Positions 1-64,000 of a stretch of 64,000 nucleotides of DNA are shown one piece after another. Where the stretch lies: assembly GCF_008364765.1 (NCBI RefSeq), contig NZ_VTUY01000006.1:53168-117167 (forward strand), given 5' to 3'. Source of the stretch: Bacillus sp. CH30_1T (GTDB taxonomy: Bacteria > Bacillota > Bacilli > Bacillales > Bacillaceae_B). Both the position numbers and the translations under genes were made by a program. Under the pieces are notes generated by a model. The model saw nothing but the letters and a program-made list of their open reading frames with translations. It was not told the origin of the DNA and searched no databases. Within the stretch, counting starts at the first letter, position 1. Each line of letters begins with the position of its first letter.

Positions 1-3000
1 AGAAGTATTAGATGAGAGTGGTACTACAGATGATGGCGTTGTAAAGGCGGATGCCAACTATAAAGCATTAAGTGATGCGATTGCCGATTTTGGCGGTCCG
101 ACTTATGCGTGGACGGAAGTTGCTCCTGAAAATAAAGTAGATGGTGGGGTTCCAGGGGGGAATATACGTGTCGGTTATTTATATAATCCTGAGCGTGTAA
201 CCCTAGCGGAAGGAACTAAAGGAGATGCGACTACTGCAGTAGCTTATGAAGACGGTACTTTAACGTTGAATCCGGGAAGAATCGATCCAACAAATCCTGC
301 ATTTGATGATAGCCGTAAACCATTAGCTGCACAGTTCAACTTTAATGGTGAAGACGTTATCGTCATCAATAATCACTTTAACTCTAAAGGTGGAGACCAG
401 CCATTATTCGGCAAGAATCAACCACCTGTATTAGGAAGTGAAGAGCAGCGTCTTAAAATCGCTGAAATTGTTAATTCCTTTGTAGCAGATATTCATGAGA
501 AGAATGAAAACGCTAATGTAGTCGTTATGGGAGATTTAAATGATTTTGAATACTCAGCACCTCTTCAAACTCTTAAAGGTGATGTGTTAACGAATCTTGT
601 TGAGACTCTTCCTGTTAGCGAACGATATACGTACACGTATCAAGGAAATGCACAAGTCTTAGATCACATGTTAGTATCTAACCGCCTTGCTGCGGGTGCG
701 GAATACGATATCGTAAACTTTAACTCTCCTTATATGGAAGAGCATGGACGGGCAAGTGATCATGACGCTTATGTAGGGAAGTTTGATTTATCTGTCGAAA
801 GTAATGATGAGTTTGATCTTTCGATTATGCACACGAATGATACACACGCACATGTAGAAGGGTATCCTCGATTATTCACGGCGGTTAACGAAATTCGTGC
901 CGAAAAAGAGAATGCCCTGTTGCTGGATGCAGGTGACGTATTCTCAGGTACGCTTTACTTCCGTCAATATGAAGGTCTTGCAGATCTCTGGTTCATGAAT
1001 CAGCTTGGCTTCGATGCCATGACCCTGGGGAACCATGAGTTTGATAAAGATTCTGCGACACTTGCTAATTTCATTAAAGAAATGAATTTCCCGATGGTTT
1101 CGTCCAACGTTACGGTAACAGGTGACGCAGATTTAGAACCACTGGTGAAAAATGAAATAGGGACTCCAGGTGAAGGTGGAAACATCTATCCGGCGATGAT
1201 CAAAGAGGTAGATGGGGAAAAGGTTGGAATCTTCGGATTAACAACACCTGATACAGAATTTATCTCTAACCCTGGAGACAATGTTGTTTTTGAAAATGCA
1301 GTTGAAAAATCAACGGCTACAATCGAAATGCTTGAGAATGAAGGGGTAAATAAAGTCATCGTTCTTTCTCACTTGGGATACTCAAATGATTTAGACCTGG
1401 CTGAAGAGGTAGATGGTCTTGATATCATCGTTGGTGGCCACTCTCATACTGTTCTTGACGAACCGGTGGTCATTGACAAAGAAGAACCGACCCTTATTGT
1501 TCAAGCTGGTGAATACTTAAACCTGCTTGGTTTACTGGATGTAACATTCAATGCTGAAGGTGTCGTAACGAGCCATAAAGGCGAAGTGCTGGCCCTTGAA
1601 AACTACGATGAAGATGCCGAAGCTCTTGCAAAAGTTCAGGAATATAAGGCACCACTTGAGGAATTAAAGAGAGAAGTCGTAGGAAAAACAGAAGTTGCCC
1701 TTAACGGGGAACGCTCAGAAGTACGAAGAAAAGAAACGAACTTAGGGAACGTAATTGCAGACGGTATGGTTGCAAAAGCAAATGAGTTTGTGAAAACACA
1801 CATCGGTCTTCAAAACGGTGGTGGAATCCGGGCTTCAATCGACGCTGGAGATATCACTCTTGGGGAAGTCTTAACGACGATGCCATTTGGCAATAATCTA
1901 GTTACACTTGATTTAACTGGAAAAGAAATCTTAGATGCTCTTGAGCATAGTGTAGCAAGGGTTGAAGGTACAGACGCACCAGGTGAATTCCTCCAGGTAT
2001 CAGGAATTAACTATAAATATGATATAAACAAGCCGGCAGGCGAACGGGTTTGGTTTGTTGAAGTGAAAACAGACAATGGATTTGAAGAATTAGATCCCGA
2101 AATGATGTATTCTGTTGCTACTAACGCTTTCACTGCAAATGGTGGAGACGGATACACCATGTTTAAAGAGGCAAAAGAAGATGGTCGTCAAACAGAATTG
2201 TTCGTTGTCGATTTTGAGGTGTTCACATCTTATCTTGAAAAGAACAGCCAGATTTCACCTGAAGTTGAAGGACGGATCGTTCAAGAAGCAGCACCGGAAG
2301 AATCGACTGAGTTTGATTTATCCATCATTCACACAAATGACACGCACGCCCATGTGGAAGGATATCCTCGACTGTTCACAGCTGTTAACGAGGTTCGTTC
2401 CGAGAAAGAGAATGCTTTGTTAGTAGATGCAGGGGATGTCTTCTCAGGAACTCTTTACTTCCGTCAATATTCAGGTCTTGCAGATCTCTGGTTCATGAAT
2501 GAACTTGGCTATGATGCCATGACATTAGGGAATCATGAATTTGATAAAGACTCTAAAACATTAGCCGACTTTATTAAAGAAATGAACTTCCCTATGGTTT
2601 CCTCAAACGTTACTGTAACAGGTGATGAAGAGTTAGAACCATTAGTGAAGAATGAAATAGGCACTCCTGGTGAAGGTGGCAACATTTATCCAGCCATCAT
2701 AAAAGAAGTAGATGGAGAGAAAGTAGGTATCTTTGGCTTAACGACTTCAGAAACAGAATTCCTATCAAGTCCCGGAGAAAACGTGGTATTCGAAGATGCT
2801 GCTGAGAAATCAACTGCTACGGTTGAAATGCTTCAAAATGAAGGTGTAAATAAAATCATCGTTCTTTCTCATTTGGGTTATTCACATGACCTGGAGCTGG
2901 CCGAAGCTGTTGATGGAATCGATGTTATCGTGGGCGGGCACTCTCACACCGTATTAGAAGAGCCGGTAGTGATTGAGAAGGAAGAACCTACACTGATTGT

Positions 3001-3892
3001 CCAAGCTGGGGAATATTTAAATCTACTTGGATTATTGGATGTAACCTTTAATGCTGAGGGTGTCGTTACTAGTCATGAAGGTGAGGTCCTCGACCTGGAA
3101 TCATACGAAGAGGATGCAGAGGCCCTTGCGAAAGTAAATGAATTCAAGGCTCCTCTGGAAGAAATTAAAAATGAAGTAGTAGGTAAGACGAAGGTAGCTC
3201 TAAATGGTGAGCGTGCTGATGTTCGTACGAAAGAAACGAATCTGGGAAATCTGATTGCTGACGCCATGGTAGCAAAAGCAAATGAGTCCGTTAAGACACA
3301 TATCGGTCTTCAAAATGGTGGCGGTATTCGGGCATCCATCGATAAAGGCAAGATTACATTAGGCGAAGTTTTAACCACGATGCCATTCGGAAATAATCTT
3401 GTGACACTCGACTTAACCGGTCAGGAACTTTTAGATGCTCTTGAACATGGTGTAAGCGGGGTAGAAACAGGAGAAGGGCGATTCCTTCAAGTATCAGGTA
3501 TCAACTTCAAGTATGATATAAACAAACCGGTCGGAGAAAGAGTATGGTTTGTTGAAGTGAAAACAGATAAAGGTTTTGAAAAAATCAAAACCGACAAGAT
3601 GTATACAGTAGCAACAAATGCCTTTACAGCTGATGGTGGAGACGGGTATACCATGTTTAAAACAGCTAAGGATGAAGGTCGAATGACAGAGTTGTATCAG
3701 GTGGACTACGAAGTATTCACTGACTATTTAGCTAAAAACAAAAAAGTGGCTCCTAAAGTAGAAGGCAGAATCATTCAGGAAGTACAGCAAGATGATTCAG
3801 ATGATGGAGACTGGCAGGATGATTTCTTCGACTTTATCAAGAAATTGAAAAACTGGTTATGCACATTGTTTGGACTTTGTGGAAGACCATAA
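1..3892 (+). CDS. Secreted endonuclease/5'-nucleotidase multidomain protein (5'-truncated by window)
   Basis: The reading frame is open from base 2, so the N-terminus lies outside the window; about 1296 residues are visible. First comes an endonuclease/exonuclease/phosphatase domain (ending near base 800) with NNHFNSKGG, VVMGDLND and the terminal SDHD motif. Two consecutive UshA-like 5'-nucleotidase modules follow, each with HTNDTHAH, DAGDVFSGT, GNHEFD, GGHSHT and a C-terminal nucleotide-binding domain (GGGIRAS, NGGDGY or DGGDGY). Bacillus YhcR-type proteins combine similar domains and degrade extracellular nucleic acids and nucleotides for phosphate or nucleoside salvage. No LPXTG anchor is visible at the C-terminus, which ends in an acidic stretch and a short hydrophobic Cys-containing tail. 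Function is inferred from the domains; the doubled nucleotidase is unusual. Confidence 0.9.
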   Translation, partial: EVLDESGTTDDGVVKADANYKALSDAIADFGGPTYAWTEVAPENKVDGGVPGGNIRVGYLYNPERVTLAEGTKGDATTAVAYEDGTLTLNPGRIDPTNPAFDDSRKPLAAQFNFNGEDVIVINNHFNSKGGDQPLFGKNQPPVLGSEEQRLKIAEIVNSFVADIHEKNENANVVVMGDLNDFEYSAPLQTLKGDVLTNLVETLPVSERYTYTYQGNAQVLDHMLVSNRLAAGAEYDIVNFNSPYMEEHGRASDHDAYVGKFDLSVESNDEFDLSIMHTNDTHAHVEGYPRLFTAVNEIRAEKENALLLDAGDVFSGTLYFRQYEGLADLWFMNQLGFDAMTLGNHEFDKDSATLANFIKEMNFPMVSSNVTVTGDADLEPLVKNEIGTPGEGGNIYPAMIKEVDGEKVGIFGLTTPDTEFISNPGDNVVFENAVEKSTATIEMLENEGVNKVIVLSHLGYSNDLDLAEEVDGLDIIVGGHSHTVLDEPVVIDKEEPTLIVQAGEYLNLLGLLDVTFNAEGVVTSHKGEVLALENYDEDAEALAKVQEYKAPLEELKREVVGKTEVALNGERSEVRRKETNLGNVIADGMVAKANEFVKTHIGLQNGGGIRASIDAGDITLGEVLTTMPFGNNLVTLDLTGKEILDALEHSVARVEGTDAPGEFLQVSGINYKYDINKPAGERVWFVEVKTDNGFEELDPEMMYSVATNAFTANGGDGYTMFKEAKEDGRQTELFVVDFEVFTSYLEKNSQISPEVEGRIVQEAAPEESTEFDLSIIHTNDTHAHVEGYPRLFTAVNEVRSEKENALLVDAGDVFSGTLYFRQYSGLADLWFMNELGYDAMTLGNHEFDKDSKTLADFIKEMNFPMVSSNVTVTGDEELEPLVKNEIGTPGEGGNIYPAIIKEVDGEKVGIFGLTTSETEFLSSPGENVVFEDAAEKSTATVEMLQNEGVNKIIVLSHLGYSHDLELAEAVDGIDVIVGGHSHTVLEEPVVIEKEEPTLIVQAGEYLNLLGLLDVTFNAEGVVTSHEGEVLDLESYEEDAEALAKVNEFKAPLEEIKNEVVGKTKVALNGERADVRTKETNLGNLIADAMVAKANESVKTHIGLQNGGGIRASIDKGKITLGEVLTTMPFGNNLVTLDLTGQELLDALEHGVSGVETGEGRFLQVSGINFKYDINKPVGERVWFVEVKTDKGFEKIKTDKMYTVATNAFTADGGDGYTMFKTAKDEGRMTELYQVDYEVFTDYLAKNKKVAPKVEGRIIQEVQQDDSDDGDWQDDFFDFIKKLKNWLCTLFGLCGRP
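809..3790 (+). repeat. In-gene tandem duplication, 1500-bp period
   Basis: The 5'-nucleotidase module starting at base 809 (EFDLSIMHTNDTHAH) starts again at base 2309 (EFDLSIIHTNDTHAH), exactly 1500 bp or 500 codons later. The two copies are highly similar in protein and DNA, and all metal-ligand motifs are kept in both. The second copy has a slightly shorter linker near GVSGVETGEG. Confidence 0.9.
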
Positions 3893-3912
3893 TAGAAAAA
3901 CTTCAACATCAA

Positions 3913-3946
3913 AAAAGCACTGGCTGAATTTTCAACCAGTGCTTTT
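3913..3946. terminator. Bidirectional Rho-independent terminator
   Basis: An 11-bp stem (AAAAGCACTGG / CCAGTGCTTTT) with A/T tails on both sides lies between the convergent nuclease gene and trhO, so it can serve both. Confidence 0.85.
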
Positions 3947-3956
3947 CTTAGATTAT

Positions 3957-4922
3957 TTAGATAGTCTCCGTTTCCTTCTCCCGCTCAATCACTGCCAAAC
4001 GCTGTGCCACTTCTTCCTCTGTCAAATCATGCTCTTTAATGTAGCGGTTTTCAGGGCTCTTGCGGCATTCATCAGAGCAGCTTCTCATATACTTATGCTC
4101 GTTTTCTTCAGAGCAAAGAATTTTTCGGTTACAAGGCGGGTGCGCACAGTTTACGTAGCGCTCACAAGGTTCACCTGTGTAGTAGTCTTTCCCGACAACG
4201 ACATGCTCTGTCTGGTTGACAGGAACACCGATACGCTCATCGAACACGTAAAGCTGACCGTCCCATAGCTGACCTTTCACTTCAGGGTCTTGTCCGTAAG
4301 TGACGATTCCACCATGAAGCTGTGCTACATCCTCAAAGCCTTCTTTCACTAACCAGCCTGAGAATTTTTCACAGCGGATACCACCCGTACAATACGTGAT
4401 GATTTTCTTGCCTTCCAGTTTATCTTTATTATCACGGACCCAATTCGGAAGATCGCGGAAGTTTTTGATATCAGGCTTCACGGCTCCTCTGAAGTGTCCC
4501 AATTCATATTCATAGTCATTTCTTGCATCAAGAAGAATCGTATCTTCCTGCTGGATTTGTTCAAAGAAATCCTTTGGCTCAAGGTATTTACCTGTGAGTT
4601 CATTCGGATTCACATCATCTTCAAGACGAAGTGTCACAAGTTCTGGACGGTGCTTAACTTTCAATTTCTTGAAGGCATGACCATCAGCTTCGTCAATTTT
4701 GAACACAGTGTCCGAGAAGTGAGGATCCTTTCTCATCGCTTCCATATAAGCATCTGTCTGTTCAATCGTACCGGAACATGTTCCGTTGATTCCTTCAGAT
4801 GAAATCAGTATACGTCCCATAAGGCCAAGCTCCTCACACAATTCTTTATGCTGGGCCGTAACCTCCTCGGGATTCTCAATGGCTACATAGTTGTAATACA
4901 GTAGTACTCGATAATTTTTCAT
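3957..4922 (-). CDS. trhO: tRNA uridine(34) hydroxylase (rhodanese family)
   Basis: A 321-residue protein of the YceA/YbfQ family. TrhO forms 5-hydroxyuridine at the wobble position 34 of some tRNAs, the step before 5-methoxyuridine. An N-terminal acylphosphatase-like domain is followed by a rhodanese domain with the catalytic loop CTGGIRCEK, then a Cys-rich C-terminal segment (CERYVNC, CNRKILC, CSDEC) typical of the Gram-positive form. The start is set at ATG 4922 because AGGTGG lies just upstream; the in-frame GTG at 4934 falls inside that ribosome binding site. The gene stands alone. Confidence 0.92.
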
Positions 4923-5283
4923 GTTTATTTCCACCTATCGATATATATTTGCAAGATATAATCTTAGGATTCTGTTCCTTATTACTCTTACGATGTACTA
5001 TTATAACAAATTTTTAAAGAAATGCATTATGTATGATGGGGAAAAGGTGGGTTTTGCAAGGAAAAGTTGGTGGAAATTGGTTCTAGATTAGTATTACTAG
5101 AGAGAGGCTGTGAGGTATCTGTCATCTTCCTATTTTAGCTTTTCTGTCCAACATCCGTATATCTCTCACTTTGTAAGTATCCTCGCCGAAAGAAATACCT
5201 TCAAAAGAATCTCACCAATGCTGCTGAGCAAAAAACAAATTCCTAAAAAACTTTCTACTCCACATAGGATTTTCCAACTTTAT
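4923..5283. other. Intergenic region, no convincing gene
   Basis: AT-rich DNA between divergent trhO and the M20 operon. A 63-codon frame (5110-5301) has no ribosome binding site and low-complexity composition, and I do not believe it. The right edge leads into the operator described next. Confidence 0.6.
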
Positions 5284-5328
5284 ATCGAATATATTTATTA
5301 ACGGTATTATTAAGGAACTTTTCCTTAA
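5284..5328 (+). promoter_or_regulatory. Shared operator-like element upstream of M20 operon
   Basis: It contains ATCGAA, then TTATTAACGG (5295-5304), a 7-nt gap, and the perfect inverted repeat TTAAGGAA-CTT-TTCCTTAA (5310-5328). The same blocks in the same order precede the AbgT transporter gene at 10550-10591. An in-frame ATG at 5329 abuts the palindrome, which argues that the real start is downstream at 5359. The natural candidate to bind it is the regulator encoded at 9113-10423 (inference). Confidence 0.7.
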
Positions 5329-5358
5329 ATGATCATTCGACCGAAAAGGAGATTTTTC

Positions 5359-6561
5359 ATGAAGTTAAAGCAGCTTGTCCAATCAGTAGAGAAAGAAGTC
5401 ATAGAATTACGCAGACACCTTCACCAATTCCCAGAGGTGAGTGGAGAGGAATTCGAAACATCGAAAACGATTCAGGTGAAATTAGCAGAAGTAGGGATTC
5501 CATATAAAACGGGCTATGCCAAAACAGGAGTGCTTGGAATCATTAAAGGAGAAAAACCTGGAGGTACGGTCGCATTAAGAGCCGATATTGATGCACTGCC
5601 AATCCAGGAGGAAAATGATCTCTCCTACAAATCCACTATCCACAACAAAATGCATGCGTGCGGTCATGATGCCCATACGGCCATGCTCGTTGGTACAGGG
5701 AAAGTATTGAATCAACTAAAACCGGAAATAGCAGGTACGATTCTTCTTGTCTTCCAACCGGCGGAGGAGAATGCCCCTGTAGGAGGTTCTCAGCAAATGA
5801 TGGACGATGGACTATTCGATGAATATACGCCTGACGTCATTTTCGGGCAGCATGTATGGCCGGACCTGCCTGTCGGGGAAATCGGAGTGCTCCATCATGA
5901 AATCATGGGAGCTTCGGACCGCTTTAAGATTACCGTTAAAGGCTCTGGTGGTCATGCGAGCATGCCTCACCAATCCAATGACGCCATCATTATTGCCAAT
6001 AACCTCATTACCCAGCTTCAAACGATCGTGAGCCGAAATACAGATCCCATCGATTCTGCGGTCCTCACCATCGGGAAAATAGAAGGAGGCTATCGCTACA
6101 ATGTCATTGCGGATGAAGTAACCCTTGAGGGAACCATTCGAACCTTCAAACCGGAAGTGAATGAAATGGTGAAGGACCGTTTTCACTCCATCATTGAAGG
6201 AGTAGGGAAAAGCTTTGGGGCTCACATGACCATCGACTATTTAGATGGATACCCCGCGACGGTCAACACACCTCAATGGGCAGATGAAGTGCGTAACGCT
6301 GCCCGAAAAGTACTTGGAGAAGAAGCTGTACCTGTGGTATCGCCGTCTCTTGGAGGAGAGGATTTCTCCCGCTTTCTGAAGAAATATCCTGGTGCCTTCT
6401 ACTGGCTGGGGACAGCTGTGAAGGATTCTGAACCACAATACCCTCTCCATGACCCGAGATTTAAACTAAATGAAAGTGCATTGCCTAAAGGGATTGAAGT
6501 GATGGCCCAGCTTGCACTGGATACCTTGAAAAAGCTTGAAAAAAGGAGTCTTGAAAGATGA
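5359..6561 (+). CDS. M20 family metallopeptidase (amidohydrolase)
   Basis: About 400 residues, resembling the HipO/YxeP/YtnL N-acyl-amino-acid amidohydrolases that release an amino acid from an N-acyl or peptide-like amide in the cytoplasm with two bound metals. Motifs are the metal ligands in MHACGHDAHT, the Glu pair in QPAEEN, the dimerisation-domain GGHAS, and GGEDF near the end. The ATG at 5359 follows AAAGGAG; an upstream ATG at 5329 overlaps the operator and is rejected. It is the first of three M20 genes and overlaps the next by 4 bp (ATGA), indicating translational coupling. The exact substrate is unknown; the AbgT neighbour suggests p-aminobenzoyl-glutamate or related N-acyl amino acids. 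Confidence 0.88.
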   Translation: MKLKQLVQSVEKEVIELRRHLHQFPEVSGEEFETSKTIQVKLAEVGIPYKTGYAKTGVLGIIKGEKPGGTVALRADIDALPIQEENDLSYKSTIHNKMHACGHDAHTAMLVGTGKVLNQLKPEIAGTILLVFQPAEENAPVGGSQQMMDDGLFDEYTPDVIFGQHVWPDLPVGEIGVLHHEIMGASDRFKITVKGSGGHASMPHQSNDAIIIANNLITQLQTIVSRNTDPIDSAVLTIGKIEGGYRYNVIADEVTLEGTIRTFKPEVNEMVKDRFHSIIEGVGKSFGAHMTIDYLDGYPATVNTPQWADEVRNAARKVLGEEAVPVVSPSLGGEDFSRFLKKYPGAFYWLGTAVKDSEPQYPLHDPRFKLNESALPKGIEVMAQLALDTLKKLEKRSLER

Positions 6562-7880
6562 AAACTGTTGAACATTTTATTAATGAAATATCACAGGCAC
6601 TCACTGCCTTCAGACGCACCTTTCATCAGAAGCCCGAACTGGGGTTCACTGAATATGTCACCACCTATCTGATCGGAAAAGAATTAATCAACCTCGGCTT
6701 CATGGTTCACCTTGGAAAAGATGCTTTGGAGTCCACGGAACGAATGGGGGTTCCCCTACAGGAATATTTAGTCCTTCAAGAAGAACGTGCCATAAAAGAA
6801 GGCGTGGAAAAGGGCTGGCTCGATAAAATGAAGGGCGGTCATACAGGATTGGCTGCCACATTTGATACAGGAAAGCCCGGTCCACATATGGCGTTCCGTT
6901 TTGATATCGATGCCCTGCCCATAAAAGAAGCGAATGATCCTGATCACCACATGCCAATGAAAGAAGGTTTTCGTTCCCAAAATGAAGGGATCATGCATGC
7001 TTGCGGTCATGACGGTCACGCTGCTATCGGCCTGGGGGTGGCAACCTTCCTGTCAGCATACAAAGATCAGCTCTCAGGAAGGTTCACTCTCCTCTTCCAG
7101 CCTGCTGAAGAAGGTGGACGGGGAGCAAAAGCCATGGTAAAAAAAGGCTGGCTGGAGAATGTCGATTACTTTGCAAGCGGTCATATCGGCATTCGGGATT
7201 TAAAGCTTGGACGAGTGTATGCTACGACTCATTCTTTTCTCGCTTCATCCAAAATCAACGTCACCTATAAAGGAAAAGCGGCCCACGCAGGTCTCGAGCC
7301 TGAAAAAGGGAAGAATGCTTTATTGGCTGCGGCTGCGGCAAGTCTTCACCTTTACAATATCCCGCGCCATTCTGACGGGGCGACCAGGATCAATGTCGGG
7401 AAGCTTCAAGGGGGAGCAGGCCGAAACATCATTGCCGATGAAGCTCATCTTGAAATGGAAACAAGAGGGGAAACGACTGCCATCAATCAGTACATGCAGA
7501 AGGAAGCTCTGCGTATCCTTCAAGCATCGGGAGACCTTTATGGTGTGGAAACCGGCATCGATGTGGTGGGAGAGACGGTTGAAGCAGCATGTAACCCTGA
7601 ATGGATTCAGTGGTTAAAGGATGTGGGAGAGGAAAGTGCATTTATATCCGAAATCCATGATGGTTTACCTTTAAAGGCATCAGAAGATGTGACCTATATG
7701 ATGAATGAGGTACAAAATCAGGGTGGAAAAGCAACCTACATGGTATTTGGAACAAGATTGAAAAACGGACATCATCACCATCGATTCGATTTTGAAGAGG
7801 GCGTCTTAAACGTGGCAGTGGATGCCTTCGCACGTATTATTCTAAAATTATCTCACCTAAAAGAGGAGGTTGCGAGTTGA
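6558..7880 (+). CDS. M20 family amidohydrolase, AbgA/AbgB-like
   Basis: A 440-residue M20 peptidase with RRTFHQKPELGF at the N-terminus, HACGHDGHAA, FQPAEEGGRGA, an AHAGLEP lid-domain motif and an HHHHRFDFEE segment near the end. The length and the long insertion after the N-terminal motif resemble the p-aminobenzoyl-glutamate hydrolase subunits AbgA/AbgB, which cleave the folate breakdown product p-aminobenzoyl-glutamate. It overlaps the preceding stop by 4 bp and its own stop overlaps the TTG start of the next gene, so the three peptidases form one operon. The paralogue just upstream may be a partner subunit or an enzyme of different specificity. Confidence 0.87.
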   Translation: MKTVEHFINEISQALTAFRRTFHQKPELGFTEYVTTYLIGKELINLGFMVHLGKDALESTERMGVPLQEYLVLQEERAIKEGVEKGWLDKMKGGHTGLAATFDTGKPGPHMAFRFDIDALPIKEANDPDHHMPMKEGFRSQNEGIMHACGHDGHAAIGLGVATFLSAYKDQLSGRFTLLFQPAEEGGRGAKAMVKKGWLENVDYFASGHIGIRDLKLGRVYATTHSFLASSKINVTYKGKAAHAGLEPEKGKNALLAAAAASLHLYNIPRHSDGATRINVGKLQGGAGRNIIADEAHLEMETRGETTAINQYMQKEALRILQASGDLYGVETGIDVVGETVEAACNPEWIQWLKDVGEESAFISEIHDGLPLKASEDVTYMMNEVQNQGGKATYMVFGTRLKNGHHHHRFDFEEGVLNVAVDAFARIILKLSHLKEEVAS

Positions 7881-9109
7881 AAGAATGGTTAAGAACAACT
7901 CTAGAAGCATTAAATTTGGTTGACACGATGGAACAACCCGATGGATTTACGAGATTAGGATATTCCAAGGAAGAGACTGCTTCCATGAATGTGTTTCGGG
8001 ACGTTGCAGAAACGTTAGGGTTATCCGTACAGAGGGACCGGGCAGGGAATCTATTTGCCAGGTGGGAAGGGGAGACCAGTCAAGTTATCATGACCGGATC
8101 TCATCTCGATACGGTTGAAAACGGGGGAGGCTATGATGGAGTAGCCGGTGTCCTGTGTGGACTGGGAGCCGTGAAAGCATTAAAAGACCGTGGTTTCAAA
8201 CCCCATCACTCCATTGAAGTGGCCTGTTTTGCCTCTGAAGAGTCAGCACGTTTCGGTGTTTCTACTCTAGGAAGTAAATGTGTGGCAGGAATTCTTGATA
8301 AATCAGTAGAAAACGTAAGAGACCAGCGCGGGGTCAGCATTAAAGAAGCAGTGGAATCAATGGGCTTAAACTGGTCATCTGTTGAAAAAGCTGAACGCTC
8401 CCGAGAGGAAATCCTCTCTTTCATCGAGCTTCATATCGAACAAGGGACCCAAATCGAAGATCATGCTGCTCAATTCGGAATTGTCCGGGGTGTAGCCTGT
8501 CCGATCCGCTTGAAGGTAAAGGTGGAAGGAATGGCTGGTCATACGGGAACGACACCAATGGGGAAACGGGCGGACGCCCTTGTGGCTCTAGCTCCCCTAA
8601 TCACATTTGTTTCCCAAGAAGCGGAAAAGCTATCAAGCCAGTCCCAGAAACCACTTGTAGCAACCGTCAGCACGATGAACGTGAAACCGAACGTCATGAA
8701 TGTGATCCCGGGCGATGCAGAAGCGGGAATCGATATCCGATCCGTCGACGATGACCTAAAGCGATCCATGGCCGATAAAATAATTGAAAAGTGTCGAAGC
8801 TTAGAGATTGAATTTAATGTTACAATCAACATAGAAACTCTTGTAGAAAATCCTTCTATTCTATTAGATGAAAAGCTGACAGCCAGAGTCAAACAAGCCG
8901 GGGAAACCCTGGGGTACGACACCTTTGACATGGACAGCGGGGCAGGGCATGACGTCATGAATATGGCAGCGAAATGGCCATCTGCTTTAGTATTCATTCC
9001 CTGTGAAAAAGGGATCAGCCATCATCCAAAGGAACATAGCTCATTAGAAGACTTGTATGCAGGAGTCGAGATTCTAGCTGAAGTATTGCGGCAAGAAGCA
9101 GGTGAATAA
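7877..9109 (+). CDS. M20 family hydrolase, allantoate amidohydrolase/N-carbamoylase type
   Basis: A 410-residue enzyme with the signatures of allantoate amidohydrolase, ureidoglycolate hydrolase and N-carbamoyl-L-amino-acid hydrolase: SHLDTVENGGGYDG, the Glu pair in SEESARFG, the LHIEQG histidine, AGHTGTTPM and SGAGHDVMNMA. These enzymes hydrolyse ureido or carbamoyl amides. The start is TTG 7877, supported by AGGAGG six bases upstream and an overlap with the previous stop. Placement in an AbgT-type operon points to scavenging of modified amino acids rather than purine breakdown, but this is inference. Confidence 0.88.
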   Translation: MKEWLRTTLEALNLVDTMEQPDGFTRLGYSKEETASMNVFRDVAETLGLSVQRDRAGNLFARWEGETSQVIMTGSHLDTVENGGGYDGVAGVLCGLGAVKALKDRGFKPHHSIEVACFASEESARFGVSTLGSKCVAGILDKSVENVRDQRGVSIKEAVESMGLNWSSVEKAERSREEILSFIELHIEQGTQIEDHAAQFGIVRGVACPIRLKVKVEGMAGHTGTTPMGKRADALVALAPLITFVSQEAEKLSSQSQKPLVATVSTMNVKPNVMNVIPGDAEAGIDIRSVDDDLKRSMADKIIEKCRSLEIEFNVTINIETLVENPSILLDEKLTARVKQAGETLGYDTFDMDSGAGHDVMNMAAKWPSALVFIPCEKGISHHPKEHSSLEDLYAGVEILAEVLRQEAGE

Positions 9110-9112
9110 CAG

Positions 9113-10423
9113 TTGATGATAAAAATTGGTGTCATCGGCCCGGATGATTCGATTCAGCGGATCAATCATGTGGCCACTCATTTTGACAATATAGAACTTA
9201 TGAATTTTCCCTATCACGGGGTGAATGAAATAGAAGAAATTCTTGAGAAGAACCGCGGTCTAGTAGATCAATGGTTCTTTTCAGGACAATCCCCCTTCTA
9301 TTATGCGCTTGAGAAAGGATGGATCACGGAAAAGGAAGGGAGCTTTCCGCCCTTACATGGATCCAGTTTCTTTGGGGCATTATTAGAAGCGCAAATGAAA
9401 GAACAGACTCTGTTAAATAAGATTAGTATAGATACAATATCAAAGGAGGAAATTGAAACAGCCGTTCAATTTCACTCCTTTGATCAACTAGAAATCTCAA
9501 GCTATCCATATGAAGGATACCGGAGTGCAGATGAACTCGTAGACTATCACCGTTCACTCTACGAAAAAGGTGAAATTGAAACGGCGATTACGTGTATTCA
9601 AAGTGTCCAAATGCGCCTCACTGAAGCAGGCATTCCTTGTTACCGTGTCGTACCGACGAATTTATCCATCCGGATGATTTTGCAGTATTTATTAGAGAGG
9701 GCACAATCGAGGAAATATCGTAAATCCCAAATTGCCATCGTTGGAATCGAAGTCATCTATTCCACACAGACATTGGACGAGTCCCATTTTTCTTATAAAA
9801 TGAAGCATCAGGAGCTGGATCTGAAGCGGAATCTCCTTGATATCGCCCAGAAGATCAATGGTTCCATGGTTCAATTAGGGGACGGATTGTTCTTCGTTTA
9901 TACAACGAGAGGGGAACTCGATCTTCATGAGAAGGAGTCGATTTTCACTACTTTGACTCAGGAAGTGAAGACCCATACAGATCTGGATATCCGTGTGGGA
10001 TTAGGGTTTGGTGTGACCGTATTAGAAGCGGAACATCATGTACGTCTTGCTTTTCAACATGCGAGAAAGCACGAATCTTCCATCGTCATAAGTGTCAATG
10101 AAGACAAGACGGTAACGGAAATTCTTCCATCGTCGGAGTCCATTACATACGCTCTCAACAACTGGGGCAATGAATGGAAGGAAGTCTTTAAAGAGGCTTC
10201 GGTCAGTTCAGCCATCGTCTCAAAAATCCTTTCTCTTTCCCGTCATTACGACAAAGAGGAAATCACGTCCCAAGACCTTTCCCGCTGGCTGAAAAGCACC
10301 GAACGGAACGGGCGCAGAATCCTTACTGAAATGGAAAGGATCGGGATAGTGGAAATCAGCGGTGAAGAACAAAGCGGCGGCAGGGGAAGACCAAGGAAGT
10401 TATATCGCTTCCAACTTAAATAA
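9113..10423 (+). CDS. Transcriptional regulator with C-terminal winged HTH, controlling the M20/AbgT regulon (putative)
   Basis: About 436 residues. The N-terminal portion has a Rossmann-like start (IKIGVIGPDDS). The middle (roughly 210-320) resembles a nucleotidyl-cyclase or GTP-cyclohydrolase III-like fold (AIVGIEVIYS, QLGDGLFFVYTT, VRVGLGFG-like spacing). The C-terminus carries an HTH (ILTEMERIGIVEIS) and a basic GGRGRPRKLYRF tail. It follows the third peptidase by 3 bp and can start at TTG 9113 or ATG 9116 behind AGGTGA. Its position between the peptidases and abgT makes it the likely ligand sensor for the shared operator. I cannot name the family precisely. Confidence 0.7.
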   Translation: MMIKIGVIGPDDSIQRINHVATHFDNIELMNFPYHGVNEIEEILEKNRGLVDQWFFSGQSPFYYALEKGWITEKEGSFPPLHGSSFFGALLEAQMKEQTLLNKISIDTISKEEIETAVQFHSFDQLEISSYPYEGYRSADELVDYHRSLYEKGEIETAITCIQSVQMRLTEAGIPCYRVVPTNLSIRMILQYLLERAQSRKYRKSQIAIVGIEVIYSTQTLDESHFSYKMKHQELDLKRNLLDIAQKINGSMVQLGDGLFFVYTTRGELDLHEKESIFTTLTQEVKTHTDLDIRVGLGFGVTVLEAEHHVRLAFQHARKHESSIVISVNEDKTVTEILPSSESITYALNNWGNEWKEVFKEASVSSAIVSKILSLSRHYDKEEITSQDLSRWLKSTERNGRRILTEMERIGIVEISGEEQSGGRGRPRKLYRFQLK

Positions 10424-10432
10424 ATGGATCCT

Positions 10433-10470
10433 AAAAATCCCTTACTCTAACTATGAGTAGGGGATTTTTT
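10433..10470 (+). terminator. Rho-independent terminator
   Basis: AAAAATCCCTTACTC pairs with GAGTAGGGGATTTTT (one mismatch) followed by a T run. It ends the peptidase-regulator operon and separates it from abgT. Confidence 0.85.
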
Positions 10471-10549
10471 ATCCTCATCTATTCAGTAATCCGTAAATTT
10501 AAAATTTTCTCATAAATATTAAAAAATAAAGAGGATTTATACAATTAAT

Positions 10550-10591
10550 ATCGAAATACTTATTAACGGAAGTAAAAAGGAATTATTCCTT
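10550..10591 (+). promoter_or_regulatory. Shared operator-like element upstream of abgT
   Basis: ATCGAA, TTATTAACGG (10560-10569), a 7-nt gap, then the inverted repeat AAGGAA-TTA-TTCCTT (10577-10591). It is the counterpart of the element at 5284-5328, with identical spacing between the TTATTAACGG block and the palindrome. Confidence 0.7.
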
Positions 10592-10617
10592 AAAACATTA
10601 TTTGAAGGAGTGACCTC

Positions 10618-12147
10618 ATGACAAATCCCAATTTAGAGCCAAATCCACCTCAAAAGGAGAAGGGATATCTTCGAATTTTAGGTGGAATTGAAAAGGTAGG
10701 GAATAAACTCCCTGACCCATTCATGTTGTTTGTGTACTTATCTGTCTTTATTGTTTTATTTTCCTGGTTTATTTCAAGTCTGGGTGTGACGGTTATACAC
10801 CCGAAAAATGGAGAAGAGTTAGCGATCAAGAGCCTGGTTTCCGGAGAGGGACTCCAATACATCCTGACCTCCATGCTCGATAACTTTACCGGCTTCGCTC
10901 CACTCGGCCTCGTATTAGCGATGATGCTTGGGATCGGATTGGCGGAAAAGGTGGGATTACTGGAAACAGCGATTAAGAAAACCGTTTTAAACGCTCCCAA
11001 AGGATTGATTACATACGCTGTTATTATGGTAGGGATCATGGGGAACCTGGCGTCAGACGCAGCCTTCGTTATCATTCCTCCACTTGCCGCCATGATCTTC
11101 TATACGGTGGGAAGACATCCTCTGGCTGGACTTGCTGCCGGGTTCTCCGGAGTAGGAGCAGGCTTTACGGCAAACTTTATCATTACCGGAACCGATGCGT
11201 TATTAGCCGGGATATCAACCGAAGCTGCCAAAGCATTTGAAGTAACGGTGACACCGGTGGATAACTGGTACTTCATGATTGCATCTGTTGCTCTTCTGAC
11301 AGTTGTAGGCGCTCTCGTTACCGAAAAAATTGTCGAGCCGCGTTTAGGGACATACAAAGGGAAAGTAGATAAAACTTTAGAAGAAGAGAGTCCTTTAGAA
11401 GGAAAAGGGCTTCGAAATGCAACCTTGGCAGGATTAGCATTTATCGTCCTGTTAGTCGTCTCGATTGTCTGGCCGGACTCTCCGATGCGAAATGAAGATG
11501 GGGGACTTATTCCTTCTACCTTCTTATCCGGAATCATTCCCATCACGCTATTCTTCTTTATCGTGATCGGGGTTACTTACGGGGTGACCGTGAAGAAAAT
11601 TCAATCCAGCAGGGACGTACCAAGGTATATGACAGAAGCCATGAAAGACATGGGCGGTTATATCGTATTAATCTTTGCAGCAGCCCAATTTATTGCTTAC
11701 TTTGACTGGACGAATCTAGGAACATGGGTAGCGGTCAGTGGAGCGAATTTCCTGGAATCAATCAATATGACGGGGCTTGCGGCCATTATCGGTTTTGTCC
11801 TGTTGACAGCATTATTGAACCTATTGATCTTCAGTGGTTCCGCTCAATGGGCATTGGAAGCACCGATCTTCATCCCGATGTTTGCGACACTTGGATATAA
11901 CCCGGCGTTTGTACAAGCGGCCTATCGTATCGCGGATTCATCAACGAATATCATCACACCGATGAACCCGTATATCATCGTGATTCTTGCCTTTATGAAG
12001 GAGTATGATAAAAAAGCAGGGCTGGGAACTTTGATCTCACTTATGCTTCCTTATACGATCGCGTTCTTATCTGTATGGATCGTGTTACTTCTGACATTTG
12101 CGTTATTGGGTATTCCATTTGGTCCTGGGGTAGGGGTTTACTTATAG
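10618..12147 (+). CDS. AbgT family transporter (p-aminobenzoyl-glutamate type)
   Basis: A 509-residue integral membrane protein with roughly a dozen hydrophobic segments. Family signatures visible are NKLPDPFMLFVYL near the N-terminus, GLAEKVGLLETAIKK, the SDAAFVIIPPLAAMIF hairpin and SSTNIITPMNPY near the end. AbgT proteins import p-aminobenzoyl-glutamate in E. coli; other members export sulfonamides. GAAGGAG precedes the ATG by seven bases. It is a separate transcription unit sharing its upstream element with the three-peptidase operon, so uptake and hydrolysis are probably co-regulated. Confidence 0.92.
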   Translation: MTNPNLEPNPPQKEKGYLRILGGIEKVGNKLPDPFMLFVYLSVFIVLFSWFISSLGVTVIHPKNGEELAIKSLVSGEGLQYILTSMLDNFTGFAPLGLVLAMMLGIGLAEKVGLLETAIKKTVLNAPKGLITYAVIMVGIMGNLASDAAFVIIPPLAAMIFYTVGRHPLAGLAAGFSGVGAGFTANFIITGTDALLAGISTEAAKAFEVTVTPVDNWYFMIASVALLTVVGALVTEKIVEPRLGTYKGKVDKTLEEESPLEGKGLRNATLAGLAFIVLLVVSIVWPDSPMRNEDGGLIPSTFLSGIIPITLFFFIVIGVTYGVTVKKIQSSRDVPRYMTEAMKDMGGYIVLIFAAAQFIAYFDWTNLGTWVAVSGANFLESINMTGLAAIIGFVLLTALLNLLIFSGSAQWALEAPIFIPMFATLGYNPAFVQAAYRIADSSTNIITPMNPYIIVILAFMKEYDKKAGLGTLISLMLPYTIAFLSVWIVLLLTFALLGIPFGPGVGVYL

Positions 12148-12155
12148 TAGTAGAG

Positions 12156-12184
12156 AAGGCCGGTTTATGAACTGGCCTTTTTTA
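12156..12184 (+). terminator. Rho-independent terminator
   Basis: AAGGCCGGTT-TATG-AACTGGCCTT with one G-T pair and a T run, directly after abgT. Confidence 0.85.
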
Positions 12185-12205
12185 TGGTTCTATAATATTT
12201 GTTGG

Positions 12206-13564
12206 GGTTCTTACACAAATTGAACATAAAAAATGCACGTAATCATCCAGTCTTTTATACTTGAGTTGTCGAGAAACAAGTATAGATTGGAGATACGTGC
12301 ATAATGAATTCTAACATAGTTTTACCGGGTTTTGAAGATGCATTGGTTACGAAAATGGAGGAAGTGGAAGCGAGACTTTGTATTTATGTAGAAATGCCAG
12401 TTACAGCTCACAAATGTCCGGTTTGTGCTACTTTCACTCATAAGATTCACGACTATCGTATACAAAAAATTAAGCATTTAAAGCTGTTTGAAAGACACAC
12501 ACTCATCTTTTACAAAAGAAGAAGATATGCTTGTCCTTGTGGAAAGAAGTTTGCGGAAAAGAACCCCTTTGTGAATCGATACCAACGGTTATCTCTCGAA
12601 CTGAACCAAGCGGTTAAAATTCGTAGTATTAAAGGCAAAACCTTCAAGGAAACGGCAGAAGTCTATGGAACATCCTTTTCAACGGTCGTCAGGCGCTTTG
12701 ATCAATTGGCAAAGGAGACAGTCAATGAGGAAGCGAAGGAATTGCCAAAGGTCATTGCCATTGATGAATACAAAGGCGACACCAAAGAAGGTAAGTACCA
12801 GCTCATCATCGCAATTGGAATCACCAAAGAACCCATCGATATCCTTCCAAATCGGTACAAAAATACGATTAAGCACTATCTGAGGAAGTATGGCGCTCAT
12901 GTGGAAGTCGTCATCATGGATATGAGTCAATCTTTTAAAGCCGCTGTCACACAAGCACTTGGTAAGCCTATTATTGTGGCGGATAGGTTTCACTTTGTTC
13001 GGTATATTTATTGGGCTCTTGATAACGTGAGGAGAAGAGTTCAATCCAGTTGGCAGACTACGATCGGAAGAAATGCAAAAAAATGCGCCATGTATTCTAT
13101 AAAAAGTCTTGTAAGTTAACAGAGGAAAATCGATGGTATCTTCAACGGTATCTGGATATGTCCCCTGAATTAAGGCAGGCTTATGAATTGAAAGAGTTAT
13201 TCTGTCAATGGTTCGTCGAGGCCAAACAAAATGGAGAAGAGAACATCCACCAAACCAAACATGACTTATATTCCTTTTACAAAGCCATTGATGAAGCTGG
13301 TCTCCCAGAATTTCAAAAAGCAGCGCAAACCTTAAAGAATTGGCAGATTGAAATATTAAATAGCTTTATGTACAACTATTCCAATGGCTTCTTGGAGGGA
13401 ATCAATAACTTAACGAAAGTAATGAAGCGAAACGCATTTGGGTTTCGAAGCTTTATGCGTTTTCGAGCTAAAATACTATTAACACATAAGTATAAAAGAC
13501 TGGGTACACATATTGGTTAAGGGTGGAGCAAAATTCACTCCACCCCAACATTTGACGTTGAACC
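12206..13564 (+). mobile_element. ISL3 family insertion sequence
   Basis: About 1.36 kb carrying a frameshifted ISL3 transposase. The left end reads GGTTCTTACACAAAT and the complement of the right end reads GGTTCAACGTCAAAT: matching GGTTC and CAAAT blocks five bases apart, i.e. imperfect terminal inverted repeats. A strong GTGGAG hairpin (13521-13545) lies after the transposase. No clean 8-bp target duplication abuts these ends; TATTTGT occurs at 12196-12202 and 13570-13576, which would shift the ends by a few bases. Exact borders are uncertain. Confidence 0.75.
12304..13520 (+). pseudogene. ISL3 family transposase, frameshifted
   Basis: Two overlapping frames together encode a full ISL3 transposase. 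The first part (12304 to about 13055) has the N-terminal zinc ribbon (CPVC, CPCG), an HTH region, and the catalytic aspartates in VIAIDEYKGD and VVIMDMSQ. The second part (from about 13050) continues with DYDRKKCKKMRHVFYK and holds the glutamate in FLEGINNLTK. Reading WQ-TTIG in frame one against W-DYD in frame two places a single-base loss near 13052-13056. No slippery run is present there, so this looks like a mutation (or a sequencing error) rather than programmed frameshifting. Confidence 0.88.
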
Positions 13565-13751
13565 TTTTTTATTTGTCAAAAAGAATTTATATGTGTCGTT
13601 CTTCAAGATATGACAACTTTCGCCTCTCATTCAAGTCATAATCATACCTAAGAAATACAAGCATATAGATACATTAAATTTGAAAATATTTGTTTTTTTT
13701 GAAAGAATTAGAAGTGAGATGAAAAGTCTAATATAGGGGTTGTCAGTACAT

Positions 13752-15755
13752 ATGTATAGAAAAGTCATGCTGTTTTGTCTTTTTGTCACTTTCAGTCTGT
13801 TGGTCGCCGGATGTCAAGAGAAGCCAAAGCCTGATGATCGCTTGCAGGAATACGTCGATCTGTGGAATAAAGAAAAGTTTGAAAGCATGTTCAATGAGTA
13901 TCTAAACTCTTCAACCAAAGAGTCGTTCAAGAAAGAAGATTTCGTCACGAGATACAAGGACATCTATGAAGATTTAGAAGTGAAGGATGTAAAGGTAACT
14001 TTTAAAAAGCCGGAAAAAGAAGTGGACTGGGACAAGGAAACAAAAGCGGGATATCCTTTAAAAATTACCTTCAACACTTTGGCTGGTAAGGTGTCCTATG
14101 ATAAAGAAATCACTTTAACCAAAGAAAAACAAGGTGAAGATGAAAATTGGTTTGTAGAATGGGAGCCTTCTTTTATCCTGCCGGAAATGGAAAAGAGAGA
14201 TAAAGTAGGTGTGGAGAGTGTACCTGCTAAGCGCGGGGATATACTTGACCGGAATCAACAGCCCCTTGCGATGAATGGAGAGGCATTTGAACTGGGGATC
14301 GTACCGAAAGAGTTCAACGAGAGTGACTTAAAGAAGCTTTCATCCCTGCTCGATATGTCAGCGGAATCGATTCAGGGCAAGCTCGATCAGAACTGGGTGA
14401 AACCGGAATTTTTTGTGCCGATTAAAAAGATTTCCCTAACCGAGCGACCTTTAGCTCTGGAAGTTATTGAATTAGGAGGTCTGTACTCTAAACGGGTGCC
14501 TGCAAGGGAATACCCATATGGGGAAGCGACCGCCCACCTGACCGGTTATATAGGAAAACTTACAGCAGAAAAGCTGGAGAAACTAAAAGGTGAAGGCTAT
14601 ACAGCTCAATCATTGATGGGGCTCAGTGGTGCTGAAGAAGTATATGAAGACCAATTAAGAGGAAAAGATGGTCAGCAGATTTATTTGAAGAAAGAAGAGT
14701 CTGAAGAAGTAGTGCCCGTTGCAGAACAACCGGTTGAAGATGGCAAAAACATCACCTTGACCATCGACGCCGAAATGCAAAGGAAGCTTTATGAACAGAT
14801 GAAGAGTGAAGCAGGGACAGCGGCAGCCCTCAATCCTCAAACGGGTGAAGCATTGGCACTGGTCAGTACGCCAGCCTATGACCCGAATGATTTTGTATTG
14901 GGCATGTCCTCTGAAAAATACAAAAAGTTGGCTGACGATCCGAAAAAGCCTTTACAGAATCGTTTTCCAATTGCGTATTCACCTGGATCAACCATGAAGG
15001 GCATCACAGCTTCGGTCGGATTGAAATCCGGAAAGCTAGATCCAAATAAGATCTATGATATTACGGGGAAGAAGTGGCAGAAGAATGATTCCTGGGGGAA
15101 TTACCGAGTCGTCCGTGTCTTTGATAATGAGAGTAAGGTGGACTTGGAAAGTGCGTTGAAATTCTCGGATAACATCTATTTTGCCCGAGTGGGATTAGAG
15201 ATGGGGGCAGATACCTTTATCTCAGGATTAAAGGAATTTGGATTTGGAGAGGATATTCCAACTTCTTATCCAATTTATAAGTCACAAATCTCCAATGACG
15301 GAAACATCTCCAAAGAAGTCCAACTGGCTGATTCAGCCTTTGGTCAAGGGGAGGTTCTCATGAGCATTGTTCACCTGGCCAGCTCCTATGGCGGAATCAT
15401 CAACGATGGAACCATGATGAAGCCAAGGGTCTTAATGGGCGAGGAACATGAAGTATGGAAAGAAAACTTACTGTCGAAAGAACAAGCTGACATGCTGAAA
15501 ACAGATTTGCGAAAAGTTGTCACTGAAGGAATTGCCGGAAAAGCGAGTGTAAAAGGGAAAGCAATCGCAGGTAAAACCGGTACGGCAGAGATCAAGGCAG
15601 AACAAGGAACAACCGGGACTGAAAATGGATTATTTGTATCTTATGATCAGAATGACCCGACGATGGTGCTTGCCGTGCTTCTTGAAGACGTAGAAGAAGC
15701 GGGAGGCAGTACGCATACGGTAGAAGTGACGAAAAGATTTTATGATAGCTGGTAA
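13752..15755 (+). CDS. pbpC: Penicillin-binding transpeptidase, PBP3/PbpC type (lipoprotein)
   Basis: About 667 residues. A short signal peptide ends in the lipobox LVAG-C, then an NTF2-like MecA N-terminal domain (DRLQEYVDLWNKEKFESMF), the PBP dimerisation domain (RGDILDRN), and a transpeptidase domain with SPGSTMKG (catalytic Ser), FSDN and AGKTGTAE. This is the architecture of B. subtilis PbpC and staphylococcal PBP2a, a cell-wall cross-linking class B enzyme outside the membrane. ATG 13752 is preferred over TTG 13740, which sits on the AGGGG ribosome binding site. It is monocistronic, directly downstream of the insertion sequence. No beta-lactam resistance can be inferred from sequence alone. 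Confidence 0.9.
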   Translation: MYRKVMLFCLFVTFSLLVAGCQEKPKPDDRLQEYVDLWNKEKFESMFNEYLNSSTKESFKKEDFVTRYKDIYEDLEVKDVKVTFKKPEKEVDWDKETKAGYPLKITFNTLAGKVSYDKEITLTKEKQGEDENWFVEWEPSFILPEMEKRDKVGVESVPAKRGDILDRNQQPLAMNGEAFELGIVPKEFNESDLKKLSSLLDMSAESIQGKLDQNWVKPEFFVPIKKISLTERPLALEVIELGGLYSKRVPAREYPYGEATAHLTGYIGKLTAEKLEKLKGEGYTAQSLMGLSGAEEVYEDQLRGKDGQQIYLKKEESEEVVPVAEQPVEDGKNITLTIDAEMQRKLYEQMKSEAGTAAALNPQTGEALALVSTPAYDPNDFVLGMSSEKYKKLADDPKKPLQNRFPIAYSPGSTMKGITASVGLKSGKLDPNKIYDITGKKWQKNDSWGNYRVVRVFDNESKVDLESALKFSDNIYFARVGLEMGADTFISGLKEFGFGEDIPTSYPIYKSQISNDGNISKEVQLADSAFGQGEVLMSIVHLASSYGGIINDGTMMKPRVLMGEEHEVWKENLLSKEQADMLKTDLRKVVTEGIAGKASVKGKAIAGKTGTAEIKAEQGTTGTENGLFVSYDQNDPTMVLAVLLEDVEEAGGSTHTVEVTKRFYDSW

Positions 15756-15775
15756 AGTGAAGAGAATATGAGTTG

Positions 15776-15809
15776 AAAACGATGAGCAGAAATATGCTCA
15801 TCGTTTTTT
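15776..15809 (+). terminator. Rho-independent terminator
   Basis: AAAACGATGAGCA / TGCTCATCGTTTT stem with a T run, after the PBP gene. Confidence 0.88.
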
Positions 15810-15933
15810 GCTATTAAACGTCCGTCTTTTGACATCATGTTCCAACTCTCTCTTTAACCACGATTCCGCTTTCAATATGTGCTATGATAGACAAAATAGC
15901 CCTAGAGGTTGAAATTCAACAGGAGTGATCAAT

Positions 15934-17004
15934 TTGAATTTATTTTTAACAGGATCGACAGGTTTTCTTGGTGGGAGGCTCATCAAGAACCTTTTACAAC
16001 ATAAACGTAACGAAGTCTACATTTTAGTAAGAAATGTAGAGAAGGCTGAAAGATTAAGAGATTCCTTTCAAATGGATGAGCAAAAGAGAATTCATATTTT
16101 TCAAGGGGATATTACCATTCCCAATGCCGGCTTGAGCAGGGATGATCTTGAATGGTTAACAGGGAAGATTGATGAGGTTTATCACCTCGCTGCCCTGGTG
16201 AAATTTGATTTTGATTTGCGTGATGAACTATTTGCTGCTAATTACGATGGGACCAAGCATATCCTTGAATTGGCTACCATTCTGCAAGTGAAGAAGTTTT
16301 ATTATGTGAGTACGGCTTACACAGTCGGAAAGCTGGCAGAAGGGGTGGAGGAACTTTATCCAGCAGACGGAGAGTTCCATAACCCATATGAGGAAAGCAA
16401 AGTGAAATCGGAGCATCTTGTTTTTTCTTATCGAGACAAAATGGATGTGTCCATTTTCCGTCCGGCTATTATTGTAGGAGATTCTAAAACGGGGGAAGCG
16501 GACTCTCAATTCACACTGTACGGATTCATGCGTGCTCTTGGTGTGTTCAAGCGTAAGACTGCAAGGCGCCGGGGAGAAGAGCGTACCTACAGACTGGTTG
16601 CAGCGAAAAACGGTACTTCCAATCTCGTTCCCGTTGATTATGTAGCGGACATTCTAAGTCTTGCTCCAGAAAAAGCCCAACCGAACAAAATCTATCATAT
16701 TACGAATCCGAATCCTCCAGAGAACATCGAGCTTCTGAAGATGTTAAAAGAGGCACTTCAATTTGAAAACTTATCAGTCGTTGAAAACACGGGTGAGTAT
16801 GAGTTAGATGAAGAGGAAGTAAAGCTTAATAGCCTGATTGATGTGTTCAAGGTGTATCTGGCAGGGGCGTTGACGTTTGATGATCGCAATACTCAAGACC
16901 TGATGGAAGGTACTGCCGTTTCTCATTTGGATATGTCGAATGAGACGGTTGAGATGATCATTCGGACGGGATGTGAGCCTAACGGAGGAAAACTCACAGT
17001 ATAA
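15934..17004 (+). CDS. Extended SDR / thioester-reductase-like NAD(P)-binding protein
   Basis: About 356 residues. It opens with the Rossmann signature LTGSTGFLGG, then RNVEKAERL, GDIT, YHLAALVKF, and the catalytic pair in VSTAYT and PYEESK (YxxxK). It belongs to the male-sterility/thioester-reductase-like extended SDR group, which reduces fatty acyl or peptidyl thioesters or acts as an epimerase; the substrate is unknown. The chosen start is TTG 15934 with AGGAG eight bases upstream; the in-frame GTG at 15925 overlaps that site. It is monocistronic, with its own terminator. Confidence 0.82.
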   Translation: MNLFLTGSTGFLGGRLIKNLLQHKRNEVYILVRNVEKAERLRDSFQMDEQKRIHIFQGDITIPNAGLSRDDLEWLTGKIDEVYHLAALVKFDFDLRDELFAANYDGTKHILELATILQVKKFYYVSTAYTVGKLAEGVEELYPADGEFHNPYEESKVKSEHLVFSYRDKMDVSIFRPAIIVGDSKTGEADSQFTLYGFMRALGVFKRKTARRRGEERTYRLVAAKNGTSNLVPVDYVADILSLAPEKAQPNKIYHITNPNPPENIELLKMLKEALQFENLSVVENTGEYELDEEEVKLNSLIDVFKVYLAGALTFDDRNTQDLMEGTAVSHLDMSNETVEMIIRTGCEPNGGKLTV

Positions 17005-17012
17005 ATAGAATG

Positions 17013-17055
17013 AGCAAAGCCCCAATGGTACGTGCTATTGGGGCTTTGCTTTTTT
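17013..17055 (+). terminator. Rho-independent terminator
   Basis: A 14-bp stem AGCAAAGCCCCAAT / ATTGGGGCTTTGCT followed by six T, between two convergent genes. The T tract favours plus-strand transcription. Confidence 0.88.
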
Positions 17056-17845
17056 ATAGTGCGGTAACCAATCCGCCATCTACGACGAGGGATTGCCCCG
17101 TTAAATAGGTATTTGCATCTGAAACCAGAAAAGTAATCACTCGGGCAAACTCTTCTGGCTCCCCGTAACGCCCAATAGGTATCGCTTTTTCACTCATATT
17201 CTTTAGCTCTTCAACGGGGATATTTTGTTTTTCTGCATGTATTTGGTCTAACTGAGCCACTCGTTCTGTTGCAATTCTACCCGGACCTACCGTGTTGATG
17301 AGAATGTGATCCTGGGCCAGTTCCCTTGATAAGCTCTTCGATAAGCCGACAATTCCTGTTCTGAAGGTGTTGGATAGAATCAGACCATCAATTGCCTGCT
17401 TCGTGGAGGAAGAAGCGATATTGACGATTCGTCCGCCCTTATTCTTTTTCATATGGGGAATAACCTCCCTGATGGTACGGATATAGCTGAGCAGGTTAAG
17501 CTCAAAGGCATACTGCCAGTCTTCATCATCAAATTGCTGGAAGCCCCCTGCAGGTGGGCCGCCTGTGTTGTTGACGAGAATGTCAACACCTCCAAGTTTA
17601 TTTACCGCTGTTTCCACGAGTGCTTGAATGTCTTCTGCTTTCGTCATGTCACATGTTGTAAAATAGACTTCGTGATTCCCGGCCAGTTCACTGATCTCTT
17701 TTGCGGTAGATCGAAGCTCTTCTTCATTTCGGCTGGAAATAAGCACGTGAGCCCCTTCTTTTGCAAGCTCGAGTGCCGTTGCTTTTCCTAATCCTTTACT
17801 GGAAGCAGTGACAATCACTGCTTTATTTTTCAAACCAAAATCCAT
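17054..17845 (-). CDS. SDR family oxidoreductase lacking the usual Tyr-Lys pair
   Basis: A 263-residue FabG-like short-chain dehydrogenase with TASSKGLGKA (cofactor loop), CDMT, NNTGGPP and a C-terminal YLTGQSLVVDGG. Where FabG has YxxxK, this protein reads LSNTFRTGIVGLSK, so the catalytic Tyr is Ser and the Lys is Arg. Such FabG-like members with a deviating tetrad are known, and their activity is unclear. It lies 15 bp after the TRAP permease gene and is probably the last gene of that operon, which hints that it acts on the imported acid. It could be a non-catalytic or differently catalysing reductase. Confidence 0.82.
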   Translation of the reverse strand: MDFGLKNKAVIVTASSKGLGKATALELAKEGAHVLISSRNEEELRSTAKEISELAGNHEVYFTTCDMTKAEDIQALVETAVNKLGGVDILVNNTGGPPAGGFQQFDDEDWQYAFELNLLSYIRTIREVIPHMKKNKGGRIVNIASSSTKQAIDGLILSNTFRTGIVGLSKSLSRELAQDHILINTVGPGRIATERVAQLDQIHAEKQNIPVEELKNMSEKAIPIGRYGEPEEFARVITFLVSDANTYLTGQSLVVDGGLVTAL

Positions 17846-17860
17846 TAAAATCCACCTCGT

Positions 17861-20026
17861 TTAATTAGGAATATTGATCTCTTTACTCATCGGTTTACCC
17901 TTTCCTTGATAGTTCGAAAACAAAACTAGTACGAAAACGATGAAGCCAATGATATCTGTCATCCAACCGGGGTAAATCAAGAGAAAAGCGGCTACAGCAC
18001 TTATCAAGCGCATACTGACAGGGATTTTCTTTTTGAAATAACCCTCGATGGAAACGGATAACAGGAACACTCCGATAACAGATGTAACGGTCAGGACAAG
18101 AATACTCGTAACGGATGCATCCACCATCAGCATTTCATGGGAAAACACAAACATAAACGGTACGATAAACCCTGCAATGGCAAGTCTCATCGCCTGGAAT
18201 CCGGTCTTAGTCGGATCACCGCCACTGATGCCTGCTCCGGCAAACGCTGCCAGTGCGACAGGCGGCGTGATATTTGCAAAGATTCCAAAGTAGAATACAA
18301 ACATATGAGCAACAAAAACGGCCGTTTCCGTCGACCCAGCCAATTCACGGAACAATGGCAGCTGTAAAAGGATCGGTGCTGCCATGGTACTCGTAATGAT
18401 ATAGGTTGGGATACTTGGTAAGCCCATTCCCAGTACGATGGAAGTGACCATTGTCAGCAGTAAAGTAATAACGAGCTGAAGGAGGGGACTGTCGATCATT
18501 TCACCAATACCGACAATACTGTTAGCGAGCTCCAGTGCAACTCCGGTCAGGGAGGCAACTCCTACGACGATACCAACAGCACCGCAGGCGACTGCAACCG
18601 GAATCGTCGTTTTCGCTCCTTCTTCCAGTGCTTGTACACAATCCTTTAACCCTATTTCCTCGGCTTCCAGATTTTTCGTTTTTCTAATGAGATTGATGAC
18701 TAATGGAATCACCACAATCAACAGGAGTTCCCACCATCCGTTTTTCAGGGGGGGGATGCCTTGTCCTGAAAGGAGGCCATTCACCTGTGGTTGGAAAATG
18801 AAAAATACTCCGAGCAGGGTTGATAACGTCAGAACCTGCTTCGAACCAGAAATGATAATCGTTGCCAAAATCGACCAGAACGCAGCGTAGAACGGTGTTT
18901 TTCCTGAGAATAATAAGTACAGGAGAATCACCATCGGAATGATTAAATGTCCCCTTTCGGCCAGCACTGCTTTCACCGACGGCAACTCTGATTTCGGTAC
19001 TCCGTGCAATCCACGTTTGGATGCTCTAAAGTGTACCTGAAGCAGGATACCGATGTAGAATAGCAGCGCAGGAATGATACCTGCCATGATCACTTTGGTA
19101 TAAGGAATATTTAGATTCTCTGCCATAATGAAGGCGGCTGCACCCATGATTGGAGGAAGGATCTGCCCACCGACACTTGCTGCTGATTCGACCGCACCTG
19201 CAAATTCTTTCTTATAGCCGATCTTTTTCATCAATGGAATGGTGAAAGCCCCGGTTGTCACGACATTGGCAACAGCCGAACCATTAATGGAACCGAGAAA
19301 GCCACTGGCAATCACCGCGACTTTAGCAGGACCGCCTTTTGTATGACCAGCGACTGCCAGTGCCAGGTCATTGAATAATTTCCCCATGCCGGAGCGGCTA
19401 AGGAATGCTCCAAACAAGATAAAGAGAATGATATAGCTTGCCGATACACCGATCGCTGTACCAAGGATCCCTTCCGTAATGTATACAAGCTGGGATATCA
19501 TTTTCTTTGTCACAGTCAATGTGATTTGAGAATTTAATTCTGGATAGATAGCCAGCTTTACATAGAGACCATAGATTAAAAATCCAAGGGCAAGAAGCGT
19601 CAAGCCCCAGCCGGTCACACGCCTTGTCAGTTCGAGAAGAAGGACAATGACGAGTATACCTACGATGAAATCGGTATCGTTGATTTGTCCCCCCATTTTA
19701 ATGATGCGCTCCGCACTGAATAACATATAAATGCCAACGAATAAGGACAAGCCGCTTAAGATATAGTCATAAAATGGAACAGGGAGGCCTTTCTTTTTAC
19801 TGATAAAAGGGTACAGGATAAATCCAATGGACATTAAGCCATACAAGTGGATGCTTCGCTGCTTAACATCGACTAACGCGCCTGCATAAGACGTGTATAG
19901 ATGGAAGAGTGCAATCCCGGCTGCCAATACTAAAATAAATAGACCAATTACTTTGGGAAACTGGCTTCTCGTATTTCCCTCCCGATCCAACTCTTCCACA
20001 GATGTGTTCTTTTGTTTTCTCATCAT
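17861..20026 (-). CDS. TRAP transporter fused permease (4TM/12TM, TAXI-associated)
   Basis: A 721-residue polytopic protein combining the small DctQ-like and large DctM-like TRAP subunits in one chain, as is usual for TAXI-type systems. About 18 hydrophobic segments are visible. Conserved patches are FLGSINGSAVANVVTTGAFTIP, GGQILPPIMGAAAFIMAE and GMGLPSIPTYI. It moves organic acids across the membrane with a sodium gradient, taking substrate from the neighbouring binding protein. Two adjacent ATGs (20026, 20023) follow GAGGTG; the second has the better spacing. Operon order is SBP, DUF1850, permease, SDR. Confidence 0.93.
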   Translation of the reverse strand: MMRKQKNTSVEELDREGNTRSQFPKVIGLFILVLAAGIALFHLYTSYAGALVDVKQRSIHLYGLMSIGFILYPFISKKKGLPVPFYDYILSGLSLFVGIYMLFSAERIIKMGGQINDTDFIVGILVIVLLLELTRRVTGWGLTLLALGFLIYGLYVKLAIYPELNSQITLTVTKKMISQLVYITEGILGTAIGVSASYIILFILFGAFLSRSGMGKLFNDLALAVAGHTKGGPAKVAVIASGFLGSINGSAVANVVTTGAFTIPLMKKIGYKKEFAGAVESAASVGGQILPPIMGAAAFIMAENLNIPYTKVIMAGIIPALLFYIGILLQVHFRASKRGLHGVPKSELPSVKAVLAERGHLIIPMVILLYLLFSGKTPFYAAFWSILATIIISGSKQVLTLSTLLGVFFIFQPQVNGLLSGQGIPPLKNGWWELLLIVVIPLVINLIRKTKNLEAEEIGLKDCVQALEEGAKTTIPVAVACGAVGIVVGVASLTGVALELANSIVGIGEMIDSPLLQLVITLLLTMVTSIVLGMGLPSIPTYIITSTMAAPILLQLPLFRELAGSTETAVFVAHMFVFYFGIFANITPPVALAAFAGAGISGGDPTKTGFQAMRLAIAGFIVPFMFVFSHEMLMVDASVTSILVLTVTSVIGVFLLSVSIEGYFKKKIPVSMRLISAVAAFLLIYPGWMTDIIGFIVFVLVLFSNYQGKGKPMSKEINIPN

Positions 20027-20038
20027 GAGTCACCTCGC

Positions 20039-20512
20039 TTAATCATTAACAATCATATAAATCAGTTCATACATAGGTACGGACCTCACCGATAATTGGT
20101 AGGACCGCTGAGAATCAAGTACTAGAGTTCGTTCATTTAATGAAATACAATGATTCGTATTCTTACCTGTCTGGAAGCGCAATGTGTCTCCAATCGGTTG
20201 ATGGATATTCGTCATATATACCCAGCCATCTTTGATATATGTGTCCTCGCCTGCGTTATCCGGGACACCGGCACCAAACGTTTTGAAGCGGGTGGAGGTC
20301 AAGTTGATGGTATTATCTTTAATGTGAAAAAATTCTTCCCAATCTTCTTTTTCAACAGAATGTGTCCAGCGGATGGAAACTTCCTTTTGATTAAAAACAG
20401 GCTCCACGAATATGTTTTTATTTTGATAGGATAAGATGATCGTATTGAACGGAACAATGGCGAGAAGAATAAATAGGAGCAGGGCAGAGGCACCCAGAAT
20501 TCTTTTTATCAT
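20039..20512 (-). CDS. DUF1850 family protein, TRAP operon
   Basis: 157 residues with one N-terminal membrane segment (LLLFILLAIVPF) and an extracytoplasmic domain containing RWTHSVEK and GAGVPDNAGE, the hallmark of DUF1850. Genes of this family sit between the TAXI binding protein and the fused TRAP permease in many bacteria; an accessory role in the transporter is likely but unproven. No convincing Shine-Dalgarno precedes ATG 20512, and a hairpin lies between it and the binding-protein gene, so expression is probably lower than that of the binding protein. Confidence 0.85.
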   Translation of the reverse strand: MIKRILGASALLLFILLAIVPFNTIILSYQNKNIFVEPVFNQKEVSIRWTHSVEKEDWEEFFHIKDNTINLTSTRFKTFGAGVPDNAGEDTYIKDGWVYMTNIHQPIGDTLRFQTGKNTNHCISLNERTLVLDSQRSYQLSVRSVPMYELIYMIVND

Positions 20513-20522
20513 AGATAGAATG

Positions 20523-20549
20523 AAAAGGGCACCTGGATTGATGCCCTTT
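20523..20549 (-). terminator. Intra-operon hairpin / attenuator
   Basis: GAAAGGGCAT ... TGCCCTTTT on the minus strand, between the binding-protein gene and the DUF1850 gene. It is probably a partial terminator giving excess binding protein over permease. Confidence 0.6.
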
Positions 20550-20554
20550 CTCTA

Positions 20555-21553
20555 TTATTCCAGTAATCCTTTTTCTTCATAAAACTTCTTCGCTCCCGGG
20601 TGCAGGGGAGCAATGAGGCCCTTCGCCATTTCATCCCGGTTGACTTCTTTTAGCGGTGCAACCGCAACTGCGTCTGTTCCTAAGTAGTCGTAATAACGTT
20701 TTGTTAAGTCGTACACTGTGTCTTCACTTACATCCTTCGATACAATCAGCATATTTTGAATCCCGACGGTTTCAACTTTCGAATCCAGGTTATATTTTGC
20801 CTCGTCTCCTGACTCAATCGTAAATGTTTTATAGAACGGATATTTCTCCATTAGCTTATCAGCAAGATCTCCTTTGATTTCAACAAACGATACATCATTT
20901 TGCTGCATAAGGTCTGTAATATTACTGTTCGGTACACCTGAAGTGAAGAATGCAGCATCAAGTGTGCCATTTTTCATTTCCTGAACAGAATCCGCGTACC
21001 CGGTGTGAGTGACTTTTTCAAGGTCATCATACGTTAGTCCGGCCGCTTCCAATACTTTCTTCGCGGATTGTTCCACGCCGGAACCTACCTGACCGACTCC
21101 CACTTTCTTACCCTTTAAATCTTCAATACTCTTAATTCCGCTATCAGACATAGCGACTACCTGCACAACGTTTTGGTACATGCCTGCAAGAGCCTGAACC
21201 TCTACTTTATTGCCTTCGAACTGTCCTTTTCCTTCTACGGCATCATAGGCAACATCGCTCATGACGATCGCCATTTGATTAAGACCATCTGTAATGTTCT
21301 GGATATTGGCAACAGAAGCTCCTGTCGATTCTACTGTTACATTCCCGATTGAATCACTTTCCTCGAAAATCGGTTTTAATGATCCGCCAATCGCATAATA
21401 AGCACCAGACGTTCCACCTGTACCAAATACGATTGATTGGCTGGAAGAATCATCGCCACTGCTTGAATCGCCGCCGCTTGCGCCATCACTGCCACATGCC
21501 GCCAATAGTAATGAAATGATGGCTACCATCGAGATCCATTTTAATTTTTTCAT
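20555..21553 (-). CDS. TAXI family TRAP transporter solute-binding lipoprotein
   Basis: 332 residues. The signal peptide ends in LLLAA-C (lipobox), followed by a Ser/Gly/Asp linker and a TAXI domain starting IVFGTGGTSGAYYAIGGSL, the diagnostic motif for these binding proteins (glutamate, 2-oxoglutarate and other acids in known cases). AAGGAGG lies seven bases before the ATG. It is the first gene of the TRAP operon, preceded by a cre-like site and located directly downstream of a DctS/DctR two-component pair on the same strand. Confidence 0.93.
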   Translation of the reverse strand: MKKLKWISMVAIISLLLAACGSDGASGGDSSSGDDSSSQSIVFGTGGTSGAYYAIGGSLKPIFEESDSIGNVTVESTGASVANIQNITDGLNQMAIVMSDVAYDAVEGKGQFEGNKVEVQALAGMYQNVVQVVAMSDSGIKSIEDLKGKKVGVGQVGSGVEQSAKKVLEAAGLTYDDLEKVTHTGYADSVQEMKNGTLDAAFFTSGVPNSNITDLMQQNDVSFVEIKGDLADKLMEKYPFYKTFTIESGDEAKYNLDSKVETVGIQNMLIVSKDVSEDTVYDLTKRYYDYLGTDAVAVAPLKEVNRDEMAKGLIAPLHPGAKKFYEEKGLLE

Positions 21554-21586
21554 CGTTTCGTCCTCCTTTAACTTACCTATTAAATA

Positions 21587-21600
21587 TGGTAACGCTTACA
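21587..21600 (-). promoter_or_regulatory. Probable cre site (CcpA) of TRAP operon
   Basis: TGTAAGCGTTACCA on the minus strand matches the cre consensus TGWAANCGNTNWCA with one mismatch and is nearly palindromic. It lies 34 bp upstream of the binding-protein start, a position typical of catabolite repression. Confidence 0.65.
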
Positions 21601-21673
21601 AATTAAAATTAGAATATTTAGAACTTAAAGGACGTTTTGGTCTTTTTGATCTGGGAGTGAGATAGAGGAGAAC

Positions 21674-21704
21674 GAAAAAAGAATGAGGGGTGTCCTCATT
21701 CTTT
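21674..21704 (-). terminator. Rho-independent terminator of dctSR
   Basis: Minus strand AAAGAATGAGG-ACACC-CCTCATTCTTT followed by a T run, immediately after the response-regulator stop codon. It isolates the regulators from the TRAP operon. Confidence 0.85.
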
Positions 21705-21705
21705 C

Positions 21706-22395
21706 TTACTGCCATTGATATCGATTGATCGGGCGTCCAATACCGCCATACTCGATTATGATTTGAACCTGTCCTGATTTCTGTAAATAGTCTAAATATC
21801 TTCGGGCTGTTACACGGGCAATGCCGATTCCTTCAGCGGTTTCTTCTGCTGATAAGGGGCTTTTTTGGTCTTTTATAAATTGTATGATCTGCTGTAACGT
21901 TTGCTGGTTCAATCCCTTTGGTAATTCTTCCTTCACCGAGGGAGAATTAATGGGAGAGGGAACACCCTGAAGCTGATCTAATTCCTGTTGTCCCACCGAT
22001 CCCTCTCCAGTCATTTGATGTTTAAACATTCGGTATTTCTCGAGAGCTTGTTTCAATCGTTCAAACTTAAAAGGCTTAATGATGTAATCGAATACTCCTA
22101 ATCTCATCATCGTCTTTATGGTTTCTTTATCCTGTGCTGCAGATATGACAATCACATCCACGTCTGTCTCCTGATTTCGGAAGGCTTGTAAGGTTTCAAG
22201 ACCATTTTGTTTTGGCATAAAGTTATCCAGCAGAACAAGGTCGGGCTGATAGGAAGAAACCTTTTCCGCACCTTCCTGTCCATTCCCAGCAATGGCACAC
22301 ACTGTAAAGCCGGGTACCCGTTCTATGAACATTCGATTGACTTCCTGAACCATTGGATCGTCTTCAATAAGTAATACCTTAATCGGTTCCTTCAT
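21706..22395 (-). CDS. dctR: Response regulator, CitB/DctR family
   Basis: 229 residues. The receiver domain has IEDDPM (acid pocket), LLDNFMPKQNG (phospho-acceptor Asp), ISAAQ and IIKPF. A linker leads to a C-terminal HTH (ETAEGIGIARVTARRYLDYLQKSG) ending GIGRPINRYQW, the pattern of B. subtilis DctR/MalR/CitT regulators of C4-dicarboxylate and citrate transport. ATG 22395 is preferred because GGAGGG lies before it; the ATG at 22410 precedes that site. It overlaps the kinase gene by 17 bp. The neighbouring TRAP operon is the obvious candidate target. Confidence 0.9.
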   Translation of the reverse strand: MKEPIKVLLIEDDPMVQEVNRMFIERVPGFTVCAIAGNGQEGAEKVSSYQPDLVLLDNFMPKQNGLETLQAFRNQETDVDVIVISAAQDKETIKTMMRLGVFDYIIKPFKFERLKQALEKYRMFKHQMTGEGSVGQQELDQLQGVPSPINSPSVKEELPKGLNQQTLQQIIQFIKDQKSPLSAEETAEGIGIARVTARRYLDYLQKSGQVQIIIEYGGIGRPINRYQWQ

Positions 22396-23989
22396 GATTG
22401 TTCCCTCCATTCATTGGTAAAGTGAGTTGGAATAACGTCCCTTCACCCGGGGTTGACTCCACTTCTATATGACCGTCTGCTTTCTCTATAATGCTATGAA
22501 TCAAGTAGAGCCCAATGCCTGACCCATCACTCTCTTTGGTGGTGTATCCTTTTTGAAATAAGTGGGGAAGCTGTTCTTTCGTCATTCCTGCTCCATTATC
22601 TCCTATTTCAATATGAAAAGTGTCCGGGTCTTCTTTTAAATAGACATGAATGACCTTGATATATTCTTCAGAATCTTTTAGGGCATAAAAGCTATTTTCA
22701 ATCAGGTTACCTAAGATAATGACAAAATCATGTTCATCCAGAAGAGGGGGAAGGGATGATAGGTAGCTATCGGGATCGATCTTTACTTCTATCCCCATTT
22801 CGTTTCCTCTCCTGATCTTGCCCAATAGTAATCCTGTCAAACTATCAATTTTGATTTGCCGCGTCAGGGAGGCGGTGAGATGCTCCTCTTCTTGAGAGGA
22901 TTGAAAGATATAATCGAGAGCCTTCTCTCCTTCTTCTAATTGAATCAGGCCGGCAACGGTATGTAATTTATTCTGATGTTCGTGGTTTTGGACCCTTAAT
23001 GCCTCAACGAATTCTTTCACTCCAGTCAGCTCTTCTGCCAGTTGAGTCATCTCCGTTCGATCCTGAAACACGGCGACGGCCCCGACAATGTCCCCGTTTA
23101 CCAAGATGGGGACCCTGGAACTTAATACAATTTTGTTCTCTAATCTCATTTCTTCATGATAAATCGGTTCCTTCTTGTGTAACACGTCCGGTAATTTTGA
23201 GGAAGGAAGTACCTCTTGAATGTATTTTCCGGTTGGATCTCCATCTAACACCAATATGTCTTTGGCCTTCTCATTAAAGACGGTGATCCTATTTTGATTA
23301 TCAATGGCAATGATGCCTTCATTCATGGCTTGAAAAGTAGCTGTTCTTTCCACCAGGAGTTTTCCAATTTCATGAGGTTCCAGCTGAAAGGTATCTTTCT
23401 TTATTTGTCTTGCTAATAACCATGAACCCATGATTCCGAACAGGAGAGTGATAGCACCAATAATGACAAGTTCATTTTGAAGATTCCTCATTATATCGAG
23501 TGTAGAGGGGAGCAGGATACCTACAATGACCACACCGATTTGTTGGTGCTGATCGTTCATGATCGGAACAAATCCCCTGACAGCCGTACCAATTTCCCCC
23601 TTTGCTGTCGTCACATAACTATGCTCAGCAAAAGCAGTACCTTCATCCTTTCCGGCAGAGATGGTCCCAAGCTGCTCATCGGACGGGTGTGAGTAACGGA
23701 TCCGGTTCATATTAAGGACGACGATGTAGTCAGATCCATTTACAGTCCTGATATTTTCTACAATGGGCTGGATTTCTTTCCACCCTCGGAGCACTTCTAA
23801 ATGGCTTTGTACAGTTGGAAGATTCGCTACTGTTCTAGCTGTAATAAGTGCCTGGTTTCCTAACTCTTCTTTCTTCATTTCAATCGCTTTTCCTACAAAT
23901 ATAATAAATCCAATGATGAGCGCAAACAGGACTACACCAAAGGATAATATCGTTATTTTCCAACGAATGGGCATTTGTTTTCGATTCAT
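22379..23989 (-). CDS. dctS: Sensor histidine kinase, DctS/CitA/DcuS family
   Basis: About 536 residues. TM1 is near residues 14-33, followed by an extracytoplasmic Cache/PAS-like sensor (about 36-170), TM2 (VIIGAITLLFGIMGSWLLA), a cytoplasmic PAS domain (EGIIAIDNQNRITVFN), the H-box NHEHQNKLHTVAGL, and an ATPase domain (NLIENSFYAL, GDNGAGM, SDGSGIGLYL). It senses carboxylates. The start ATG 23989 follows AGGAAGG. It is divergent from the binding-protein gene at 24064 and overlaps dctR. In B. subtilis the kinase DctS works with the binding protein DctB, and all three homologues are here. Confidence 0.92.
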   Translation of the reverse strand: MNRKQMPIRWKITILSFGVVLFALIIGFIIFVGKAIEMKKEELGNQALITARTVANLPTVQSHLEVLRGWKEIQPIVENIRTVNGSDYIVVLNMNRIRYSHPSDEQLGTISAGKDEGTAFAEHSYVTTAKGEIGTAVRGFVPIMNDQHQQIGVVIVGILLPSTLDIMRNLQNELVIIGAITLLFGIMGSWLLARQIKKDTFQLEPHEIGKLLVERTATFQAMNEGIIAIDNQNRITVFNEKAKDILVLDGDPTGKYIQEVLPSSKLPDVLHKKEPIYHEEMRLENKIVLSSRVPILVNGDIVGAVAVFQDRTEMTQLAEELTGVKEFVEALRVQNHEHQNKLHTVAGLIQLEEGEKALDYIFQSSQEEEHLTASLTRQIKIDSLTGLLLGKIRRGNEMGIEVKIDPDSYLSSLPPLLDEHDFVIILGNLIENSFYALKDSEEYIKVIHVYLKEDPDTFHIEIGDNGAGMTKEQLPHLFQKGYTTKESDGSGIGLYLIHSIIEKADGHIEVESTPGEGTLFQLTLPMNGGNNHEGTD

Positions 23990-24063
23990 TCTGAATATTC
24001 CTTCCTCTTCATTCAAAGTTATTGTACCATTTTTAGTAGAACGGAGAGAGGGGAGGTCCAATT

Positions 24064-25098
24064 ATGAGAACTTTTTTCTTTATAGGGTTGTTCATTTTAA
24101 CAGGGATTGCTTCAGCCTATTTTGTTGGATTTCATTCTCAGACCGGCTTTACCTCGGAATATGATGACGATCAAGAGAAGCTGAAAGATGGCATTGTCAT
24201 TAAAGTCAGTCATGTTGTTTCTGAAAATACACCGAAAGGAAAAGCAATCAGGCGTTTTAAAGCACTCGTCGAAAAGAATACCAAGGGAAAAGTGAAGGTT
24301 GAAATTTATCCTAACGGCTCGCTCTATTCGGATATCAGTGAATGGAATGCCCTAAAAAATAATAATGTTCAAATGATTATCCCCGCCACGTCTAAAGTCT
24401 CTACCTATGTTCCAGAGTATAGTGTGTTCGACTTACCCTTTGCGTTTAATAGTTATGACGATGTTCAACGGGCATTTGAGGGGAATATAGGAGATATATT
24501 ACTTGAAAAGGTAGAAAAACAAGAAAACGTGAAAGGGATTACCTTTTGGTATAACGGATTTAAACAAATCACCAATAGTCAGCGACCCTTGATTAGGCCG
24601 GGTGATTTCAATCGGCTCCACTTCCGTACAATGCCGGGTGAAGTGATAAAAGATCAATATCAAAGGATGGGGGCTGCCGTAAGTCACCTGCCTTTTAATA
24701 AAACCTACGAGAACTTAGAAGTAGGATTTATAGATGGACAGGAAAATACCATTTCGAATATTTACTCAAAAAAGCTTTATGACTATCAATCCTATCTTAC
24801 TGTCAGCAACCATACTTATTTAGGCTATGTTGTATTAATGAACGAAGAATTTTGGGATGAGTTACCTAAAGAGTACCGTGTAGAAATTGAAGAAGCGATG
24901 AAGCAAACGACTGAGTGGATCCGTCGGCATTCTATTGAAATCAACGATGACCATATGCGCGAATTAAAGAGAAATACTGATTTGGATATCCACATTCTAT
25001 TGAATTCGGAAAAAGAAGAATGGATGAAGAAGCTTGATCCTTTGTATGAGGAATATGAAGATGAAATTGGGAAGGAATTAATGAGGGAGATTGAATGA
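24064..25098 (+). CDS. dctB: DctP-type TRAP solute-binding protein, likely DctB co-sensor
   Basis: 344 residues with an uncleaved or cleaved N-terminal hydrophobic segment (FFFIGLFILTGIASAYFVG) and a DctP domain (KVSHVVSENTPKGKAIRRF, HFRTMPG, the VGFIDGQEN loop). There is no lipobox. No DctP-type permease is adjacent, and the gene is divergent from dctS, which matches B. subtilis YdbE (DctB), a binding protein that senses dicarboxylate together with DctS rather than feeding a TRAP permease. GGGAGG precedes the ATG. Unlike B. subtilis, no DctA/DctP symporter gene is next to it. Confidence 0.85.
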   Translation: MRTFFFIGLFILTGIASAYFVGFHSQTGFTSEYDDDQEKLKDGIVIKVSHVVSENTPKGKAIRRFKALVEKNTKGKVKVEIYPNGSLYSDISEWNALKNNNVQMIIPATSKVSTYVPEYSVFDLPFAFNSYDDVQRAFEGNIGDILLEKVEKQENVKGITFWYNGFKQITNSQRPLIRPGDFNRLHFRTMPGEVIKDQYQRMGAAVSHLPFNKTYENLEVGFIDGQENTISNIYSKKLYDYQSYLTVSNHTYLGYVVLMNEEFWDELPKEYRVEIEEAMKQTTEWIRRHSIEINDDHMRELKRNTDLDIHILLNSEKEEWMKKLDPLYEEYEDEIGKELMREIE

Positions 25099-25205
25099 AA
25101 AGTGGTCAGGCAGTATGTGGAGACCTCCGTTATTTATTTTTCATGGTCGGTGGTTAATGATGAAGTTTATCTAAGAGGAAAGAGTGGGAGTGAAAGTATC
25201 TGAGA

Positions 25206-25529
25206 TTATTGCTCCATCCCCACTCGTCGTTTTACTTTATGGAGATCTTTTTTATGATCCCAATTTTCTTTTACCAGAATCGTGATGTTATCCTGGGTGT
25301 CTTGTTGATTTTCTTCGAGGACGGTCATTCTGGATTCGAGCTTGTCCATGCGGTTTTCGAGCTTGTCCATGCGTGTTTCCAGCCCATCCATACGGGTTTC
25401 AATTCTACCCATACGCGTTTCCAGCCCATCCATTCGCGTTTCCAGTCTCTCAAAACGGGTATTTACATTTGATTCAAAACGAGTCATTTGCTCCTGCAAC
25501 TCTCTAATGGCTTGTAAAATCTGATCCAT
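25206..25529 (-). CDS. Small heptad-repeat coiled-coil protein, function unknown
   Basis: 107 residues starting at ATG 25529 behind GGAGG. The central region (about 18-75) is built from back-to-back seven-residue units of the form R-x-E/D-x-L/I-E-T/N (ERLETRMDGLETRM and so on), so the DNA is a degenerate 21-bp repeat. It predicts a long continuous coiled coil with a short charged tail (KENWDHKKDLHKVKRR). No membrane segment or signal is seen. Similar small coiled-coil proteins occur in Bacillaceae without known function. The longer frame to 25610 lacks a ribosome binding site. Confidence 0.75.
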   Translation of the reverse strand: MDQILQAIRELQEQMTRFESNVNTRFERLETRMDGLETRMGRIETRMDGLETRMDKLENRMDKLESRMTVLEENQQDTQDNITILVKENWDHKKDLHKVKRRVGMEQ

Positions 25530-25703
25530 GTTTTTGTCACCTCCTTGTCCCCATAGTATAACACAGAATCTGGGAATATTGCCTTCATAATCACTGGAAA
25601 AAATCTTCACGAACAGATACGGTTTTGCTTTTAAATATGGTAATATAAGAAAATGTAAAGAGAGAAATCACGAACCACATTACATAGAGTTAGGAGAATG
25701 AAT

Positions 25704-26630
25704 ATGAGTAAAACACTTATTTTCGGACACAAAAATCCAGATACAGATACGATTACGTCTGCCCTTGTATATGCTGATTTGAAGACAAAGATTGGGATGG
25801 ACGTCGAACCTGTGCGTTTAGGTGACGTTAACGGTGAAACACAATATGCCCTTGATTACTTTAACGTTGAAGCACCTCGTTTGGTTGAGAAGGTTGCCGG
25901 TGAAACCGATGCAGTTATCCTTGTTGACCATAACGAGCGTCAGCAAAGCGCTGTAGACATCGAGGATGTACGCGTTATTGAAGTCATTGACCACCACCGC
26001 ATCGCAAACTTTGAAACGGCGGATCCTTTATACTACCGTGCAGAGCCTGTTGGATGTACAGCAACGATCTTAAACAAGATCTATAAGGAAAAAGGAGTAG
26101 AGGTAACCAAGGAAATGGCTGGATTAATGCTTTCAGCAATCATTTCGGACTCCCTTTTATTCAAATCGCCAACTTGCACGGACGAAGACGTAGCTGCAGC
26201 GAATGAATTGGCTGAAATCGCTGGTGTTGAAGCTCAAGTATACGGTCTGGAAATGCTTAAAGCTGGTGCGAACATGAGCACGAAATCAGTGGCTGAGCTT
26301 GTAACCCTTGATGCGAAGGAATTCTCTATGGGTAACGCGAAAGTTGAAGTAGCTCAAATCAACGTCGTCGATGTGAATGACGTATTCGGACGTCAGGCAG
26401 AAGTGGAAGCTGCGATGGAAACAATGATCAAAGAAAAAGGATTGGATCTTTTCTTACTTGTTGTGACTGACATTCTGGAAAACGACTCAACGGCATTGGC
26501 TCTTGGAAGTAAAGCTGCAGAAGTGGAAAAAGCATTTAATGTAACCCTTCAAAATAACACGGCGCTATTAAAAGGCGTTGTATCACGTAAAAAGCAAATC
26601 GTACCTGTGTTGACGGATGCGATGAAATAA
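25704..26630 (+). CDS. ppaC: Manganese-dependent inorganic pyrophosphatase (family II)
   Basis: 308 residues of the DHH family. Motifs are [27 protein letters not shown] and the C-terminal SRKKQIVP substrate-binding segment. It hydrolyses cytoplasmic pyrophosphate to phosphate, pulling biosynthetic reactions forward. ATG 25704 has AGGAG seven bases upstream; the ATG at 25698 is too close. It is monocistronic with its own terminator. Confidence 0.96.
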
Positions 26631-26641
26631 TAGGTAGTCGG

Positions 26642-26678
26642 AAAGAAGCAGTTTATGTGATTGCTTCTTTTTTTTTTA
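26642..26678 (+). terminator. Rho-independent terminator
   Basis: AAAGAAGCA ... TGCTTCTTT followed by a long T run, after ppaC. Confidence 0.85.
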
Positions 26679-26706
26679 ATAAAATACAGGAGGTGCCTGT
26701 CACCAT

Positions 26707-27093
26707 ATGAACTTTAGAAAAATACATCACATTGCTATCATCTGCTCTGATTATAATAGATCAAAAAACTTCTATGTCAACAAACTGGGCTTTGAGGTCA
26801 TACAAGAGGTTTACAGAGAAGAGAGGAATTCTTACAAGCTGGACCTCGCGTTAAATGAGGAATATGTTATCGAGCTATTCTCCTTTCCCGCTGCTCCAGC
26901 ACGTCCAAGTTATCCGGAAGCACGAGGGTTACGTCATTTAGCATTGGAAGTAGAGGATATTGAAGAGACTGTAAGACTTCTTAAAGAAGAAGGTATTGAA
27001 TCGGAGGAAATAAGAATAGACCCTTATACTCACAAACGATTCACTTTTTTCGAGGATCCGGATGGTCTGCCATTGGAGATATATGAGGATTAA
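26707..27093 (+). CDS. VOC family metalloprotein (GloA2/YaeR-like)
   Basis: 128 residues of the glyoxalase/bleomycin-resistance fold. Paired beta-alpha-beta-beta-beta units carry metal ligands in IHHIAIIC, YVIELFSFP, LRHLALEV and PLEIYED. It is closest to the SMU1112c/YaeR subgroup of glyoxalase-I-like proteins, whose substrate is not settled. GGAGGTG lies 11 bases before the ATG. It stands alone between ppaC and the regulator pair. Confidence 0.88.
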   Translation: MNFRKIHHIAIICSDYNRSKNFYVNKLGFEVIQEVYREERNSYKLDLALNEEYVIELFSFPAAPARPSYPEARGLRHLALEVEDIEETVRLLKEEGIESEEIRIDPYTHKRFTFFEDPDGLPLEIYED

Positions 27094-27107
27094 TTGGGCC
27101 CATCCCT

Positions 27108-27186
27108 AAAAAAAGAGCACTTCCCATAAAGAGAAGTGCTGTCCAAAGGTATTGTAATTTATCGTTAAGTTTATTAAAACATAGAT
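27108..27186 (+). repeat. 79-bp direct repeat, copy 1, with minus-strand terminator hairpin
   Basis: About 90% identical (8 mismatches in 79) to 27289-27367. It contains the stem AGCACTTC / GAAGTGCT. On the minus strand the hairpin is followed by a seven-T tract, so it would terminate leftward transcripts although no leftward gene is seen. Confidence 0.8.
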
Positions 27187-27288
27187 AGAAATATCGATGG
27201 ATTATGGATGTAGAACGATTCTCCTTGAAAAATGAAGGAGTTCCTTAAGAATATCTTCTTTTTCTATATTTTTGCTTGTCGCTAAGTC

Positions 27289-27367
27289 AAAAAAAGAGCA
27301 CTTCCCACAAGGAGAAGTGCTATCAAAAGGTATTGTAATTTGTCGTTAGATATATTAAAACATAGAT
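27289..27367 (+). repeat. 79-bp direct repeat, copy 2
   Basis: Same length and register as copy 1, 181 bp downstream, keeping the 8-bp stem and the minus-strand T tract. Both copies lie in the otherwise geneless 27094-27486 stretch before the paired regulators. A near-consensus minus-strand -10 (TACAAT) lies inside each repeat or next to it. Confidence 0.8.
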
Positions 27368-27418
27368 TTTAAATGTATGTATTGGCGGTTTATCACCTTA
27401 AGAGAGAATATATGGGGA

Positions 27419-27429
27419 TTTCACTGAAA
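27419..27429 (+). promoter_or_regulatory. TTTCACTGAAA motif upstream of HTH-TPR regulator
   Basis: Inverted-repeat-like TTTC-ACT-GAAA just upstream of a possible -35 (TTGCAT). The identical 11-mer lies at 29871-29881 upstream of the 41-codon gene. Confidence 0.4.
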
Positions 27430-27486
27430 AATTTGCATGTTTCCTGTTAAAATATAAAAATATTAATATTTACGGGAGGTGGGGTT

Positions 27487-28392
27487 ATGGACAATTCTGT
27501 CATTGGTAAAAAGATCAAAGAGTTGAGAAAAGTCGTGGGTTTGACTCAGGGTGAACTGGCAGACGGAATTTGTACTCAAGCCCTGATCAGTCGAATAGAA
27601 AAAGGGGATATCTATCCGAGTGCTACTTCTCTTTATCAAATTTCCAAGAAGCTTGGGGTTGATGTGAACTACTTTTTCGAGATTGGTACGACTCCCCGCC
27701 TGGATTATGTAAAAGAAGTTGAACGTCGACTAAAGAAGTTAAGAGTGAAATTGAAATATGATGAAATCATCGAGATCGTTCGAACAGAAGAGAAGAATCC
27801 ATTATTTTTAAAAGATGAAACAAATCTTCAGCTTCTCTACTGGCATAGGGGAATATATGTGAATGAGGTCGAGCAAAACAAAGAGGAAGCATTGATTATT
27901 TTAGAAAAGGCACTCTCCCTGACATATAATAAGAAAAAGGCCATGTCTGAGCGTGAAATGAATATTTTTATCAGTAAGGGGATACTGGAATTCAGTCGTC
28001 ATAATTATGATCGGGCAATAGAAATTTATCAAGGTGTAAATGATGCTTTAACATATAACGACCAACTTCACGACAAGTCCATTAAAACGAGGCTCTTATA
28101 TAATATCGCCAGGGTATTGACGAGGCTCGGAAACTATCATGAGTCTATCCAGTATTGTGAAGATGGTATTCGTTGGATTATTCAAGAAGAAACTTTATAT
28201 GGATTCGCGCAATTAAATTATCATATTGGGTATAACCTGGAGTTGCAAGAGAGATATCAGGAAACTCTGCCTTATCTGGAGAAAGCTGCTATGCTTTTTG
28301 ATATCCAATACAACCCTAAATTATCCAATTTTATTAAAGGGAACATAGAAAAACTCAAAAAAATTATAGATGAAAATGCATTTTTAACTTAG
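27487..28392 (+). CDS. HTH-TPR transcriptional regulator (PlcR/Rgg-like), copy 1
   Basis: 301 residues. An N-terminal Xre-type HTH (IGKKIKELRKVVGLTQGELADG, ISRIEKGDIYPSATSLYQISKKLGV) is followed by about five TPR-like helical pairs (LQLLYWHRGIY, ALIILEKALSLT, RLLYNIARVLTRLGNYHESIQYCEDGI, LNYHIGYNLELQERY). This is the RRNPP architecture (PlcR, Rgg, NprR) of regulators gated by short peptides. GGGAGG lies before the ATG. It is followed 40 bp later by a close paralogue. No classic secreted pheromone precursor with a signal peptide is recognisable nearby. Confidence 0.85.
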   Translation: MDNSVIGKKIKELRKVVGLTQGELADGICTQALISRIEKGDIYPSATSLYQISKKLGVDVNYFFEIGTTPRLDYVKEVERRLKKLRVKLKYDEIIEIVRTEEKNPLFLKDETNLQLLYWHRGIYVNEVEQNKEEALIILEKALSLTYNKKKAMSEREMNIFISKGILEFSRHNYDRAIEIYQGVNDALTYNDQLHDKSIKTRLLYNIARVLTRLGNYHESIQYCEDGIRWIIQEETLYGFAQLNYHIGYNLELQERYQETLPYLEKAAMLFDIQYNPKLSNFIKGNIEKLKKIIDENAFLT

Positions 28393-28432
28393 TAATTTTC
28401 TTACTAAATATAACCTCTAGGGAGGCAGGCTC

Positions 28433-29320
28433 GTGGATTACTCTATCATTGGTAAAAAGATAAAGGAGCTACGTCAGGTTGTGGGGATAACTCAAGGAGA
28501 ATTAGGAGAAGGGATATGCACACAGGCACTTATCAGTCGAATAGAAAAGGGAGACATCTATCCCAATGCCACTTCACTTTATCAAATTTCCAAAAAGCTT
28601 GGAGTGGATGTGAATTATTTCTTTGAGATAGGAACAACCCCCCGTCTGGACTACATAAAGGAAGTCGAGCGCCAATTGCGTCACTTAAGAAAAAAACACA
28701 GATATAAAGAAATGATCGAAATGGTGAGAGCAGAAGAAAACAATCCACTTTTTAAGGAAAGGGAAAACCTTCAACTCCTTTATTGGCACAAAGGAATCTA
28801 TATATTTGAGATTGAAAATAATCGTGATGAAGCCTTTCGACTGTTAAATGAAGCCTTTTCACTTACAGCAGACAGTAAAAAAGCGCTTTCGGAAAGGGAA
28901 ATGGAGATTCTATTAACCATTGGGGGTTTTTACGTAGGCACAGAAGACTATGCCGCAGCTCTCAAATATTATGATCAAGTTAGAGAGGCAATCCATACTA
29001 CTGGACAACTAAGCGATAAATCAATTAAAACCCGATTGCTTTATAATAAAGCAAGGGCGTTAACCAGAGTAGGAAAATACAGTGAATCGATTGATCACTG
29101 CACGGAAGCAATAAAGTGGTGCATTGAAGAGGAGCACTTATATGGTTTAGCACAATTACATTATCACATAGGCTATAATTGCGAGCTGAAAGAGAACTAC
29201 GAACAAGCCTTCTCTTATATAGAAAAATCTATAATGATGTTTGAGATGCTTGGGAATGATGAACATAAGACCTTTCTAACTGATAAGAAAGAGCAATTAT
29301 ACCTCAAGATTCTGTCATAA
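28433..29320 (+). CDS. HTH-TPR transcriptional regulator (PlcR/Rgg-like), copy 2
   Basis: 295 residues, a tandem paralogue of the preceding gene. The HTH is almost identical, with the recognition region ICTQALISRIEKGDIYPNATS unchanged except S to N, whereas the TPR part has diverged clearly. The GTG start follows GGGAGG. Two regulators with the same DNA-binding head but different sensor domains would be expected to read the same operator in response to different ligands (inference). No terminator separates them, so they are probably co-transcribed. Confidence 0.85.
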   Translation: MDYSIIGKKIKELRQVVGITQGELGEGICTQALISRIEKGDIYPNATSLYQISKKLGVDVNYFFEIGTTPRLDYIKEVERQLRHLRKKHRYKEMIEMVRAEENNPLFKERENLQLLYWHKGIYIFEIENNRDEAFRLLNEAFSLTADSKKALSEREMEILLTIGGFYVGTEDYAAALKYYDQVREAIHTTGQLSDKSIKTRLLYNKARALTRVGKYSESIDHCTEAIKWCIEEEHLYGLAQLHYHIGYNCELKENYEQAFSYIEKSIMMFEMLGNDEHKTFLTDKKEQLYLKILS

Positions 29321-29386
29321 TATTTCTGTTTCATACATTCAACATGTCCTTCATAAGCATGATTATAGATGAGGAGTGTTGGATGA

Positions 29387-29848
29387 ATGAGAAGGAAAAG
29401 CCCGATTCCTCTTTTTATCGGAGCGATTGTTGCTATTTTGCTTGCTGTGGCTCTGTTTATGTTCATTGGAAAAAACCAGGAACCTGATACACCTGAAGAA
29501 GTGATCGAGGAATTTTACAATTTTGAAAAAGACGGCGATTTCGGTAACGCATGGGAGTTGTTCCATTCGGAAATGCAAAAGAAGTTCCCCAAATCCTCAT
29601 ACATCCAAACGAAAAACCATGTATTCATGGGGCATATGGGGGTCGATGAGTTTGAGGTGGAGGTCGGCAATATTGAAAAGGAGAAGGAGTTCACGTTTAA
29701 CGAAGAAGGGCTTAAATTTAAAAATGTTCGAAAAGCGGAAGTGTACTTGTATTTTGATAGTCAGTTTGGTGAATTAATGATCACACAAACCTGTTATGTA
29801 GCCATAGAAGAAGGAGAATGGAGGGTACTATGGAACTATAATTTCTAA
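29387..29848 (+). CDS. Membrane-anchored protein with NTF2-like domain, function unknown
   Basis: 153 residues. A single N-terminal membrane segment (PLFIGAIVAILLAVALFMFIG) precedes an extracytoplasmic domain of about 115 residues with the pattern EVIEEFYNFEKDGDFGNAWELFHSEMQKKF, as in NTF2-like DUF4878/DUF3887 proteins. The end (YVAIEEGEWRVLWNYNF) is the usual last strand of that fold. GAGGAG lies about ten bases before ATG 29387. Its position 66 bp after the regulator pair may reflect co-expression. Confidence 0.7.
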   Translation: MRRKSPIPLFIGAIVAILLAVALFMFIGKNQEPDTPEEVIEEFYNFEKDGDFGNAWELFHSEMQKKFPKSSYIQTKNHVFMGHMGVDEFEVEVGNIEKEKEFTFNEEGLKFKNVRKAEVYLYFDSQFGELMITQTCYVAIEEGEWRVLWNYNF

Positions 29849-29870
29849 GGTGATGATAATAATGAAATTT

Positions 29871-29881
29871 TTTCACTGAAA
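29871..29881 (+). promoter_or_regulatory. TTTCACTGAAA motif upstream of small ORF
   Basis: Second copy of the 11-mer found at 27419-27429, 66 bp before the GTG of the 41-codon gene. It lies inside a wider AATTT...AAATT inverted repeat. Confidence 0.4.
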
Positions 29882-29946
29882 TTGGTTTTATCTTGAATTT
29901 TTCGGGTAAAAAGAAACTAATATTTTCACAAAGGAGGGCATTAGCT

Positions 29947-30072
29947 GTGTCGCTACTCTATTTTAAGGCTCGTGAAGCCTATGCAAAAGATGCGAAGTTA
30001 TCTCAATTCCAAGTGACAAGATTGAGAGAATTTCGCAGAAAAAAGCCAGCTCCTGTTGTCAAAAAGAGATAG
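29947..30072 (+). CDS. Small basic protein, 41 residues, unknown
   Basis: GTG start with AGGAGG nine bases upstream, stop at 30070-30072, own terminator downstream. The product is strongly basic at its end (RLREFRRKKPAPVVKKR) and has no signal peptide or membrane segment. I do not recognise a family. The good ribosome binding site, the flanking terminator and the upstream 11-mer shared with the regulator gene support it as a real gene. Confidence 0.55.
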   Translation: MSLLYFKAREAYAKDAKLSQFQVTRLREFRRKKPAPVVKKR

Positions 30073-30118
30073 CTAATGTTCCTTAAGAATGAAATTTATT
30101 GTGAAAGAGCCACTGCCC

Positions 30119-30147
30119 AGTCTAAAATCATTTAGACTGTTTTTTTT
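30119..30147 (+). terminator. Rho-independent terminator
   Basis: AGTCTAAA-ATCA-TTTAGACT followed by eight T, ending the 41-codon gene transcript. Confidence 0.85.
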
Positions 30148-30190
30148 GTTTAAAGTTGGTTACAGTTATTTTTGACGGTGAATGAAATAA

Positions 30191-30224
30191 AAAAGGTCAG
30201 GAATCCAATGATTCCTGACCTTTT
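30191..30224 (-). terminator. Rho-independent terminator of murB
   Basis: AAAAGGTCAGGAATC-CAAT-GATTCCTGACCTTTT, a 15-bp perfect stem with A/T flanks on both sides, at the murB stop codon. It can act in both directions. Confidence 0.88.
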
Positions 30225-31144
30225 TATTCCAGATCTTCTCCAATAATACGTACTTCCCGTTCAAGCTCCACATCAAATTTTTCTTTCACTGTTTTTTGAA
30301 CGTGTTCAATGAGTGAAATATAATCCGAGGCTGTCGCATTGTCTTTATTCACGATGAAACCAGCGTGCTTCATGGAGACTTCAGCGCCACCAAAGTTCGT
30401 TCCTTGAAGCTCACTGTCCTGAATAAGCTTACCTGCGAAATATCCAGGTGGTCGTTTAAAAACACTTCCGCAAGATGGGTATTCTAGTGGCTGCTTGGAT
30501 TCCCGTTTATCTGTCAGATCATCCATAACGGCCTTGATTTCTTCGTAGTCGCCAGGCTTTAAACTGAAGGTTGCTTCGAGTACAATATCGCCTTTTTCAG
30601 AAATATTGCTGTGACGGTAATCAAGTTCTAATTCTGCGGCTGTACGCTTAACCAGGTTCCCTTCACAGTCGACGACATGGCAATAATCCAGAACATCTTT
30701 AACTTCTCCGCCATAAGCCCCGGCGTTCATGAATAGAGCGCCACCAACGGTACCTGGAATCCCACAGGCGAATTCGAGCCCTGATAACTTTTCAGCTAAC
30801 GCGCGTCTCGACACATCGATGATCGCTGCACCACTATGAGCGACAATCAGTTGATCGGTCGTTTTGATGTCTTTAAAGTTTTTCAGATGAAGAACGATGC
30901 CACGAATTCCACCATCTTTCACAATCAAATTCGATCCGTTACCTAACAATGTAAATGGGACATCCACTTCATTTGACAGCTTCACGATGTTTTGAACTTC
31001 TTCATAAGTAGTTGGCGTTAAGAAGAAATCTGCTTTTCCGCCTAACTTCGTATACAAATGCTCTCTTAACAATTCGTCACGTTTAATATTGTCAGAATGC
31101 ATCACCTTTGATAATTCTTCAAATACTTTTTCCTTATTGTACAT
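30224..31144 (-). CDS. murB: UDP-N-acetylenolpyruvoylglucosamine reductase
   Basis: 306 residues. FAD-binding PCMH domain ([37 protein letters not shown]) and C-terminal MurB domain ([35 protein letters not shown]). It makes UDP-MurNAc with NADPH in cytoplasmic peptidoglycan precursor synthesis. The CGS motif holds the catalytic Ser of this Gram-positive type. The gene is monocistronic, away from other mur genes, as in B. cereus-group and related bacilli. Confidence 0.95.
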
Positions 31145-31425
31145 TCTATATCAGTCCTATAAAGTAATTTTCGTCATTTCATTAATAAATCCTACCCCAC
31201 CATTATATGACGAAAACCCATGAAAGTTAAATGGTTTCAGTTGGCAGGTGTGAATCCCCTTCAAATGAACCTCATTAATTGGAAAAGAATGCTTTATTAT
31301 AGGTCAAAAATATGAAAAAAAGAATGTTCCCATCTTAAGCAAAGTGAGTTAGGATAGAACTAACAAAATATGTTATAACGTCTATTTAACTATTAAATTA
31401 TACAATCTAGGGAGGAGGAAGCAAA

Positions 31426-32328
31426 TTGGCCAAATTATATGTAGCCTTAATCGGTTTAAGTCTGATTTGGGGGATGTCGTTCGTTTTTATTAAGTGGTTG
31501 GTGGATCCAGTTGGTGTGTGGGGGACGGTATTCTTACGATGTTTAGCTGGGGCACTTGTGCTTCTTCCAATCTTTTTCGTACAGAGGAAAAAAGGGGAGA
31601 GGAAATCGCTCCCTATGTGGAAGCTGATCGTCGTTGGGATTGGTAATGCGGCGTTACCTTGGACCCTGATCGCGTTAAGTGAAACACAGATTAATAGTAA
31701 TACGGCATCCATCTTAAACGCAACCACACCAATTTGGACGGGGCTGGCAGGGTTTTTATTTTTCTCAGTCATACTGACCAGGTTTCAATGGATTGGAATT
31801 GTCGTTGGGTTTATGGGGATTCTTGTCCTGATGAATTTCGAGGTGAGTGGGATCTTCACTTCGGATTTTGTAGGGGTGGGGACGATGGTGCTTGCCACCA
31901 TGAGTTACGCGTTTGCTTCTCAGTACGCAAAAAAATATCTAGCTGGAACGAGTGTGGTTGTCATTTCTACATTCCAGCTGTTGATTGGGGCAGCTGTAGG
32001 TTTTGTAGGAATGATATTGACCAATCCGATCTCTATTGGAGACTTGTTAACAGGAGAGGTCATCCTGGGTATCTTAGGGTTAGGCTGTTTAGGATCAGGT
32101 GTAGCAACGCTTCTTTATTTCTATATCATGACGAATGGAAGTCCGGAATTTGCTTCGACAGTGACATACTTGATTCCGGGTACTGCGATGATTTGGGGAT
32201 TCGTTCTTTTGGGGGAGCCTGTCACGCATAACCTGATATTAGGATTACTCATCATTTTTGCAGGAGTATTCCTCTCATCTAGAAAATCAAAAAAAATCGT
32301 CTCCTCTTTGCCTGTAGGTATGAGGTAA
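31426..32328 (+). CDS. EamA/DMT family transporter
   Basis: 300 residues with ten hydrophobic segments in two EamA repeats (about 3-135 and 150-288). Typical sequences are LIWGMSFVFIKWL at the start, NAALPWTLIALSE, and GTAMIWGFVLLGEP in the second repeat. Such proteins export amino acids or other metabolites; the substrate here is unknown. The TTG start at 31426 is supported by GGAGGAGG. It is divergent from murB across 281 bp in which I see no further gene. Confidence 0.9.
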   Translation: MAKLYVALIGLSLIWGMSFVFIKWLVDPVGVWGTVFLRCLAGALVLLPIFFVQRKKGERKSLPMWKLIVVGIGNAALPWTLIALSETQINSNTASILNATTPIWTGLAGFLFFSVILTRFQWIGIVVGFMGILVLMNFEVSGIFTSDFVGVGTMVLATMSYAFASQYAKKYLAGTSVVVISTFQLLIGAAVGFVGMILTNPISIGDLLTGEVILGILGLGCLGSGVATLLYFYIMTNGSPEFASTVTYLIPGTAMIWGFVLLGEPVTHNLILGLLIIFAGVFLSSRKSKKIVSSLPVGMR

Positions 32329-32335
32329 GACCTTT

Positions 32336-32406
32336 AAACAAACGTTTGATTAGGACATCGAATCTCTTGTACTGTAAGGCTCAGAGTCTTAAACAAACGT
32401 TTGTTT
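32336..32406 (+). promoter_or_regulatory. Tandem palindromic operators
   Basis: AAACAAACGTTTGATT (32336-32351) and the perfect 16-bp palindrome AAACAAACGTTTGTTT (32391-32406), both preceded by CTT. They are spaced 55 bp centre to centre between the EamA gene and degV. The form suits a TetR-type repressor; which gene it controls and which protein binds are unknown. Confidence 0.6.
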
Positions 32407-32540
32407 CGTTTTGTGGAGCCGAAAGTCCCGAGAAACTAATGCAAACCAACTTGTTTTCATATAAAATGAAAAGGATACATAAGGTAGACTAGATAAGCTC
32501 GCAGCAGGGCTATAAAAATAAACAATAAGGATGGTATTCT

Positions 32541-33392
32541 ATGAAAACGGCAATTGTAACGGATAGTACCGCCTACATCCCGAAAGAATTGCGTGATCAA
32601 CTGAACATACATATGATTCCTCTCAGCGTCATTTTCGGAGGAGAAACCTATCAAGAAGAAGTTGATATTACGGCAAGTGAATTTTATGAAGAGGTCAGCA
32701 ACCAGGAAAAGCTTCCAACGACTTCACAGCCTCCAGTCGGAAAGTTCGTCGAGCTATTCGAGAAACTTTCAAAGGATTACGACGCCGTCATTTCCATTCA
32801 CTTATCAAGTGGAATCAGCGGAACGTACCAAGGCGCAGTTCAAGCTGGGGAAATGGTCGAGGGCATTAAAGTGTATCCCTATGACTCAGAAATCAGCTGC
32901 ATGATCCAGGGCTTCTATGCCATCGAAGGGGCCAAGCTTGGCCGTGAAGGGAAAAGTGCTGAAGAAATCGTTGCGTTATTGGATGAAATGAAGCATTCGG
33001 TACAGGCATACTTCATGGTTGATGACCTGGCTCACCTGCAGCGCGGAGGCAGGCTATCGCAAGCTCAGGCGATCATCGGAAGCCTTTTACAGGTGAAGCC
33101 TTTGCTTCATTTTGTTGATAAGGTGATTGTTCCGTTTGAAAAAATTCGTACGAAGAAGAAAGCGTTGAAGCGAGTGGAGTCTTTGCTTGAAGAAGCAGTG
33201 GCTTCCGGAGAAGAGTTTCAGGCATCAATTATTCATGCAAATCGCGAAGAAGACGCAATTGAGTGGAAGAATGAGCTTCAAGAGAAGTATCCGAATGTGG
33301 AGTTCAATGTAAGTATTTTTGGCCCTGTTATCGGTACCCATTTAGGTGAGGGTTCGATGGGGATGGGTTGGGCTCGGAAGATGAGTCGATAG
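32541..33392 (+). CDS. degV: DegV family fatty-acid-binding protein
   Basis: 283 residues. Opening TAIVTDSTAYIPKEL, then TSQPPVGKF, HLSSGISGTYQGA, VDDLAHLQRGGRLS and the C-terminal GPVIGTHLGEGSMGMGW, all DegV signatures. DegV (FakB-like) proteins bind a fatty acid; in FakA/FakB systems the bound acid is phosphorylated for phospholipid synthesis. It sits just upstream of comFA, as yviA does in B. subtilis. The palindromic operators lie 135-205 bp upstream. Confidence 0.93.
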   Translation: MKTAIVTDSTAYIPKELRDQLNIHMIPLSVIFGGETYQEEVDITASEFYEEVSNQEKLPTTSQPPVGKFVELFEKLSKDYDAVISIHLSSGISGTYQGAVQAGEMVEGIKVYPYDSEISCMIQGFYAIEGAKLGREGKSAEEIVALLDEMKHSVQAYFMVDDLAHLQRGGRLSQAQAIIGSLLQVKPLLHFVDKVIVPFEKIRTKKKALKRVESLLEEAVASGEEFQASIIHANREEDAIEWKNELQEKYPNVEFNVSIFGPVIGTHLGEGSMGMGWARKMSR

Positions 33393-33423
33393 TTTTGATT
33401 GTACCAGGTACACTTTCCATCCC

Positions 33424-33467
33424 GGTGCCAGGCACAAAACATCGTTTTTGTGCCTGGCACCTTTTTT
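33424..33467 (+). terminator. Strong hairpin of the GTGCCAGGCAC repeat type
   Basis: GGTGCCAGGCACAAAA / TTTTGTGCCTGGCACC, a 16-bp perfect stem with six T downstream, after degV. A related hairpin follows secA (56963-57004), indicating a dispersed repeat used as a terminator. Confidence 0.85.
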
Positions 33468-33528
33468 AGGCAGGATTTACACCCCTTTATGTAGAATACA
33501 TCACTATCCCAAATAAGGAGTGATGTTT

Positions 33529-35016
33529 TTGCGCTTTGCTTTTGCAGATAATGGTTTAATACCAGAACCTCTTACAGAACAAGACCCCCCCGTTCTACAA
33601 AAGATCTCAGAGTTCCCTTTCCTTCCTGCTCAACCTCTCAACCCGTCATTTCGTTTTTCTCCAGAGCTTCAATCCTTTCTTAGTGGACGTTCATTGCTAC
33701 AGGACGAGCTCCCATTTTCACTCGAAACCCTTCAAGAACACTATTTAAATGGCTATGTTTCATATGAAAAAGGTGTGGAAAAATGCAATTGCCCCCGTTG
33801 TGGAAATACCAGCCCCCATTTATTCGCTTCATTTTCCTGCTCCAGATGCCACACCCAGTGCAGCTACTGCCGTAACTGTATCATGATGGGAAGGGTATCG
33901 GAGTGCACACCACTTATAATTTGGAAAGGACCTGCGCCAGCGTCAGAAGCGACTCCCACTTTCAAATGGTCCGGCACTCTATCAGAAGCGCAAAAGACAG
34001 CTTCTGAAAAAATGGTTTTGGCCGTTAAAGAGGAGAAGGACTTGCTGGTTTGGGCGGTGTGCGGAGCTGGAAAGACGGAGGTTCTCTTTGAAGGAATCCA
34101 TGAAGCCCTTAAGGAGAATAAACGTGTATGCATTGCCGCACCTCGAACGGATGTAATCCTTGAATTATCTCCACGTATTAAAAAGGTATTCCTTAACACA
34201 TCGGTGACCACCCTTTATGGAGGCTCGGAAGAACGGAACACCTATGGCCAGCTTGTTCTATCCACCACCCACCAACTGAATCGATTTCAGGACGCTTTTG
34301 ATGTCATGATCATTGATGAAGTCGACGCCTTTCCATACTCCTACGATTCTTCCCTGCAATGGGCAGTGGAAAAAGCACGAAAACCCCAGTCCTCGATGAT
34401 CTACCTTACAGCTACCCCGGATAAAAAAACACAGAAGCAGTGTGCCAAGGGGAATAGAAGCTATATCCAAATCCCGGCCCGCTTCCACCGACACCCCATT
34501 CCTCTGCCGAAGTTTGTGTGGTGTGGTCTTTGGAAAAAGTCCTTGAAGAAAAATCGAATCCCTCATCCTTTGAAAAAATGGACATTATCAAGACTCCAGC
34601 AATCCAAACAAGCCCTCATTTTTTTCCCAACAGTCGAACTTATGGAAAAAGCCCTGCCATTATTTCAGGAAATGAATCCTCTTATCGAATCCGTCCATGC
34701 CGAAGATCCAGATCGAAAAGAGAAGGTAATGAAAATGAGAAACAAAGAGATTCCGATTCTATTAACCACCACCATTTTAGAGCGGGGTGTGACGATCCCG
34801 AACATCGATGTCGCGGTCCTTGGGGCAGAAGAAAAGATTTTTACAGAAAGTGCCCTCGTGCAAATCGCAGGAAGAGTAGGGCGTAGTGCAGACCATCCAA
34901 AAGGAGACATTATCTATTTTCATTACGGCCGAACGGGTGAGATGATCAAAGCCATTCTTCATATTGATCAGATGAATAAAGAAGCCGGGAAAAGAGGATT
35001 GCTTCATGATCAATAA
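33529..35016 (+). CDS. comFA: Competence DNA translocase ATPase ComFA
   Basis: About 495 residues. An N-terminal four-Cys zinc region (CNCPRCG, CSRCHTQCSYCRNC) precedes a DEAD-like helicase core: CGAGKTE (Walker A), IIDEVDAFPY (Walker B), LTATPD, and a C-terminal helicase domain ending with AGRVGRS. It powers single-stranded DNA uptake through the ComEC channel. The TTG at 33529 has AAGGAG eight bases upstream; the GTG 33520 and ATG 33523 overlap or abut that site. It overlaps comFC by 11 bp. comFB, which lies between the two genes in B. subtilis, is absent. Confidence 0.92.
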   Translation: MRFAFADNGLIPEPLTEQDPPVLQKISEFPFLPAQPLNPSFRFSPELQSFLSGRSLLQDELPFSLETLQEHYLNGYVSYEKGVEKCNCPRCGNTSPHLFASFSCSRCHTQCSYCRNCIMMGRVSECTPLIIWKGPAPASEATPTFKWSGTLSEAQKTASEKMVLAVKEEKDLLVWAVCGAGKTEVLFEGIHEALKENKRVCIAAPRTDVILELSPRIKKVFLNTSVTTLYGGSEERNTYGQLVLSTTHQLNRFQDAFDVMIIDEVDAFPYSYDSSLQWAVEKARKPQSSMIYLTATPDKKTQKQCAKGNRSYIQIPARFHRHPIPLPKFVWCGLWKKSLKKNRIPHPLKKWTLSRLQQSKQALIFFPTVELMEKALPLFQEMNPLIESVHAEDPDRKEKVMKMRNKEIPILLTTTILERGVTIPNIDVAVLGAEEKIFTESALVQIAGRVGRSADHPKGDIIYFHYGRTGEMIKAILHIDQMNKEAGKRGLLHDQ

Positions 35017-35707
35017 CTGTTTGAACTGTGATGATGAACTGGTTGAGATGATGACCTGGAGAGGGTTGTTTTACAGGGAACCTCAATTTCTGTGTTATGC
35101 GTGTGATAAACAGCTGGTGAAAATAGATGGGAAGCGTTGTTTGGGGTGCTCCCGATCCTTGGATGATCTGGCTCCACAATTGATTAAGGGTGATGGGTGC
35201 CTGGATTGTCATCGATGGGAAGTGGATCCTAGGTGGAAAGGGATTCTACATCAGAATTTTTCAATGTATTTTTATAATGATTTTCTTAAAGAGTATCTGG
35301 CAAAGTATAAGTACCGCGGGGACTACGTGTTGGCAAAAGCCTTCTCACATACTATTAAATCCTATCTCGCTAAAGTGGATTACGACTTCATCATTCCCAT
35401 CCCGCTAAGTGAGGAACGCCTCTATGAGAGAGGGTTCAACCAATCTACAGCTCTACTGGAGGAAGCAGAGGTCCGTCCCTCCAATATACTTGCCCGTTCG
35501 CATTCTGAAAAACAGTCTAAGAAGACACGTAAGGAGCGGCTGAGTCAGGAACAGGTTTTTCAGTTGGTTGAATCCGATCTGAACGGTAAATCGGTTTTGC
35601 TGTTTGACGATATTTACACGACGGGAACGACCTTGAGGCAGGCGGCAAGGCTCTTGAAGGAAGCGGGGGCTGAAGAGGTATCTTCCTTAACTCTTGCCAG
35701 GGGTTAA
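35006..35707 (+). CDS. comFC: Competence protein ComFC, phosphoribosyltransferase family
   Basis: 233 residues. Four CxxC-type pairs at the N-terminus (CLNCDDE, CYACD, CLGCSRS, CLDCHRW) form a zinc module; a PRTase domain follows with the PRPP loop VLLFDDIYTTGTTL. ComF proteins support transformation, possibly via PriA or ComFA contact. Translation is coupled to comFA by an 11-bp overlap. Confidence 0.93.
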   Translation: MINNCLNCDDELVEMMTWRGLFYREPQFLCYACDKQLVKIDGKRCLGCSRSLDDLAPQLIKGDGCLDCHRWEVDPRWKGILHQNFSMYFYNDFLKEYLAKYKYRGDYVLAKAFSHTIKSYLAKVDYDFIIPIPLSEERLYERGFNQSTALLEEAEVRPSNILARSHSEKQSKKTRKERLSQEQVFQLVESDLNGKSVLLFDDIYTTGTTLRQAARLLKEAGAEEVSSLTLARG

Positions 35708-35730
35708 AGCAAACTCCATTTCTGCCGATA
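35704..35730 (+). promoter_or_regulatory. Sigma-D promoter of the yvyF-flgM operon
   Basis: TAAA-N15-GCCGATAT, an exact match to the sigma-D consensus, starting at the comFC stop codon and 38 bp before yvyF. Confidence 0.85.
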
Positions 35731-35767
35731 TAACGGATAAGAGAAGCTTTATCGGGAGGAACCAATT

Positions 35768-36184
35768 ATGTCAGAAATCATCAACTGTCCACTCTGCAAC
35801 GCGATTTTTATGAAAAATAAATTCCGTGATGTATGTGACAAATGCTATAAAGAAGAAGAAAGCATGTACGAGACTGTCTATCAATTTTTAAAAAAGCGGG
35901 ATAACCGAGCTGCGACAATGGATCGTGTCATTGAAGTAACGGGTGTAGATGAGGAACTTCTATATAAATGGGTGAAAAAAGGCCGCATTCAGACGAGACA
36001 GTTTCCAAATATGGGTTATCCTTGTGATAAATGCGGGAAGATTATAGGGACGGGTAGGATTTGCAGTGATTGTTCTTCTGAACTTGCCAGTGATCTGAAA
36101 AAGTTCGAAACCGAGCAGGAATGGAAGAATAAATCAAAGGAATCCGGTCAGAGAACGTATTACACCATGAGAGATAAGAACTAG
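35768..36184 (+). CDS. yvyF: Flagellar operon protein, TIGR03826 (YvyF) family
   Basis: 138 residues. N-terminal zinc-binding CPLCNAIFMKNKFRDVCDKC, a helical MerR/HTH-like middle (VIEVTGVDEELLYKWVKKGRIQT), and a second CDKCGKII...CSDC pair. It is conserved between comFC and flgM in flagellated bacilli; the role is unknown, with a regulatory one likely. GGGAGG lies before the ATG, and a perfect sigma-D promoter is just upstream. Confidence 0.9.
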   Translation: MSEIINCPLCNAIFMKNKFRDVCDKCYKEEESMYETVYQFLKKRDNRAATMDRVIEVTGVDEELLYKWVKKGRIQTRQFPNMGYPCDKCGKIIGTGRICSDCSSELASDLKKFETEQEWKNKSKESGQRTYYTMRDKN

Positions 36185-36228
36185 ACGGCCAGCACATAAA
36201 TCAGGAAAAACTAACCAGACTCTAAAAC

Positions 36229-36255
36229 TAAACAAACGACGTTTTTATCCGATAT
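36229..36255 (+). promoter_or_regulatory. Sigma-D promoter of flgM
   Basis: TAAA-N15-TCCGATAT, one base off consensus, 43 bp before flgM. It gives the anti-sigma factor its own sigma-D input (feedback). Confidence 0.8.
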
Positions 36256-36298
36256 ACTAGGTAGAAACAATGGACGTGATGAAAGCGAGGGGAAAATG

Positions 36299-36565
36299 AT
36301 GAAGATTAACAATATCGGAAATCAGAACATCAATCCTTATAAGCGCAATCTTAACAAGATGGACCAGGTCGGCAAAACGGAAAAAACGGCATCTGACAAA
36401 ATCGAAATCTCTTCTGCTGCCAAAGAAATGCAGGAGGTATCTAAACTCGGCAAAGAGCGCCAGACAAGAGTGGAAGCTTTAAAAGATCAGGTTCAGAGCG
36501 GGAACTACACCATCGACCCAAAAGCCATCGCTAAAGGGTTAAAGAATTTCTATAACGGACAATAA
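36299..36565 (+). CDS. flgM: Anti-sigma-D factor FlgM
   Basis: 88 residues: MKINNIGN start, Ser/Lys-rich middle (TASDKIEISSAAKEMQE), C-terminal sigma-binding helices (RVEALKDQVQSGNYTIDPKAIAKGL). It holds sigma-D inactive until the hook-basal body is finished. ATG 36299 is chosen over 36296 for spacing to GCGAGGGG and agreement with the known family length. Confidence 0.93.
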   Translation: MKINNIGNQNINPYKRNLNKMDQVGKTEKTASDKIEISSAAKEMQEVSKLGKERQTRVEALKDQVQSGNYTIDPKAIAKGLKNFYNGQ

Positions 36566-36581
36566 AAAGGAGCGAACAAAC

Positions 36582-37076
36582 ATGTCAGCAACCAATCTAA
36601 CTACAACTCTTGAAAAACTATATAAGCTGCATAAAAGTTTGTTCGATCTTTCAATTGATAAAACGGACGTCATCAAACAAGGTGATATGAGTGAACTCGA
36701 TCGTGTATTGAAGGAAGAACAAAGGCACTTGGCCGCCATCAATACGGTGGAAGCTGAGCGGCAGCGAGAGTCCAGTCACTATCTTCAATCACGGGGAGTA
36801 CATTTCAACGAGTCACCAACCGTATCTCAGTGTATCAAGCACGGTTCACCCCAGGAACAAGAAACGCTTGCCCGTTGGCAGCAAAAATTGGTTGGTATCA
36901 TCGGAGAATTGAAGGTTCAAAATGAGCTGAATCAAAAGCTTATCTATCAATCTCTTCAATTCGTGAATATGAATCTATCCATGACTCAACCGCAGCCGGA
37001 TCAATCAACCTATTCACGTCCAAACGGTGAAAAGAAATCACCAACTGGAAGATCCATGTTTGATTCGAAAGCATAG
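36582..37076 (+). CDS. flgN: Flagellar export chaperone FlgN
   Basis: 164 residues, mostly alpha-helical (LEKLYKLHKSLFDLSIDKTDVIKQGDM), with the FlgN-domain pattern LKVQNELNQKLIYQSLQFVNMN at the end. It binds the hook-filament junction proteins FlgK and FlgL, the next two genes, before export. AAGGAG lies nine bases before the ATG. Confidence 0.92.
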   Translation: MSATNLTTTLEKLYKLHKSLFDLSIDKTDVIKQGDMSELDRVLKEEQRHLAAINTVEAERQRESSHYLQSRGVHFNESPTVSQCIKHGSPQEQETLARWQQKLVGIIGELKVQNELNQKLIYQSLQFVNMNLSMTQPQPDQSTYSRPNGEKKSPTGRSMFDSKA

Positions 37077-37105
37077 CACTTACTAATTGAAACGGAGGCA
37101 ACACC

Positions 37106-38683
37106 ATGCGATCCACTTTTATGGGCCTGGAAACGGCAAAACGAGGGATGTACACCCAGCAGGGCGCCCTTTATACAACCGGTCACAACATCTCCAACGC
37201 AAATACCCCTGGATATACCCGTCAACGAGTCAATTTTGAACAAACGACACCTTATCCTGCCCCCTCTATGAACCGTCCACAAATCCCAGGTCAAATCGGA
37301 ACCGGAGTCGACGCCGGTTCGATTCAACGCGTGCGTGATTCATTCCTGGACATGCAGTATAGAGGTGAAAACCAAAAGCTTGGCTACTGGGAAACAAAAA
37401 TGGAAGCGATGAAGAAGATGGAAGAGGTCATGAACGAACCGTCGGATTCAGGCTTATCTAAAACGATGGATATGTTCTGGCAGTCCCTTCAGGATCTAGC
37501 CGTTAACCCATCCAACTCAGGTGCCCGGTCAGTCGTCGTTGAGAGAGGGAAAGCTGTTGCTGAAACATTCAATTACTTATCGTCATCCTTAACGAGTGTC
37601 CGGGGCGACCTGAAAAATGAGCTGTCTGTCAGTGAAAAGCAAATCAATTCCCTGTCCAGACAAATCGATAACATTAATAAACAAATAGCAGATGTTGAAC
37701 CACACGGCTATCTGCCGAATGATCTATACGATGAGCGTGACAGATTGATCGATGAACTTTCACAGCATGTTTCCATCCAAACGAGCTACAAGTCCAATGG
37801 AGGAGCGTCATCCCCAATCGCAGAAGGTGCGGTCACGGTCACATTGGTTGGAAAAGACGGAAACCTGGCCGCCAACCTTGTAGGTAAAGGTGGAGTCAAT
37901 GAACTAAAGCTTACCTATGATGGTCCTCAAAATACAGTGGATACCGTAACGATTGGAAACCAGACACTCGACGTCAAAGACTTCTTATCACAAGGCGAAG
38001 GGAAACTGAGAGCCCTTGTCGATACATACGGCTTCAAAAATAAAGATGGTGAAGCAGAAGGCTCCTACATCAGCATGCTCGATGAACTGGACAGCATGGC
38101 GTATGAATTCGCCAAAGCATTCAATGAACAGCATCAAAAAGGTTTCACACCTGAACAAATGAACGATCCAAACTTTGATCCTGACAACGATACTCCGGAT
38201 ACACCGAAGTTCTTCCAGGATGCAAAGAATGTCGCAGCTGATTTGGACGGTGTGCCGAAAGCAGGCTTCGCTCAAAGAATCCAGGTGGCTGATGAAATGA
38301 GCAATCTCGATAACATCGCGACAGCAGGTGCAGATAATCCGACCCTCGGAGACGCATCAAACGTTCTGGCCCTAGCCGACATCATCACAACGACTAAACT
38401 GCCTTATGGTGAAAAAGAAGCCTCATTCCAAGGACACTTTGAATCCGTGATCGGTAAAATGGCCGTAGAATCACAAGAATCCGTCCGTCTCGCAAGCAAC
38501 TCCAACGTATTAAGAGGAGCAGTGGACGAACGCCGAATGTCCGTCAGCGGTGTGTCCCTTGACGAAGAAATGACCGACATGATCAAATTCCAGCATGCCT
38601 ACAACGCCTCTGCCAGAATGATTACAATGCAAGACGAAATGCTTGATAAAATCATCAACGGTATGGGTACCGTTGGGAGATAG
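37106..38683 (+). CDS. flgK: Flagellar hook-associated protein 1
   Basis: 525 residues. The N-terminal rod/hook domain (GLETAKRGMYTQQGALYTTGHNISNANTPGYTRQRV) and C-terminal helix (VSLDEEMTDMIKFQHAYNASARMI) form the D0/D1 helices of the junction ring; the variable middle lies between about 200 and 430. It is exported through the flagellar secretion channel without a signal peptide and joins hook to filament. Confidence 0.96.
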   Translation: MRSTFMGLETAKRGMYTQQGALYTTGHNISNANTPGYTRQRVNFEQTTPYPAPSMNRPQIPGQIGTGVDAGSIQRVRDSFLDMQYRGENQKLGYWETKMEAMKKMEEVMNEPSDSGLSKTMDMFWQSLQDLAVNPSNSGARSVVVERGKAVAETFNYLSSSLTSVRGDLKNELSVSEKQINSLSRQIDNINKQIADVEPHGYLPNDLYDERDRLIDELSQHVSIQTSYKSNGGASSPIAEGAVTVTLVGKDGNLAANLVGKGGVNELKLTYDGPQNTVDTVTIGNQTLDVKDFLSQGEGKLRALVDTYGFKNKDGEAEGSYISMLDELDSMAYEFAKAFNEQHQKGFTPEQMNDPNFDPDNDTPDTPKFFQDAKNVAADLDGVPKAGFAQRIQVADEMSNLDNIATAGADNPTLGDASNVLALADIITTTKLPYGEKEASFQGHFESVIGKMAVESQESVRLASNSNVLRGAVDERRMSVSGVSLDEEMTDMIKFQHAYNASARMITMQDEMLDKIINGMGTVGR

Positions 38684-38698
38684 GTAGGTGAAATAAAT

Positions 38699-39604
38699 AT
38701 GCGTGTTACTCAAAGTATGTTGACTGCAAATTCGATGAGGAATTTAAGTTCTTCTTATGGACGAATGGGACAGCTGCAGGATCAGTTGGCGACAGGGAAG
38801 AAGATTACGAAGCCATCGGATGATCCCGTGGTTGCGATGAAAGGGATGTTTTATCGTTCGAACCTGACAGGGATCGAGCAGTATAAACGAAATCTATCGG
38901 AACTTTACTTGTGGATGGAAAACTCGGAGTCGGGAATCGAACAGGCGAATCAAGGTTTGCAGCGTGTACGGGAATTGACGCTTCAAGGTAAAAATGGAAC
39001 GTTAAGTCCGGAAGACCGGAAAGCCGTAGCTGTTGAGATTGAACAGATTAAACAGGATTTGGTTAGTGTCGCTGAAACGAAAGTGGCAGGTAGATATATT
39101 TTTCATGGAACCGATGTTGGGAATTCTCCGATCAAGGATGGGAATCCCGCAGACGGAAGTGCTCCACAGGTCGCTGACAATTTAGGCAGCAGTGCTATCG
39201 ATGCTTATCCTGTAGAGGTTTCACAAGGTGTTTCTTTAAAAGCCAATGTTAATCCTAATAAGGTCTTTAATCAGAAACTGTTCGACACAGTGCACAATAT
39301 CCAAAAAGCATTGGAGTCGGGAGATGATTCTGCCCTTGATACAGAGCTTGAGAATCTGGATAATGTCATGAACACGTTATCAGCAGAACGTTCCGAACTC
39401 GGTGCCCGTTATAATCGTCTTGAAATGGTAGACGACCGACTGGGTCAACAGGAAGTAACAGCAAGCCGAATTCTTTCTGACAACGAAGACGCTGACATTG
39501 AACGCGTCATCACGGATTTGAAATCCCAGGAAAGTGTCCACAGAGCGGCACTCAGCGTCGGGGCCAGAATCATTCAGCCAACATTGATGGATTTTCTACG
39601 ATAA
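38699..39604 (+). CDS. flgL: Flagellar hook-associated protein 3
   Basis: 301 residues. MRVTQSMLTANSMRNLSSSYGRMGQLQDQLATGKKI at the N-terminus and DRLGQQEVTASRILSDNEDADIERVITDLKSQESVHRAALSVGARI at the C-terminus are the flagellin-like coiled ends of FlgL, which caps the hook side of the filament junction. It starts 15 bp after flgK and is followed by a strong terminator. Confidence 0.95.
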   Translation: MRVTQSMLTANSMRNLSSSYGRMGQLQDQLATGKKITKPSDDPVVAMKGMFYRSNLTGIEQYKRNLSELYLWMENSESGIEQANQGLQRVRELTLQGKNGTLSPEDRKAVAVEIEQIKQDLVSVAETKVAGRYIFHGTDVGNSPIKDGNPADGSAPQVADNLGSSAIDAYPVEVSQGVSLKANVNPNKVFNQKLFDTVHNIQKALESGDDSALDTELENLDNVMNTLSAERSELGARYNRLEMVDDRLGQQEVTASRILSDNEDADIERVITDLKSQESVHRAALSVGARIIQPTLMDFLR

Positions 39605-39611
39605 AAGCATG

Positions 39612-39660
39612 GGGACTGACCCTTTAAGGTGTTTTGTCACCTTAGGGTCAGTCCCTTTTT
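39612..39660 (+). terminator. Rho-independent terminator (GGGACTGACCC repeat type)
   Basis: GGGACTGACCCT ... AGGGTCAGTCCC with an inner AAGGTG/CACCTT stem and a T run. It probably partially separates flgL from yviE. Confidence 0.85.
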
Positions 39661-39678
39661 ATATGGAGGTGAGTATGC

Positions 39679-40269
39679 GTGAACGTTCCACAAATAAGAT
39701 TGCAGTCCACTTCAGCAGCCCTGAGCATCCGGACAACTCCAGGCCGTATGGACATTGAACAGCCACCTGCACAATTGGATATTCAGCAGCCAAAGGCAAA
39801 GACGGAAATAGAACGGACGCCTTCCAAACTGACCATCGATCAAACCGAGGCCCGGGCGGATATGGACTTGAAATCGGTGCCTCGCAGGATAGAAGAATAT
39901 TCCCAACAAGGATATGAAGACTGGCTGGCGGGACTTGCCCGTGTCGCCCAGGACGGGGATGAACTGATGATGATCGAGAATGGCGGTGGTGTGATTGCTG
40001 CCCAGGCTAAAAGGAACAGTGAGAATCCGATGTATGAGTTCAACATTGGGTGGATTCCTTCAGCGGGGAGCGTCAAGATTGGATACGATCCCGGAAGTGT
40101 TAAAGTGAACGTCGAACCGCAAAAAGTGGTGAATAACTCTCGTCCTCAAAAGCCCAATATACAGTATACTCCAGCTCAAGTGGATATCAGTTTGAAACGG
40201 TATGCAGATTTGCAAATTGATTTTGCAAACTTAAAACACGTAGGGGTTAACTACGAACAAGAAATATAG
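39679..40269 (+). CDS. DUF6470 family flagellar operon protein (YviE-like)
   Basis: 196 residues with a repeated pattern of alternating Ile/Pro segments at the N-terminus (MDIEQPPAQLDIQQPKAKTEIERTPSKLTID) and again near the C-terminus (PNIQYTPAQVDISLKRY). It is the positional and sequence match of B. subtilis yviE, whose function is unknown. The GTG start at 39679 has GGAGGTG upstream. Confidence 0.85.
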   Translation: MNVPQIRLQSTSAALSIRTTPGRMDIEQPPAQLDIQQPKAKTEIERTPSKLTIDQTEARADMDLKSVPRRIEEYSQQGYEDWLAGLARVAQDGDELMMIENGGGVIAAQAKRNSENPMYEFNIGWIPSAGSVKIGYDPGSVKVNVEPQKVVNNSRPQKPNIQYTPAQVDISLKRYADLQIDFANLKHVGVNYEQEI

Positions 40270-40287
40270 AATGAAGGAATGAAGCGG

Positions 40288-40731
40288 ATGAAAATCGATA
40301 CGAAATATCATGGAGAAATAGATGTGAAGTCAGAAGAGATTCTAACATTTGAACACGGAATACCCGGATTTGGGGAAGAAAAGCAGTTTTTACTGTTGCC
40401 CCTTCCGGAAAATGAGTGGTTTCATATATTGCAATCAGTGGTAACATCTCAGCTCGGGTTTGTAGTGACAGATCCGTTTGTATTTTTTAAAGAGTATGAT
40501 TTTGAGTTAGATGAGGCTAGTGTGGATTCTCTAGGGAAACCTTCTGAGAAAGATGTGCAGGTGCTTTCTATTCTTACAGTAAGAGAAACGCTTAATGAAT
40601 CTACAGCTAATTTACAGGCCCCTATCATTCTTAACCTGGCAAATCGCAAAGGAAAACAAGTCATCTTATCAAACTCAGACTATCAAACCAAGCATCTGAT
40701 CTTTGCTCAGCCTGCAGGAAAGAAGGGGTGA
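40288..40731 (+). CDS. fliW: Flagellar assembly factor FliW
   Basis: 147 residues. [32 protein letters not shown] and the C-terminal [20 protein letters not shown] are FliW signatures. FliW binds newly made flagellin; when flagellin is exported, freed FliW sequesters CsrA. ATG 40288 is preferred to 40279, which abuts AAGGA. The csrA start lies 5 bp downstream. Confidence 0.95.
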
Positions 40732-40735
40732 GGGA

Positions 40736-40957
40736 ATGTTAGTACTGACAAGAAAAACGGGAGAAAGTATTCAGATTGGGGATGACGTTGAGCTAACAGT
40801 CATTTCTATAAAAGGTGATCAAGTGAAACTCGGAATCAATGCCCCTAAGAACGTAGATATCCATCGGAAAGAAGTTTACCTTTCTATTCAGGAGGAAAAC
40901 ACCGAAGCTTCGAAAGGAATCGACAATCTGTTTAACCTTTTGCCAAAAAATGATTAA
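40736..40957 (+). CDS. csrA: Carbon storage/translation regulator CsrA
   Basis: 73 residues. [37 protein letters not shown]-like DIHRKEVY: the classic CsrA dimer fold binding GGA in RNA loops. It represses hag translation, with two candidate sites visible in the hag leader. ATG 40736 follows GGGGTGAGGG; the longer in-frame extension back to 40703 overlaps fliW and is not used. Confidence 0.95.
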
Positions 40958-40975
40958 TTATTTTTCGGAAACTAT

Positions 40976-41001
40976 TAAATCACAGTCGAAACGACCGATA
41001 A
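40976..41001 (+). promoter_or_regulatory. Sigma-D promoter of hag
   Basis: TAAA-N14-ACCGATAA upstream of flagellin, leaving a leader of about 105 nt that holds the CsrA sites. Confidence 0.75.
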
Positions 41002-41072
41002 TAGTATTGTAAGCAATGAGGAGAAGGGCGGCCGACCTTTGTGACTTGTTGCAAACTAAAAATTAGATAGTT

Positions 41073-41105
41073 CACATGGATGTGGGCTTAATTTCAAGGA
41101 GGAAA
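41073..41105 (+). promoter_or_regulatory. Two CsrA binding sites in the hag leader
   Basis: Site 1 is the hairpin CACATGGATGTG (GGA in the loop, 41073-41084). Site 2 is TTTCAAGGAGGAAA (41092-41105), whose loop contains the Shine-Dalgarno AAGGAGG. Paired sites, one covering the ribosome binding site, match the B. subtilis hag arrangement. Confidence 0.75.
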
Positions 41106-41113
41106 TTATTGTT

Positions 41114-41938
41114 ATGAGAATTAATCATAATATTGCGGCTTTGAATACTTATCGTCAGTTGAATAGTGCGAATGGAGCACAAGGTAAATCAATGGAGAAA
41201 TTGTCTTCAGGGCTTCGTATTAACCGTGCTGGTGACGATGCTGCTGGTTTAGCGATTTCTGAAAAGATGCGTGCTCAGGTTCGTGGATTGGATCAAGCTC
41301 AACGTAACTCTCAGGATGCTATTTCTATGATTCAAACTGGTGAAGGAGCATTGAATGAAACGCATGCGATCTTACAACGTATGCGTGAGTTAGCTGTTCA
41401 ATCTTCAAATGATACAAATACAGCTGATGATAGAGCTGAAATTCAATTGGAAATTACAGATTTAATTGATGAAGTTGACCGAATTGCAACAACTACTCAA
41501 TTTAACAGTCAAAATCTACTAGATGCTACTGGCGGAACAACAGGTACATTTACGTTCCAAATTGGTTCTAACGATTCCCAAACATTAGACGTAGCATTCG
41601 CTGACATGCAAGCTGCGGCACTTGGAATAGATGGTATTGATTTAAGTGTCGATTCAGGTACTTCCTCTACAGCTATCGCAACAATTGATGACGCAATTAA
41701 ATTAGTATCAGATGAACGCTCCCAGCTAGGTGCAAAGCAAAATAGACTAGAACATACAATTAACAACCTAGGCACATCTTCTGAGAATTTAACTGCAGCT
41801 GAGTCTCGTATCCGTGACGTAGACATGGCAAAAGAAATGATGAATCAAACAAAGAACTCAATTCTTTCTCAAGCATCACAAGCAATGTTGGCTCAATCCA
41901 ATCAGATGCCTCAAGGAGTTTTACAACTTCTGAGATAA
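41114..41938 (+). CDS. hag: Flagellin
   Basis: 274 residues as read without splicing. It has the D0/D1 N-terminus (MRINHNIAALNTYRQL, LSSGLRINRAGDDAAGLAISEKMRAQVRGLDQA) and the C-terminus (SRIRDVDMAKEMMNQTKNSILSQASQAMLAQ), with a very short central domain, as in B. subtilis Hag. It is secreted by the flagellar apparatus and polymerises into the filament. The last codons (PQGVLQLLR and stop) appear to lie inside the 5' end of a group I intron, and a second copy of this C-terminus follows the intron at 42265-42309. A splicing event would replace the end by a six-residue-longer tail. Confidence 0.95.
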   Translation: MRINHNIAALNTYRQLNSANGAQGKSMEKLSSGLRINRAGDDAAGLAISEKMRAQVRGLDQAQRNSQDAISMIQTGEGALNETHAILQRMRELAVQSSNDTNTADDRAEIQLEITDLIDEVDRIATTTQFNSQNLLDATGGTTGTFTFQIGSNDSQTLDVAFADMQAAALGIDGIDLSVDSGTSSTAIATIDDAIKLVSDERSQLGAKQNRLEHTINNLGTSSENLTAAESRIRDVDMAKEMMNQTKNSILSQASQAMLAQSNQMPQGVLQLLR

Positions 41939-42264
41939 TTGATTCGAGGGCGTCCAGTTTGGTAACGAACTGGAGTATAACTGGGTGAATTGCTGGAACT
42001 TCCTAAAGCTTTATCAACCACAACGTAACTGGAAACGGTAGACGGAACGGTTTGAAAATGATAGAGATACAAAAATGGATAATCAGCAGCCAAGCTCCTG
42101 TGAGGAAACTCTGGAGAAGGTTCAACGACTAGAGAACACGGTCTACGGCAAATGCTATGACTATGAATCTCGTAGGGCAGTAAATACTGTTCGAAGTGCC
42201 CAGCCCCTTACATACAAGGGTGAAGATATAGTCTATTCTAAGATCGAAAGACATAGTCGCAAAG
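41912..42264 (+). ncRNA. Group I intron interrupting the flagellin 3' end
   Basis: Core elements in order: P1, exon GATGCCT (41905-41911) with GGGCGTC (41948-41954), U-G at the splice site; P2 CCAGTT/AACTGG; P3 ACTGGGT (41980-41986) with ACACGGT (42136-42142), one mismatch; P4 TTGCTG/CAGCAG; P6 CTCC/GGAG; P7 GACTA (42127-42131) with TAGTC (42229-42233) inside the S-element AAGATATAGTC; P8 CTACG/CGTAG; extra hairpins GGGCA/TGCCC and CCCTT/AAGGG before P7'. The 5' splice site follows T41911. The 3' end is less sure: G42264 or G42270 keep the downstream flagellin codons in frame, while the family-typical TCG end at 42259 would not. No homing endonuclease is encoded. Group I introns have been reported in flagellin genes of thermophilic Bacillaceae (from memory). 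Confidence 0.82.
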
Positions 42265-42309
42265 CAAGCGAACCAACAACCACAAGGAGTTTTACAACTT
42301 CTACGTTAA
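42265..42309 (+). other. hag: Flagellin second exon / duplicated C-terminal codons
   Basis: Reads QANQQPQGVLQLLR and stop TAA in one frame, the standard Bacillus flagellin ending. A 20-nt stretch (42283-42302) is identical to 41912-41931, the first bases of the intron. The hag terminator lies directly after it, showing that this is the original end of the gene. Confidence 0.8.
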
Positions 42310-42322
42310 TTTTTATTTTTCT

Positions 42323-42355
42323 AAGAGGGACTCTAGCAATAGGGTCTCTTCTTTT
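42323..42355 (+). terminator. Rho-independent terminator of hag
   Basis: AAGAG-GACTC pairs with GGGTC-TCTT (one bulge) followed by a T-rich stretch, after the second flagellin stop. Confidence 0.7.
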
Positions 42356-42386
42356 ATGTTTAAATTTGAATAGTCTAGCTAACTGC

Positions 42387-42413
42387 TAAACTTTCCCCAC
42401 CAAACACCGATAT
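42387..42413 (+). promoter_or_regulatory. Sigma-D promoter of flaG-fliD-fliS-fliT
   Basis: TAAA-N15-ACCGATAT, one base off consensus, 31 bp upstream of flaG. Confidence 0.82.
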
Positions 42414-42443
42414 AACCCATATAACCCTCTGGAGGATCAAAAG

Positions 42444-42803
42444 ATGATTGATAAAGTGACAGGCGGAGTTTCAGGAATACAATCATTTATTAGATTAGAG
42501 AACCATACAAGCGAAGAAGTGAAACAATTTCAAGCGCAGGAACGACACCATGAAGAAACCACCAGAAGAGAACCTGTCACCAAAGAAAAATTGAAAGATA
42601 TCGTTCATGGGATGAATGAGTTTATGTCCACTTCGAATACACACCTCAAATTTGAATTTCATGATAAATTAAAAGAATACTATGTGACGATCGTGGATGA
42701 TCGTACGCAGGAGATAGTAAAAGAAATACCAGCAAAGAAAATGCTTGATATGCATGCCGCAATGACGGAATTTGTTGGATTACTGGTCGATAAGAAGGTT
42801 TAA
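42444..42803 (+). CDS. flaG: Flagellar protein FlaG
   Basis: 119 residues. The C-terminal half (LKFEFHDKLKEYYVTIVDDRTQEIVKEIPAKKMLDMHAAMTEFVGLLVDKK) is the FlaG domain; the N-terminal half is charged and variable. It influences filament length in other species. GGAGG lies before the ATG. First gene of the fliDST operon, equivalent to yvyC. Confidence 0.92.
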   Translation: MIDKVTGGVSGIQSFIRLENHTSEEVKQFQAQERHHEETTRREPVTKEKLKDIVHGMNEFMSTSNTHLKFEFHDKLKEYYVTIVDDRTQEIVKEIPAKKMLDMHAAMTEFVGLLVDKKV

Positions 42804-42818
42804 TGGAAGGAGATACAT

Positions 42819-44342
42819 ATGGCGGATATGAGAATTGGTGGCCTTGCCAGTGGTATGGACACAGATCAAATCATTAAGGACTTAATGAAGGCGGAACGAA
42901 TTCCTTTAGACAAATTGGAACAGAAGAAACAATACCTTGAGTGGCAGCGCGATGATTACCGGGATATGAATAAGATGATGTTTGATTTTAGTAATATTAT
43001 TTTTGACGGGGTGATGAAGCAGGGGACATATACGCAGAAGTCGGTTACAGTCTCAGATCCGAATGAAGTTTCGGTTAAAAACATCAACTCGACTACCGAT
43101 TTTACCGGAACATTAAAAGTTGAGAAGTTGGCTACTGCTGCTACTATGTACAGTTCAAGCATTACTCAGTCTGACGGTGGAGAATTTGATCCTAAGAAAA
43201 AATTGAGTGAGTCGTTCGGAATGACTGGTGAGCAAAGTATTAAAGTAAAGGCAATCAAAGCAGACGGAACGATGGCGTCTGATTTTACTGAAATTAAATT
43301 TAATGCTGAAGATGAAACATTGGACAGTTTGATATCCAAAATCAATGCGCAAACAGGTGTGACGATGTTTTATGACCAGCATACAAAGCAAATGTCAGTG
43401 ATGAGTAAAAATACAGGAAGTAATGCCAGTGGGGCTGAGATCGAGTTACAGGGTGATCTATTTACCACACACCTGAAATTGGACGCGGATAATGATGTTG
43501 CCCTGGCTAATAATCGGGGTTCCATTGGTGAAAATGCCAAATTTACATACAACGGAATGGCAACTGAACGGTCGTCCAACACGTTTACCATCAACGGTTT
43601 TGAACTGACCTTGAAGAACGCATCCAATACAAATGTAACTTTCGCTTCACAACCCGACACCGACAAAATCCTGGAAAAACTCGTCAAATTCGTCGATGAA
43701 TACAACAAACTCATTGAAAAAGTAAACGGTGAAGTAAGCGAAAAGAAATACCGCGATTTCCAACCATTGACGGCTGAACAAAAAGAGTCGATGGAAGAAA
43801 AGGAAATCGAACTATGGGAAGAAAAGTCCCGCAATGGTACTCTGAGAAACGATTCCGTCTTAACCTCTGCTCTAAACAAAATGAGAACCGACATGTACAC
43901 ACCAATCTCAGGTGGAACATCAGGCGTTGACCAATTAGCCCAGATTGGGATCAAAACATCAAGTAACTACCTTGATCGTGGAAAGCTGATTATCGATGAA
44001 AGCAAGCTGAAAGAAGCAATTTCCAAAGACCCGAATGCGATCTATGAGATTTTTGCTAAAGATGGTGCGACTTCAAATGAACAAGGGATCGCGCGTCGAT
44101 TACGTGATACGTTAAAAGATACAATGGACAGCATTGAGCAAAAAGCAGGGAAAGCTTCGAGCACCAATAATACATTTACCCTGGGCCGTTTACTAAATAA
44201 TATGGACAGCCAAATGGACCGATTCGGAGACAGGCTGATCCAAGTCGAAGACCGTTACTGGCGCCAATTCACCGCCATGGAAAAAGCCATCCAGCGTTCC
44301 AACGAACAATCCATGTTCCTCATGAACCAATTCGGAGGCTAA
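42819..44342 (+). CDS. fliD: Flagellar filament cap protein
   Basis: 507 residues. MRIGGLASGMDTDQIIKDLMKAERIPLDKLEQ (N-terminal HAP2 domain) and the C-terminal helices (NNMDSQMDRFGDRLIQVEDRYWRQFTAMEKAI) flank the variable middle. It caps the growing filament and aids flagellin polymerisation; FliS and FliT chaperones follow in the operon. Confidence 0.95.
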   Translation: MADMRIGGLASGMDTDQIIKDLMKAERIPLDKLEQKKQYLEWQRDDYRDMNKMMFDFSNIIFDGVMKQGTYTQKSVTVSDPNEVSVKNINSTTDFTGTLKVEKLATAATMYSSSITQSDGGEFDPKKKLSESFGMTGEQSIKVKAIKADGTMASDFTEIKFNAEDETLDSLISKINAQTGVTMFYDQHTKQMSVMSKNTGSNASGAEIELQGDLFTTHLKLDADNDVALANNRGSIGENAKFTYNGMATERSSNTFTINGFELTLKNASNTNVTFASQPDTDKILEKLVKFVDEYNKLIEKVNGEVSEKKYRDFQPLTAEQKESMEEKEIELWEEKSRNGTLRNDSVLTSALNKMRTDMYTPISGGTSGVDQLAQIGIKTSSNYLDRGKLIIDESKLKEAISKDPNAIYEIFAKDGATSNEQGIARRLRDTLKDTMDSIEQKAGKASSTNNTFTLGRLLNNMDSQMDRFGDRLIQVEDRYWRQFTAMEKAIQRSNEQSMFLMNQFGG

Positions 44343-44364
44343 TTATAACTAAAGGAGTGTCACT

Positions 44365-44769
44365 ATGGCCATCAACAACCCGTATGCAGTATACCAGAAC
44401 AATTCGGTCAACACCGCATCACCAGGTGAACTCACCCTTATGCTCTATAACGGAAGCCTGAAATTTATTCATATCGCGAAAATAGCGATTGAAGAAAAAA
44501 ATATTGAACTGAAAAATACCAATATCCAAAAGACCCAATCCATCGTAAATGAATTGATGGTTACATTGAACACGGATCTTGAAGTCTCACAGAACCTCAT
44601 GTCCCTTTACGACTACATTAACCGTCGCTTAACAGAAGCCAATATCAAGAATGATATGGCGATTTTAGAAGAAGTTGAGGGTCTCATCACTGATTTCCGT
44701 GACACATGGAAACAAGTCATTCAACTGAACCGTCAGAAGCAGCATTCCGGACATGGTGGACAGGCGTAA
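44365..44769 (+). CDS. fliS: Flagellin export chaperone FliS
   Basis: 134 residues. NPYAVYQNNSVNTASPGELTLMLYNGSLKFI is the FliS signature; the four-helix bundle binds the flagellin C-terminus and, in Bacillus, promotes its secretion and thereby FliW release. Its stop overlaps the fliT start. Confidence 0.95.
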   Translation: MAINNPYAVYQNNSVNTASPGELTLMLYNGSLKFIHIAKIAIEEKNIELKNTNIQKTQSIVNELMVTLNTDLEVSQNLMSLYDYINRRLTEANIKNDMAILEEVEGLITDFRDTWKQVIQLNRQKQHSGHGGQA

Positions 44770-45116
44770 TGAACTCTGTCCTTCTTTGCTATACGATCAC
44801 GAAGCAATTGAAAGAAGCATTGGAACAGGTGACTGATGTAAACAGGGAAGCTACGATTGAGGAAGTGGAATCTCTTTTAGAAAAAAGACAGAGTGTACTT
44901 GGGACAATCAAGCCGCCTTATACTCAGGATGAGCAGGAGCTCGGCAAGCAGATGATTGCCTGGAACCGGCAGATTGATCGGCAGTTGGCTCAACTGCGTT
45001 TAGAAATCAAGCGAGATATGAATGGGTTGACGAAGAAAAAAACTTCCGTTCAAAAGTATTCAAATCCATATGAATCCCTGCAATATGATGGAATGTTCTA
45101 CGATAAAAAGAAATAG
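44769..45116 (+). CDS. fliT: Flagellar protein FliT
   Basis: 115 residues starting MNSVLLCYTITKQLKEALEQV, helical and charged with C-terminal KKKTSVQKYSNPYESLQYDGMFYDKKK as in Bacillus FliT, a FliD export chaperone. The ATG at 44769 shares its first base with the fliS stop (TAATG), so translation is coupled; a longer frame into fliS is not used. Confidence 0.88.
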   Translation: MNSVLLCYTITKQLKEALEQVTDVNREATIEEVESLLEKRQSVLGTIKPPYTQDEQELGKQMIAWNRQIDRQLAQLRLEIKRDMNGLTKKKTSVQKYSNPYESLQYDGMFYDKKK

Positions 45117-45124
45117 GTGGTTCT

Positions 45125-45514
45125 TTGATAACGAAACTAGACGAAAAACAGTACGAATTGGTCAGCCAATACGTCGGTTTGCTTGATATAATCGAAGAAG
45201 CACTGAAGTACGTTGTAGCAAGCTTCACTGATTTAAGTAAAACAGAGGGGGACATGCTCCTTTCAGAAGTCTTCCTGACCGTTGAGCAGATTTCAGAATG
45301 CAATCCCTTGTTAATAGAAATATTTAATGGGAGCGAAGGCATTCAGAGGGCTCTAATCCAATTTGAAACCGTTACGGATCCGGTATGGAGATTGGATGGG
45401 CAGTTAGAAAACAACATAGACAAACAAAGTATTGTGCAGGAAATACTGTCACCCGCATTTTCTACATGGAAAATGACAATTGAAAAAGAACTAAATCCCT
45501 ATTTAACACACTAA
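45125..45514 (+). CDS. Uncharacterised helical protein, end of fliD operon
   Basis: 129 residues, acidic, predicted all-helical, without signal or membrane segment. The TTG start has AGGTGG five bases upstream and lies 8 bp after fliT, so it is co-transcribed with the flagellar cap operon and ends at its terminator. I do not recognise a family; a flagellar chaperone-like or regulatory role would fit the position (inference). Confidence 0.7.
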   Translation: MITKLDEKQYELVSQYVGLLDIIEEALKYVVASFTDLSKTEGDMLLSEVFLTVEQISECNPLLIEIFNGSEGIQRALIQFETVTDPVWRLDGQLENNIDKQSIVQEILSPAFSTWKMTIEKELNPYLTH

Positions 45515-45538
45515 GCCTCGGATTCCCGAGGCTTTTTT
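45513..45538 (+). terminator. Rho-independent terminator of fliDST operon
   Basis: AAGCCTCGG-ATT-CCCGAGGCTT with a six-T run, overlapping the end of the unknown gene. Confidence 0.9.
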
Positions 45539-45557
45539 CATTTGTCAAATACTCTCA

Positions 45558-45566
45558 TGCTATAAT
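45558..45566 (+). promoter_or_regulatory. Extended -10 promoter of mmcQ/yjbR-like gene
   Basis: TGC-TATAAT, a full extended -10, 27 bp before the start codon; no good -35 is visible. Confidence 0.55.
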
Positions 45567-45593
45567 AATAGAAAAATGCTGGAGGAAGACTTG

Positions 45594-45938
45594 ATGAAAA
45601 ATAGTCTGGTAGAAGAAATCAGAAGTCTTTGCGTAACCTACCCTGAAGTTCATGAACATATAGACGGCTTTGGACACACTTCTTTCCGGGTGAAGGACAA
45701 GCCATTTGTAATCATTGGCGAGGAGAACAATCTCTCCCTAACCATTAAAACGCTCCCCACCACTCAAGAAATCTTACTTGAGCAGCCAGGCTACACAAAA
45801 GCCCCCTACATCGGAAGACATGGCTGGGTGTTAGTAGAGACAGAGGTAGTAGTGTGGCAAGCAATTGAAGCCTTGATTCAGGAAGGCTATTTAAGAGTGG
45901 CTCCAAAGAAACTGGCAAATCAAGTACGAAACGGATGA
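45594..45938 (+). CDS. MmcQ/YjbR family DNA-binding-like protein
   Basis: 114 residues of the CyaY-like YjbR fold: ALCLxYPEVxExxxxGHxxFRVxxKxF-type start (TYPEVHEHIDGFGHTSFRVKDKPF), TKAPYIGRHGWVLVE in the middle and a C-terminal helix (AIEALIQEGYLRVAPKKL). Function unproven. ATG 45594 follows GGAGG; the earlier ATG 45576 precedes that ribosome binding site. Confidence 0.88.
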   Translation: MKNSLVEEIRSLCVTYPEVHEHIDGFGHTSFRVKDKPFVIIGEENNLSLTIKTLPTTQEILLEQPGYTKAPYIGRHGWVLVETEVVVWQAIEALIQEGYLRVAPKKLANQVRNG

Positions 45939-45944
45939 AGACAT

Positions 45945-46700
45945 ATGATCAATCTAATCACCAATGAACTCTTAAAGCAACTATCCCGTCCCCTCATGTG
46001 GATCTCCCTTGGGGTCATCGTATCCATCAATTCCATCGCATCCCTTTTTGTCTACATGCTATTCGAAGGAATCCAATTCTCCTTCTGGGAATATATGCGA
46101 ATCAGCTCAAACCTTATCATCGTTCTACAAGTCTTCTGCCTCATCATAGCCGGTGACATCGTATCCAATGAGTTTTCGTCAGGTACCATCAAGCTGCTGC
46201 TCATACGACCTGTCAATCGTGTGAAAATACTGCTCTCCAAATACTTAGCCGTTATCGTCATAGCAACCATTCTTACGTCTGCCCATTTCTTATTTTCTGC
46301 CTTACTGGGCATTATGTGGTTCTACGACAGCTTCTTTGAGTTCAACGTAAACTTTTTCCTGGTAGCGGGTGCTTATGTCCTGAGATTTATTGAACTGATT
46401 GTCATCTGTTCTGTGGCTTTCACTCTTTCTGTGCTGACGAGAAGCAGCTCCTTTGCCATTGGAACGACTCTCTTTCTGACGTTTTCCGCAGGAACTTTCT
46501 TGATTGTCATGAATGAGCGGGGAATGGAATGGGGGAGGTATTTATTGTTTGCGAACACCGATTTGCAGCAGTATTTCTTCGGGACTCCGCCTTTTGAAGG
46601 GATGACGTTTTGGTTTTCGGTTGGGGTTATTGTAATGTATTTGATTGGGTTTGGTGGATTGGCTGGGTGGTATTTTGGGAGGAGGGATGTGGATGTTTAG
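45945..46700 (+). CDS. ABC-2 type transporter permease, orphan
   Basis: 251 residues with six hydrophobic segments and the ABC-2 family motif DIVSNEFSSGTIKLLLIRPVNRVKILLSKYL. Such permeases normally pair with an ATPase encoded next to them; none is present, and the gene follows the YjbR-like gene by 6 bp. The stop codon lies 22 bp before the palindrome array of the adjacent transposase, so the region may have been rearranged. Confidence 0.85.
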   Translation: MINLITNELLKQLSRPLMWISLGVIVSINSIASLFVYMLFEGIQFSFWEYMRISSNLIIVLQVFCLIIAGDIVSNEFSSGTIKLLLIRPVNRVKILLSKYLAVIVIATILTSAHFLFSALLGIMWFYDSFFEFNVNFFLVAGAYVLRFIELIVICSVAFTLSVLTRSSSFAIGTTLFLTFSAGTFLIVMNERGMEWGRYLLFANTDLQQYFFGTPPFEGMTFWFSVGVIVMYLIGFGGLAGWYFGRRDVDV

Positions 46701-46722
46701 TTGGGGATCTAATATTTGGGGT

Positions 46723-46810
46723 TCAGCTGCTGAATAAGTGGAGTTATTCACCTGCTGATTATTGACTATAATTCAGCAGGTGAATATCATAGTAATTTCA
46801 GCAGCTAAAC
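46723..46810. repeat. Regular palindrome array, block 1 (4 units, 25-bp period)
   Basis: Thirteen-bp units at 46723, 46748, 46773 and 46798: TTCAGCTGCTGAA, TTCACCTGCTGAT, TTCAGCAGGTGAA, TTCAGCAGCTAAA. Each is separated by exactly 12 bp of AT-rich, unrelated sequence. Central bases run T,T,A,A, so units 1/4 and 2/3 are inverted partners; units 2 and 3 form a 14-bp perfect stem (46746-46759 with 46774-46787) that includes a compensatory G-to-C / C-to-G change. Confidence 0.93.
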
Positions 46811-46903
46811 TGATAATGAATCTGTTTCAATTACACTCTGCTGGCAGGAATATTGAGTACAAATGTCGAATAAAGAAGAATCTAAAATTGAAAGGAAGTT
46901 GCT

Positions 46904-47449
46904 ATGTACCACAAAAGAGAATGGTCTCCAGGATTTATCTACCATATTACCGCCCGGGGAAACCGGAAATATACAATCTTTCGCAATAAAGACGATCGCT
47001 TAAAATACTTGGAGATTGTAGAAGATGCAAAAGAAAAATATCCCTTTATACTTCACTCCTATTGCCTCATGACCAATCACGTTCATCTCCTGATCGAAAC
47101 GAAGAATCATCCCCCAGGTAAAATCATTCACTTTATTCACTACCGCTATGCCCGTTATTTCAATAAGAAGAATGGTTTCAATGGTCACCTTTTTGAGGGG
47201 CGATTTAAGTCAGTCATCATAAAAAATAATAAGCAAATGATTGATACCAGTTGCTACATCCACCTTAATCCGGTACGAGCCGGTATATGTCCGACTCCTG
47301 AGAGTTACCAATGGTCCAGTTATCGTTCTTTTATAACTAATCGCACCAACAAACATGTCCAAACGGAGAAAATACTTTCTTATATGAATAATGGCTCTAA
47401 GAGTCATTATAAATTTTATGTGGAGATCAAGTTACATCAATTTACTTAA
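46904..47449 (+). CDS. REP-associated tyrosine transposase (HUH, Y1_Tnp family)
   Basis: 181 residues. Family motifs are YHITARGNRKYTIFRNKDDRLKYLEIV, SYCLMTNHVHLLIET (the HUH metal-binding pair) and CYIHLNPVRAGI (region of the nucleophilic Tyr in RAYT proteins), then QWSSYRSF. RAYTs are single-domain relatives of IS200/IS605 TnpA that cut and join single-stranded DNA at short palindromes (REPs) flanking their gene. AAGGAAG lies before the ATG. Here the gene is bracketed by two blocks of regularly spaced 13-bp palindromes, the likely substrate. The coding sequence appears intact. Confidence 0.92.
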   Translation: MYHKREWSPGFIYHITARGNRKYTIFRNKDDRLKYLEIVEDAKEKYPFILHSYCLMTNHVHLLIETKNHPPGKIIHFIHYRYARYFNKKNGFNGHLFEGRFKSVIIKNNKQMIDTSCYIHLNPVRAGICPTPESYQWSSYRSFITNRTNKHVQTEKILSYMNNGSKSHYKFYVEIKLHQFT

Positions 47450-47476
47450 CGTTTTAATATGGAGGTCACCAAAAGG

Positions 47477-47639
47477 TTCAGCAGCTGAATAAAAGCTAAT
47501 ATTCAGCAGCTGATTTTCTATAATAATCTAACTGCTAAGTTTTAATTAAAGTTCAGCTGCTGAAAATAAACGAAAATTCAGCAGTTGAATTCTGCCAATT
47601 ATTTAGCTGCTGAAAAAATTCAAAAAATCAGCAGCTGAA
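47477..47639. repeat. Regular palindrome array, block 2 (7 units, 25-bp period)
   Basis: Units at 47477, 47502, 47527, 47552, 47577, 47602 and 47627: TTCAGCAGCTGAA, TTCAGCAGCTGAT, TCTAACTGCTAAG (degenerate), TTCAGCTGCTGAA, TTCAGCAGTTGAA, TTTAGCTGCTGAA, ATCAGCAGCTGAA. Every spacer is exactly 12 bp and AT-rich. Central bases run A,A,T,T,A,T,A, again pairing as inverted partners (1/4, 2/3, 5/6). The sixth unit is the exact reverse complement of the last unit of block 1. Confidence 0.93.
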
Positions 47640-47870
47640 CCGAGCGGACTCACTCAAACCTTCACAAAACCGCCCCAAACCATTCACAATTCCTCCAAAT
47701 TCCCACCGTTTATTCTCTTCAAAAAGTGAGAAAATAATAATATAAAGAGTGAGGCGATCCCTACATACTCGCAACCATCACCTCACTCTTTCATTCTCCA
47801 ATCCCACACCCATCAACACTCTCGACACCATATTACAAACTTTACTAAAAATTGACGAAAAATTTAGAAA
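47640..47870. other. Intergenic region before hpf
   Basis: C/A-rich stretch with no start codon plus ribosome binding site combination and no clear structure; TTGACG at 47852 could be part of a vegetative promoter. Confidence 0.4.
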
Positions 47871-47896
47871 GTTTAAGGAGGAATAATTGAGGGAAT
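47871..47896 (+). promoter_or_regulatory. Sigma-B-type promoter of hpf
   Basis: GTTTAA-N14-GGGAAT matches the sigma-B consensus GTTTAA-N12-14-GGGWAW, 45 bp upstream of hpf. In B. subtilis hpf (yvyD) is a general stress gene. Confidence 0.75.
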
Positions 47897-47941
47897 GGAG
47901 AATATATAAACATAGCTTTATTTTTAAAAGGAGGAGTTTAC

Positions 47942-48520
47942 ATGTTGAACTACAACATTCGAGGCGAGAACATTGAGGTAACTCCAGCGATTCGCGAACA
48001 CGTGGAGAAGAAGATTGGCAAGTTAGACCGTTACTTTAATGAAACTCCTGATGCAAATGTACATGTTAATTTAAAAGTGTATCCTGATAAAAATACGAAA
48101 ACTGAAGTGACTATTCCAATGCCGCAATTAGTGTTACGTGCAGAGGAACGCAACACGGATATGTATGCGGCCATTGATCTGATTGTAGATAAATTGGAGC
48201 GTCAAATTCGCAAACATAAAACAAGAGTGAACCGTAAAATGCGTGAGAAGGGCAGCCCGAAGGAGTTTTTCGCGGCTCAGGAAGATCTGAATCACGTTTC
48301 TCCAAATGGTGCAGCTGCGGTTGAACTGGAGGAAGAGGACGATACGGAAGTAGTAAGAACGAAGCAGTTCAATCTTAAGCCTATGGACAGTGAAGAAGCG
48401 ATCCTTCAAATGAACATGCTGGGTCATACATTCTTCATCTTCACGGACGCAGAGACCAACGCAACAAATATTGTGTATAAACGTCGTGACGGGAAGTATG
48501 GCTTGATCGAAACAAACTAA
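47942..48520 (+). CDS. hpf: Long-form ribosome hibernation promoting factor
   Basis: 192 residues. N-terminal HPF/RaiA domain ([48 protein letters not shown]) and C-terminal dimerisation domain ([54 protein letters not shown]). It pairs 70S ribosomes into 100S dimers in stress or stationary phase. GGAGG lies before the ATG; own terminator. Confidence 0.97.
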
Positions 48521-48527
48521 TAACCTT

Positions 48528-48561
48528 AAATCCTGCGGTCACTGCGACCGCAGGATTTTTT
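48528..48561 (+). terminator. Rho-independent terminator of hpf
   Basis: AAATCCTGCGGTC-ACTGC-GACCGCAGGATTT stem with T run. Confidence 0.92.
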
Positions 48562-48630
48562 AATTTCTAAGGAGGTTTTTTCCATTTTTTGTCGAAGTTT
48601 GAAGGTAGACAAAATTTAGGGGGATACCAA

Positions 48631-49740
48631 GTGAGAGATCCAAGACTAGAGAGGTTGGCAGAGGTACTGCTTACCCATTCCTTGAAATTAGTAGAGGGGG
48701 AGAAGCTCTTTATAATGGGAGAGCATTCGACAAAACCGCTTGTAAAGGAGGTTCTCCAGAAAGCGTATGAGATGGGGGTGATTCCATACTATGAGCTCGG
48801 CGAACAGGAGTTACTGCGTATCATGGCCACCCATGCGAAACCGGAACAAATGATTCTGCAAAATAAATGGAATATGGATAAATATCAGGATATCGATGCG
48901 TTTCTCAATATTTCAAGCGAAGCAAATGATGCAGAGATGAGTGAAGTACCGGCCGAACAGTGGCAACTCCTCATGCCTCATATGAAAGAATCCAATGACT
49001 ATCTCATTCAAAATAAGAAATGGGTTCTATTAAACTATCCAAACCCGTCACTCGCCCAGAAAGCGAAGATGAGTTATGACACGTTCTTCGATTATCTTCT
49101 AGAAGTCTGTACTGTGGACTATAAGCAAATGGAAGAAGCCCAGAAGCCTCTTAAAGAGCTGATGGATAAAACCGATAAAGTACGCATTACCGGCGAAGGG
49201 ACGGACCTTACGTTTTCCATCAAGGATATTCCGTCTGTCATGTGCTTTGGAGAGCGGAATATTCCGGACGGAGAAGTGTATACAGCTCCCGTGAAGGATA
49301 GTGTAAATGGGACGATTACATACAATACGCCGACACTATACCGCGGATTTTCTTTTGACAATGTTTCTTTGATGTTTGAGAACGGGAAGATCGTGAAAGC
49401 CACGGCTGATAAAACGAAGGAATTGAACGATATTCTGGATACAGATGAAGGTGCCCGTTTCATTGGGGAGTTTGCCCTTGGTGTAAATCCGAAGATCAAT
49501 GAGCCGATGCTCGATATCTTATTTGACGAAAAAATAAACGGCAGCTTCCATTTCACACCAGGACAGGCCTATGAAGGGGCGGATAATGGAAACCGTTCGA
49601 ATGTACATTGGGATATGGTCTGTATCCAGCGTCCGGAATATGGCGGAGGAGAAATTTACTTCGATGATGTTTTAATTCGGAGAGATGGGTTATTTGTAGT
49701 AGAAGAGCTAAAAGGATTAAATCCTGACGCTTTAATTTAA
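48631..49740 (+). CDS. M29 family thermophilic-type aminopeptidase
   Basis: 369 residues. RDPRLERLAEVLLTHSLKLVEGEKLFI at the N-terminus, and catalytic-domain motifs MCFGERNIPDGEVYTAP, LGVNPKI, HFTPGQAYEGADNGNRSNVHWDMV and GGEIYFDDVLI holding the metal ligands and catalytic Tyr region. It removes N-terminal residues from peptides in the cytoplasm (AmpS/aminopeptidase T group). GTG 48631 with AGGGGG seven bases upstream fits the family N-terminus better than TTG 48589. It is followed 14 bp later by the DUF1028 gene. Confidence 0.9.
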   Translation: MRDPRLERLAEVLLTHSLKLVEGEKLFIMGEHSTKPLVKEVLQKAYEMGVIPYYELGEQELLRIMATHAKPEQMILQNKWNMDKYQDIDAFLNISSEANDAEMSEVPAEQWQLLMPHMKESNDYLIQNKKWVLLNYPNPSLAQKAKMSYDTFFDYLLEVCTVDYKQMEEAQKPLKELMDKTDKVRITGEGTDLTFSIKDIPSVMCFGERNIPDGEVYTAPVKDSVNGTITYNTPTLYRGFSFDNVSLMFENGKIVKATADKTKELNDILDTDEGARFIGEFALGVNPKINEPMLDILFDEKINGSFHFTPGQAYEGADNGNRSNVHWDMVCIQRPEYGGGEIYFDDVLIRRDGLFVVEELKGLNPDALI

Positions 49741-49754
49741 AGGAGGACTTCATC

Positions 49755-50591
49755 ATGACGTATTCCATTGTAGGTTATGACCCGGAAGAGAAAGAATGGG
49801 GGATTGCGGTACAATCCAAATTCCTCGGTGTTGGTTCTGTCGTACCTTTTGCGAAAGCGGGTGTGGGAGCCGTGGCTACTCAGTCTTACGCGAATACTTC
49901 GTACGGGCCTCATGCACTTCAATTAATGGAAGAAGGAAAGACGGCAGAAGAAGCGCTGGATATCATCACAAAGGATGATCCCGAGCGTCCATTACGACAG
50001 GTGGGATTGATTGATGCTGGTGGGAATCCCGCCACTTTTACGGGAGAGGGATGCTATGACTGGGCCGGTGGACAAACTGGAAAGCATTTCGCAGCTCAAG
50101 GCAATATTTTAGTAGATGAGAATACTGTAAAGGCGATGGCAGAGACATTTGAGTCGACAACCGGATCTCTTGCTGAACGATTACTTCATGCACTCGATGC
50201 CGGTCAGGAAGCAGGAGGCGATTCCCGGGGCATGCAGTCTGCTGCGCTTCTAGTAGTAAAGGAAAGCGGTGGATATGGTGGCTTCAATGATCGGTACATC
50301 GATCTCAGGGTGGATGATCACGCATCTCCTATTAAGGAACTGAAACGAATCTACTTGATGCATCAGCTCTATTTTAAAGAGTCAGAGCCTGGTAGAGTCG
50401 TATTGCTGGAAGGTGAAATCCATGATGATTTGGAGCGGGAACTTACACGTCTTGGTTATGCAAAAGAAAGACAGTCTCTTCATCAGAGCTTGAAAGACTA
50501 TCTCCATACAGAAAACTTTGAAATGCGTGAGCAGGATGAGAACTATATTGATCTTGACGTGTTGGATTATATGAAGAAGCAAGGCAGATAA
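49755..50591 (+). CDS. DUF1028 family protein (putative Ntn-type hydrolase)
   Basis: 278 residues. The N-terminal DUF1028 domain (TYSIVGYDPEEKEWGIAVQSKFLGVGSVVPFAKAGVGAVATQSYAN, GGDSRGMQSAALLVV) has the alpha-beta-beta-alpha look of Ntn hydrolases, with an extra C-terminal helical region. Enzymatic activity is not established in general. AGGAGG lies before the ATG; it is probably co-transcribed with the M29 aminopeptidase, suggesting peptide or amide processing. Confidence 0.88.
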   Translation: MTYSIVGYDPEEKEWGIAVQSKFLGVGSVVPFAKAGVGAVATQSYANTSYGPHALQLMEEGKTAEEALDIITKDDPERPLRQVGLIDAGGNPATFTGEGCYDWAGGQTGKHFAAQGNILVDENTVKAMAETFESTTGSLAERLLHALDAGQEAGGDSRGMQSAALLVVKESGGYGGFNDRYIDLRVDDHASPIKELKRIYLMHQLYFKESEPGRVVLLEGEIHDDLERELTRLGYAKERQSLHQSLKDYLHTENFEMREQDENYIDLDVLDYMKKQGR

Positions 50592-50728
50592 TAGAAAGCT
50601 TTTCTCAGGATAGGTATTTTATCTTGAGGAGGGCTATTTTTTATGAGAATCTATAATTGATTCACTGTATGTGTTAACAATATTGAGGATATAATAGATT
50701 CATAATGAATAGAGTGGGGTGGAGAGTG

Positions 50729-52657
50729 TTGACTGATGTTGGCCGAAATGATCCGTGCCCTTGTGGAAGCGGGAAGAAATATAAAAAATGTTGCGGTGGG
50801 GTGAATGTCGCTCAGTTGGATCATCTGATTCTTGAAGATCTCGAGCGGGTTTTTGCGAATGTACTTGATTTTGCATATGAGAGGTTTGAATGGAAGCTCG
50901 AGCATGAAAAACAAAAGGTTACCAGACAACTAAGTTCTTTTAATTTTGAGACGCCTGGTGGGGACTTCCTTTTTTACACATGGTTTTTGGTCGCTTTTAA
51001 AGGAAAAGATCGCGGCACTATACTGGAAAGTTTTATCAATGAACGATTGAACACCATCCCCCGTACAAGAGTCCGGGACGTTGTAAGTCGATGGGCCACA
51101 TTTGCATTTGTCGTCGGGGAAGTGAAGGAAAACGATGGCGAAAGGATGTTAGTTGAGGATTTCATGAGTAGCGAACGGTTTGAATTTAAGGGAGTTGATT
51201 TGTCTTTTGCGATAGGAGAGACGGTGTTCACAGCTGCCATGCCTTATGAAAATGGTCAGTTTGTGCCCTTTACTACCTTTTTCAACTTAGATCCGGACGT
51301 CACAACTCTGGCCAAAAAAATCGTCGGGGATCTATTTGAAGATTCTTCAAGGGATTTGCAAGGGTTTTACAGAGAGAATTTTCTGTGTTTAATCGATTCC
51401 GTATTTGAAAAAATGCACGATGAAGAGAATTTAAGCATTGATTCCTTCACATGGAGAAATGATCTCGAAGAAAATGCTGGTCAAGAGCTTTACTCGTTTG
51501 TTATGGACCATAATCATCAAGAGGAATGGGCGTATTTGATCACAAAATATTTAAATGATTATTTTCAAATGGCGTCAGCGAGAATACGGAATCCACGCAT
51601 TTATGCGGCGGCTCTTTATTATATGTGCAGCGAAGTATTGCCGATTCTTCAGTTTACTCAAAAGGAACTTGGAACTTTCTTTGACGTCTCGCCTGCAAGT
51701 ATTTCAAATCGTTCTTATACGATCGATGAGGCGATTGGAGAGAGGATGGCCTATGATTTTTCGATGTTGGAGCAGCATGGGGAACCTTCTCTTTCATTCC
51801 TTTATGGAAACGAACCGGCTCCGACAGAGAAGACGATGTGGGAAATCATGCTGGTGACAGAAAATAGTGATGATGTAGATCTGGATCAATTCATGAGGCA
51901 GACTCGTGAAGGTGGAATCAGGCTTCCTGAGTTAACTCATAAAGAAGAAGCTCAGCAATTGATTTATGAAGCATTTGAAGCACAGCCACCGGAAAGGTAT
52001 ACCCTTTGTGAAAAAGCTTTGAAAGTCGATGCAGATTGCGCAGATGCTTATAATCTATTAGCTGAAAAAGAAAAGAGGATGGAAACAAAGCTTAAGCTTC
52101 TGGAGAAAGGCATGAGACTTGCTAAGAAAGAAATCAGGGAATGCTTTCACGACGGGACGCCTTTCTGGAAGTATGTCAGGACTCGCCCTTATATGAGATT
52201 GACCCTTAACCTTGCTCTTGCATTGAAGGAAGATTCCAGGTATGACGAGGCAATTTATTATATGAAGCAGTTGATGAAATTGAATGCTGAGGATAATCAG
52301 GGTGTACGATACGAATTGATTCCTTTACTAATTGCTTCCGGGAAGAAAAGAGAAGTGGAAGGCCTGCTGGATATGTACGAGGAAGAGTATGCATATGCTT
52401 ACTATATACAATTCTTTATGAGTATCTACTTTGAAAAGGGGAATGTGAAGGAGAAGGCAGATGCAGCAGTGGACGAAAACCCTTTTGCAATGGCCTATAT
52501 GACAGGAGTTTGGCCATTACCGGATGAGTTGCCTCGGACGTATGCGCCTGGGAGCGAAGAAGAGGGTATTGTTATAGCGAAACAGACGGGAATCCTATGG
52601 AAAGATCAGGATCTATTTCTTAAGATTATTGAAAAAGAAGGTTCACTCAGGAAGTAG
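50729..52657 (+). CDS. SEC-C motif protein with HTH and TPR-like C-terminus
   Basis: About 642 residues. [20 protein letters not shown] at the very N-terminus is a SEC-C zinc motif like the SecA tail. A middle helical region contains an HTH-like segment ([21 protein letters not shown]) shared with the next gene, and a C-terminal TPR-like half ([52 protein letters not shown]). Start TTG 50729 is preferred to ATG 50705: GGGGTGG lies before it, and a TATAAT at 50690-50695 would place transcription start at about 50702. Function unknown; SEC-C zinc motifs mediate protein or ribosome contacts in SecA. Confidence 0.8.
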
Positions 52658-52679
52658 ATTGCCTCCAATCATGAGTGTA

Positions 52680-52713
52680 AAGAACCAGTCCGAAAACGAT
52701 TGGTTCTTTTTTC
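52680..52713 (+). terminator. Rho-independent terminator
   Basis: AAAGAACCAGTC ... GATTGGTTCTTT with T run, after the first SEC-C gene. Confidence 0.85.
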
Positions 52714-52801
52714 TTGTTCTAAAACAGTTTAAGGAACGCTTCAAATGTTATATAATGAACATTTGTGTACGGGACTCAAGAAGTTGGAGGTAAATACAAA
52801 C

Positions 52802-53932
52802 ATGAGTACAGTCGGAAGAAATGAACCATGCCCATGCGGCAGTGGGAAAAAATATAAGAAATGCTGTGAAAAAGAAAATGTTGTGAATATAGATACGTTG
52901 GTTAGTCAGGAGCTTGATGTGCTTCAGGCGCAACTCTATGATTATATTGCTACGGCGCAGTCAACAGAGATGGAAGAATCCTATCATCACTACCTAGCGA
53001 AAATGGATCTGATGCAAGCGGATCCGGATATTTATGAAATGGCATTTGTCAGCTGGTACGGAGCGACTCAGAAGGATGCTGACGGTGTTCGTTTGATCGA
53101 ACGCTTTGTTGATAAGCAGTTGAGCACGGTGACTCGTCCTCAGACAGCTGAAGTACTGGAGTCTTGGAAAAACGTGCGTGTGACGGCAGGTACCGTAGAG
53201 AAGCTGGATGAAAATACGTTACGTGTGGAAGAAGCCATCACTGGTGATGTGCTGATTGTAACTGAGAAGTTCGGGAAGTTAGAAGAGAATAGTTTCTTCT
53301 TGGGGCTATTGCTGCCGAATGGGGAGAAGTATCTTCCATTCGCTCAGTACTTCATTTATCCTGCGATAGAGAAAGCAGCGGTGGAACTGGTGAAAATCCG
53401 ATTTGAACAAGGTGAGTTTGGAAATCTGCATGACTACTTATCAGGGCAGTACTTGGAAATAGCAGATGTCGGATTCGTTCTTTATAGTGCTGAGAAGAAA
53501 AAGGCCGGAAAAGCAGCAGCATCTACTAAAGGCACGGATGAAACAGATACTTCCAAGGATTCGGATGAGAAAGCCGAAGAAGCGATCGAAGGGGTAGAAA
53601 TCTGGAAAACGCCGGAATATGTTGAAGCGATCACATCTCTTCAAAACTTCCTGACTGAAAAAGGGGAAGACAAAGAAGAAAGTGAGCTGCTGGTAGCCGT
53701 ATTGGAAAAATACTTCTACACAGAGCGCCCAACGATCCGAAATCCGAAAATCTACTCGGGAGCACTGGTGGACATGGCGAAAAACATCGAGGAAATCAGT
53801 ATCCGCCACGTCCAAAAAGAACTGGCTGAATACTTCGATGTCTCCGCCAACAGCATCTCAAGACGAAGCAAACAAATCTGGGAAAGCTACCAGGACACCG
53901 TCTACGAACTACTAAAAGCAACTAAAGCCTAA
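52802..53932 (+). CDS. SEC-C motif protein with C-terminal HTH-like segment
   Basis: 376 residues. N-terminal SEC-C motif ([20 protein letters not shown]), a helical domain, an acidic Lys/Glu/Thr-rich linker (about 240-265), then IRNPKIYSGALVDMAKNIEEI and the HTH-like HVQKELAEYFDVSANSISRRSKQIW, both aligned with the preceding protein ([35 protein letters not shown]). It lacks the TPR-like extension. GGAGG lies before ATG 52802; the upstream ATG 52745 has no site. Together with secA this makes three consecutive SEC-C genes. Function unknown. Confidence 0.82.
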   Translation: MSTVGRNEPCPCGSGKKYKKCCEKENVVNIDTLVSQELDVLQAQLYDYIATAQSTEMEESYHHYLAKMDLMQADPDIYEMAFVSWYGATQKDADGVRLIERFVDKQLSTVTRPQTAEVLESWKNVRVTAGTVEKLDENTLRVEEAITGDVLIVTEKFGKLEENSFFLGLLLPNGEKYLPFAQYFIYPAIEKAAVELVKIRFEQGEFGNLHDYLSGQYLEIADVGFVLYSAEKKKAGKAAASTKGTDETDTSKDSDEKAEEAIEGVEIWKTPEYVEAITSLQNFLTEKGEDKEESELLVAVLEKYFYTERPTIRNPKIYSGALVDMAKNIEEISIRHVQKELAEYFDVSANSISRRSKQIWESYQDTVYELLKATKA

Positions 53933-53953
53933 CCATTCAAATACACAACATCT

Positions 53954-53981
53954 AAAAGTCGTCTGCATAGGCGGCTTTTTT
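53954..53981 (+). terminator. Rho-independent terminator
   Basis: AAAAGTCGTCT-GCAT-AGGCGGCTTTTTT with G-T pairs, after the second SEC-C gene. Confidence 0.8.
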
Positions 53982-53985
53982 GTTT

Positions 53986-54084
53986 GAGGGACGGACCTCC
54001 CTTCACATGGAAAATTATAGGTTTGAAGGCTGCTATTAAAGCATCCGACTTCTAAAGGGAATTAAAATGGGAGGTCCGTCCCTC
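53986..54084. repeat. MITE-like element A with perfect 16-bp terminal inverted repeats
   Basis: GAGGGACGGACCTCCC at 53986-54001 and its exact complement at 54069-54084 enclose 67 bp of non-coding sequence (99 bp total). The core GAGGGACGGACCT recurs six more times in this window, all near 54-60 kb. Confidence 0.85.
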
Positions 54085-54113
54085 AAGGTGTACCTGAATC
54101 GACGCTATTTCCA

Positions 54114-54211
54114 GAGGGAAGGACCCCGCATATCACGAGCAGTCCAGGGATATCGTGTGATAGTGAAGCACCCAACCATTAAAAGCTCTGTGATTGAGAG
54201 GTCCGTCCCTC
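54114..54211. repeat. MITE-like element B, degenerate left end
   Basis: GAGGGAAGGACCCC (54114) and AGGTCCGTCCCTC (54199-54211) bound 98 bp, almost the length of element A, with different internal sequence. Confidence 0.6.
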
Positions 54212-54438
54212 CTTGAGTTGTAACCCATATAGGATAGTGGTAAGATTGGTAGGGAATATATCGTGTTTTTGTGGGAGGATATTTGGATTTTGTAGCGAAT
54301 TTTAAGTAGAGTGATTGGAAACGTGTGAAGGTGACTTTTTATATGGATTTTTCATGATTCTCATCTGAATTTCATTTTCTTTCGTTATTCTAGTGGCGTT
54401 CGGCTCTCATTTAAACACAGATAAAGGAGCGTTTATAC
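54212..54438. other. secA upstream region
   Basis: No gene. AT-rich leader of about 230 bp that must hold the secA promoter; I see no clear -35/-10 pair. Confidence 0.4.
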
Positions 54439-56949
54439 ATGCTTGGTCTATTAAACAAAGTGTTCGATGCGAATAAAAGAGAATTAAAGAGGCTTGAAAA
54501 ACTGGCTGATCAAATAGAAGAATTAGGCCCCGATATGGAGCGATTGACGGATGATGAAATCCGTGAAAGAACAGAAAGATTCAAGGAGCGCTTTCAAAAG
54601 GGTGAAGACCTGGAAGATATGATGATTGAGGCTTTCGCTGTCGTACGGGAAGCGGCTCGCCGAGTTCTTGGTTTATATCCGTACCGCGTTCAGCTTATGG
54701 GTGGTGCCTCCCTGCATGGCGGGAACATCTCCGAGATGAAAACCGGTGAAGGTAAAACGCTGACAGCGACGATGCCTGTGTACTTGAATGCGATCACTGG
54801 AAAAGGCGTTCACGTTATCACAGTCAACGAATACCTGGCCAGCCGTGATGCTGAGGAAATGGGCAAGCTATACAATTTCCTGGGACTCACTGTAGGACTG
54901 AACTTGAACTCGATGTCCAAAGACGAAAAACGTGAGGCATACAAAGCGGATATTACGTATGGTACGAATAACGAATTTGGATTCGACTACCTACGTGACA
55001 ATATGGTCCTGTACAAAGATCAAATGGTGCAGCGTCCACTTCATTTTGCCGTAATCGATGAGGTTGACTCGATCTTGATAGATGAAGCACGTACACCTCT
55101 GATCATTTCCGGTAACGCACAACGTACGCCTCAGCTTTACATTCAGGCAAACGCTGTCGTACGTACGCTGAAAAAAGATGAAGATTACACATATGATGAA
55201 AAAACAAAAGGTGTTCAATTAACGGAAGATGGAATCAGCAAAGTAGAAAGAGCTTTCCACATTGAAAACCTGTTCGATATTTCACACGTAACCCTTAACC
55301 ACCATATCAATCAAGCGTTAAAGGCTCACGTCAGCATGCATCGTGATGTGGACTATGTGGTTCAGGAAGGTGAAATCGTCATCGTTGACTCTTTCACAGG
55401 ACGCCTGATGAAAGGTCGTCGCTACAGTGACGGACTTCACCAATCAATCGAGGCAAAAGAAGGTCTTGAAATCCAGAATGAAAGCATGACGATGGCAACG
55501 ATTACGTTCCAGAACTACTTCCGTATGTACGAAAAGCTTTCCGGAATGACCGGTACGGCGAAAACGGAAGAAGAAGAGTTCCGTAATATCTACAATATGA
55601 ATGTTATTGTGATCCCAACGAATAAGCCGATCGTTCGTGATGACCGCGCCGATCTGATCTATGCTTCTATAGAAGGTAAATTCCTTGCTGTAGTCGAGGA
55701 TATCAAAGACCGTCATGAAAAAGGACAGCCTGTACTGGTTGGTACTGTTGCTGTTGAAACGTCAGAGCTTATCTCTAAACTATTGACAAAAAAAGGCGTT
55801 CGCCACAATGTGTTAAATGCGAAAAACCATGGCCGTGAAGCGGAAATCATTTTGGAAGCCGGGCAGCCTGGTGCCGTAACCATCGCGACAAACATGGCCG
55901 GTCGTGGTACGGATATCAAGCTTGGTGAAGGCGTCATCGAACGTGGCGGTCTAGCCGTTATTGGTACCGAGCGTCACGAATCACGCCGTATCGATAATCA
56001 GCTACGTGGACGTTCCGGACGTCAGGGAGATCCTGGTGTGACTCAGTTCTATCTTTCAATGGAAGATGAATTGATGCGCCGATTCGGATCTGACAATATG
56101 AAGAGCATGATGGAGCGCCTTGGTATGGATGACACTCAGCCAATCCAAAGTAAAATGGTCAGCCGTGCTGTAGAATCTGCCCAGAAACGAGTGGAAGGAA
56201 ACAACTTCGATGCTCGTAAACAGCTTCTGCAATACGATGATGTTTTACGTCAACAGCGTGAAATCATTTATAAACAGCGTTATGAAGTAATCGACTCAGA
56301 AAACCTTCGTGAAATTGTTGAGGGTATGATCAAATCAGCCATCGAACGTCAGGTAGCAGCCCATACAGCAGAAGAAGATATGGAAAACTGGAACCTTCAA
56401 GGCATCGTTGATTATGTGAACGCAAATCTTCTTCCAGAAAACGATGTAACAGTTGATGATCTTCGTGGAAAAGAGCCGGAAGAAATGATGGACCTGATCT
56501 ATGAAGATGTGAAACACCGTTACGATGAAAAAGAAGAAGAGCTTACTCTGGAGCAAATGCGCGAGTTTGAAAAAGTCATCCTGCTACGCGCTGTTGATTC
56601 GAAATGGATCGATCATATCGATGCCATGGATCAATTGCGTCAAGGTATCCACCTTCGTGCCTACGGTCAAACCGACCCACTGCGCGAATACCAGCATGAA
56701 GGATTTGCCATGTTCGAAAGCATGGTACTCGCAATCGAAGAAGACGTGGCAAAATACGTCATGAAAGCTGAAATCCGCAGCAATCTTGAACGTCAGGAAG
56801 TAGCCAAAGGTCAAGCGGTGAACCCTAAAGAAGATGGCGGTAAGGCTAAGAAACAACCAGTTCGCAAGCAAGAAGACGTAGGACGCAACGAGCCATGTCC
56901 ATGCGGAAGCGGCAAAAAGTACAAACACTGCCACGGCATAACTGGATAA
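54439..56949 (+). CDS. secA: Preprotein translocase ATPase SecA
   Basis: 836 residues. NBD1 with [19 protein letters not shown] (Walker A) and [18 protein letters not shown] (Walker B), a preprotein cross-linking region, NBD2 ([38 protein letters not shown]), scaffold and wing domains, and the C-terminal SEC-C zinc motif [16 protein letters not shown]. It drives proteins through SecYEG. GGAG precedes the ATG by about ten bases. prfB follows after 371 bp. Confidence 0.97.
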
Positions 56950-56962
56950 TTAAAGAGATGCT

Positions 56963-57004
56963 ACCTGGTACTTATTTTGATAAAATAAGTGCCAGGTACT
57001 TTTC
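56963..57004 (+). terminator. Rho-independent terminator of secA
   Basis: ACCTGGTACTTATTTT-GAT-AAAATAAGTGCCAGGT, a 16-bp stem with one T-G pair and a T-rich tail; related to the GTGCCAGGCAC hairpin after degV. Confidence 0.88.
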
Positions 57005-57101
57005 CGTTTTTTACGGGTGCCTGGGATAGAGTTTACTAATAATTGGATGTTTCTTGTAATAGTGTTTTTTAAAATAGGTTATGTAATAGCATAACTTTAA
57101 A

Positions 57102-57227
57102 GTTGATTGGAGCGGAAGGTGCTCGACTCCTGCGGGAATAGCGTGAAAGTTGAGACCCCGCAGGGCAAAGCCCGAGGAGGCTAAACTCACGCCCCGCGGA
57201 AAGCGAGCACCTGGAGCGGAAATCAAC
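57102..57227. repeat. Dispersed Bacillaceae repeat (GACTCCTGCGGGA type), inverted-repeat element
   Basis: GTTGATTGGAGCGGAAGGTG ... CACCTGGAGCGGAAATCAAC: the outer GTTGATT/AATCAAC and inner GGTGCTCG/CGAGCACC pair, and the middle carries CTCCTGCGGGAATAG. The element is GC-rich relative to its surroundings and non-coding. Part of the same family reappears at 63804-64000. Confidence 0.8.
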
Positions 57228-57320
57228 CACTACTGTCTAATAAAACACGGCCACTCTATTCCAGATATCATCAATACAAAATAAATTCAACAACCCAAAT
57301 AACTATAGAGGTGACCACAC

Positions 57321-58422
57321 ATGGAACTATCAGAAATCAGAGCAGAGTTAGAAAAATCAGCTAAAACCTTAGCGGACTTCAGGGGGTCTCTTTGACTTAG
57401 AAAACAAAGAGGCAAGAATTCAAGAGCTGGACGAAATCATGGTTCAACCCGACTTCTGGGATGATCAGCAAAAAGCTCAAGGATTAATTAATGAAGGAAA
57501 CGGTTTGAAGGATCTTGTAAATGAATACAAATCATTGCTTGAATCCCAAGAAAACCTTGAGCTTACCCTTGAACTTATCAAAGAAGAACCGGACGAAGAA
57601 CTTCAAAAAGATCTTGAAGAAGAGCTGGGTGATTTGGTCAAACGATTAAATGACTACGAACTTCAGCTTCTTTTAAGCGAAGAACATGATAAAAATAACG
57701 CGATTCTTGAGCTGCATCCTGGGGCAGGTGGAACCGAGTCACAGGATTGGGGTTCCATGCTGCTTCGCATGTATACGCGCTGGGGTGAGAAACGAGGTTT
57801 CAAAGTAGAAACCCTTGATTATCTTCCTGGCGATGAAGCTGGAATCAAGAGTGTGACCCTTGCCATTAAAGGGCACAATGCGTACGGTTACTTAAAAGCT
57901 GAAAAAGGTGTACACCGTCTTGTTCGTATTTCACCATTCGATTCTTCAGGACGTCGTCACACTTCCTTCGTGTCTTGTGAAGTCATGCCTGAGTTTAATG
58001 AAGAAATCGAAATCGAAATCCGTACAGAAGACCTGAAAATTGATACGTATCGTGCAAGTGGGGCCGGTGGACAGCACATCAATACGACGGATTCGGCTGT
58101 TCGGATCACGCACTTACCAACGAATGTCGTGGTAACCTGCCAATCTGAACGTTCTCAGATCAAGAACCGTGAGTCAGCCATGAAAATGCTGAAAGCAAAG
58201 CTCTACCAAAAGCGAATCGAAGAGCAGGAACAGGAACTTGCCGAGATTCGTGGAGAGCAAAAGGAAATTGGATGGGGAAGCCAGATCCGTTCCTACGTTT
58301 TCCATCCATACTCTATGGTCAAAGACCACAGAACAAACACAGAATCAGGAAACGTACAAGGCGTCATGGACGGAGACATCGACCCATTCATCAACGCTTA
58401 TCTGCGTTCCAAAATTCAATAA
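57321..58422 (+). CDS. prfB: Peptide chain release factor 2 (programmed +1 frameshift)
   Basis: 366 residues from two frames, 57321-57392 joined to 57394-58422. The first 24 codons ([12 protein letters not shown]...) reach an in-frame TGA at 57393; a +1 shift on CTT-TGA-C continues with [13 protein letters not shown]. The main part has the PrfB features [15 protein letters not shown], the GGQ motif in [20 protein letters not shown], and the release tripeptide region before it. It terminates at UGA and UAA. GAGGTG precedes ATG 57321. Confidence 0.97.
57381..57396 (+). promoter_or_regulatory. prfB autoregulatory frameshift site
   Basis: AGGGGG-TCT-CTT-TGA-C: Shine-Dalgarno-like AGGGGG three bases before the CTT TGA slip site, the classical RF2 arrangement. 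Low RF2 favours the +1 shift and hence RF2 synthesis. Confidence 0.97.
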
Positions 58423-58430
58423 TCATACTC

Positions 58431-58470
58431 AAGCTGGATCCTCCCATTAATTGGATGATTCAGCTTTTTT
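58431..58470 (+). terminator. Rho-independent terminator of prfB
   Basis: AAGCTG-ATCC ... GGAT-CAGCTT (small internal loop) with a T run. Confidence 0.75.
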
Positions 58471-58668
58471 GAGGGACGGACCTCTTAGAATGATGCGTTT
58501 CTTCCATTATATGTATAAATAAGAACGTGGAATCTACTTTACACACACGAATAATTACACGCCGACTACCGGGGTTATCACTTATTGCAGAAGCGGAATT
58601 TGAATATACTATTGCAGAAAATCGAAATGCAGGTGTAAAGCCTCTCATTAATTAAAGGTCCGTCCCTC
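58471..58668. repeat. GAGGGACGGACCT element C (198 bp)
   Basis: Left end GAGGGACGGACCT at 58471, right end AGGTCCGTCCCTC at 58656-58668. Interior is non-coding and unlike elements A and B. Confidence 0.65.
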
Positions 58669-58720
58669 ACCAGCACAACACCCCAACTTATTAATGCTTT
58701 ACCACGTTATTGAAGTGTTA

Positions 58721-58749
58721 TTTACACCTCTAAGTACCCATGCTATACT
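58721..58749 (+). promoter_or_regulatory. Sigma-A promoter upstream of yitT
   Basis: TTTACA-N17-TATACT with an extended TGC before the -10. Transcription from about 58756 would give a leader of about 210 nt containing an AGGTCCGTCCCTC repeat end. Confidence 0.65.
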
Positions 58750-58886
58750 CTCAAAAGTTGATACAGAGCGTGTTTGAAGGGTGGAGAAGATAATTTGCAC
58801 CTGGTTCATACATATGTTTTTTAACTATATTAAGCGAAATTCATGAACAATCTTCATCCTCAGAGGTTCACGACATGACCAATTAG

Positions 58887-58899
58887 AGGTCCGTCCCTC
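58887..58899. repeat. Solitary AGGTCCGTCCCTC repeat end upstream of yitT
   Basis: Exact 13-bp core in right-end orientation without a nearby left partner. Confidence 0.7.
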
Positions 58900-58968
58900 T
58901 GCATACTCTGCATAAAGGAAGAGGTTGTACTCATACTATAAATACATAGGTTAAAGGAGTCGTAATGG

Positions 58969-59841
58969 ATGGGTTTGAAAGAGAGACGTCGTGGGCAGGC
59001 ATTTAATCCGCGGAAAGAGAAGTTGTTAGAGTATTTGTTTGTTGTGATTGGGTCAACGATTGTGGCCCTTGCGTTTAATGTGTTCTTACTGCCGAATGAG
59101 GTGGCTTCAGGAGGGGTGAGCGGGATATCGACCATCCTAAAAGGTCTGTTTGATTGGAAGCCTGCCTTTGTTCAGTGGGCATTTAATATTCCGTTATTCA
59201 TTGCAGGGTTAATCTTTCTTGGCCTTCAATTTGGAGTGAAAACAGCCATCGGTACGGTTTTCCTGCCGCTGGTAGTATTTTTAACAGAAGACTGGAAGCC
59301 GTGGACGGAAGATCCCTTGCTGGGTGCTTTATTCGGAGGGATTGGTGTAGGACTGGGGTTGGGAATCGTCTTTCGAGGTAAAGCCTCTACAGGAGGGACG
59401 GATCTTGCAGCCCAGATTGTAAACAAATTCACCGGGTTGTCCTTGGGAACGAGTGTCGCGCTTATCGATGGAATGATTGTTCTTTCTGCTGCGATCGTGT
59501 TTGACATTGAACGTGGTTTATATGCTCTTATCGGCCTCTATGTGACAAGTAAAACGATTGATTTAGTCCAGGTCGGGATCAGCCGATCAAAAATGGCACT
59601 TATCATTACAAACAGACAGGAAGAAGTTCGTGAAGGGATCCTGAATAAAATTGATCGTGGTGTGACAAAACTATCTGCATACGGTGGTTATACGGACGAT
59701 GAGCGCCCGATCCTTATGTGTGTGGTCGATCAAACAGAATTCACAAAACTGAAACAACTGGTCAAAACCATTGACCCCTCTGCTTTTGTCGTCACAATGG
59801 ACGCTTCAGAGGTGTTAGGTGAAGGTTTCAAACGGGTTTAA
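58969..59841 (+). CDS. YitT family membrane protein (DUF161/DUF2179)
   Basis: 290 residues. Five to six membrane segments in the first 200 residues (LFVVIGSTIVALAFNVFLLPN, GGVSGISTIL, GGTDLAAQIVNK) and a C-terminal cytoplasmic DUF2179 domain (ALIITNRQEEVREGILNKIDRGVTKLSAYGGYTDDERPILMCVV). The transport substrate is unknown; family members include uncharacterised YitT, YvjA and YpjC. AAAGGAG lies nine bases before the ATG. Position between prfB and cccB matches B. subtilis yvjA. Confidence 0.9.
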   Translation: MGLKERRRGQAFNPRKEKLLEYLFVVIGSTIVALAFNVFLLPNEVASGGVSGISTILKGLFDWKPAFVQWAFNIPLFIAGLIFLGLQFGVKTAIGTVFLPLVVFLTEDWKPWTEDPLLGALFGGIGVGLGLGIVFRGKASTGGTDLAAQIVNKFTGLSLGTSVALIDGMIVLSAAIVFDIERGLYALIGLYVTSKTIDLVQVGISRSKMALIITNRQEEVREGILNKIDRGVTKLSAYGGYTDDERPILMCVVDQTEFTKLKQLVKTIDPSAFVVTMDASEVLGEGFKRV

Positions 59842-59844
59842 CCT

Positions 59845-59853
59845 TGGTATAAT
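59845..59853 (+). promoter_or_regulatory. Possible extended -10 promoter of cccB
   Basis: TGG-TATAAT immediately after yitT; a transcript would begin near the repeat end at 59863. No strong -35 is visible. Confidence 0.4.
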
Positions 59854-59862
59854 TATGTAATA

Positions 59863-59875
59863 GAGGGACGGACCT
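59863..59875. repeat. Solitary GAGGGACGGACCT repeat end upstream of cccB
   Basis: Exact 13-bp core in left-end orientation, in the presumed cccB leader. Confidence 0.7.
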
Positions 59876-59921
59876 GGATACTTACCGTTACTCTTAAAAT
59901 GTGTTCCTAGGGGGATAAAAA

Positions 59922-60236
59922 ATGAAGAAAAAGCTACTTGGCATTGTTTTTGGCGCTTCATTGGTACTTGCAGCTTGCGGTGGCGGCGGCGAAGAAAGTA
60001 CAGAAACAAGCTCTGGCGGAGTAGACCCTGAAAAAATCGTAAACAATAAATGCACCAGCTGTCATGGTGGAAACCTTGAAGGCGGTATGGGGCCAGCCCT
60101 TGATAAAATCGGTGCTGAATTAAACAAAGATCAAATCTTGGAAGTCATTCAAAATGGTAAAGGTCAAATGCCTGCAGGACTCATCGAAGGTGAAGAAGCA
60201 GAAGCAGTGGCAGAGTGGTTGGCGAATAAGAAGTAA
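59922..60236 (+). CDS. cccB: Cytochrome c-551 lipoprotein
   Basis: 104 residues. Signal peptide with lipobox LVLAA-C, Gly/Ser linker, then a small c-type cytochrome with the heme motif CTSCHGG and the distal Met in KGQMPAGL. It is a membrane-anchored electron carrier of the respiratory chain on the outer face. The neighbourhood with ftsEX and prfB matches B. subtilis cccB. Confidence 0.95.
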   Translation: MKKKLLGIVFGASLVLAACGGGGEESTETSSGGVDPEKIVNNKCTSCHGGNLEGGMGPALDKIGAELNKDQILEVIQNGKGQMPAGLIEGEEAEAVAEWLANKK

Positions 60237-60241
60237 GTGAG

Positions 60242-60276
60242 GAAGAAGAGTCCCTAACTGAGGATTCTTCTTTTTT
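60242..60276 (+). terminator. Rho-independent terminator of cccB
   Basis: GAAGAA-TCC ... GGATTCTTC with a bulge and six T. Confidence 0.75.
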
Positions 60277-60579
60277 GATTTATCCACAAACTATCTCCTT
60301 TCCCTTCTTTAAATATATGTTACAAAACCCCTTTTAAAAAATAATGTAAAAAATCCGCACTTAAACGGCAAAAAATTATAACCTAGTAACTTAATAAGAT
60401 TAGCATCATCCTAAGGCTTATCATTTTCTTATCATCAAACTTTTTTACTTGGTTATAGTACTAGGTCATAGATAAAAATACCTACAAATATATCGGTAAA
60501 TAGGTAGAATCGACAGTGAAAAAGGTAAAATATACACATTATTTCAATCTTTGAAACGTAAATGTAATAATTTTTTTCC
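60277..60579. other. Intergenic region upstream of ftsE
   Basis: Very AT-rich, no coding frame worth reporting. It contains scattered TGTTAC/TGTAAA-like words, but none in the tandem N5 arrangement of a WalR box. Confidence 0.4.
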
Positions 60580-60607
60580 TTAACAACGTACAAAGTGATG
60601 TTATAAT
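60580..60607 (+). promoter_or_regulatory. Sigma-A promoter of ftsEX operon
   Basis: TTAACA-N16-TATAAT with an extended TGT before the -10, giving a leader of about 130 nt before ftsE. Confidence 0.7.
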
Positions 60608-60745
60608 AATTCTCGGAAGAGCAATTCGAGGTTTTTCGCCATTTCATGTCTAATTATGGTAAAGACGTCGTTGTGTTCAAACCATGTACATATGTCGATA
60701 ACAGCCAAGAGGGTAACTACATAATACAAATTAGGTGATTTTATA

Positions 60746-61432
60746 ATGATAGAAATGAAAGACGTGTATAAGCAGTACAGCAACGGTGTCATGGCTGCCA
60801 ATGGCTTAAACGTCCACATTAAGCAAGGTGAGTTTGTGTATGTTGTGGGTCCAAGTGGCGCCGGGAAGTCTACTTTCATCAAGATGATGTACCGCGAAGA
60901 GAGGCCTTCTAAGGGTGATATCATCGTAAACGGTATTAATCTTGCAAAATTAAAAAATAGTAGAGTTCCATACTTACGAAGAAACGTTGGAGTCGTGTTT
61001 CAGGATTTTAAGCTGTTACCTTCTCTTACAATCTATGAAAACATTGCCTTCGCTCTTGAAGTAATAGAAGAACATCCAAAGCAAATAAAGAAGAGAGTCA
61101 TGGAAGTACTGGATCTGGTAGGGTTAAAGCATAAAGCAAGAATGCTTCCGAATGAATTATCAGGCGGAGAGCAACAGCGTGTATCGATTGCACGATCTAT
61201 CGTGAATACGCCGAAACTTGTGATTGCTGACGAGCCTACGGGTAACCTTGATCCGGAAACATCTTGGGATATCATGAACATTCTTGAAGATATCAGCAAT
61301 CGTGGAACAACGGTGATCATGGCTACTCATAACCGGGAAATCGTAAATACCATCAAGCATCGGGTAATTGCCATCGAAAATGGCCGAATTGTTCGTGACG
61401 AACAGCGAGGTGATTACGGTTATGAAAGCTAG
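60746..61432 (+). CDS. ftsE: Cell division ATP-binding protein FtsE
   Basis: 228 residues, ABC ATPase: VGPSGAGKSTFIKMMYREERPSKG (Walker A), LSGGEQQRVSIARSIV (signature), LVIADEPTGNLDPETS (Walker B), MATHNREIV (switch His). With FtsX it transmits ATP turnover across the membrane to activate a peptidoglycan hydrolase. Overlaps ftsX by 11 bp. Confidence 0.97.
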   Translation: MIEMKDVYKQYSNGVMAANGLNVHIKQGEFVYVVGPSGAGKSTFIKMMYREERPSKGDIIVNGINLAKLKNSRVPYLRRNVGVVFQDFKLLPSLTIYENIAFALEVIEEHPKQIKKRVMEVLDLVGLKHKARMLPNELSGGEQQRVSIARSIVNTPKLVIADEPTGNLDPETSWDIMNILEDISNRGTTVIMATHNREIVNTIKHRVIAIENGRIVRDEQRGDYGYES

Positions 61433-62306
61433 GACGTATGGTCGACATCTAAGAGAAAGCTTCAAAAGCATCGGACGTAATGGCTGGATGACATTCGCAT
61501 CTGTGAGTGCCGTTACTGTAACCTTACTACTTGTTGGTGTATTTATGGTACTTATGCTGAACATGAACAAGGTTGCAACCGATATTGAGAAAGACGTTGA
61601 AGTTCGCGTACTACTTGAGATCGGTACTGAAAAAGCTCAAGTAGAAGAAATAGATAAGAAGATTAACCAAATAAGTGGTGTGGAATCCGTAGAATACTCT
61701 TCTAAAGAAGAAGAGCTTCAAAATCTGGTAAAGGATTTAGGAGACGATTTCAGGTTATTCGAACAGGATAATCCATTATACGATGTATTTATCGTAAAAG
61801 CGGAAGATCCCCGTGATACTGGGAAAATCGCTGCTGAAGTCAGCAAGTATGAAGGTGTGAACGAAGCACTTTATGGTGAAGCGAAGATAGAAAGATTGTT
61901 TAATGTACTGGAAATGAGTCGAAACGTTGGATTAGTGTTAATCATCGGTCTATTGTTTACCGCCATGTTCCTCATCTCAAATACAATAAAAATCACCATT
62001 GTCGCCAGAAGAAGGGAAATCGAGATAATGAAACTCGTGGGTGCAACCAACTGGTTTGTACGCTGGCCATTCATTCTAGAAGGATTATGGCTTGGAATCT
62101 TAGGTTCTATTATCCCGATCGCTCTTGTCACAACAAGTTACTACTATGCCTATGAATTTATTAAACCAAAACTACAAAACCATTTTATTCAGATATTAGA
62201 TTTTACCCCCTTTATCTATCAAGTAAACGGATTGATTCTATTAATGGGTTGCTTGATCGGGGCTTGGGGAAGCTTTATGTCTGTACGTAAATTCTTAAAA
62301 GTGTAA
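61422..62306 (+). CDS. ftsX: Cell division protein FtsX
   Basis: 294 residues. Four membrane segments, the first near 24-46 and three in the C-terminal third (VGLVLIIGLLFTAMFLISNTI, GLWLGILGSIIPIAL, LILLMGCLIGAWGSF), with a large outer loop (about 50-170) that contacts the hydrolase. EIMKLVGATNWFVRWPFILEG is the family motif. ATG 61422 is inside the ftsE end with GAGGTG upstream; the frame back to 61368 is an artefact of the overlap. Confidence 0.95.
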   Translation: MKARTYGRHLRESFKSIGRNGWMTFASVSAVTVTLLLVGVFMVLMLNMNKVATDIEKDVEVRVLLEIGTEKAQVEEIDKKINQISGVESVEYSSKEEELQNLVKDLGDDFRLFEQDNPLYDVFIVKAEDPRDTGKIAAEVSKYEGVNEALYGEAKIERLFNVLEMSRNVGLVLIIGLLFTAMFLISNTIKITIVARRREIEIMKLVGATNWFVRWPFILEGLWLGILGSIIPIALVTTSYYYAYEFIKPKLQNHFIQILDFTPFIYQVNGLILLMGCLIGAWGSFMSVRKFLKV

Positions 62307-62345
62307 AATTTGATAGGTTGATAGAAGCTGAAAGGAGCATGCCGC

Positions 62346-63677
62346 TTGAACAAGAAGTATTTCATATCATTATCAATTGCAGCAGCATTAACAATCGGAA
62401 GTCTACCAACGTTAGGGACAACTGCTAACGCTCATTCCTCCGTGGAGGAATTACAGAAGCAACAAGAAGGCATTTCTTCTAAAAAAGAGGAAATCAATGG
62501 CAAGATTAATGAGAAAAAATCACAAATCAACCAAAACATCAATAAACAACAAGAAATTCAATCACAAATTGCTGAAATCAGTACAAAATTAAAAGATACT
62601 GAAACAAAGATTGCCGAGAAATCAAAAGAGATTGACGAAACTACTGAAGAAATCAATAAACTTAAAGAAGAAATTGAAGTTCTAAAGCAAAAGATAGAAG
62701 AACGTAACGAACTATTAAAAGAACGTGCCCGTGCGATCCAGGAAAAAGGCGGCTCTGCAAATTATCTTGATGTACTACTTGGGGCGGACAGCTTCGGTGA
62801 CTTCATCAACCGTGTAACAGCAGTGAACACGATTGTTAGTGCTGATAAGAAAATCATGGACGAACAAAAACGTGATCAGGCTAAATTAGAAAAGAAACAA
62901 GAAGAAGTAGAAGGCAAGCTTGCAGATTTAGAGTCGACTAAAGCAAGTTTAGAGTCTCTGAAAAAAGATCTTGATAGTCAAAAATCTAAAAAAGCGGATC
63001 TATTCAAGCAGCTAGAAGCACAGCAGGCATCTTTGGAAGTGGAGAAAAAAGATCTTCAAACTGAATCTGATGAGCTTTCTAAAATGGAACACCAGCTTGA
63101 AGGTGAAATCCAGGCTGAACAAGCACGTTTAGCGGAACTTGCACGCCAGCGTGAAATCGAACGCAAGCGTCAAGCGGAGGCTGAAGCGGCAAAAAGTGCA
63201 GCAGCACAACAACAAGCAACAAACAGCAGTGATTCTACATCTACAGCTCCAAGTGCTCCAGTAAGTGCTGGTGCATGGACAGCCCCAGCTTCTGGAACGA
63301 TTACAACAAACTTCGGCTGGGATGTATTAAACGGTAAGAAACGTTTCCACTATGGTACGGATATCGCGGCAAGAGGCAGTGTTCCAATCTCAGCAGCAGC
63401 TGATGGATATGTCATAAAGAGCCACTATAGCTCAAGCTATGGAAATGTCGTTTACATCACTCACTCAATCAATGGTCAAACGTTCACCACGGTTTATGCC
63501 CACATGGCTTCTTCATCAGTAAGCACTGGACAAGCAGTGAACAAAGGTGACAGAATCGGTTACATGGGTAACACAGGATATTCTTTCGGACAGCATTTAC
63601 ACTTTGAGCTTCATGCAGGTTCTTGGAATGCATCTAAATCAAATGCTGTAAACCCACGTCTATATATTAACTTTTAA
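62346..63677 (+). CDS. Secreted coiled-coil M23 peptidoglycan endopeptidase, FtsEX partner
   Basis: 443 residues. Signal peptide ending at TTANA-HS, a long coiled coil (about 30-265) split by the LDVLLGADSFGDFINRVTAV hinge typical of CwlO/PcsB/EnvC-type proteins, a Ser/Ala/Gln linker, and an M23 (LytM) domain with the zinc and catalytic residues in HYGTDIAA, YAHM and HLHFELH. In B. subtilis FtsEX activates CwlO, an NlpC/P60 enzyme; here the ftsEX-linked hydrolase carries an M23 domain, more like EnvC but apparently catalytic. TTG start with AAAGGAG eight bases upstream. Confidence 0.93.
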   Translation: MNKKYFISLSIAAALTIGSLPTLGTTANAHSSVEELQKQQEGISSKKEEINGKINEKKSQINQNINKQQEIQSQIAEISTKLKDTETKIAEKSKEIDETTEEINKLKEEIEVLKQKIEERNELLKERARAIQEKGGSANYLDVLLGADSFGDFINRVTAVNTIVSADKKIMDEQKRDQAKLEKKQEEVEGKLADLESTKASLESLKKDLDSQKSKKADLFKQLEAQQASLEVEKKDLQTESDELSKMEHQLEGEIQAEQARLAELARQREIERKRQAEAEAAKSAAAQQQATNSSDSTSTAPSAPVSAGAWTAPASGTITTNFGWDVLNGKKRFHYGTDIAARGSVPISAAADGYVIKSHYSSSYGNVVYITHSINGQTFTTVYAHMASSSVSTGQAVNKGDRIGYMGNTGYSFGQHLHFELHAGSWNASKSNAVNPRLYINF

Positions 63678-63720
63678 TTAGAAAGAGGCTGGGACAAAAG
63701 TGTTTTAGTCTAACTAAAAC

Positions 63721-63764
63721 TCGAACTAATTTGCATTCTAAGTGGCAAATTAGTTCGGGTTTTT
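63721..63764 (+). terminator. Rho-independent terminator
   Basis: CGAACTAATTTGC ... GCAAATTAGTTCG with T run, inside a GAGGCTGGGACAAAA-type repeat common in Bacillaceae. Confidence 0.85.
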
Positions 63765-63803
63765 AATTTGTTCAAATGGACATTTAGATGTAGCTCTTTC
63801 TAG

Positions 63804-64000
63804 CGGTTGATTGGAGTGCAAGACGAAGACTCCTGCGGGAAGAGTAGCTTATGTGAGACTTGTCCAGCTATAGGGCTTAGAGGCAAATGTCATAAGGCAG
63901 ATCGTCCATGAAGGCAAAGAACGCCTTCAAGCCCGCTCCGCCTTATGCCAACCGCCTCTGAGCGAAGCCCTTCCGCTTTCCAACCCGCAGGCTTGCCGAG
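63804..64000. repeat. Dispersed repeat, second member, truncated by window end
   Basis: GGTTGATTGGAG ... GACTCCTGCGGGAAGAG matches the left part of the element at 57102-57227. The remainder (GTCCAGCTATAGGGC, GCCTTATG segments with internal inverted repeats) belongs to another common repeat module. No coding potential is recognised. Confidence 0.7.

What the first reader, a model, noticed from the sequence alone, without database searches (positions are those of the whole stretch)
46723..47639. HUH transposase gene bracketed by strictly periodic 13-bp palindrome arrays
Eleven copies of a 13-bp palindrome (consensus TTCAGCWGCTGAA) flank the RAYT-like gene 46904-47449. Start positions are 46723, 46748, 46773, 46798 and 47477, 47502, 47527, 47552, 47577, 47602, 47627, so every step is exactly 25 bp (13-bp repeat, 12-bp spacer). 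RAYT genes are known to be flanked by REP palindromes, but REPs are usually longer and not held in a fixed register. The spacers are AT-rich, mutually unrelated and constant in length, giving a CRISPR-like geometry without CRISPR features. Candidate roles are a transposase-templated repeat array, a polymeric hairpin substrate, or regularly phased binding sites. This is the best candidate in the window for an undescribed system.
Basis: partly seen in the sequence, partly recalled or inferred. Interest (0 to 1): 0.93.

Follow-up and report, generated by a model that had tools for sequence, protein, structure and literature searches.

The report
Transposase with 25-bp phased palindrome arrays
In this bacterium and its close relatives (the Rossellomorea group) a REP-type transposase gene sits between arrays of 13-bp palindromes repeated at exactly 25-bp steps, with spacers that keep their length while their sequence drifts; the enzyme is predicted to recognise and likely spread these modules, which would be a REP-like repeat system with an unusually rigid geometry.

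Summary
In detail: ten recognisable copies and one decayed copy of TTCAGCWGCTGAA stand at exact 25-bp steps on both sides of an intact Y1/HUH transposase gene. The geometry is not local. Of 131 homologous transposase loci from the genus and order, 26 carry 25-bp arrays, and the 26 form one side of one branch of the protein tree. Repeat sequence differs between lineages while the step stays 25; two genomes of another family use exactly 28. In aligned flanks, repeat units are 87% identical, spacers 57%, other flanking DNA 77%. Related repeats are scattered through congeners as doublets and arrays, again in 25-bp steps, often with no transposase beside them. TGAGCC repeats, counted away from the gene, number 24-59 in 5 of 5 genomes whose transposase carries TGAGCC arrays; 27 of 31 others have none. 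Best reading: a REPtron-like system (RAYT plus its REPs) with lineage-specific, register-locked modules, a new variant of a known kind. Not shown: binding, cleavage or mobility. The window's own repeat type is not dispersed in its genome, and single-strand hairpin versus double-strand half-site recognition is unresolved.

The parts
46722..46734 (.). upstream array unit 1 TTCAGCTGCTGAA
46747..46759 (.). upstream array unit 2 TTCACCTGCTGAT
46772..46784 (.). upstream array unit 3 TTCAGCAGGTGAA
46797..46809 (.). upstream array unit 4 TTCAGCAGCTAAA
46844..46873 (+). predicted sigma-H-like promoter of the transposase gene (GCAGGAATA-N12-GTCGAATAA, 0 mismatches to RNAGGAWWW / RNNGAATWW)
   Evidence: consensus as printed in PMC8510167 (passage read); spacer length 11-12 recalled
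46904..47449 (+). RAYT-like Y1/HUH transposase gene, 181 aa, no internal stop; HUH H59-V60-H61, catalytic Tyr predicted Y118
47477..47489 (.). downstream array unit 1 TTCAGCAGCTGAA
47502..47514 (.). downstream array unit 2 TTCAGCAGCTGAT
47527..47539 (.). downstream array unit 3, decayed (TCTAACTGCTAAG, 5 mismatches), recognised by register only
47552..47564 (.). downstream array unit 4 TTCAGCTGCTGAA
47577..47589 (.). downstream array unit 5 TTCAGCAGTTGAA
47602..47614 (.). downstream array unit 6 TTTAGCTGCTGAA
47627..47639 (.). downstream array unit 7 ATCAGCAGCTGAA
45945..46700 (+). neighbour: ABC-2 permease; marks the home site
47942..48520 (+). neighbour: hpf/yfiA ribosome hibernation factor; marks the home site (found beside 20 of the 26 array-bearing transposases)
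33400..33461 (.). related repeats with no transposase, between ORFs that I read as degV and comFA: TGTACCAGGTACA (33400), then the doublet GGTGCCAGGCACA (33424) - 12 bp - TGTGCCTGGCACC (33449) followed by T6; three relatives carry the array-bearing transposase at this site
   Evidence: the gene names degV and comFA are recalled from the sequences, not from a family search

Best explanation
This is a RAYT-type HUH transposase gene flanked on both sides by arrays of its own lineage-specific 13-bp repeat in an exact 25-bp register, and the enzyme likely recognises these repeats and is predicted to have spread the same kind of module, as 25-bp-spaced doublets and arrays, through related genomes. 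Shown from sequence: association, register, lineage-specific repeat type, conserved units with drifting spacers, purifying selection on the gene in relatives, dispersed copies in congeners. Inferred: the repeat is the enzyme's substrate. Two neighbouring units can pair into a 38-nt hairpin (13-bp stem, 12-nt loop), within the 20-40 bp of classical REPs, so on single-stranded (lagging-strand) DNA the 12-nt spacer would be a loop whose length matters and whose sequence does not. Each array would grow by whole 25-nt units, through transposase-mediated insertion or slippage, so the register persists. A predicted sigma-H promoter would place expression at the transition to stationary phase. In the window's own genome this repeat type has not spread, so here the system would be a resident, cis-restricted copy.
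For: Protein: Y1_Tnp; NCBIfam REP_Tyr_transpos at 74.4 bits, just under its cut-off of 80; AlphaFold model pLDDT 93.7 with TnpAREP 4er8 as best PDB match, E 1e-8; HUH and Tyr invariant among 39 aligned proteins; dN/dS 0.06-0.13 in the 9 of 16 pairs where dS was estimable, none of which includes the window gene (its four pairs were saturated). Association: 25-bp score of 20 or more in 26 of 131 loci, 15 or less in the other 105; one branch, support 99/93, 0 of 500 shuffles as low (130 rows, bootstrap not settled). Register: 133 of 217 neighbour distances up to 110 bp are exactly 25. Lineage-specific repeats. Units 2523/2898 identical, spacers 1193/2080, other flank 9861/12875, over 52 non-independent flank pairs. 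Dispersal in register: all 13 short distances among the GTGCC copies of G002 are multiples of 25 (10 exactly 25; 35 of 37 copies typed in, the other two alone on their contigs); TGTACC 34 of 36 exactly 25 in the 50 listed of 71 copies of G002, and 12 of 13 in the 25 listed of 28 of G003, three of those twelve in the array beside its transposase. Type match, copies within 1 kb of the gene removed: TGAGCC 24-59 copies in 5 of 5 genomes against 66, 26, 14, 1 and 27 zeros in 31 others (Mann-Whitney 1e-5); GTGCC p 0.004; related genomes, so not independent. Four doublets fold to -9.9 to -18.1 kcal/mol as ssDNA.
Against: No mobility, binding or cleavage was tested. The window's own repeat is not dispersed in its genome. 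TGTACC copies do not follow the TGTACC-type transposase (p 0.21), and G020 and G017 have 66 and 14 TGAGCC copies with no array-clade transposase found at E 1e-45. Hairpin symmetry is not kept in the TTTAAC/TTTGCC lineage: within-unit halves do not covary (p 0.89-1.00 in seven loci), a single unit does not fold (0 kcal/mol), and neighbouring units are not preferentially inverted (p 0.29; window lineage p 0.48; other gene-flanking arrays are head-to-tail). No GTAG guide: 5 of 350 unit edges. The indel test for whole-unit gain and loss was inconclusive: 3 of 49 array indels and 6 of 150 outside are multiples of 25. Three of the 26 genes have an internal stop (L037, L041, L069).
Confidence: 0.57

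Rival explanations
1. The arrays are phased double-stranded binding sites: a dimeric protein (the transposase itself as autoregulator, or a host protein) binds each 13-bp site by its two half-sites, and neighbouring dimers contact each other at a fixed 25-bp distance. The arrays would regulate the gene or assemble a nucleoprotein structure, not serve as transposition substrate.
For: Half-sites do not covary within units in the window lineage (p 0.10, 0.45, 0.84 for L001, L018, L019) and are of two different kinds in the TTTAAC/TTTGCC lineage; orientation of neighbours is random in these two lineages; spacer length kept, sequence free; AT-rich spacer edges.
Against: Characterised relatives act on single-stranded DNA (PMC6006769 abstract; 4er8 is a REP hairpin complex). 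No HTH domain was called in this protein. The step is 25 in one lineage and 28 in another, neither a whole number of helical turns. Dispersed doublets far from the gene need a spreading agent.
Confidence: 0.25
2. The arrays are an ordinary satellite-like tandem repeat: slippage and unequal crossing-over copy a 25-bp unit, selection keeps the palindromes as transcription terminators or mRNA hairpins, and the transposase is a bystander at a repeat-rich site.
For: Some arrays are nearly identical tandem units (L157: 17 copies of TGTGCCTGGCACC, 16 with the same spacer); a doublet sits where a terminator would (T6 after 33461); at one orthologous intergenic site most of the 28 loci placed keep some hairpin of varied sequence, by eye.
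Against: Arrays follow one transposase clade at the hpf site, the degV-comFA site and elsewhere (20, 3 and 3 of 26) and none of 105 other homologues reaches the 25-bp score of the 26. Units are conserved while spacers have drifted to 57% identity, which recent slippage cannot give. TGAGCC dispersal follows transposase type.
Confidence: 0.13
3. Classical IS200/IS605-like mobile element whose ends are the arrays: gene plus both arrays move as one unit.
For: More than one home site among 26 loci, and 9 of 20 genomes lacking both gene and array at the hpf site.
Against: 20 of 26 loci share the hpf site; one array-clade copy per genome except G002 among the loci used; no target motif was seen. Sites with arrays but no gene fit decay and deletion as well as excision.
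Confidence: 0.05

Closest known systems
REPtron: TnpAREP/RAYT with flanking REPs and BIMEs (Enterobacteria, Pseudomonas)
   Same: Chromosomal Y1 transposase gene flanked by its own palindrome family; transposase lineages with their own repeat types; related copies dispersed in relatives; same fold (4er8).
   Different: 13-bp repeats at a fixed 25-bp step with sequence-free spacers; no GT[AG]G tetranucleotide (5 of 350); in a weak alignment (E 0.07) the GTAG-reading residues of 4er8 are not conserved; the window's own type is not dispersed.
REPIN (REP doublet forming a hairpin; PMC3116915, passages read)
   Same: Doublets with a preferred inter-repeat distance (peaks at 71 and 110 bp in P. fluorescens SBW25), clusters beside RAYT genes, fold as one hairpin.
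   Different: 38-bp doublets with a 12-nt loop; the same step continues through arrays of up to 19 units; neighbour orientation shows no inverted bias in the gene-flanking arrays.
TIRtron/TIRYT and TnpAY1 subclass 2.1 (PMC3733652 passages; PMC6006769 sections 12 and 20)
   Same: RAYT-like proteins with non-GTAG flanking repeats; some homologues of this protein carry PF08299 (Bac_DnaA_C by recall) as subclass 2.1 does.
   Different: TIRs there share GGGGWSAS and are not described as phased arrays in the passages read; PMC6006769 reports no REP-like sequences for subclasses 2.1 and 2.3. The window protein's subclass was not tested.
CRISPR array
   Same: Constant repeat and spacer lengths.
   Different: 13-bp palindromic repeats that differ between units, 12-bp spacers, arrays on both sides of a transposase gene; none of the four neighbouring genes scanned is a Cas gene.

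Membership tests
RAYT / TnpAREP (Y1 HUH) | Y1_Tnp domain with HUH motif and one catalytic Tyr | tested here: met
   PF01797 51.2 bits; H59/H61 and Y118 invariant in 39 aligned proteins; Y118 aligns with residue 115 of 4er8
RAYT / TnpAREP (Y1 HUH) | Closer in fold to TnpAREP than to IS200/IS605 TnpA | tested here: met
   4er8 ranks first, E 1e-8, over 167 columns; IS200-type entries follow at 1e-6 and weaker
RAYT / TnpAREP (Y1 HUH) | NCBIfam NF047646 equivalog cut-off | tested here: not met
   74.4 bits against a cut-off of 80, E 8e-21
REPtron | Gene flanked by its own repeat family | tested here: met
   the 26 loci with arrays are exactly one clade; arrays called on both sides in 20 of 26 and on one side in 6
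REPtron | GT[AG]G tetranucleotide at the foot of the palindrome | tested here: not met
   5 of 350 unit edges
REPtron | Same repeats dispersed in the genome | tested here: inconclusive
   Not met for the window's type (3 of 3 exact copies at the locus); met for TGAGCC type in 5 of 5 genomes; TGTACC does not follow type; TTTAAC type not searched
REPIN | Inverted doublet able to form one hairpin | tested here: inconclusive
   Doublets fold but neighbouring units in gene-flanking arrays are not preferentially inverted
REPIN | Mobilised by the RAYT | not testable with these tools
   needs an experiment
TIRtron / TIRYT | TIRs with GGGGWSAS | tested here: not met
   the units listed are CWG-centred palindromes without that motif; a GGGGWSAS scan of the wider flanks was not made
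IS200/IS605 element | Discrete element ends and near-identical copies in the genome | tested here: not met
   one copy in this genome plus a 47% identical paralogue; ends not tested
CRISPR | Identical repeats, Cas genes | tested here: not met
   units vary; none of the four neighbouring genes scanned is Cas

The most novel reading that the evidence does not exclude
A family of HUH transposases measures and writes DNA: each lineage lays down palindromic modules at its own fixed step (25 nt in the Rossellomorea group, 28 nt in another family of the same order) with spacers constrained in length but free in sequence, giving genome-wide register-locked repeat arrays made by a ruler-like single-strand transposase under sporulation-phase (sigma-H) control.
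Probability: 0.27. Interest if true: 0.86.

Novelty: new variant of a known kind. Interest (0 to 1): 0.68.

Why it matters
GTAG REPs have been described from Proteobacteria, Cyanobacteria, Chloroflexi and the PVC group (PMC3733652, passages read), and how a RAYT selects and spaces its repeats is open. Here is a clade outside those groups with a simple, countable geometry: one gene, one module length, several repeat types that follow the gene's lineage in part, and natural states from unbroken gene through broken gene to bare array at one orthologous site. That makes repeat recognition, spacing and turnover directly testable with short synthetic DNA. Some doublets look like terminators, so they also bear on annotation.

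Tried and rejected
In-place inversion of the gene-array module: rejected; genome-search loci are not strand-oriented, and after re-orientation the order permease-array-gene-array-hpf holds. My note contains the wrong statement; one search corrects it.

Single-unit hairpin as the conserved structure: within-unit covariation is present in the dispersed sets G001-G003 (p 0.001-0.006) and in L029, L034 and L038 (p 0.009-0.018), but not in the window lineage (L001 p 0.10) and not in the TTTAAC/TTTGCC lineage (p 0.89-1.00); pooled z 2.24. The dispersed sets were chosen because listed copies stood 25 bp apart, and the lax calling admits spurious units.

Alternating (inverted) units: no excess in gene-flanking arrays; the pooled other and dispersed arrays lean head-to-tail.

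Whole-unit gain and loss from alignments: inconclusive, low gap costs split gaps; the L001/L018/L019 alignment shows 25-base gaps by eye.

First form of the type-match test (TGAGCC present or absent, Fisher 3e-4; GTGCC p 0.002; TGTACC p 0.10) counted the arrays beside the gene itself and was partly circular; one search repeats it with copies within 1 kb of the gene removed.

Literature searched for this geometry; no description seen in the listings. The library lacks most subscription papers; no bioRxiv.

The score cut of 20 was set after seeing the values (lowest of the 26: 21; highest of the 105: 15). One of 131 loci fell out of the tree by a name clash (130 rows).

Full report
What is there. 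Two arrays of a 13-bp palindrome, TTCAGCWGCTGAA, flank a 546-bp gene. The only three exact copies in the 4.9-Mb genome are here. With one mismatch allowed there are 41 copies against 9 for the reversed pattern; 9 of the 41 (3 exact, 6 with one mismatch) are units of this locus, and none of the other 32 stands 25 bp from another.

Where it comes from. The genomes bear handles, not names. Three of them have transposase loci identical over the gene and 200 bp on each side to records titled Rossellomorea aquimaris (two) and Bacillus sp. BHET2, so I speak of the Rossellomorea group.

The protein. PF01797 Y1_Tnp; REP_Tyr_transpos model just below its cut-off. The model has pLDDT 93.7 and its best solved match is 4er8, a REP-associated tyrosine transposase bound to a REP hairpin. 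HUH (H59, H61) and Y118 are invariant in 39 aligned proteins. In the weak sequence alignment to 4er8 (E 0.07), residues W94, Q95, E100, H101 and R104, named in PMC6006769 as GTAG contacts (section read), fall on F97, E98, S103, V104 and K107. dN/dS is 0.06-0.13 in 9 of 16 pairs; in the other 7, including all four with the window gene, dS was saturated. Three of the 26 array-bearing genes have an internal stop (L037, L041, L069).

How general it is. The protein was searched in 36 genus genomes and 397 order genomes (some genus genomes among them). I analysed 131 distinct loci: 51 of the 53 genus places and 80 from the longer, truncated list. For each I counted 13-mers that recur, direct or inverted, at each distance in 600 bp on either side. 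A 25-bp signal of 20 or more stands in 26 loci (all in the genus, in 25 of 36 genomes); 105 have 15 or less. In a tree of 130 rows the 26 are one side of one branch (support 99/93; 1 change; shuffled mean 24.1; 0 of 500 as low; the bootstrap had not settled). With a stricter unit call, the longest 25-bp chain is 2-17 units in the 26; in the 105 it is 0 in 100 and 2 in 5. In the 26, 133 of 217 neighbour distances up to 110 bp are exactly 25; 48 more are 6 or 19, which I read as a sub-palindrome in near-identical arrays. In six of the 26 no upstream array was called (L029, L030, L034, L039-L041).

Repeat type changes, register does not. Half-sites: TTCAGC (L001, L018, L019), TTCACC/TTCANC (L027, L028), TTTAAC with TTTGCC (L020-L026), TGTACC (L031, L032), TGAGCC (L029, L030, L033, L034, L069), TGTGCC/GGTGCC and mixed (L035-L041). 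The units called have a central CWG; the caller favours that centre. In L131 and L132, two genomes of another family of the order, the palindrome GTACCWGGTAC stands at exactly 28 bp on both sides of the gene (10 of 10 steps within the arrays); they lie near the 26 in the tree with weak support. L124 has 37 and L140 has 48, there with similar spacers.

Length kept, sequence not. Over 52 aligned flank pairs within lineages (non-independent), units are 87.1% identical, spacers 57.4%, the remaining flank 76.6%. 117 distinct spacers have GC 0.33, and information sits mainly at their edges.

Dispersed relatives. GTGCCWGGCAC occurs 1-67 times per genus genome (own 14; reversed control 0-5, and above the count in G023 and G024), TGTACCWGGTACA 0-71 (own 15), TGAGCCWGGCTCA 0-73 (own 0). 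Short distances are 25 or multiples: 13 of 13 for GTGCC in G002, 35 of 36 for TGTACC in the listed part of G002, 13 of 13 in the listed part of G003, where the array beside the transposase gives three. Long arrays on contigs without a Y1_Tnp match exist (G008:C1, 16 exact copies, 19 units; G008:C4, 17 copies). Of 41 distinct arrays called in the dispersed loci that I read, 20 are doublets; those loci were partly chosen for close copies, one holds a transposase remnant, and some calls may be spurious. Outer half-sites are often GGTGCC whatever the inner type. Counting only copies more than 1 kb from an array-clade gene, TGAGCC numbers 59, 24, 56, 40 and 27 in the five genomes with a TGAGCC-type gene, against 66 (G020), 26 (G009), 14 (G017), 1 (G010) and 0 in 27 others (Mann-Whitney 1e-5); GTGCC is higher in its seven genomes (p 0.004) though G010 without that type has 66; TGTACC shows no link (p 0.21). 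The genomes are related, so these p-values are too small.

States of one site. At the hpf site I looked at 20 of 36 genomes (mostly chosen for lacking a known copy there): 3 with an unbroken gene and arrays (G002, G010, G029), 1 with an internal stop (G025), 2 with the gene split between frames (G001, G028), 5 with arrays and no gene found (G005, G006, G027, G031, G032), 9 with neither (letters of ten looked at, one of which did not parse). 20 of the 26 array-bearing genes are beside hpf, 3 between degV and comFA, 3 elsewhere. The window's own degV-comFA gap holds a related doublet without a gene.

Recognition mode. One unit folds weakly (-1.7 kcal/mol for the window type, 0 for TTTAACAGGCAAA); two units fold into a 38-nt hairpin (-9.9 to -18.1 in four examples). 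Within-unit symmetry and inverted order are not kept in the asymmetric lineage. So single-strand hairpin and double-strand half-site reading both stay open; I favour the hairpin reading because of the enzyme family.

Expression. A sigma-H-like promoter (RNAGGAWWW, RNNGAATWW as printed in PMC8510167; spacer 11-12 recalled) with at most 2 mismatches stands within 110 bp of the start in 25 of 26 array-clade genes (control stretch 1 of 26) and 51 of 105 others (control 2 of 105). The best site is not at the usual place in every gene (L033).

What is known. PMC3733652 (passages) lists GTAG REPs from Proteobacteria, Cyanobacteria, Chloroflexi and PVC, and TIRtrons; PMC6006769 (abstract, sections 12 and 20, passages) finds REPs in five TnpAY1 subclasses and none in 2.1 and 2.3; PMC3116915 (passages) defines REPINs with preferred distances; PMC8266576 (passages) treats GTAG and loop recognition. 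Searches for the present geometry found nothing in their listings. Hence: new variant of a known kind.

Noticed in passing
window 46844-46873 and 47877-47905: Perfect sigma-H-like promoters before the transposase gene and before hpf; enriched before RAYT homologues generally (25 of 26 and 51 of 105).
   Followed up: partly
window 33400-33461: Dispersed-type repeats between degV and comFA: hairpin doublet followed by T6, looks like an intrinsic terminator; three relatives carry an array-bearing transposase at this site.
   Followed up: partly
window 56961-56999: CTACCTGGTAC and GTGCCAGGTAC, 28 bp apart, in a hairpin-like stretch followed by T4, just after an ORF end that looks like a SEC-C motif (by eye).
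   Followed up: no
L002 (G000:C12:223356-226868): Second RAYT of the genome, 47% identical, flanked by GGGACGGACCTC / GAGGTCCGTCCC repeats, a different repeat family without 25-bp register.
   Followed up: partly
L131, L132: Transposases of another family with palindromes at an exact 28-bp step on both sides and unlike spacers.
   Followed up: partly
L148 upstream: Long array with alternating 13- and 28-bp steps of GCCTGGCA repeats beside a distant homologue.
   Followed up: no
L197-L226 (one orthologous intergenic site): Hairpin of varied sequence at the same site in most loci placed (by eye); GTGCC doublet in G003 and near relatives, a 25-bp-step array in G008.
   Followed up: partly
L157 (G011:C4): 17 copies of TGTGCCTGGCACC in tandem at 25 bp, 16 with an identical spacer; the only Y1_Tnp match of that genome is on another contig.
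   Followed up: no
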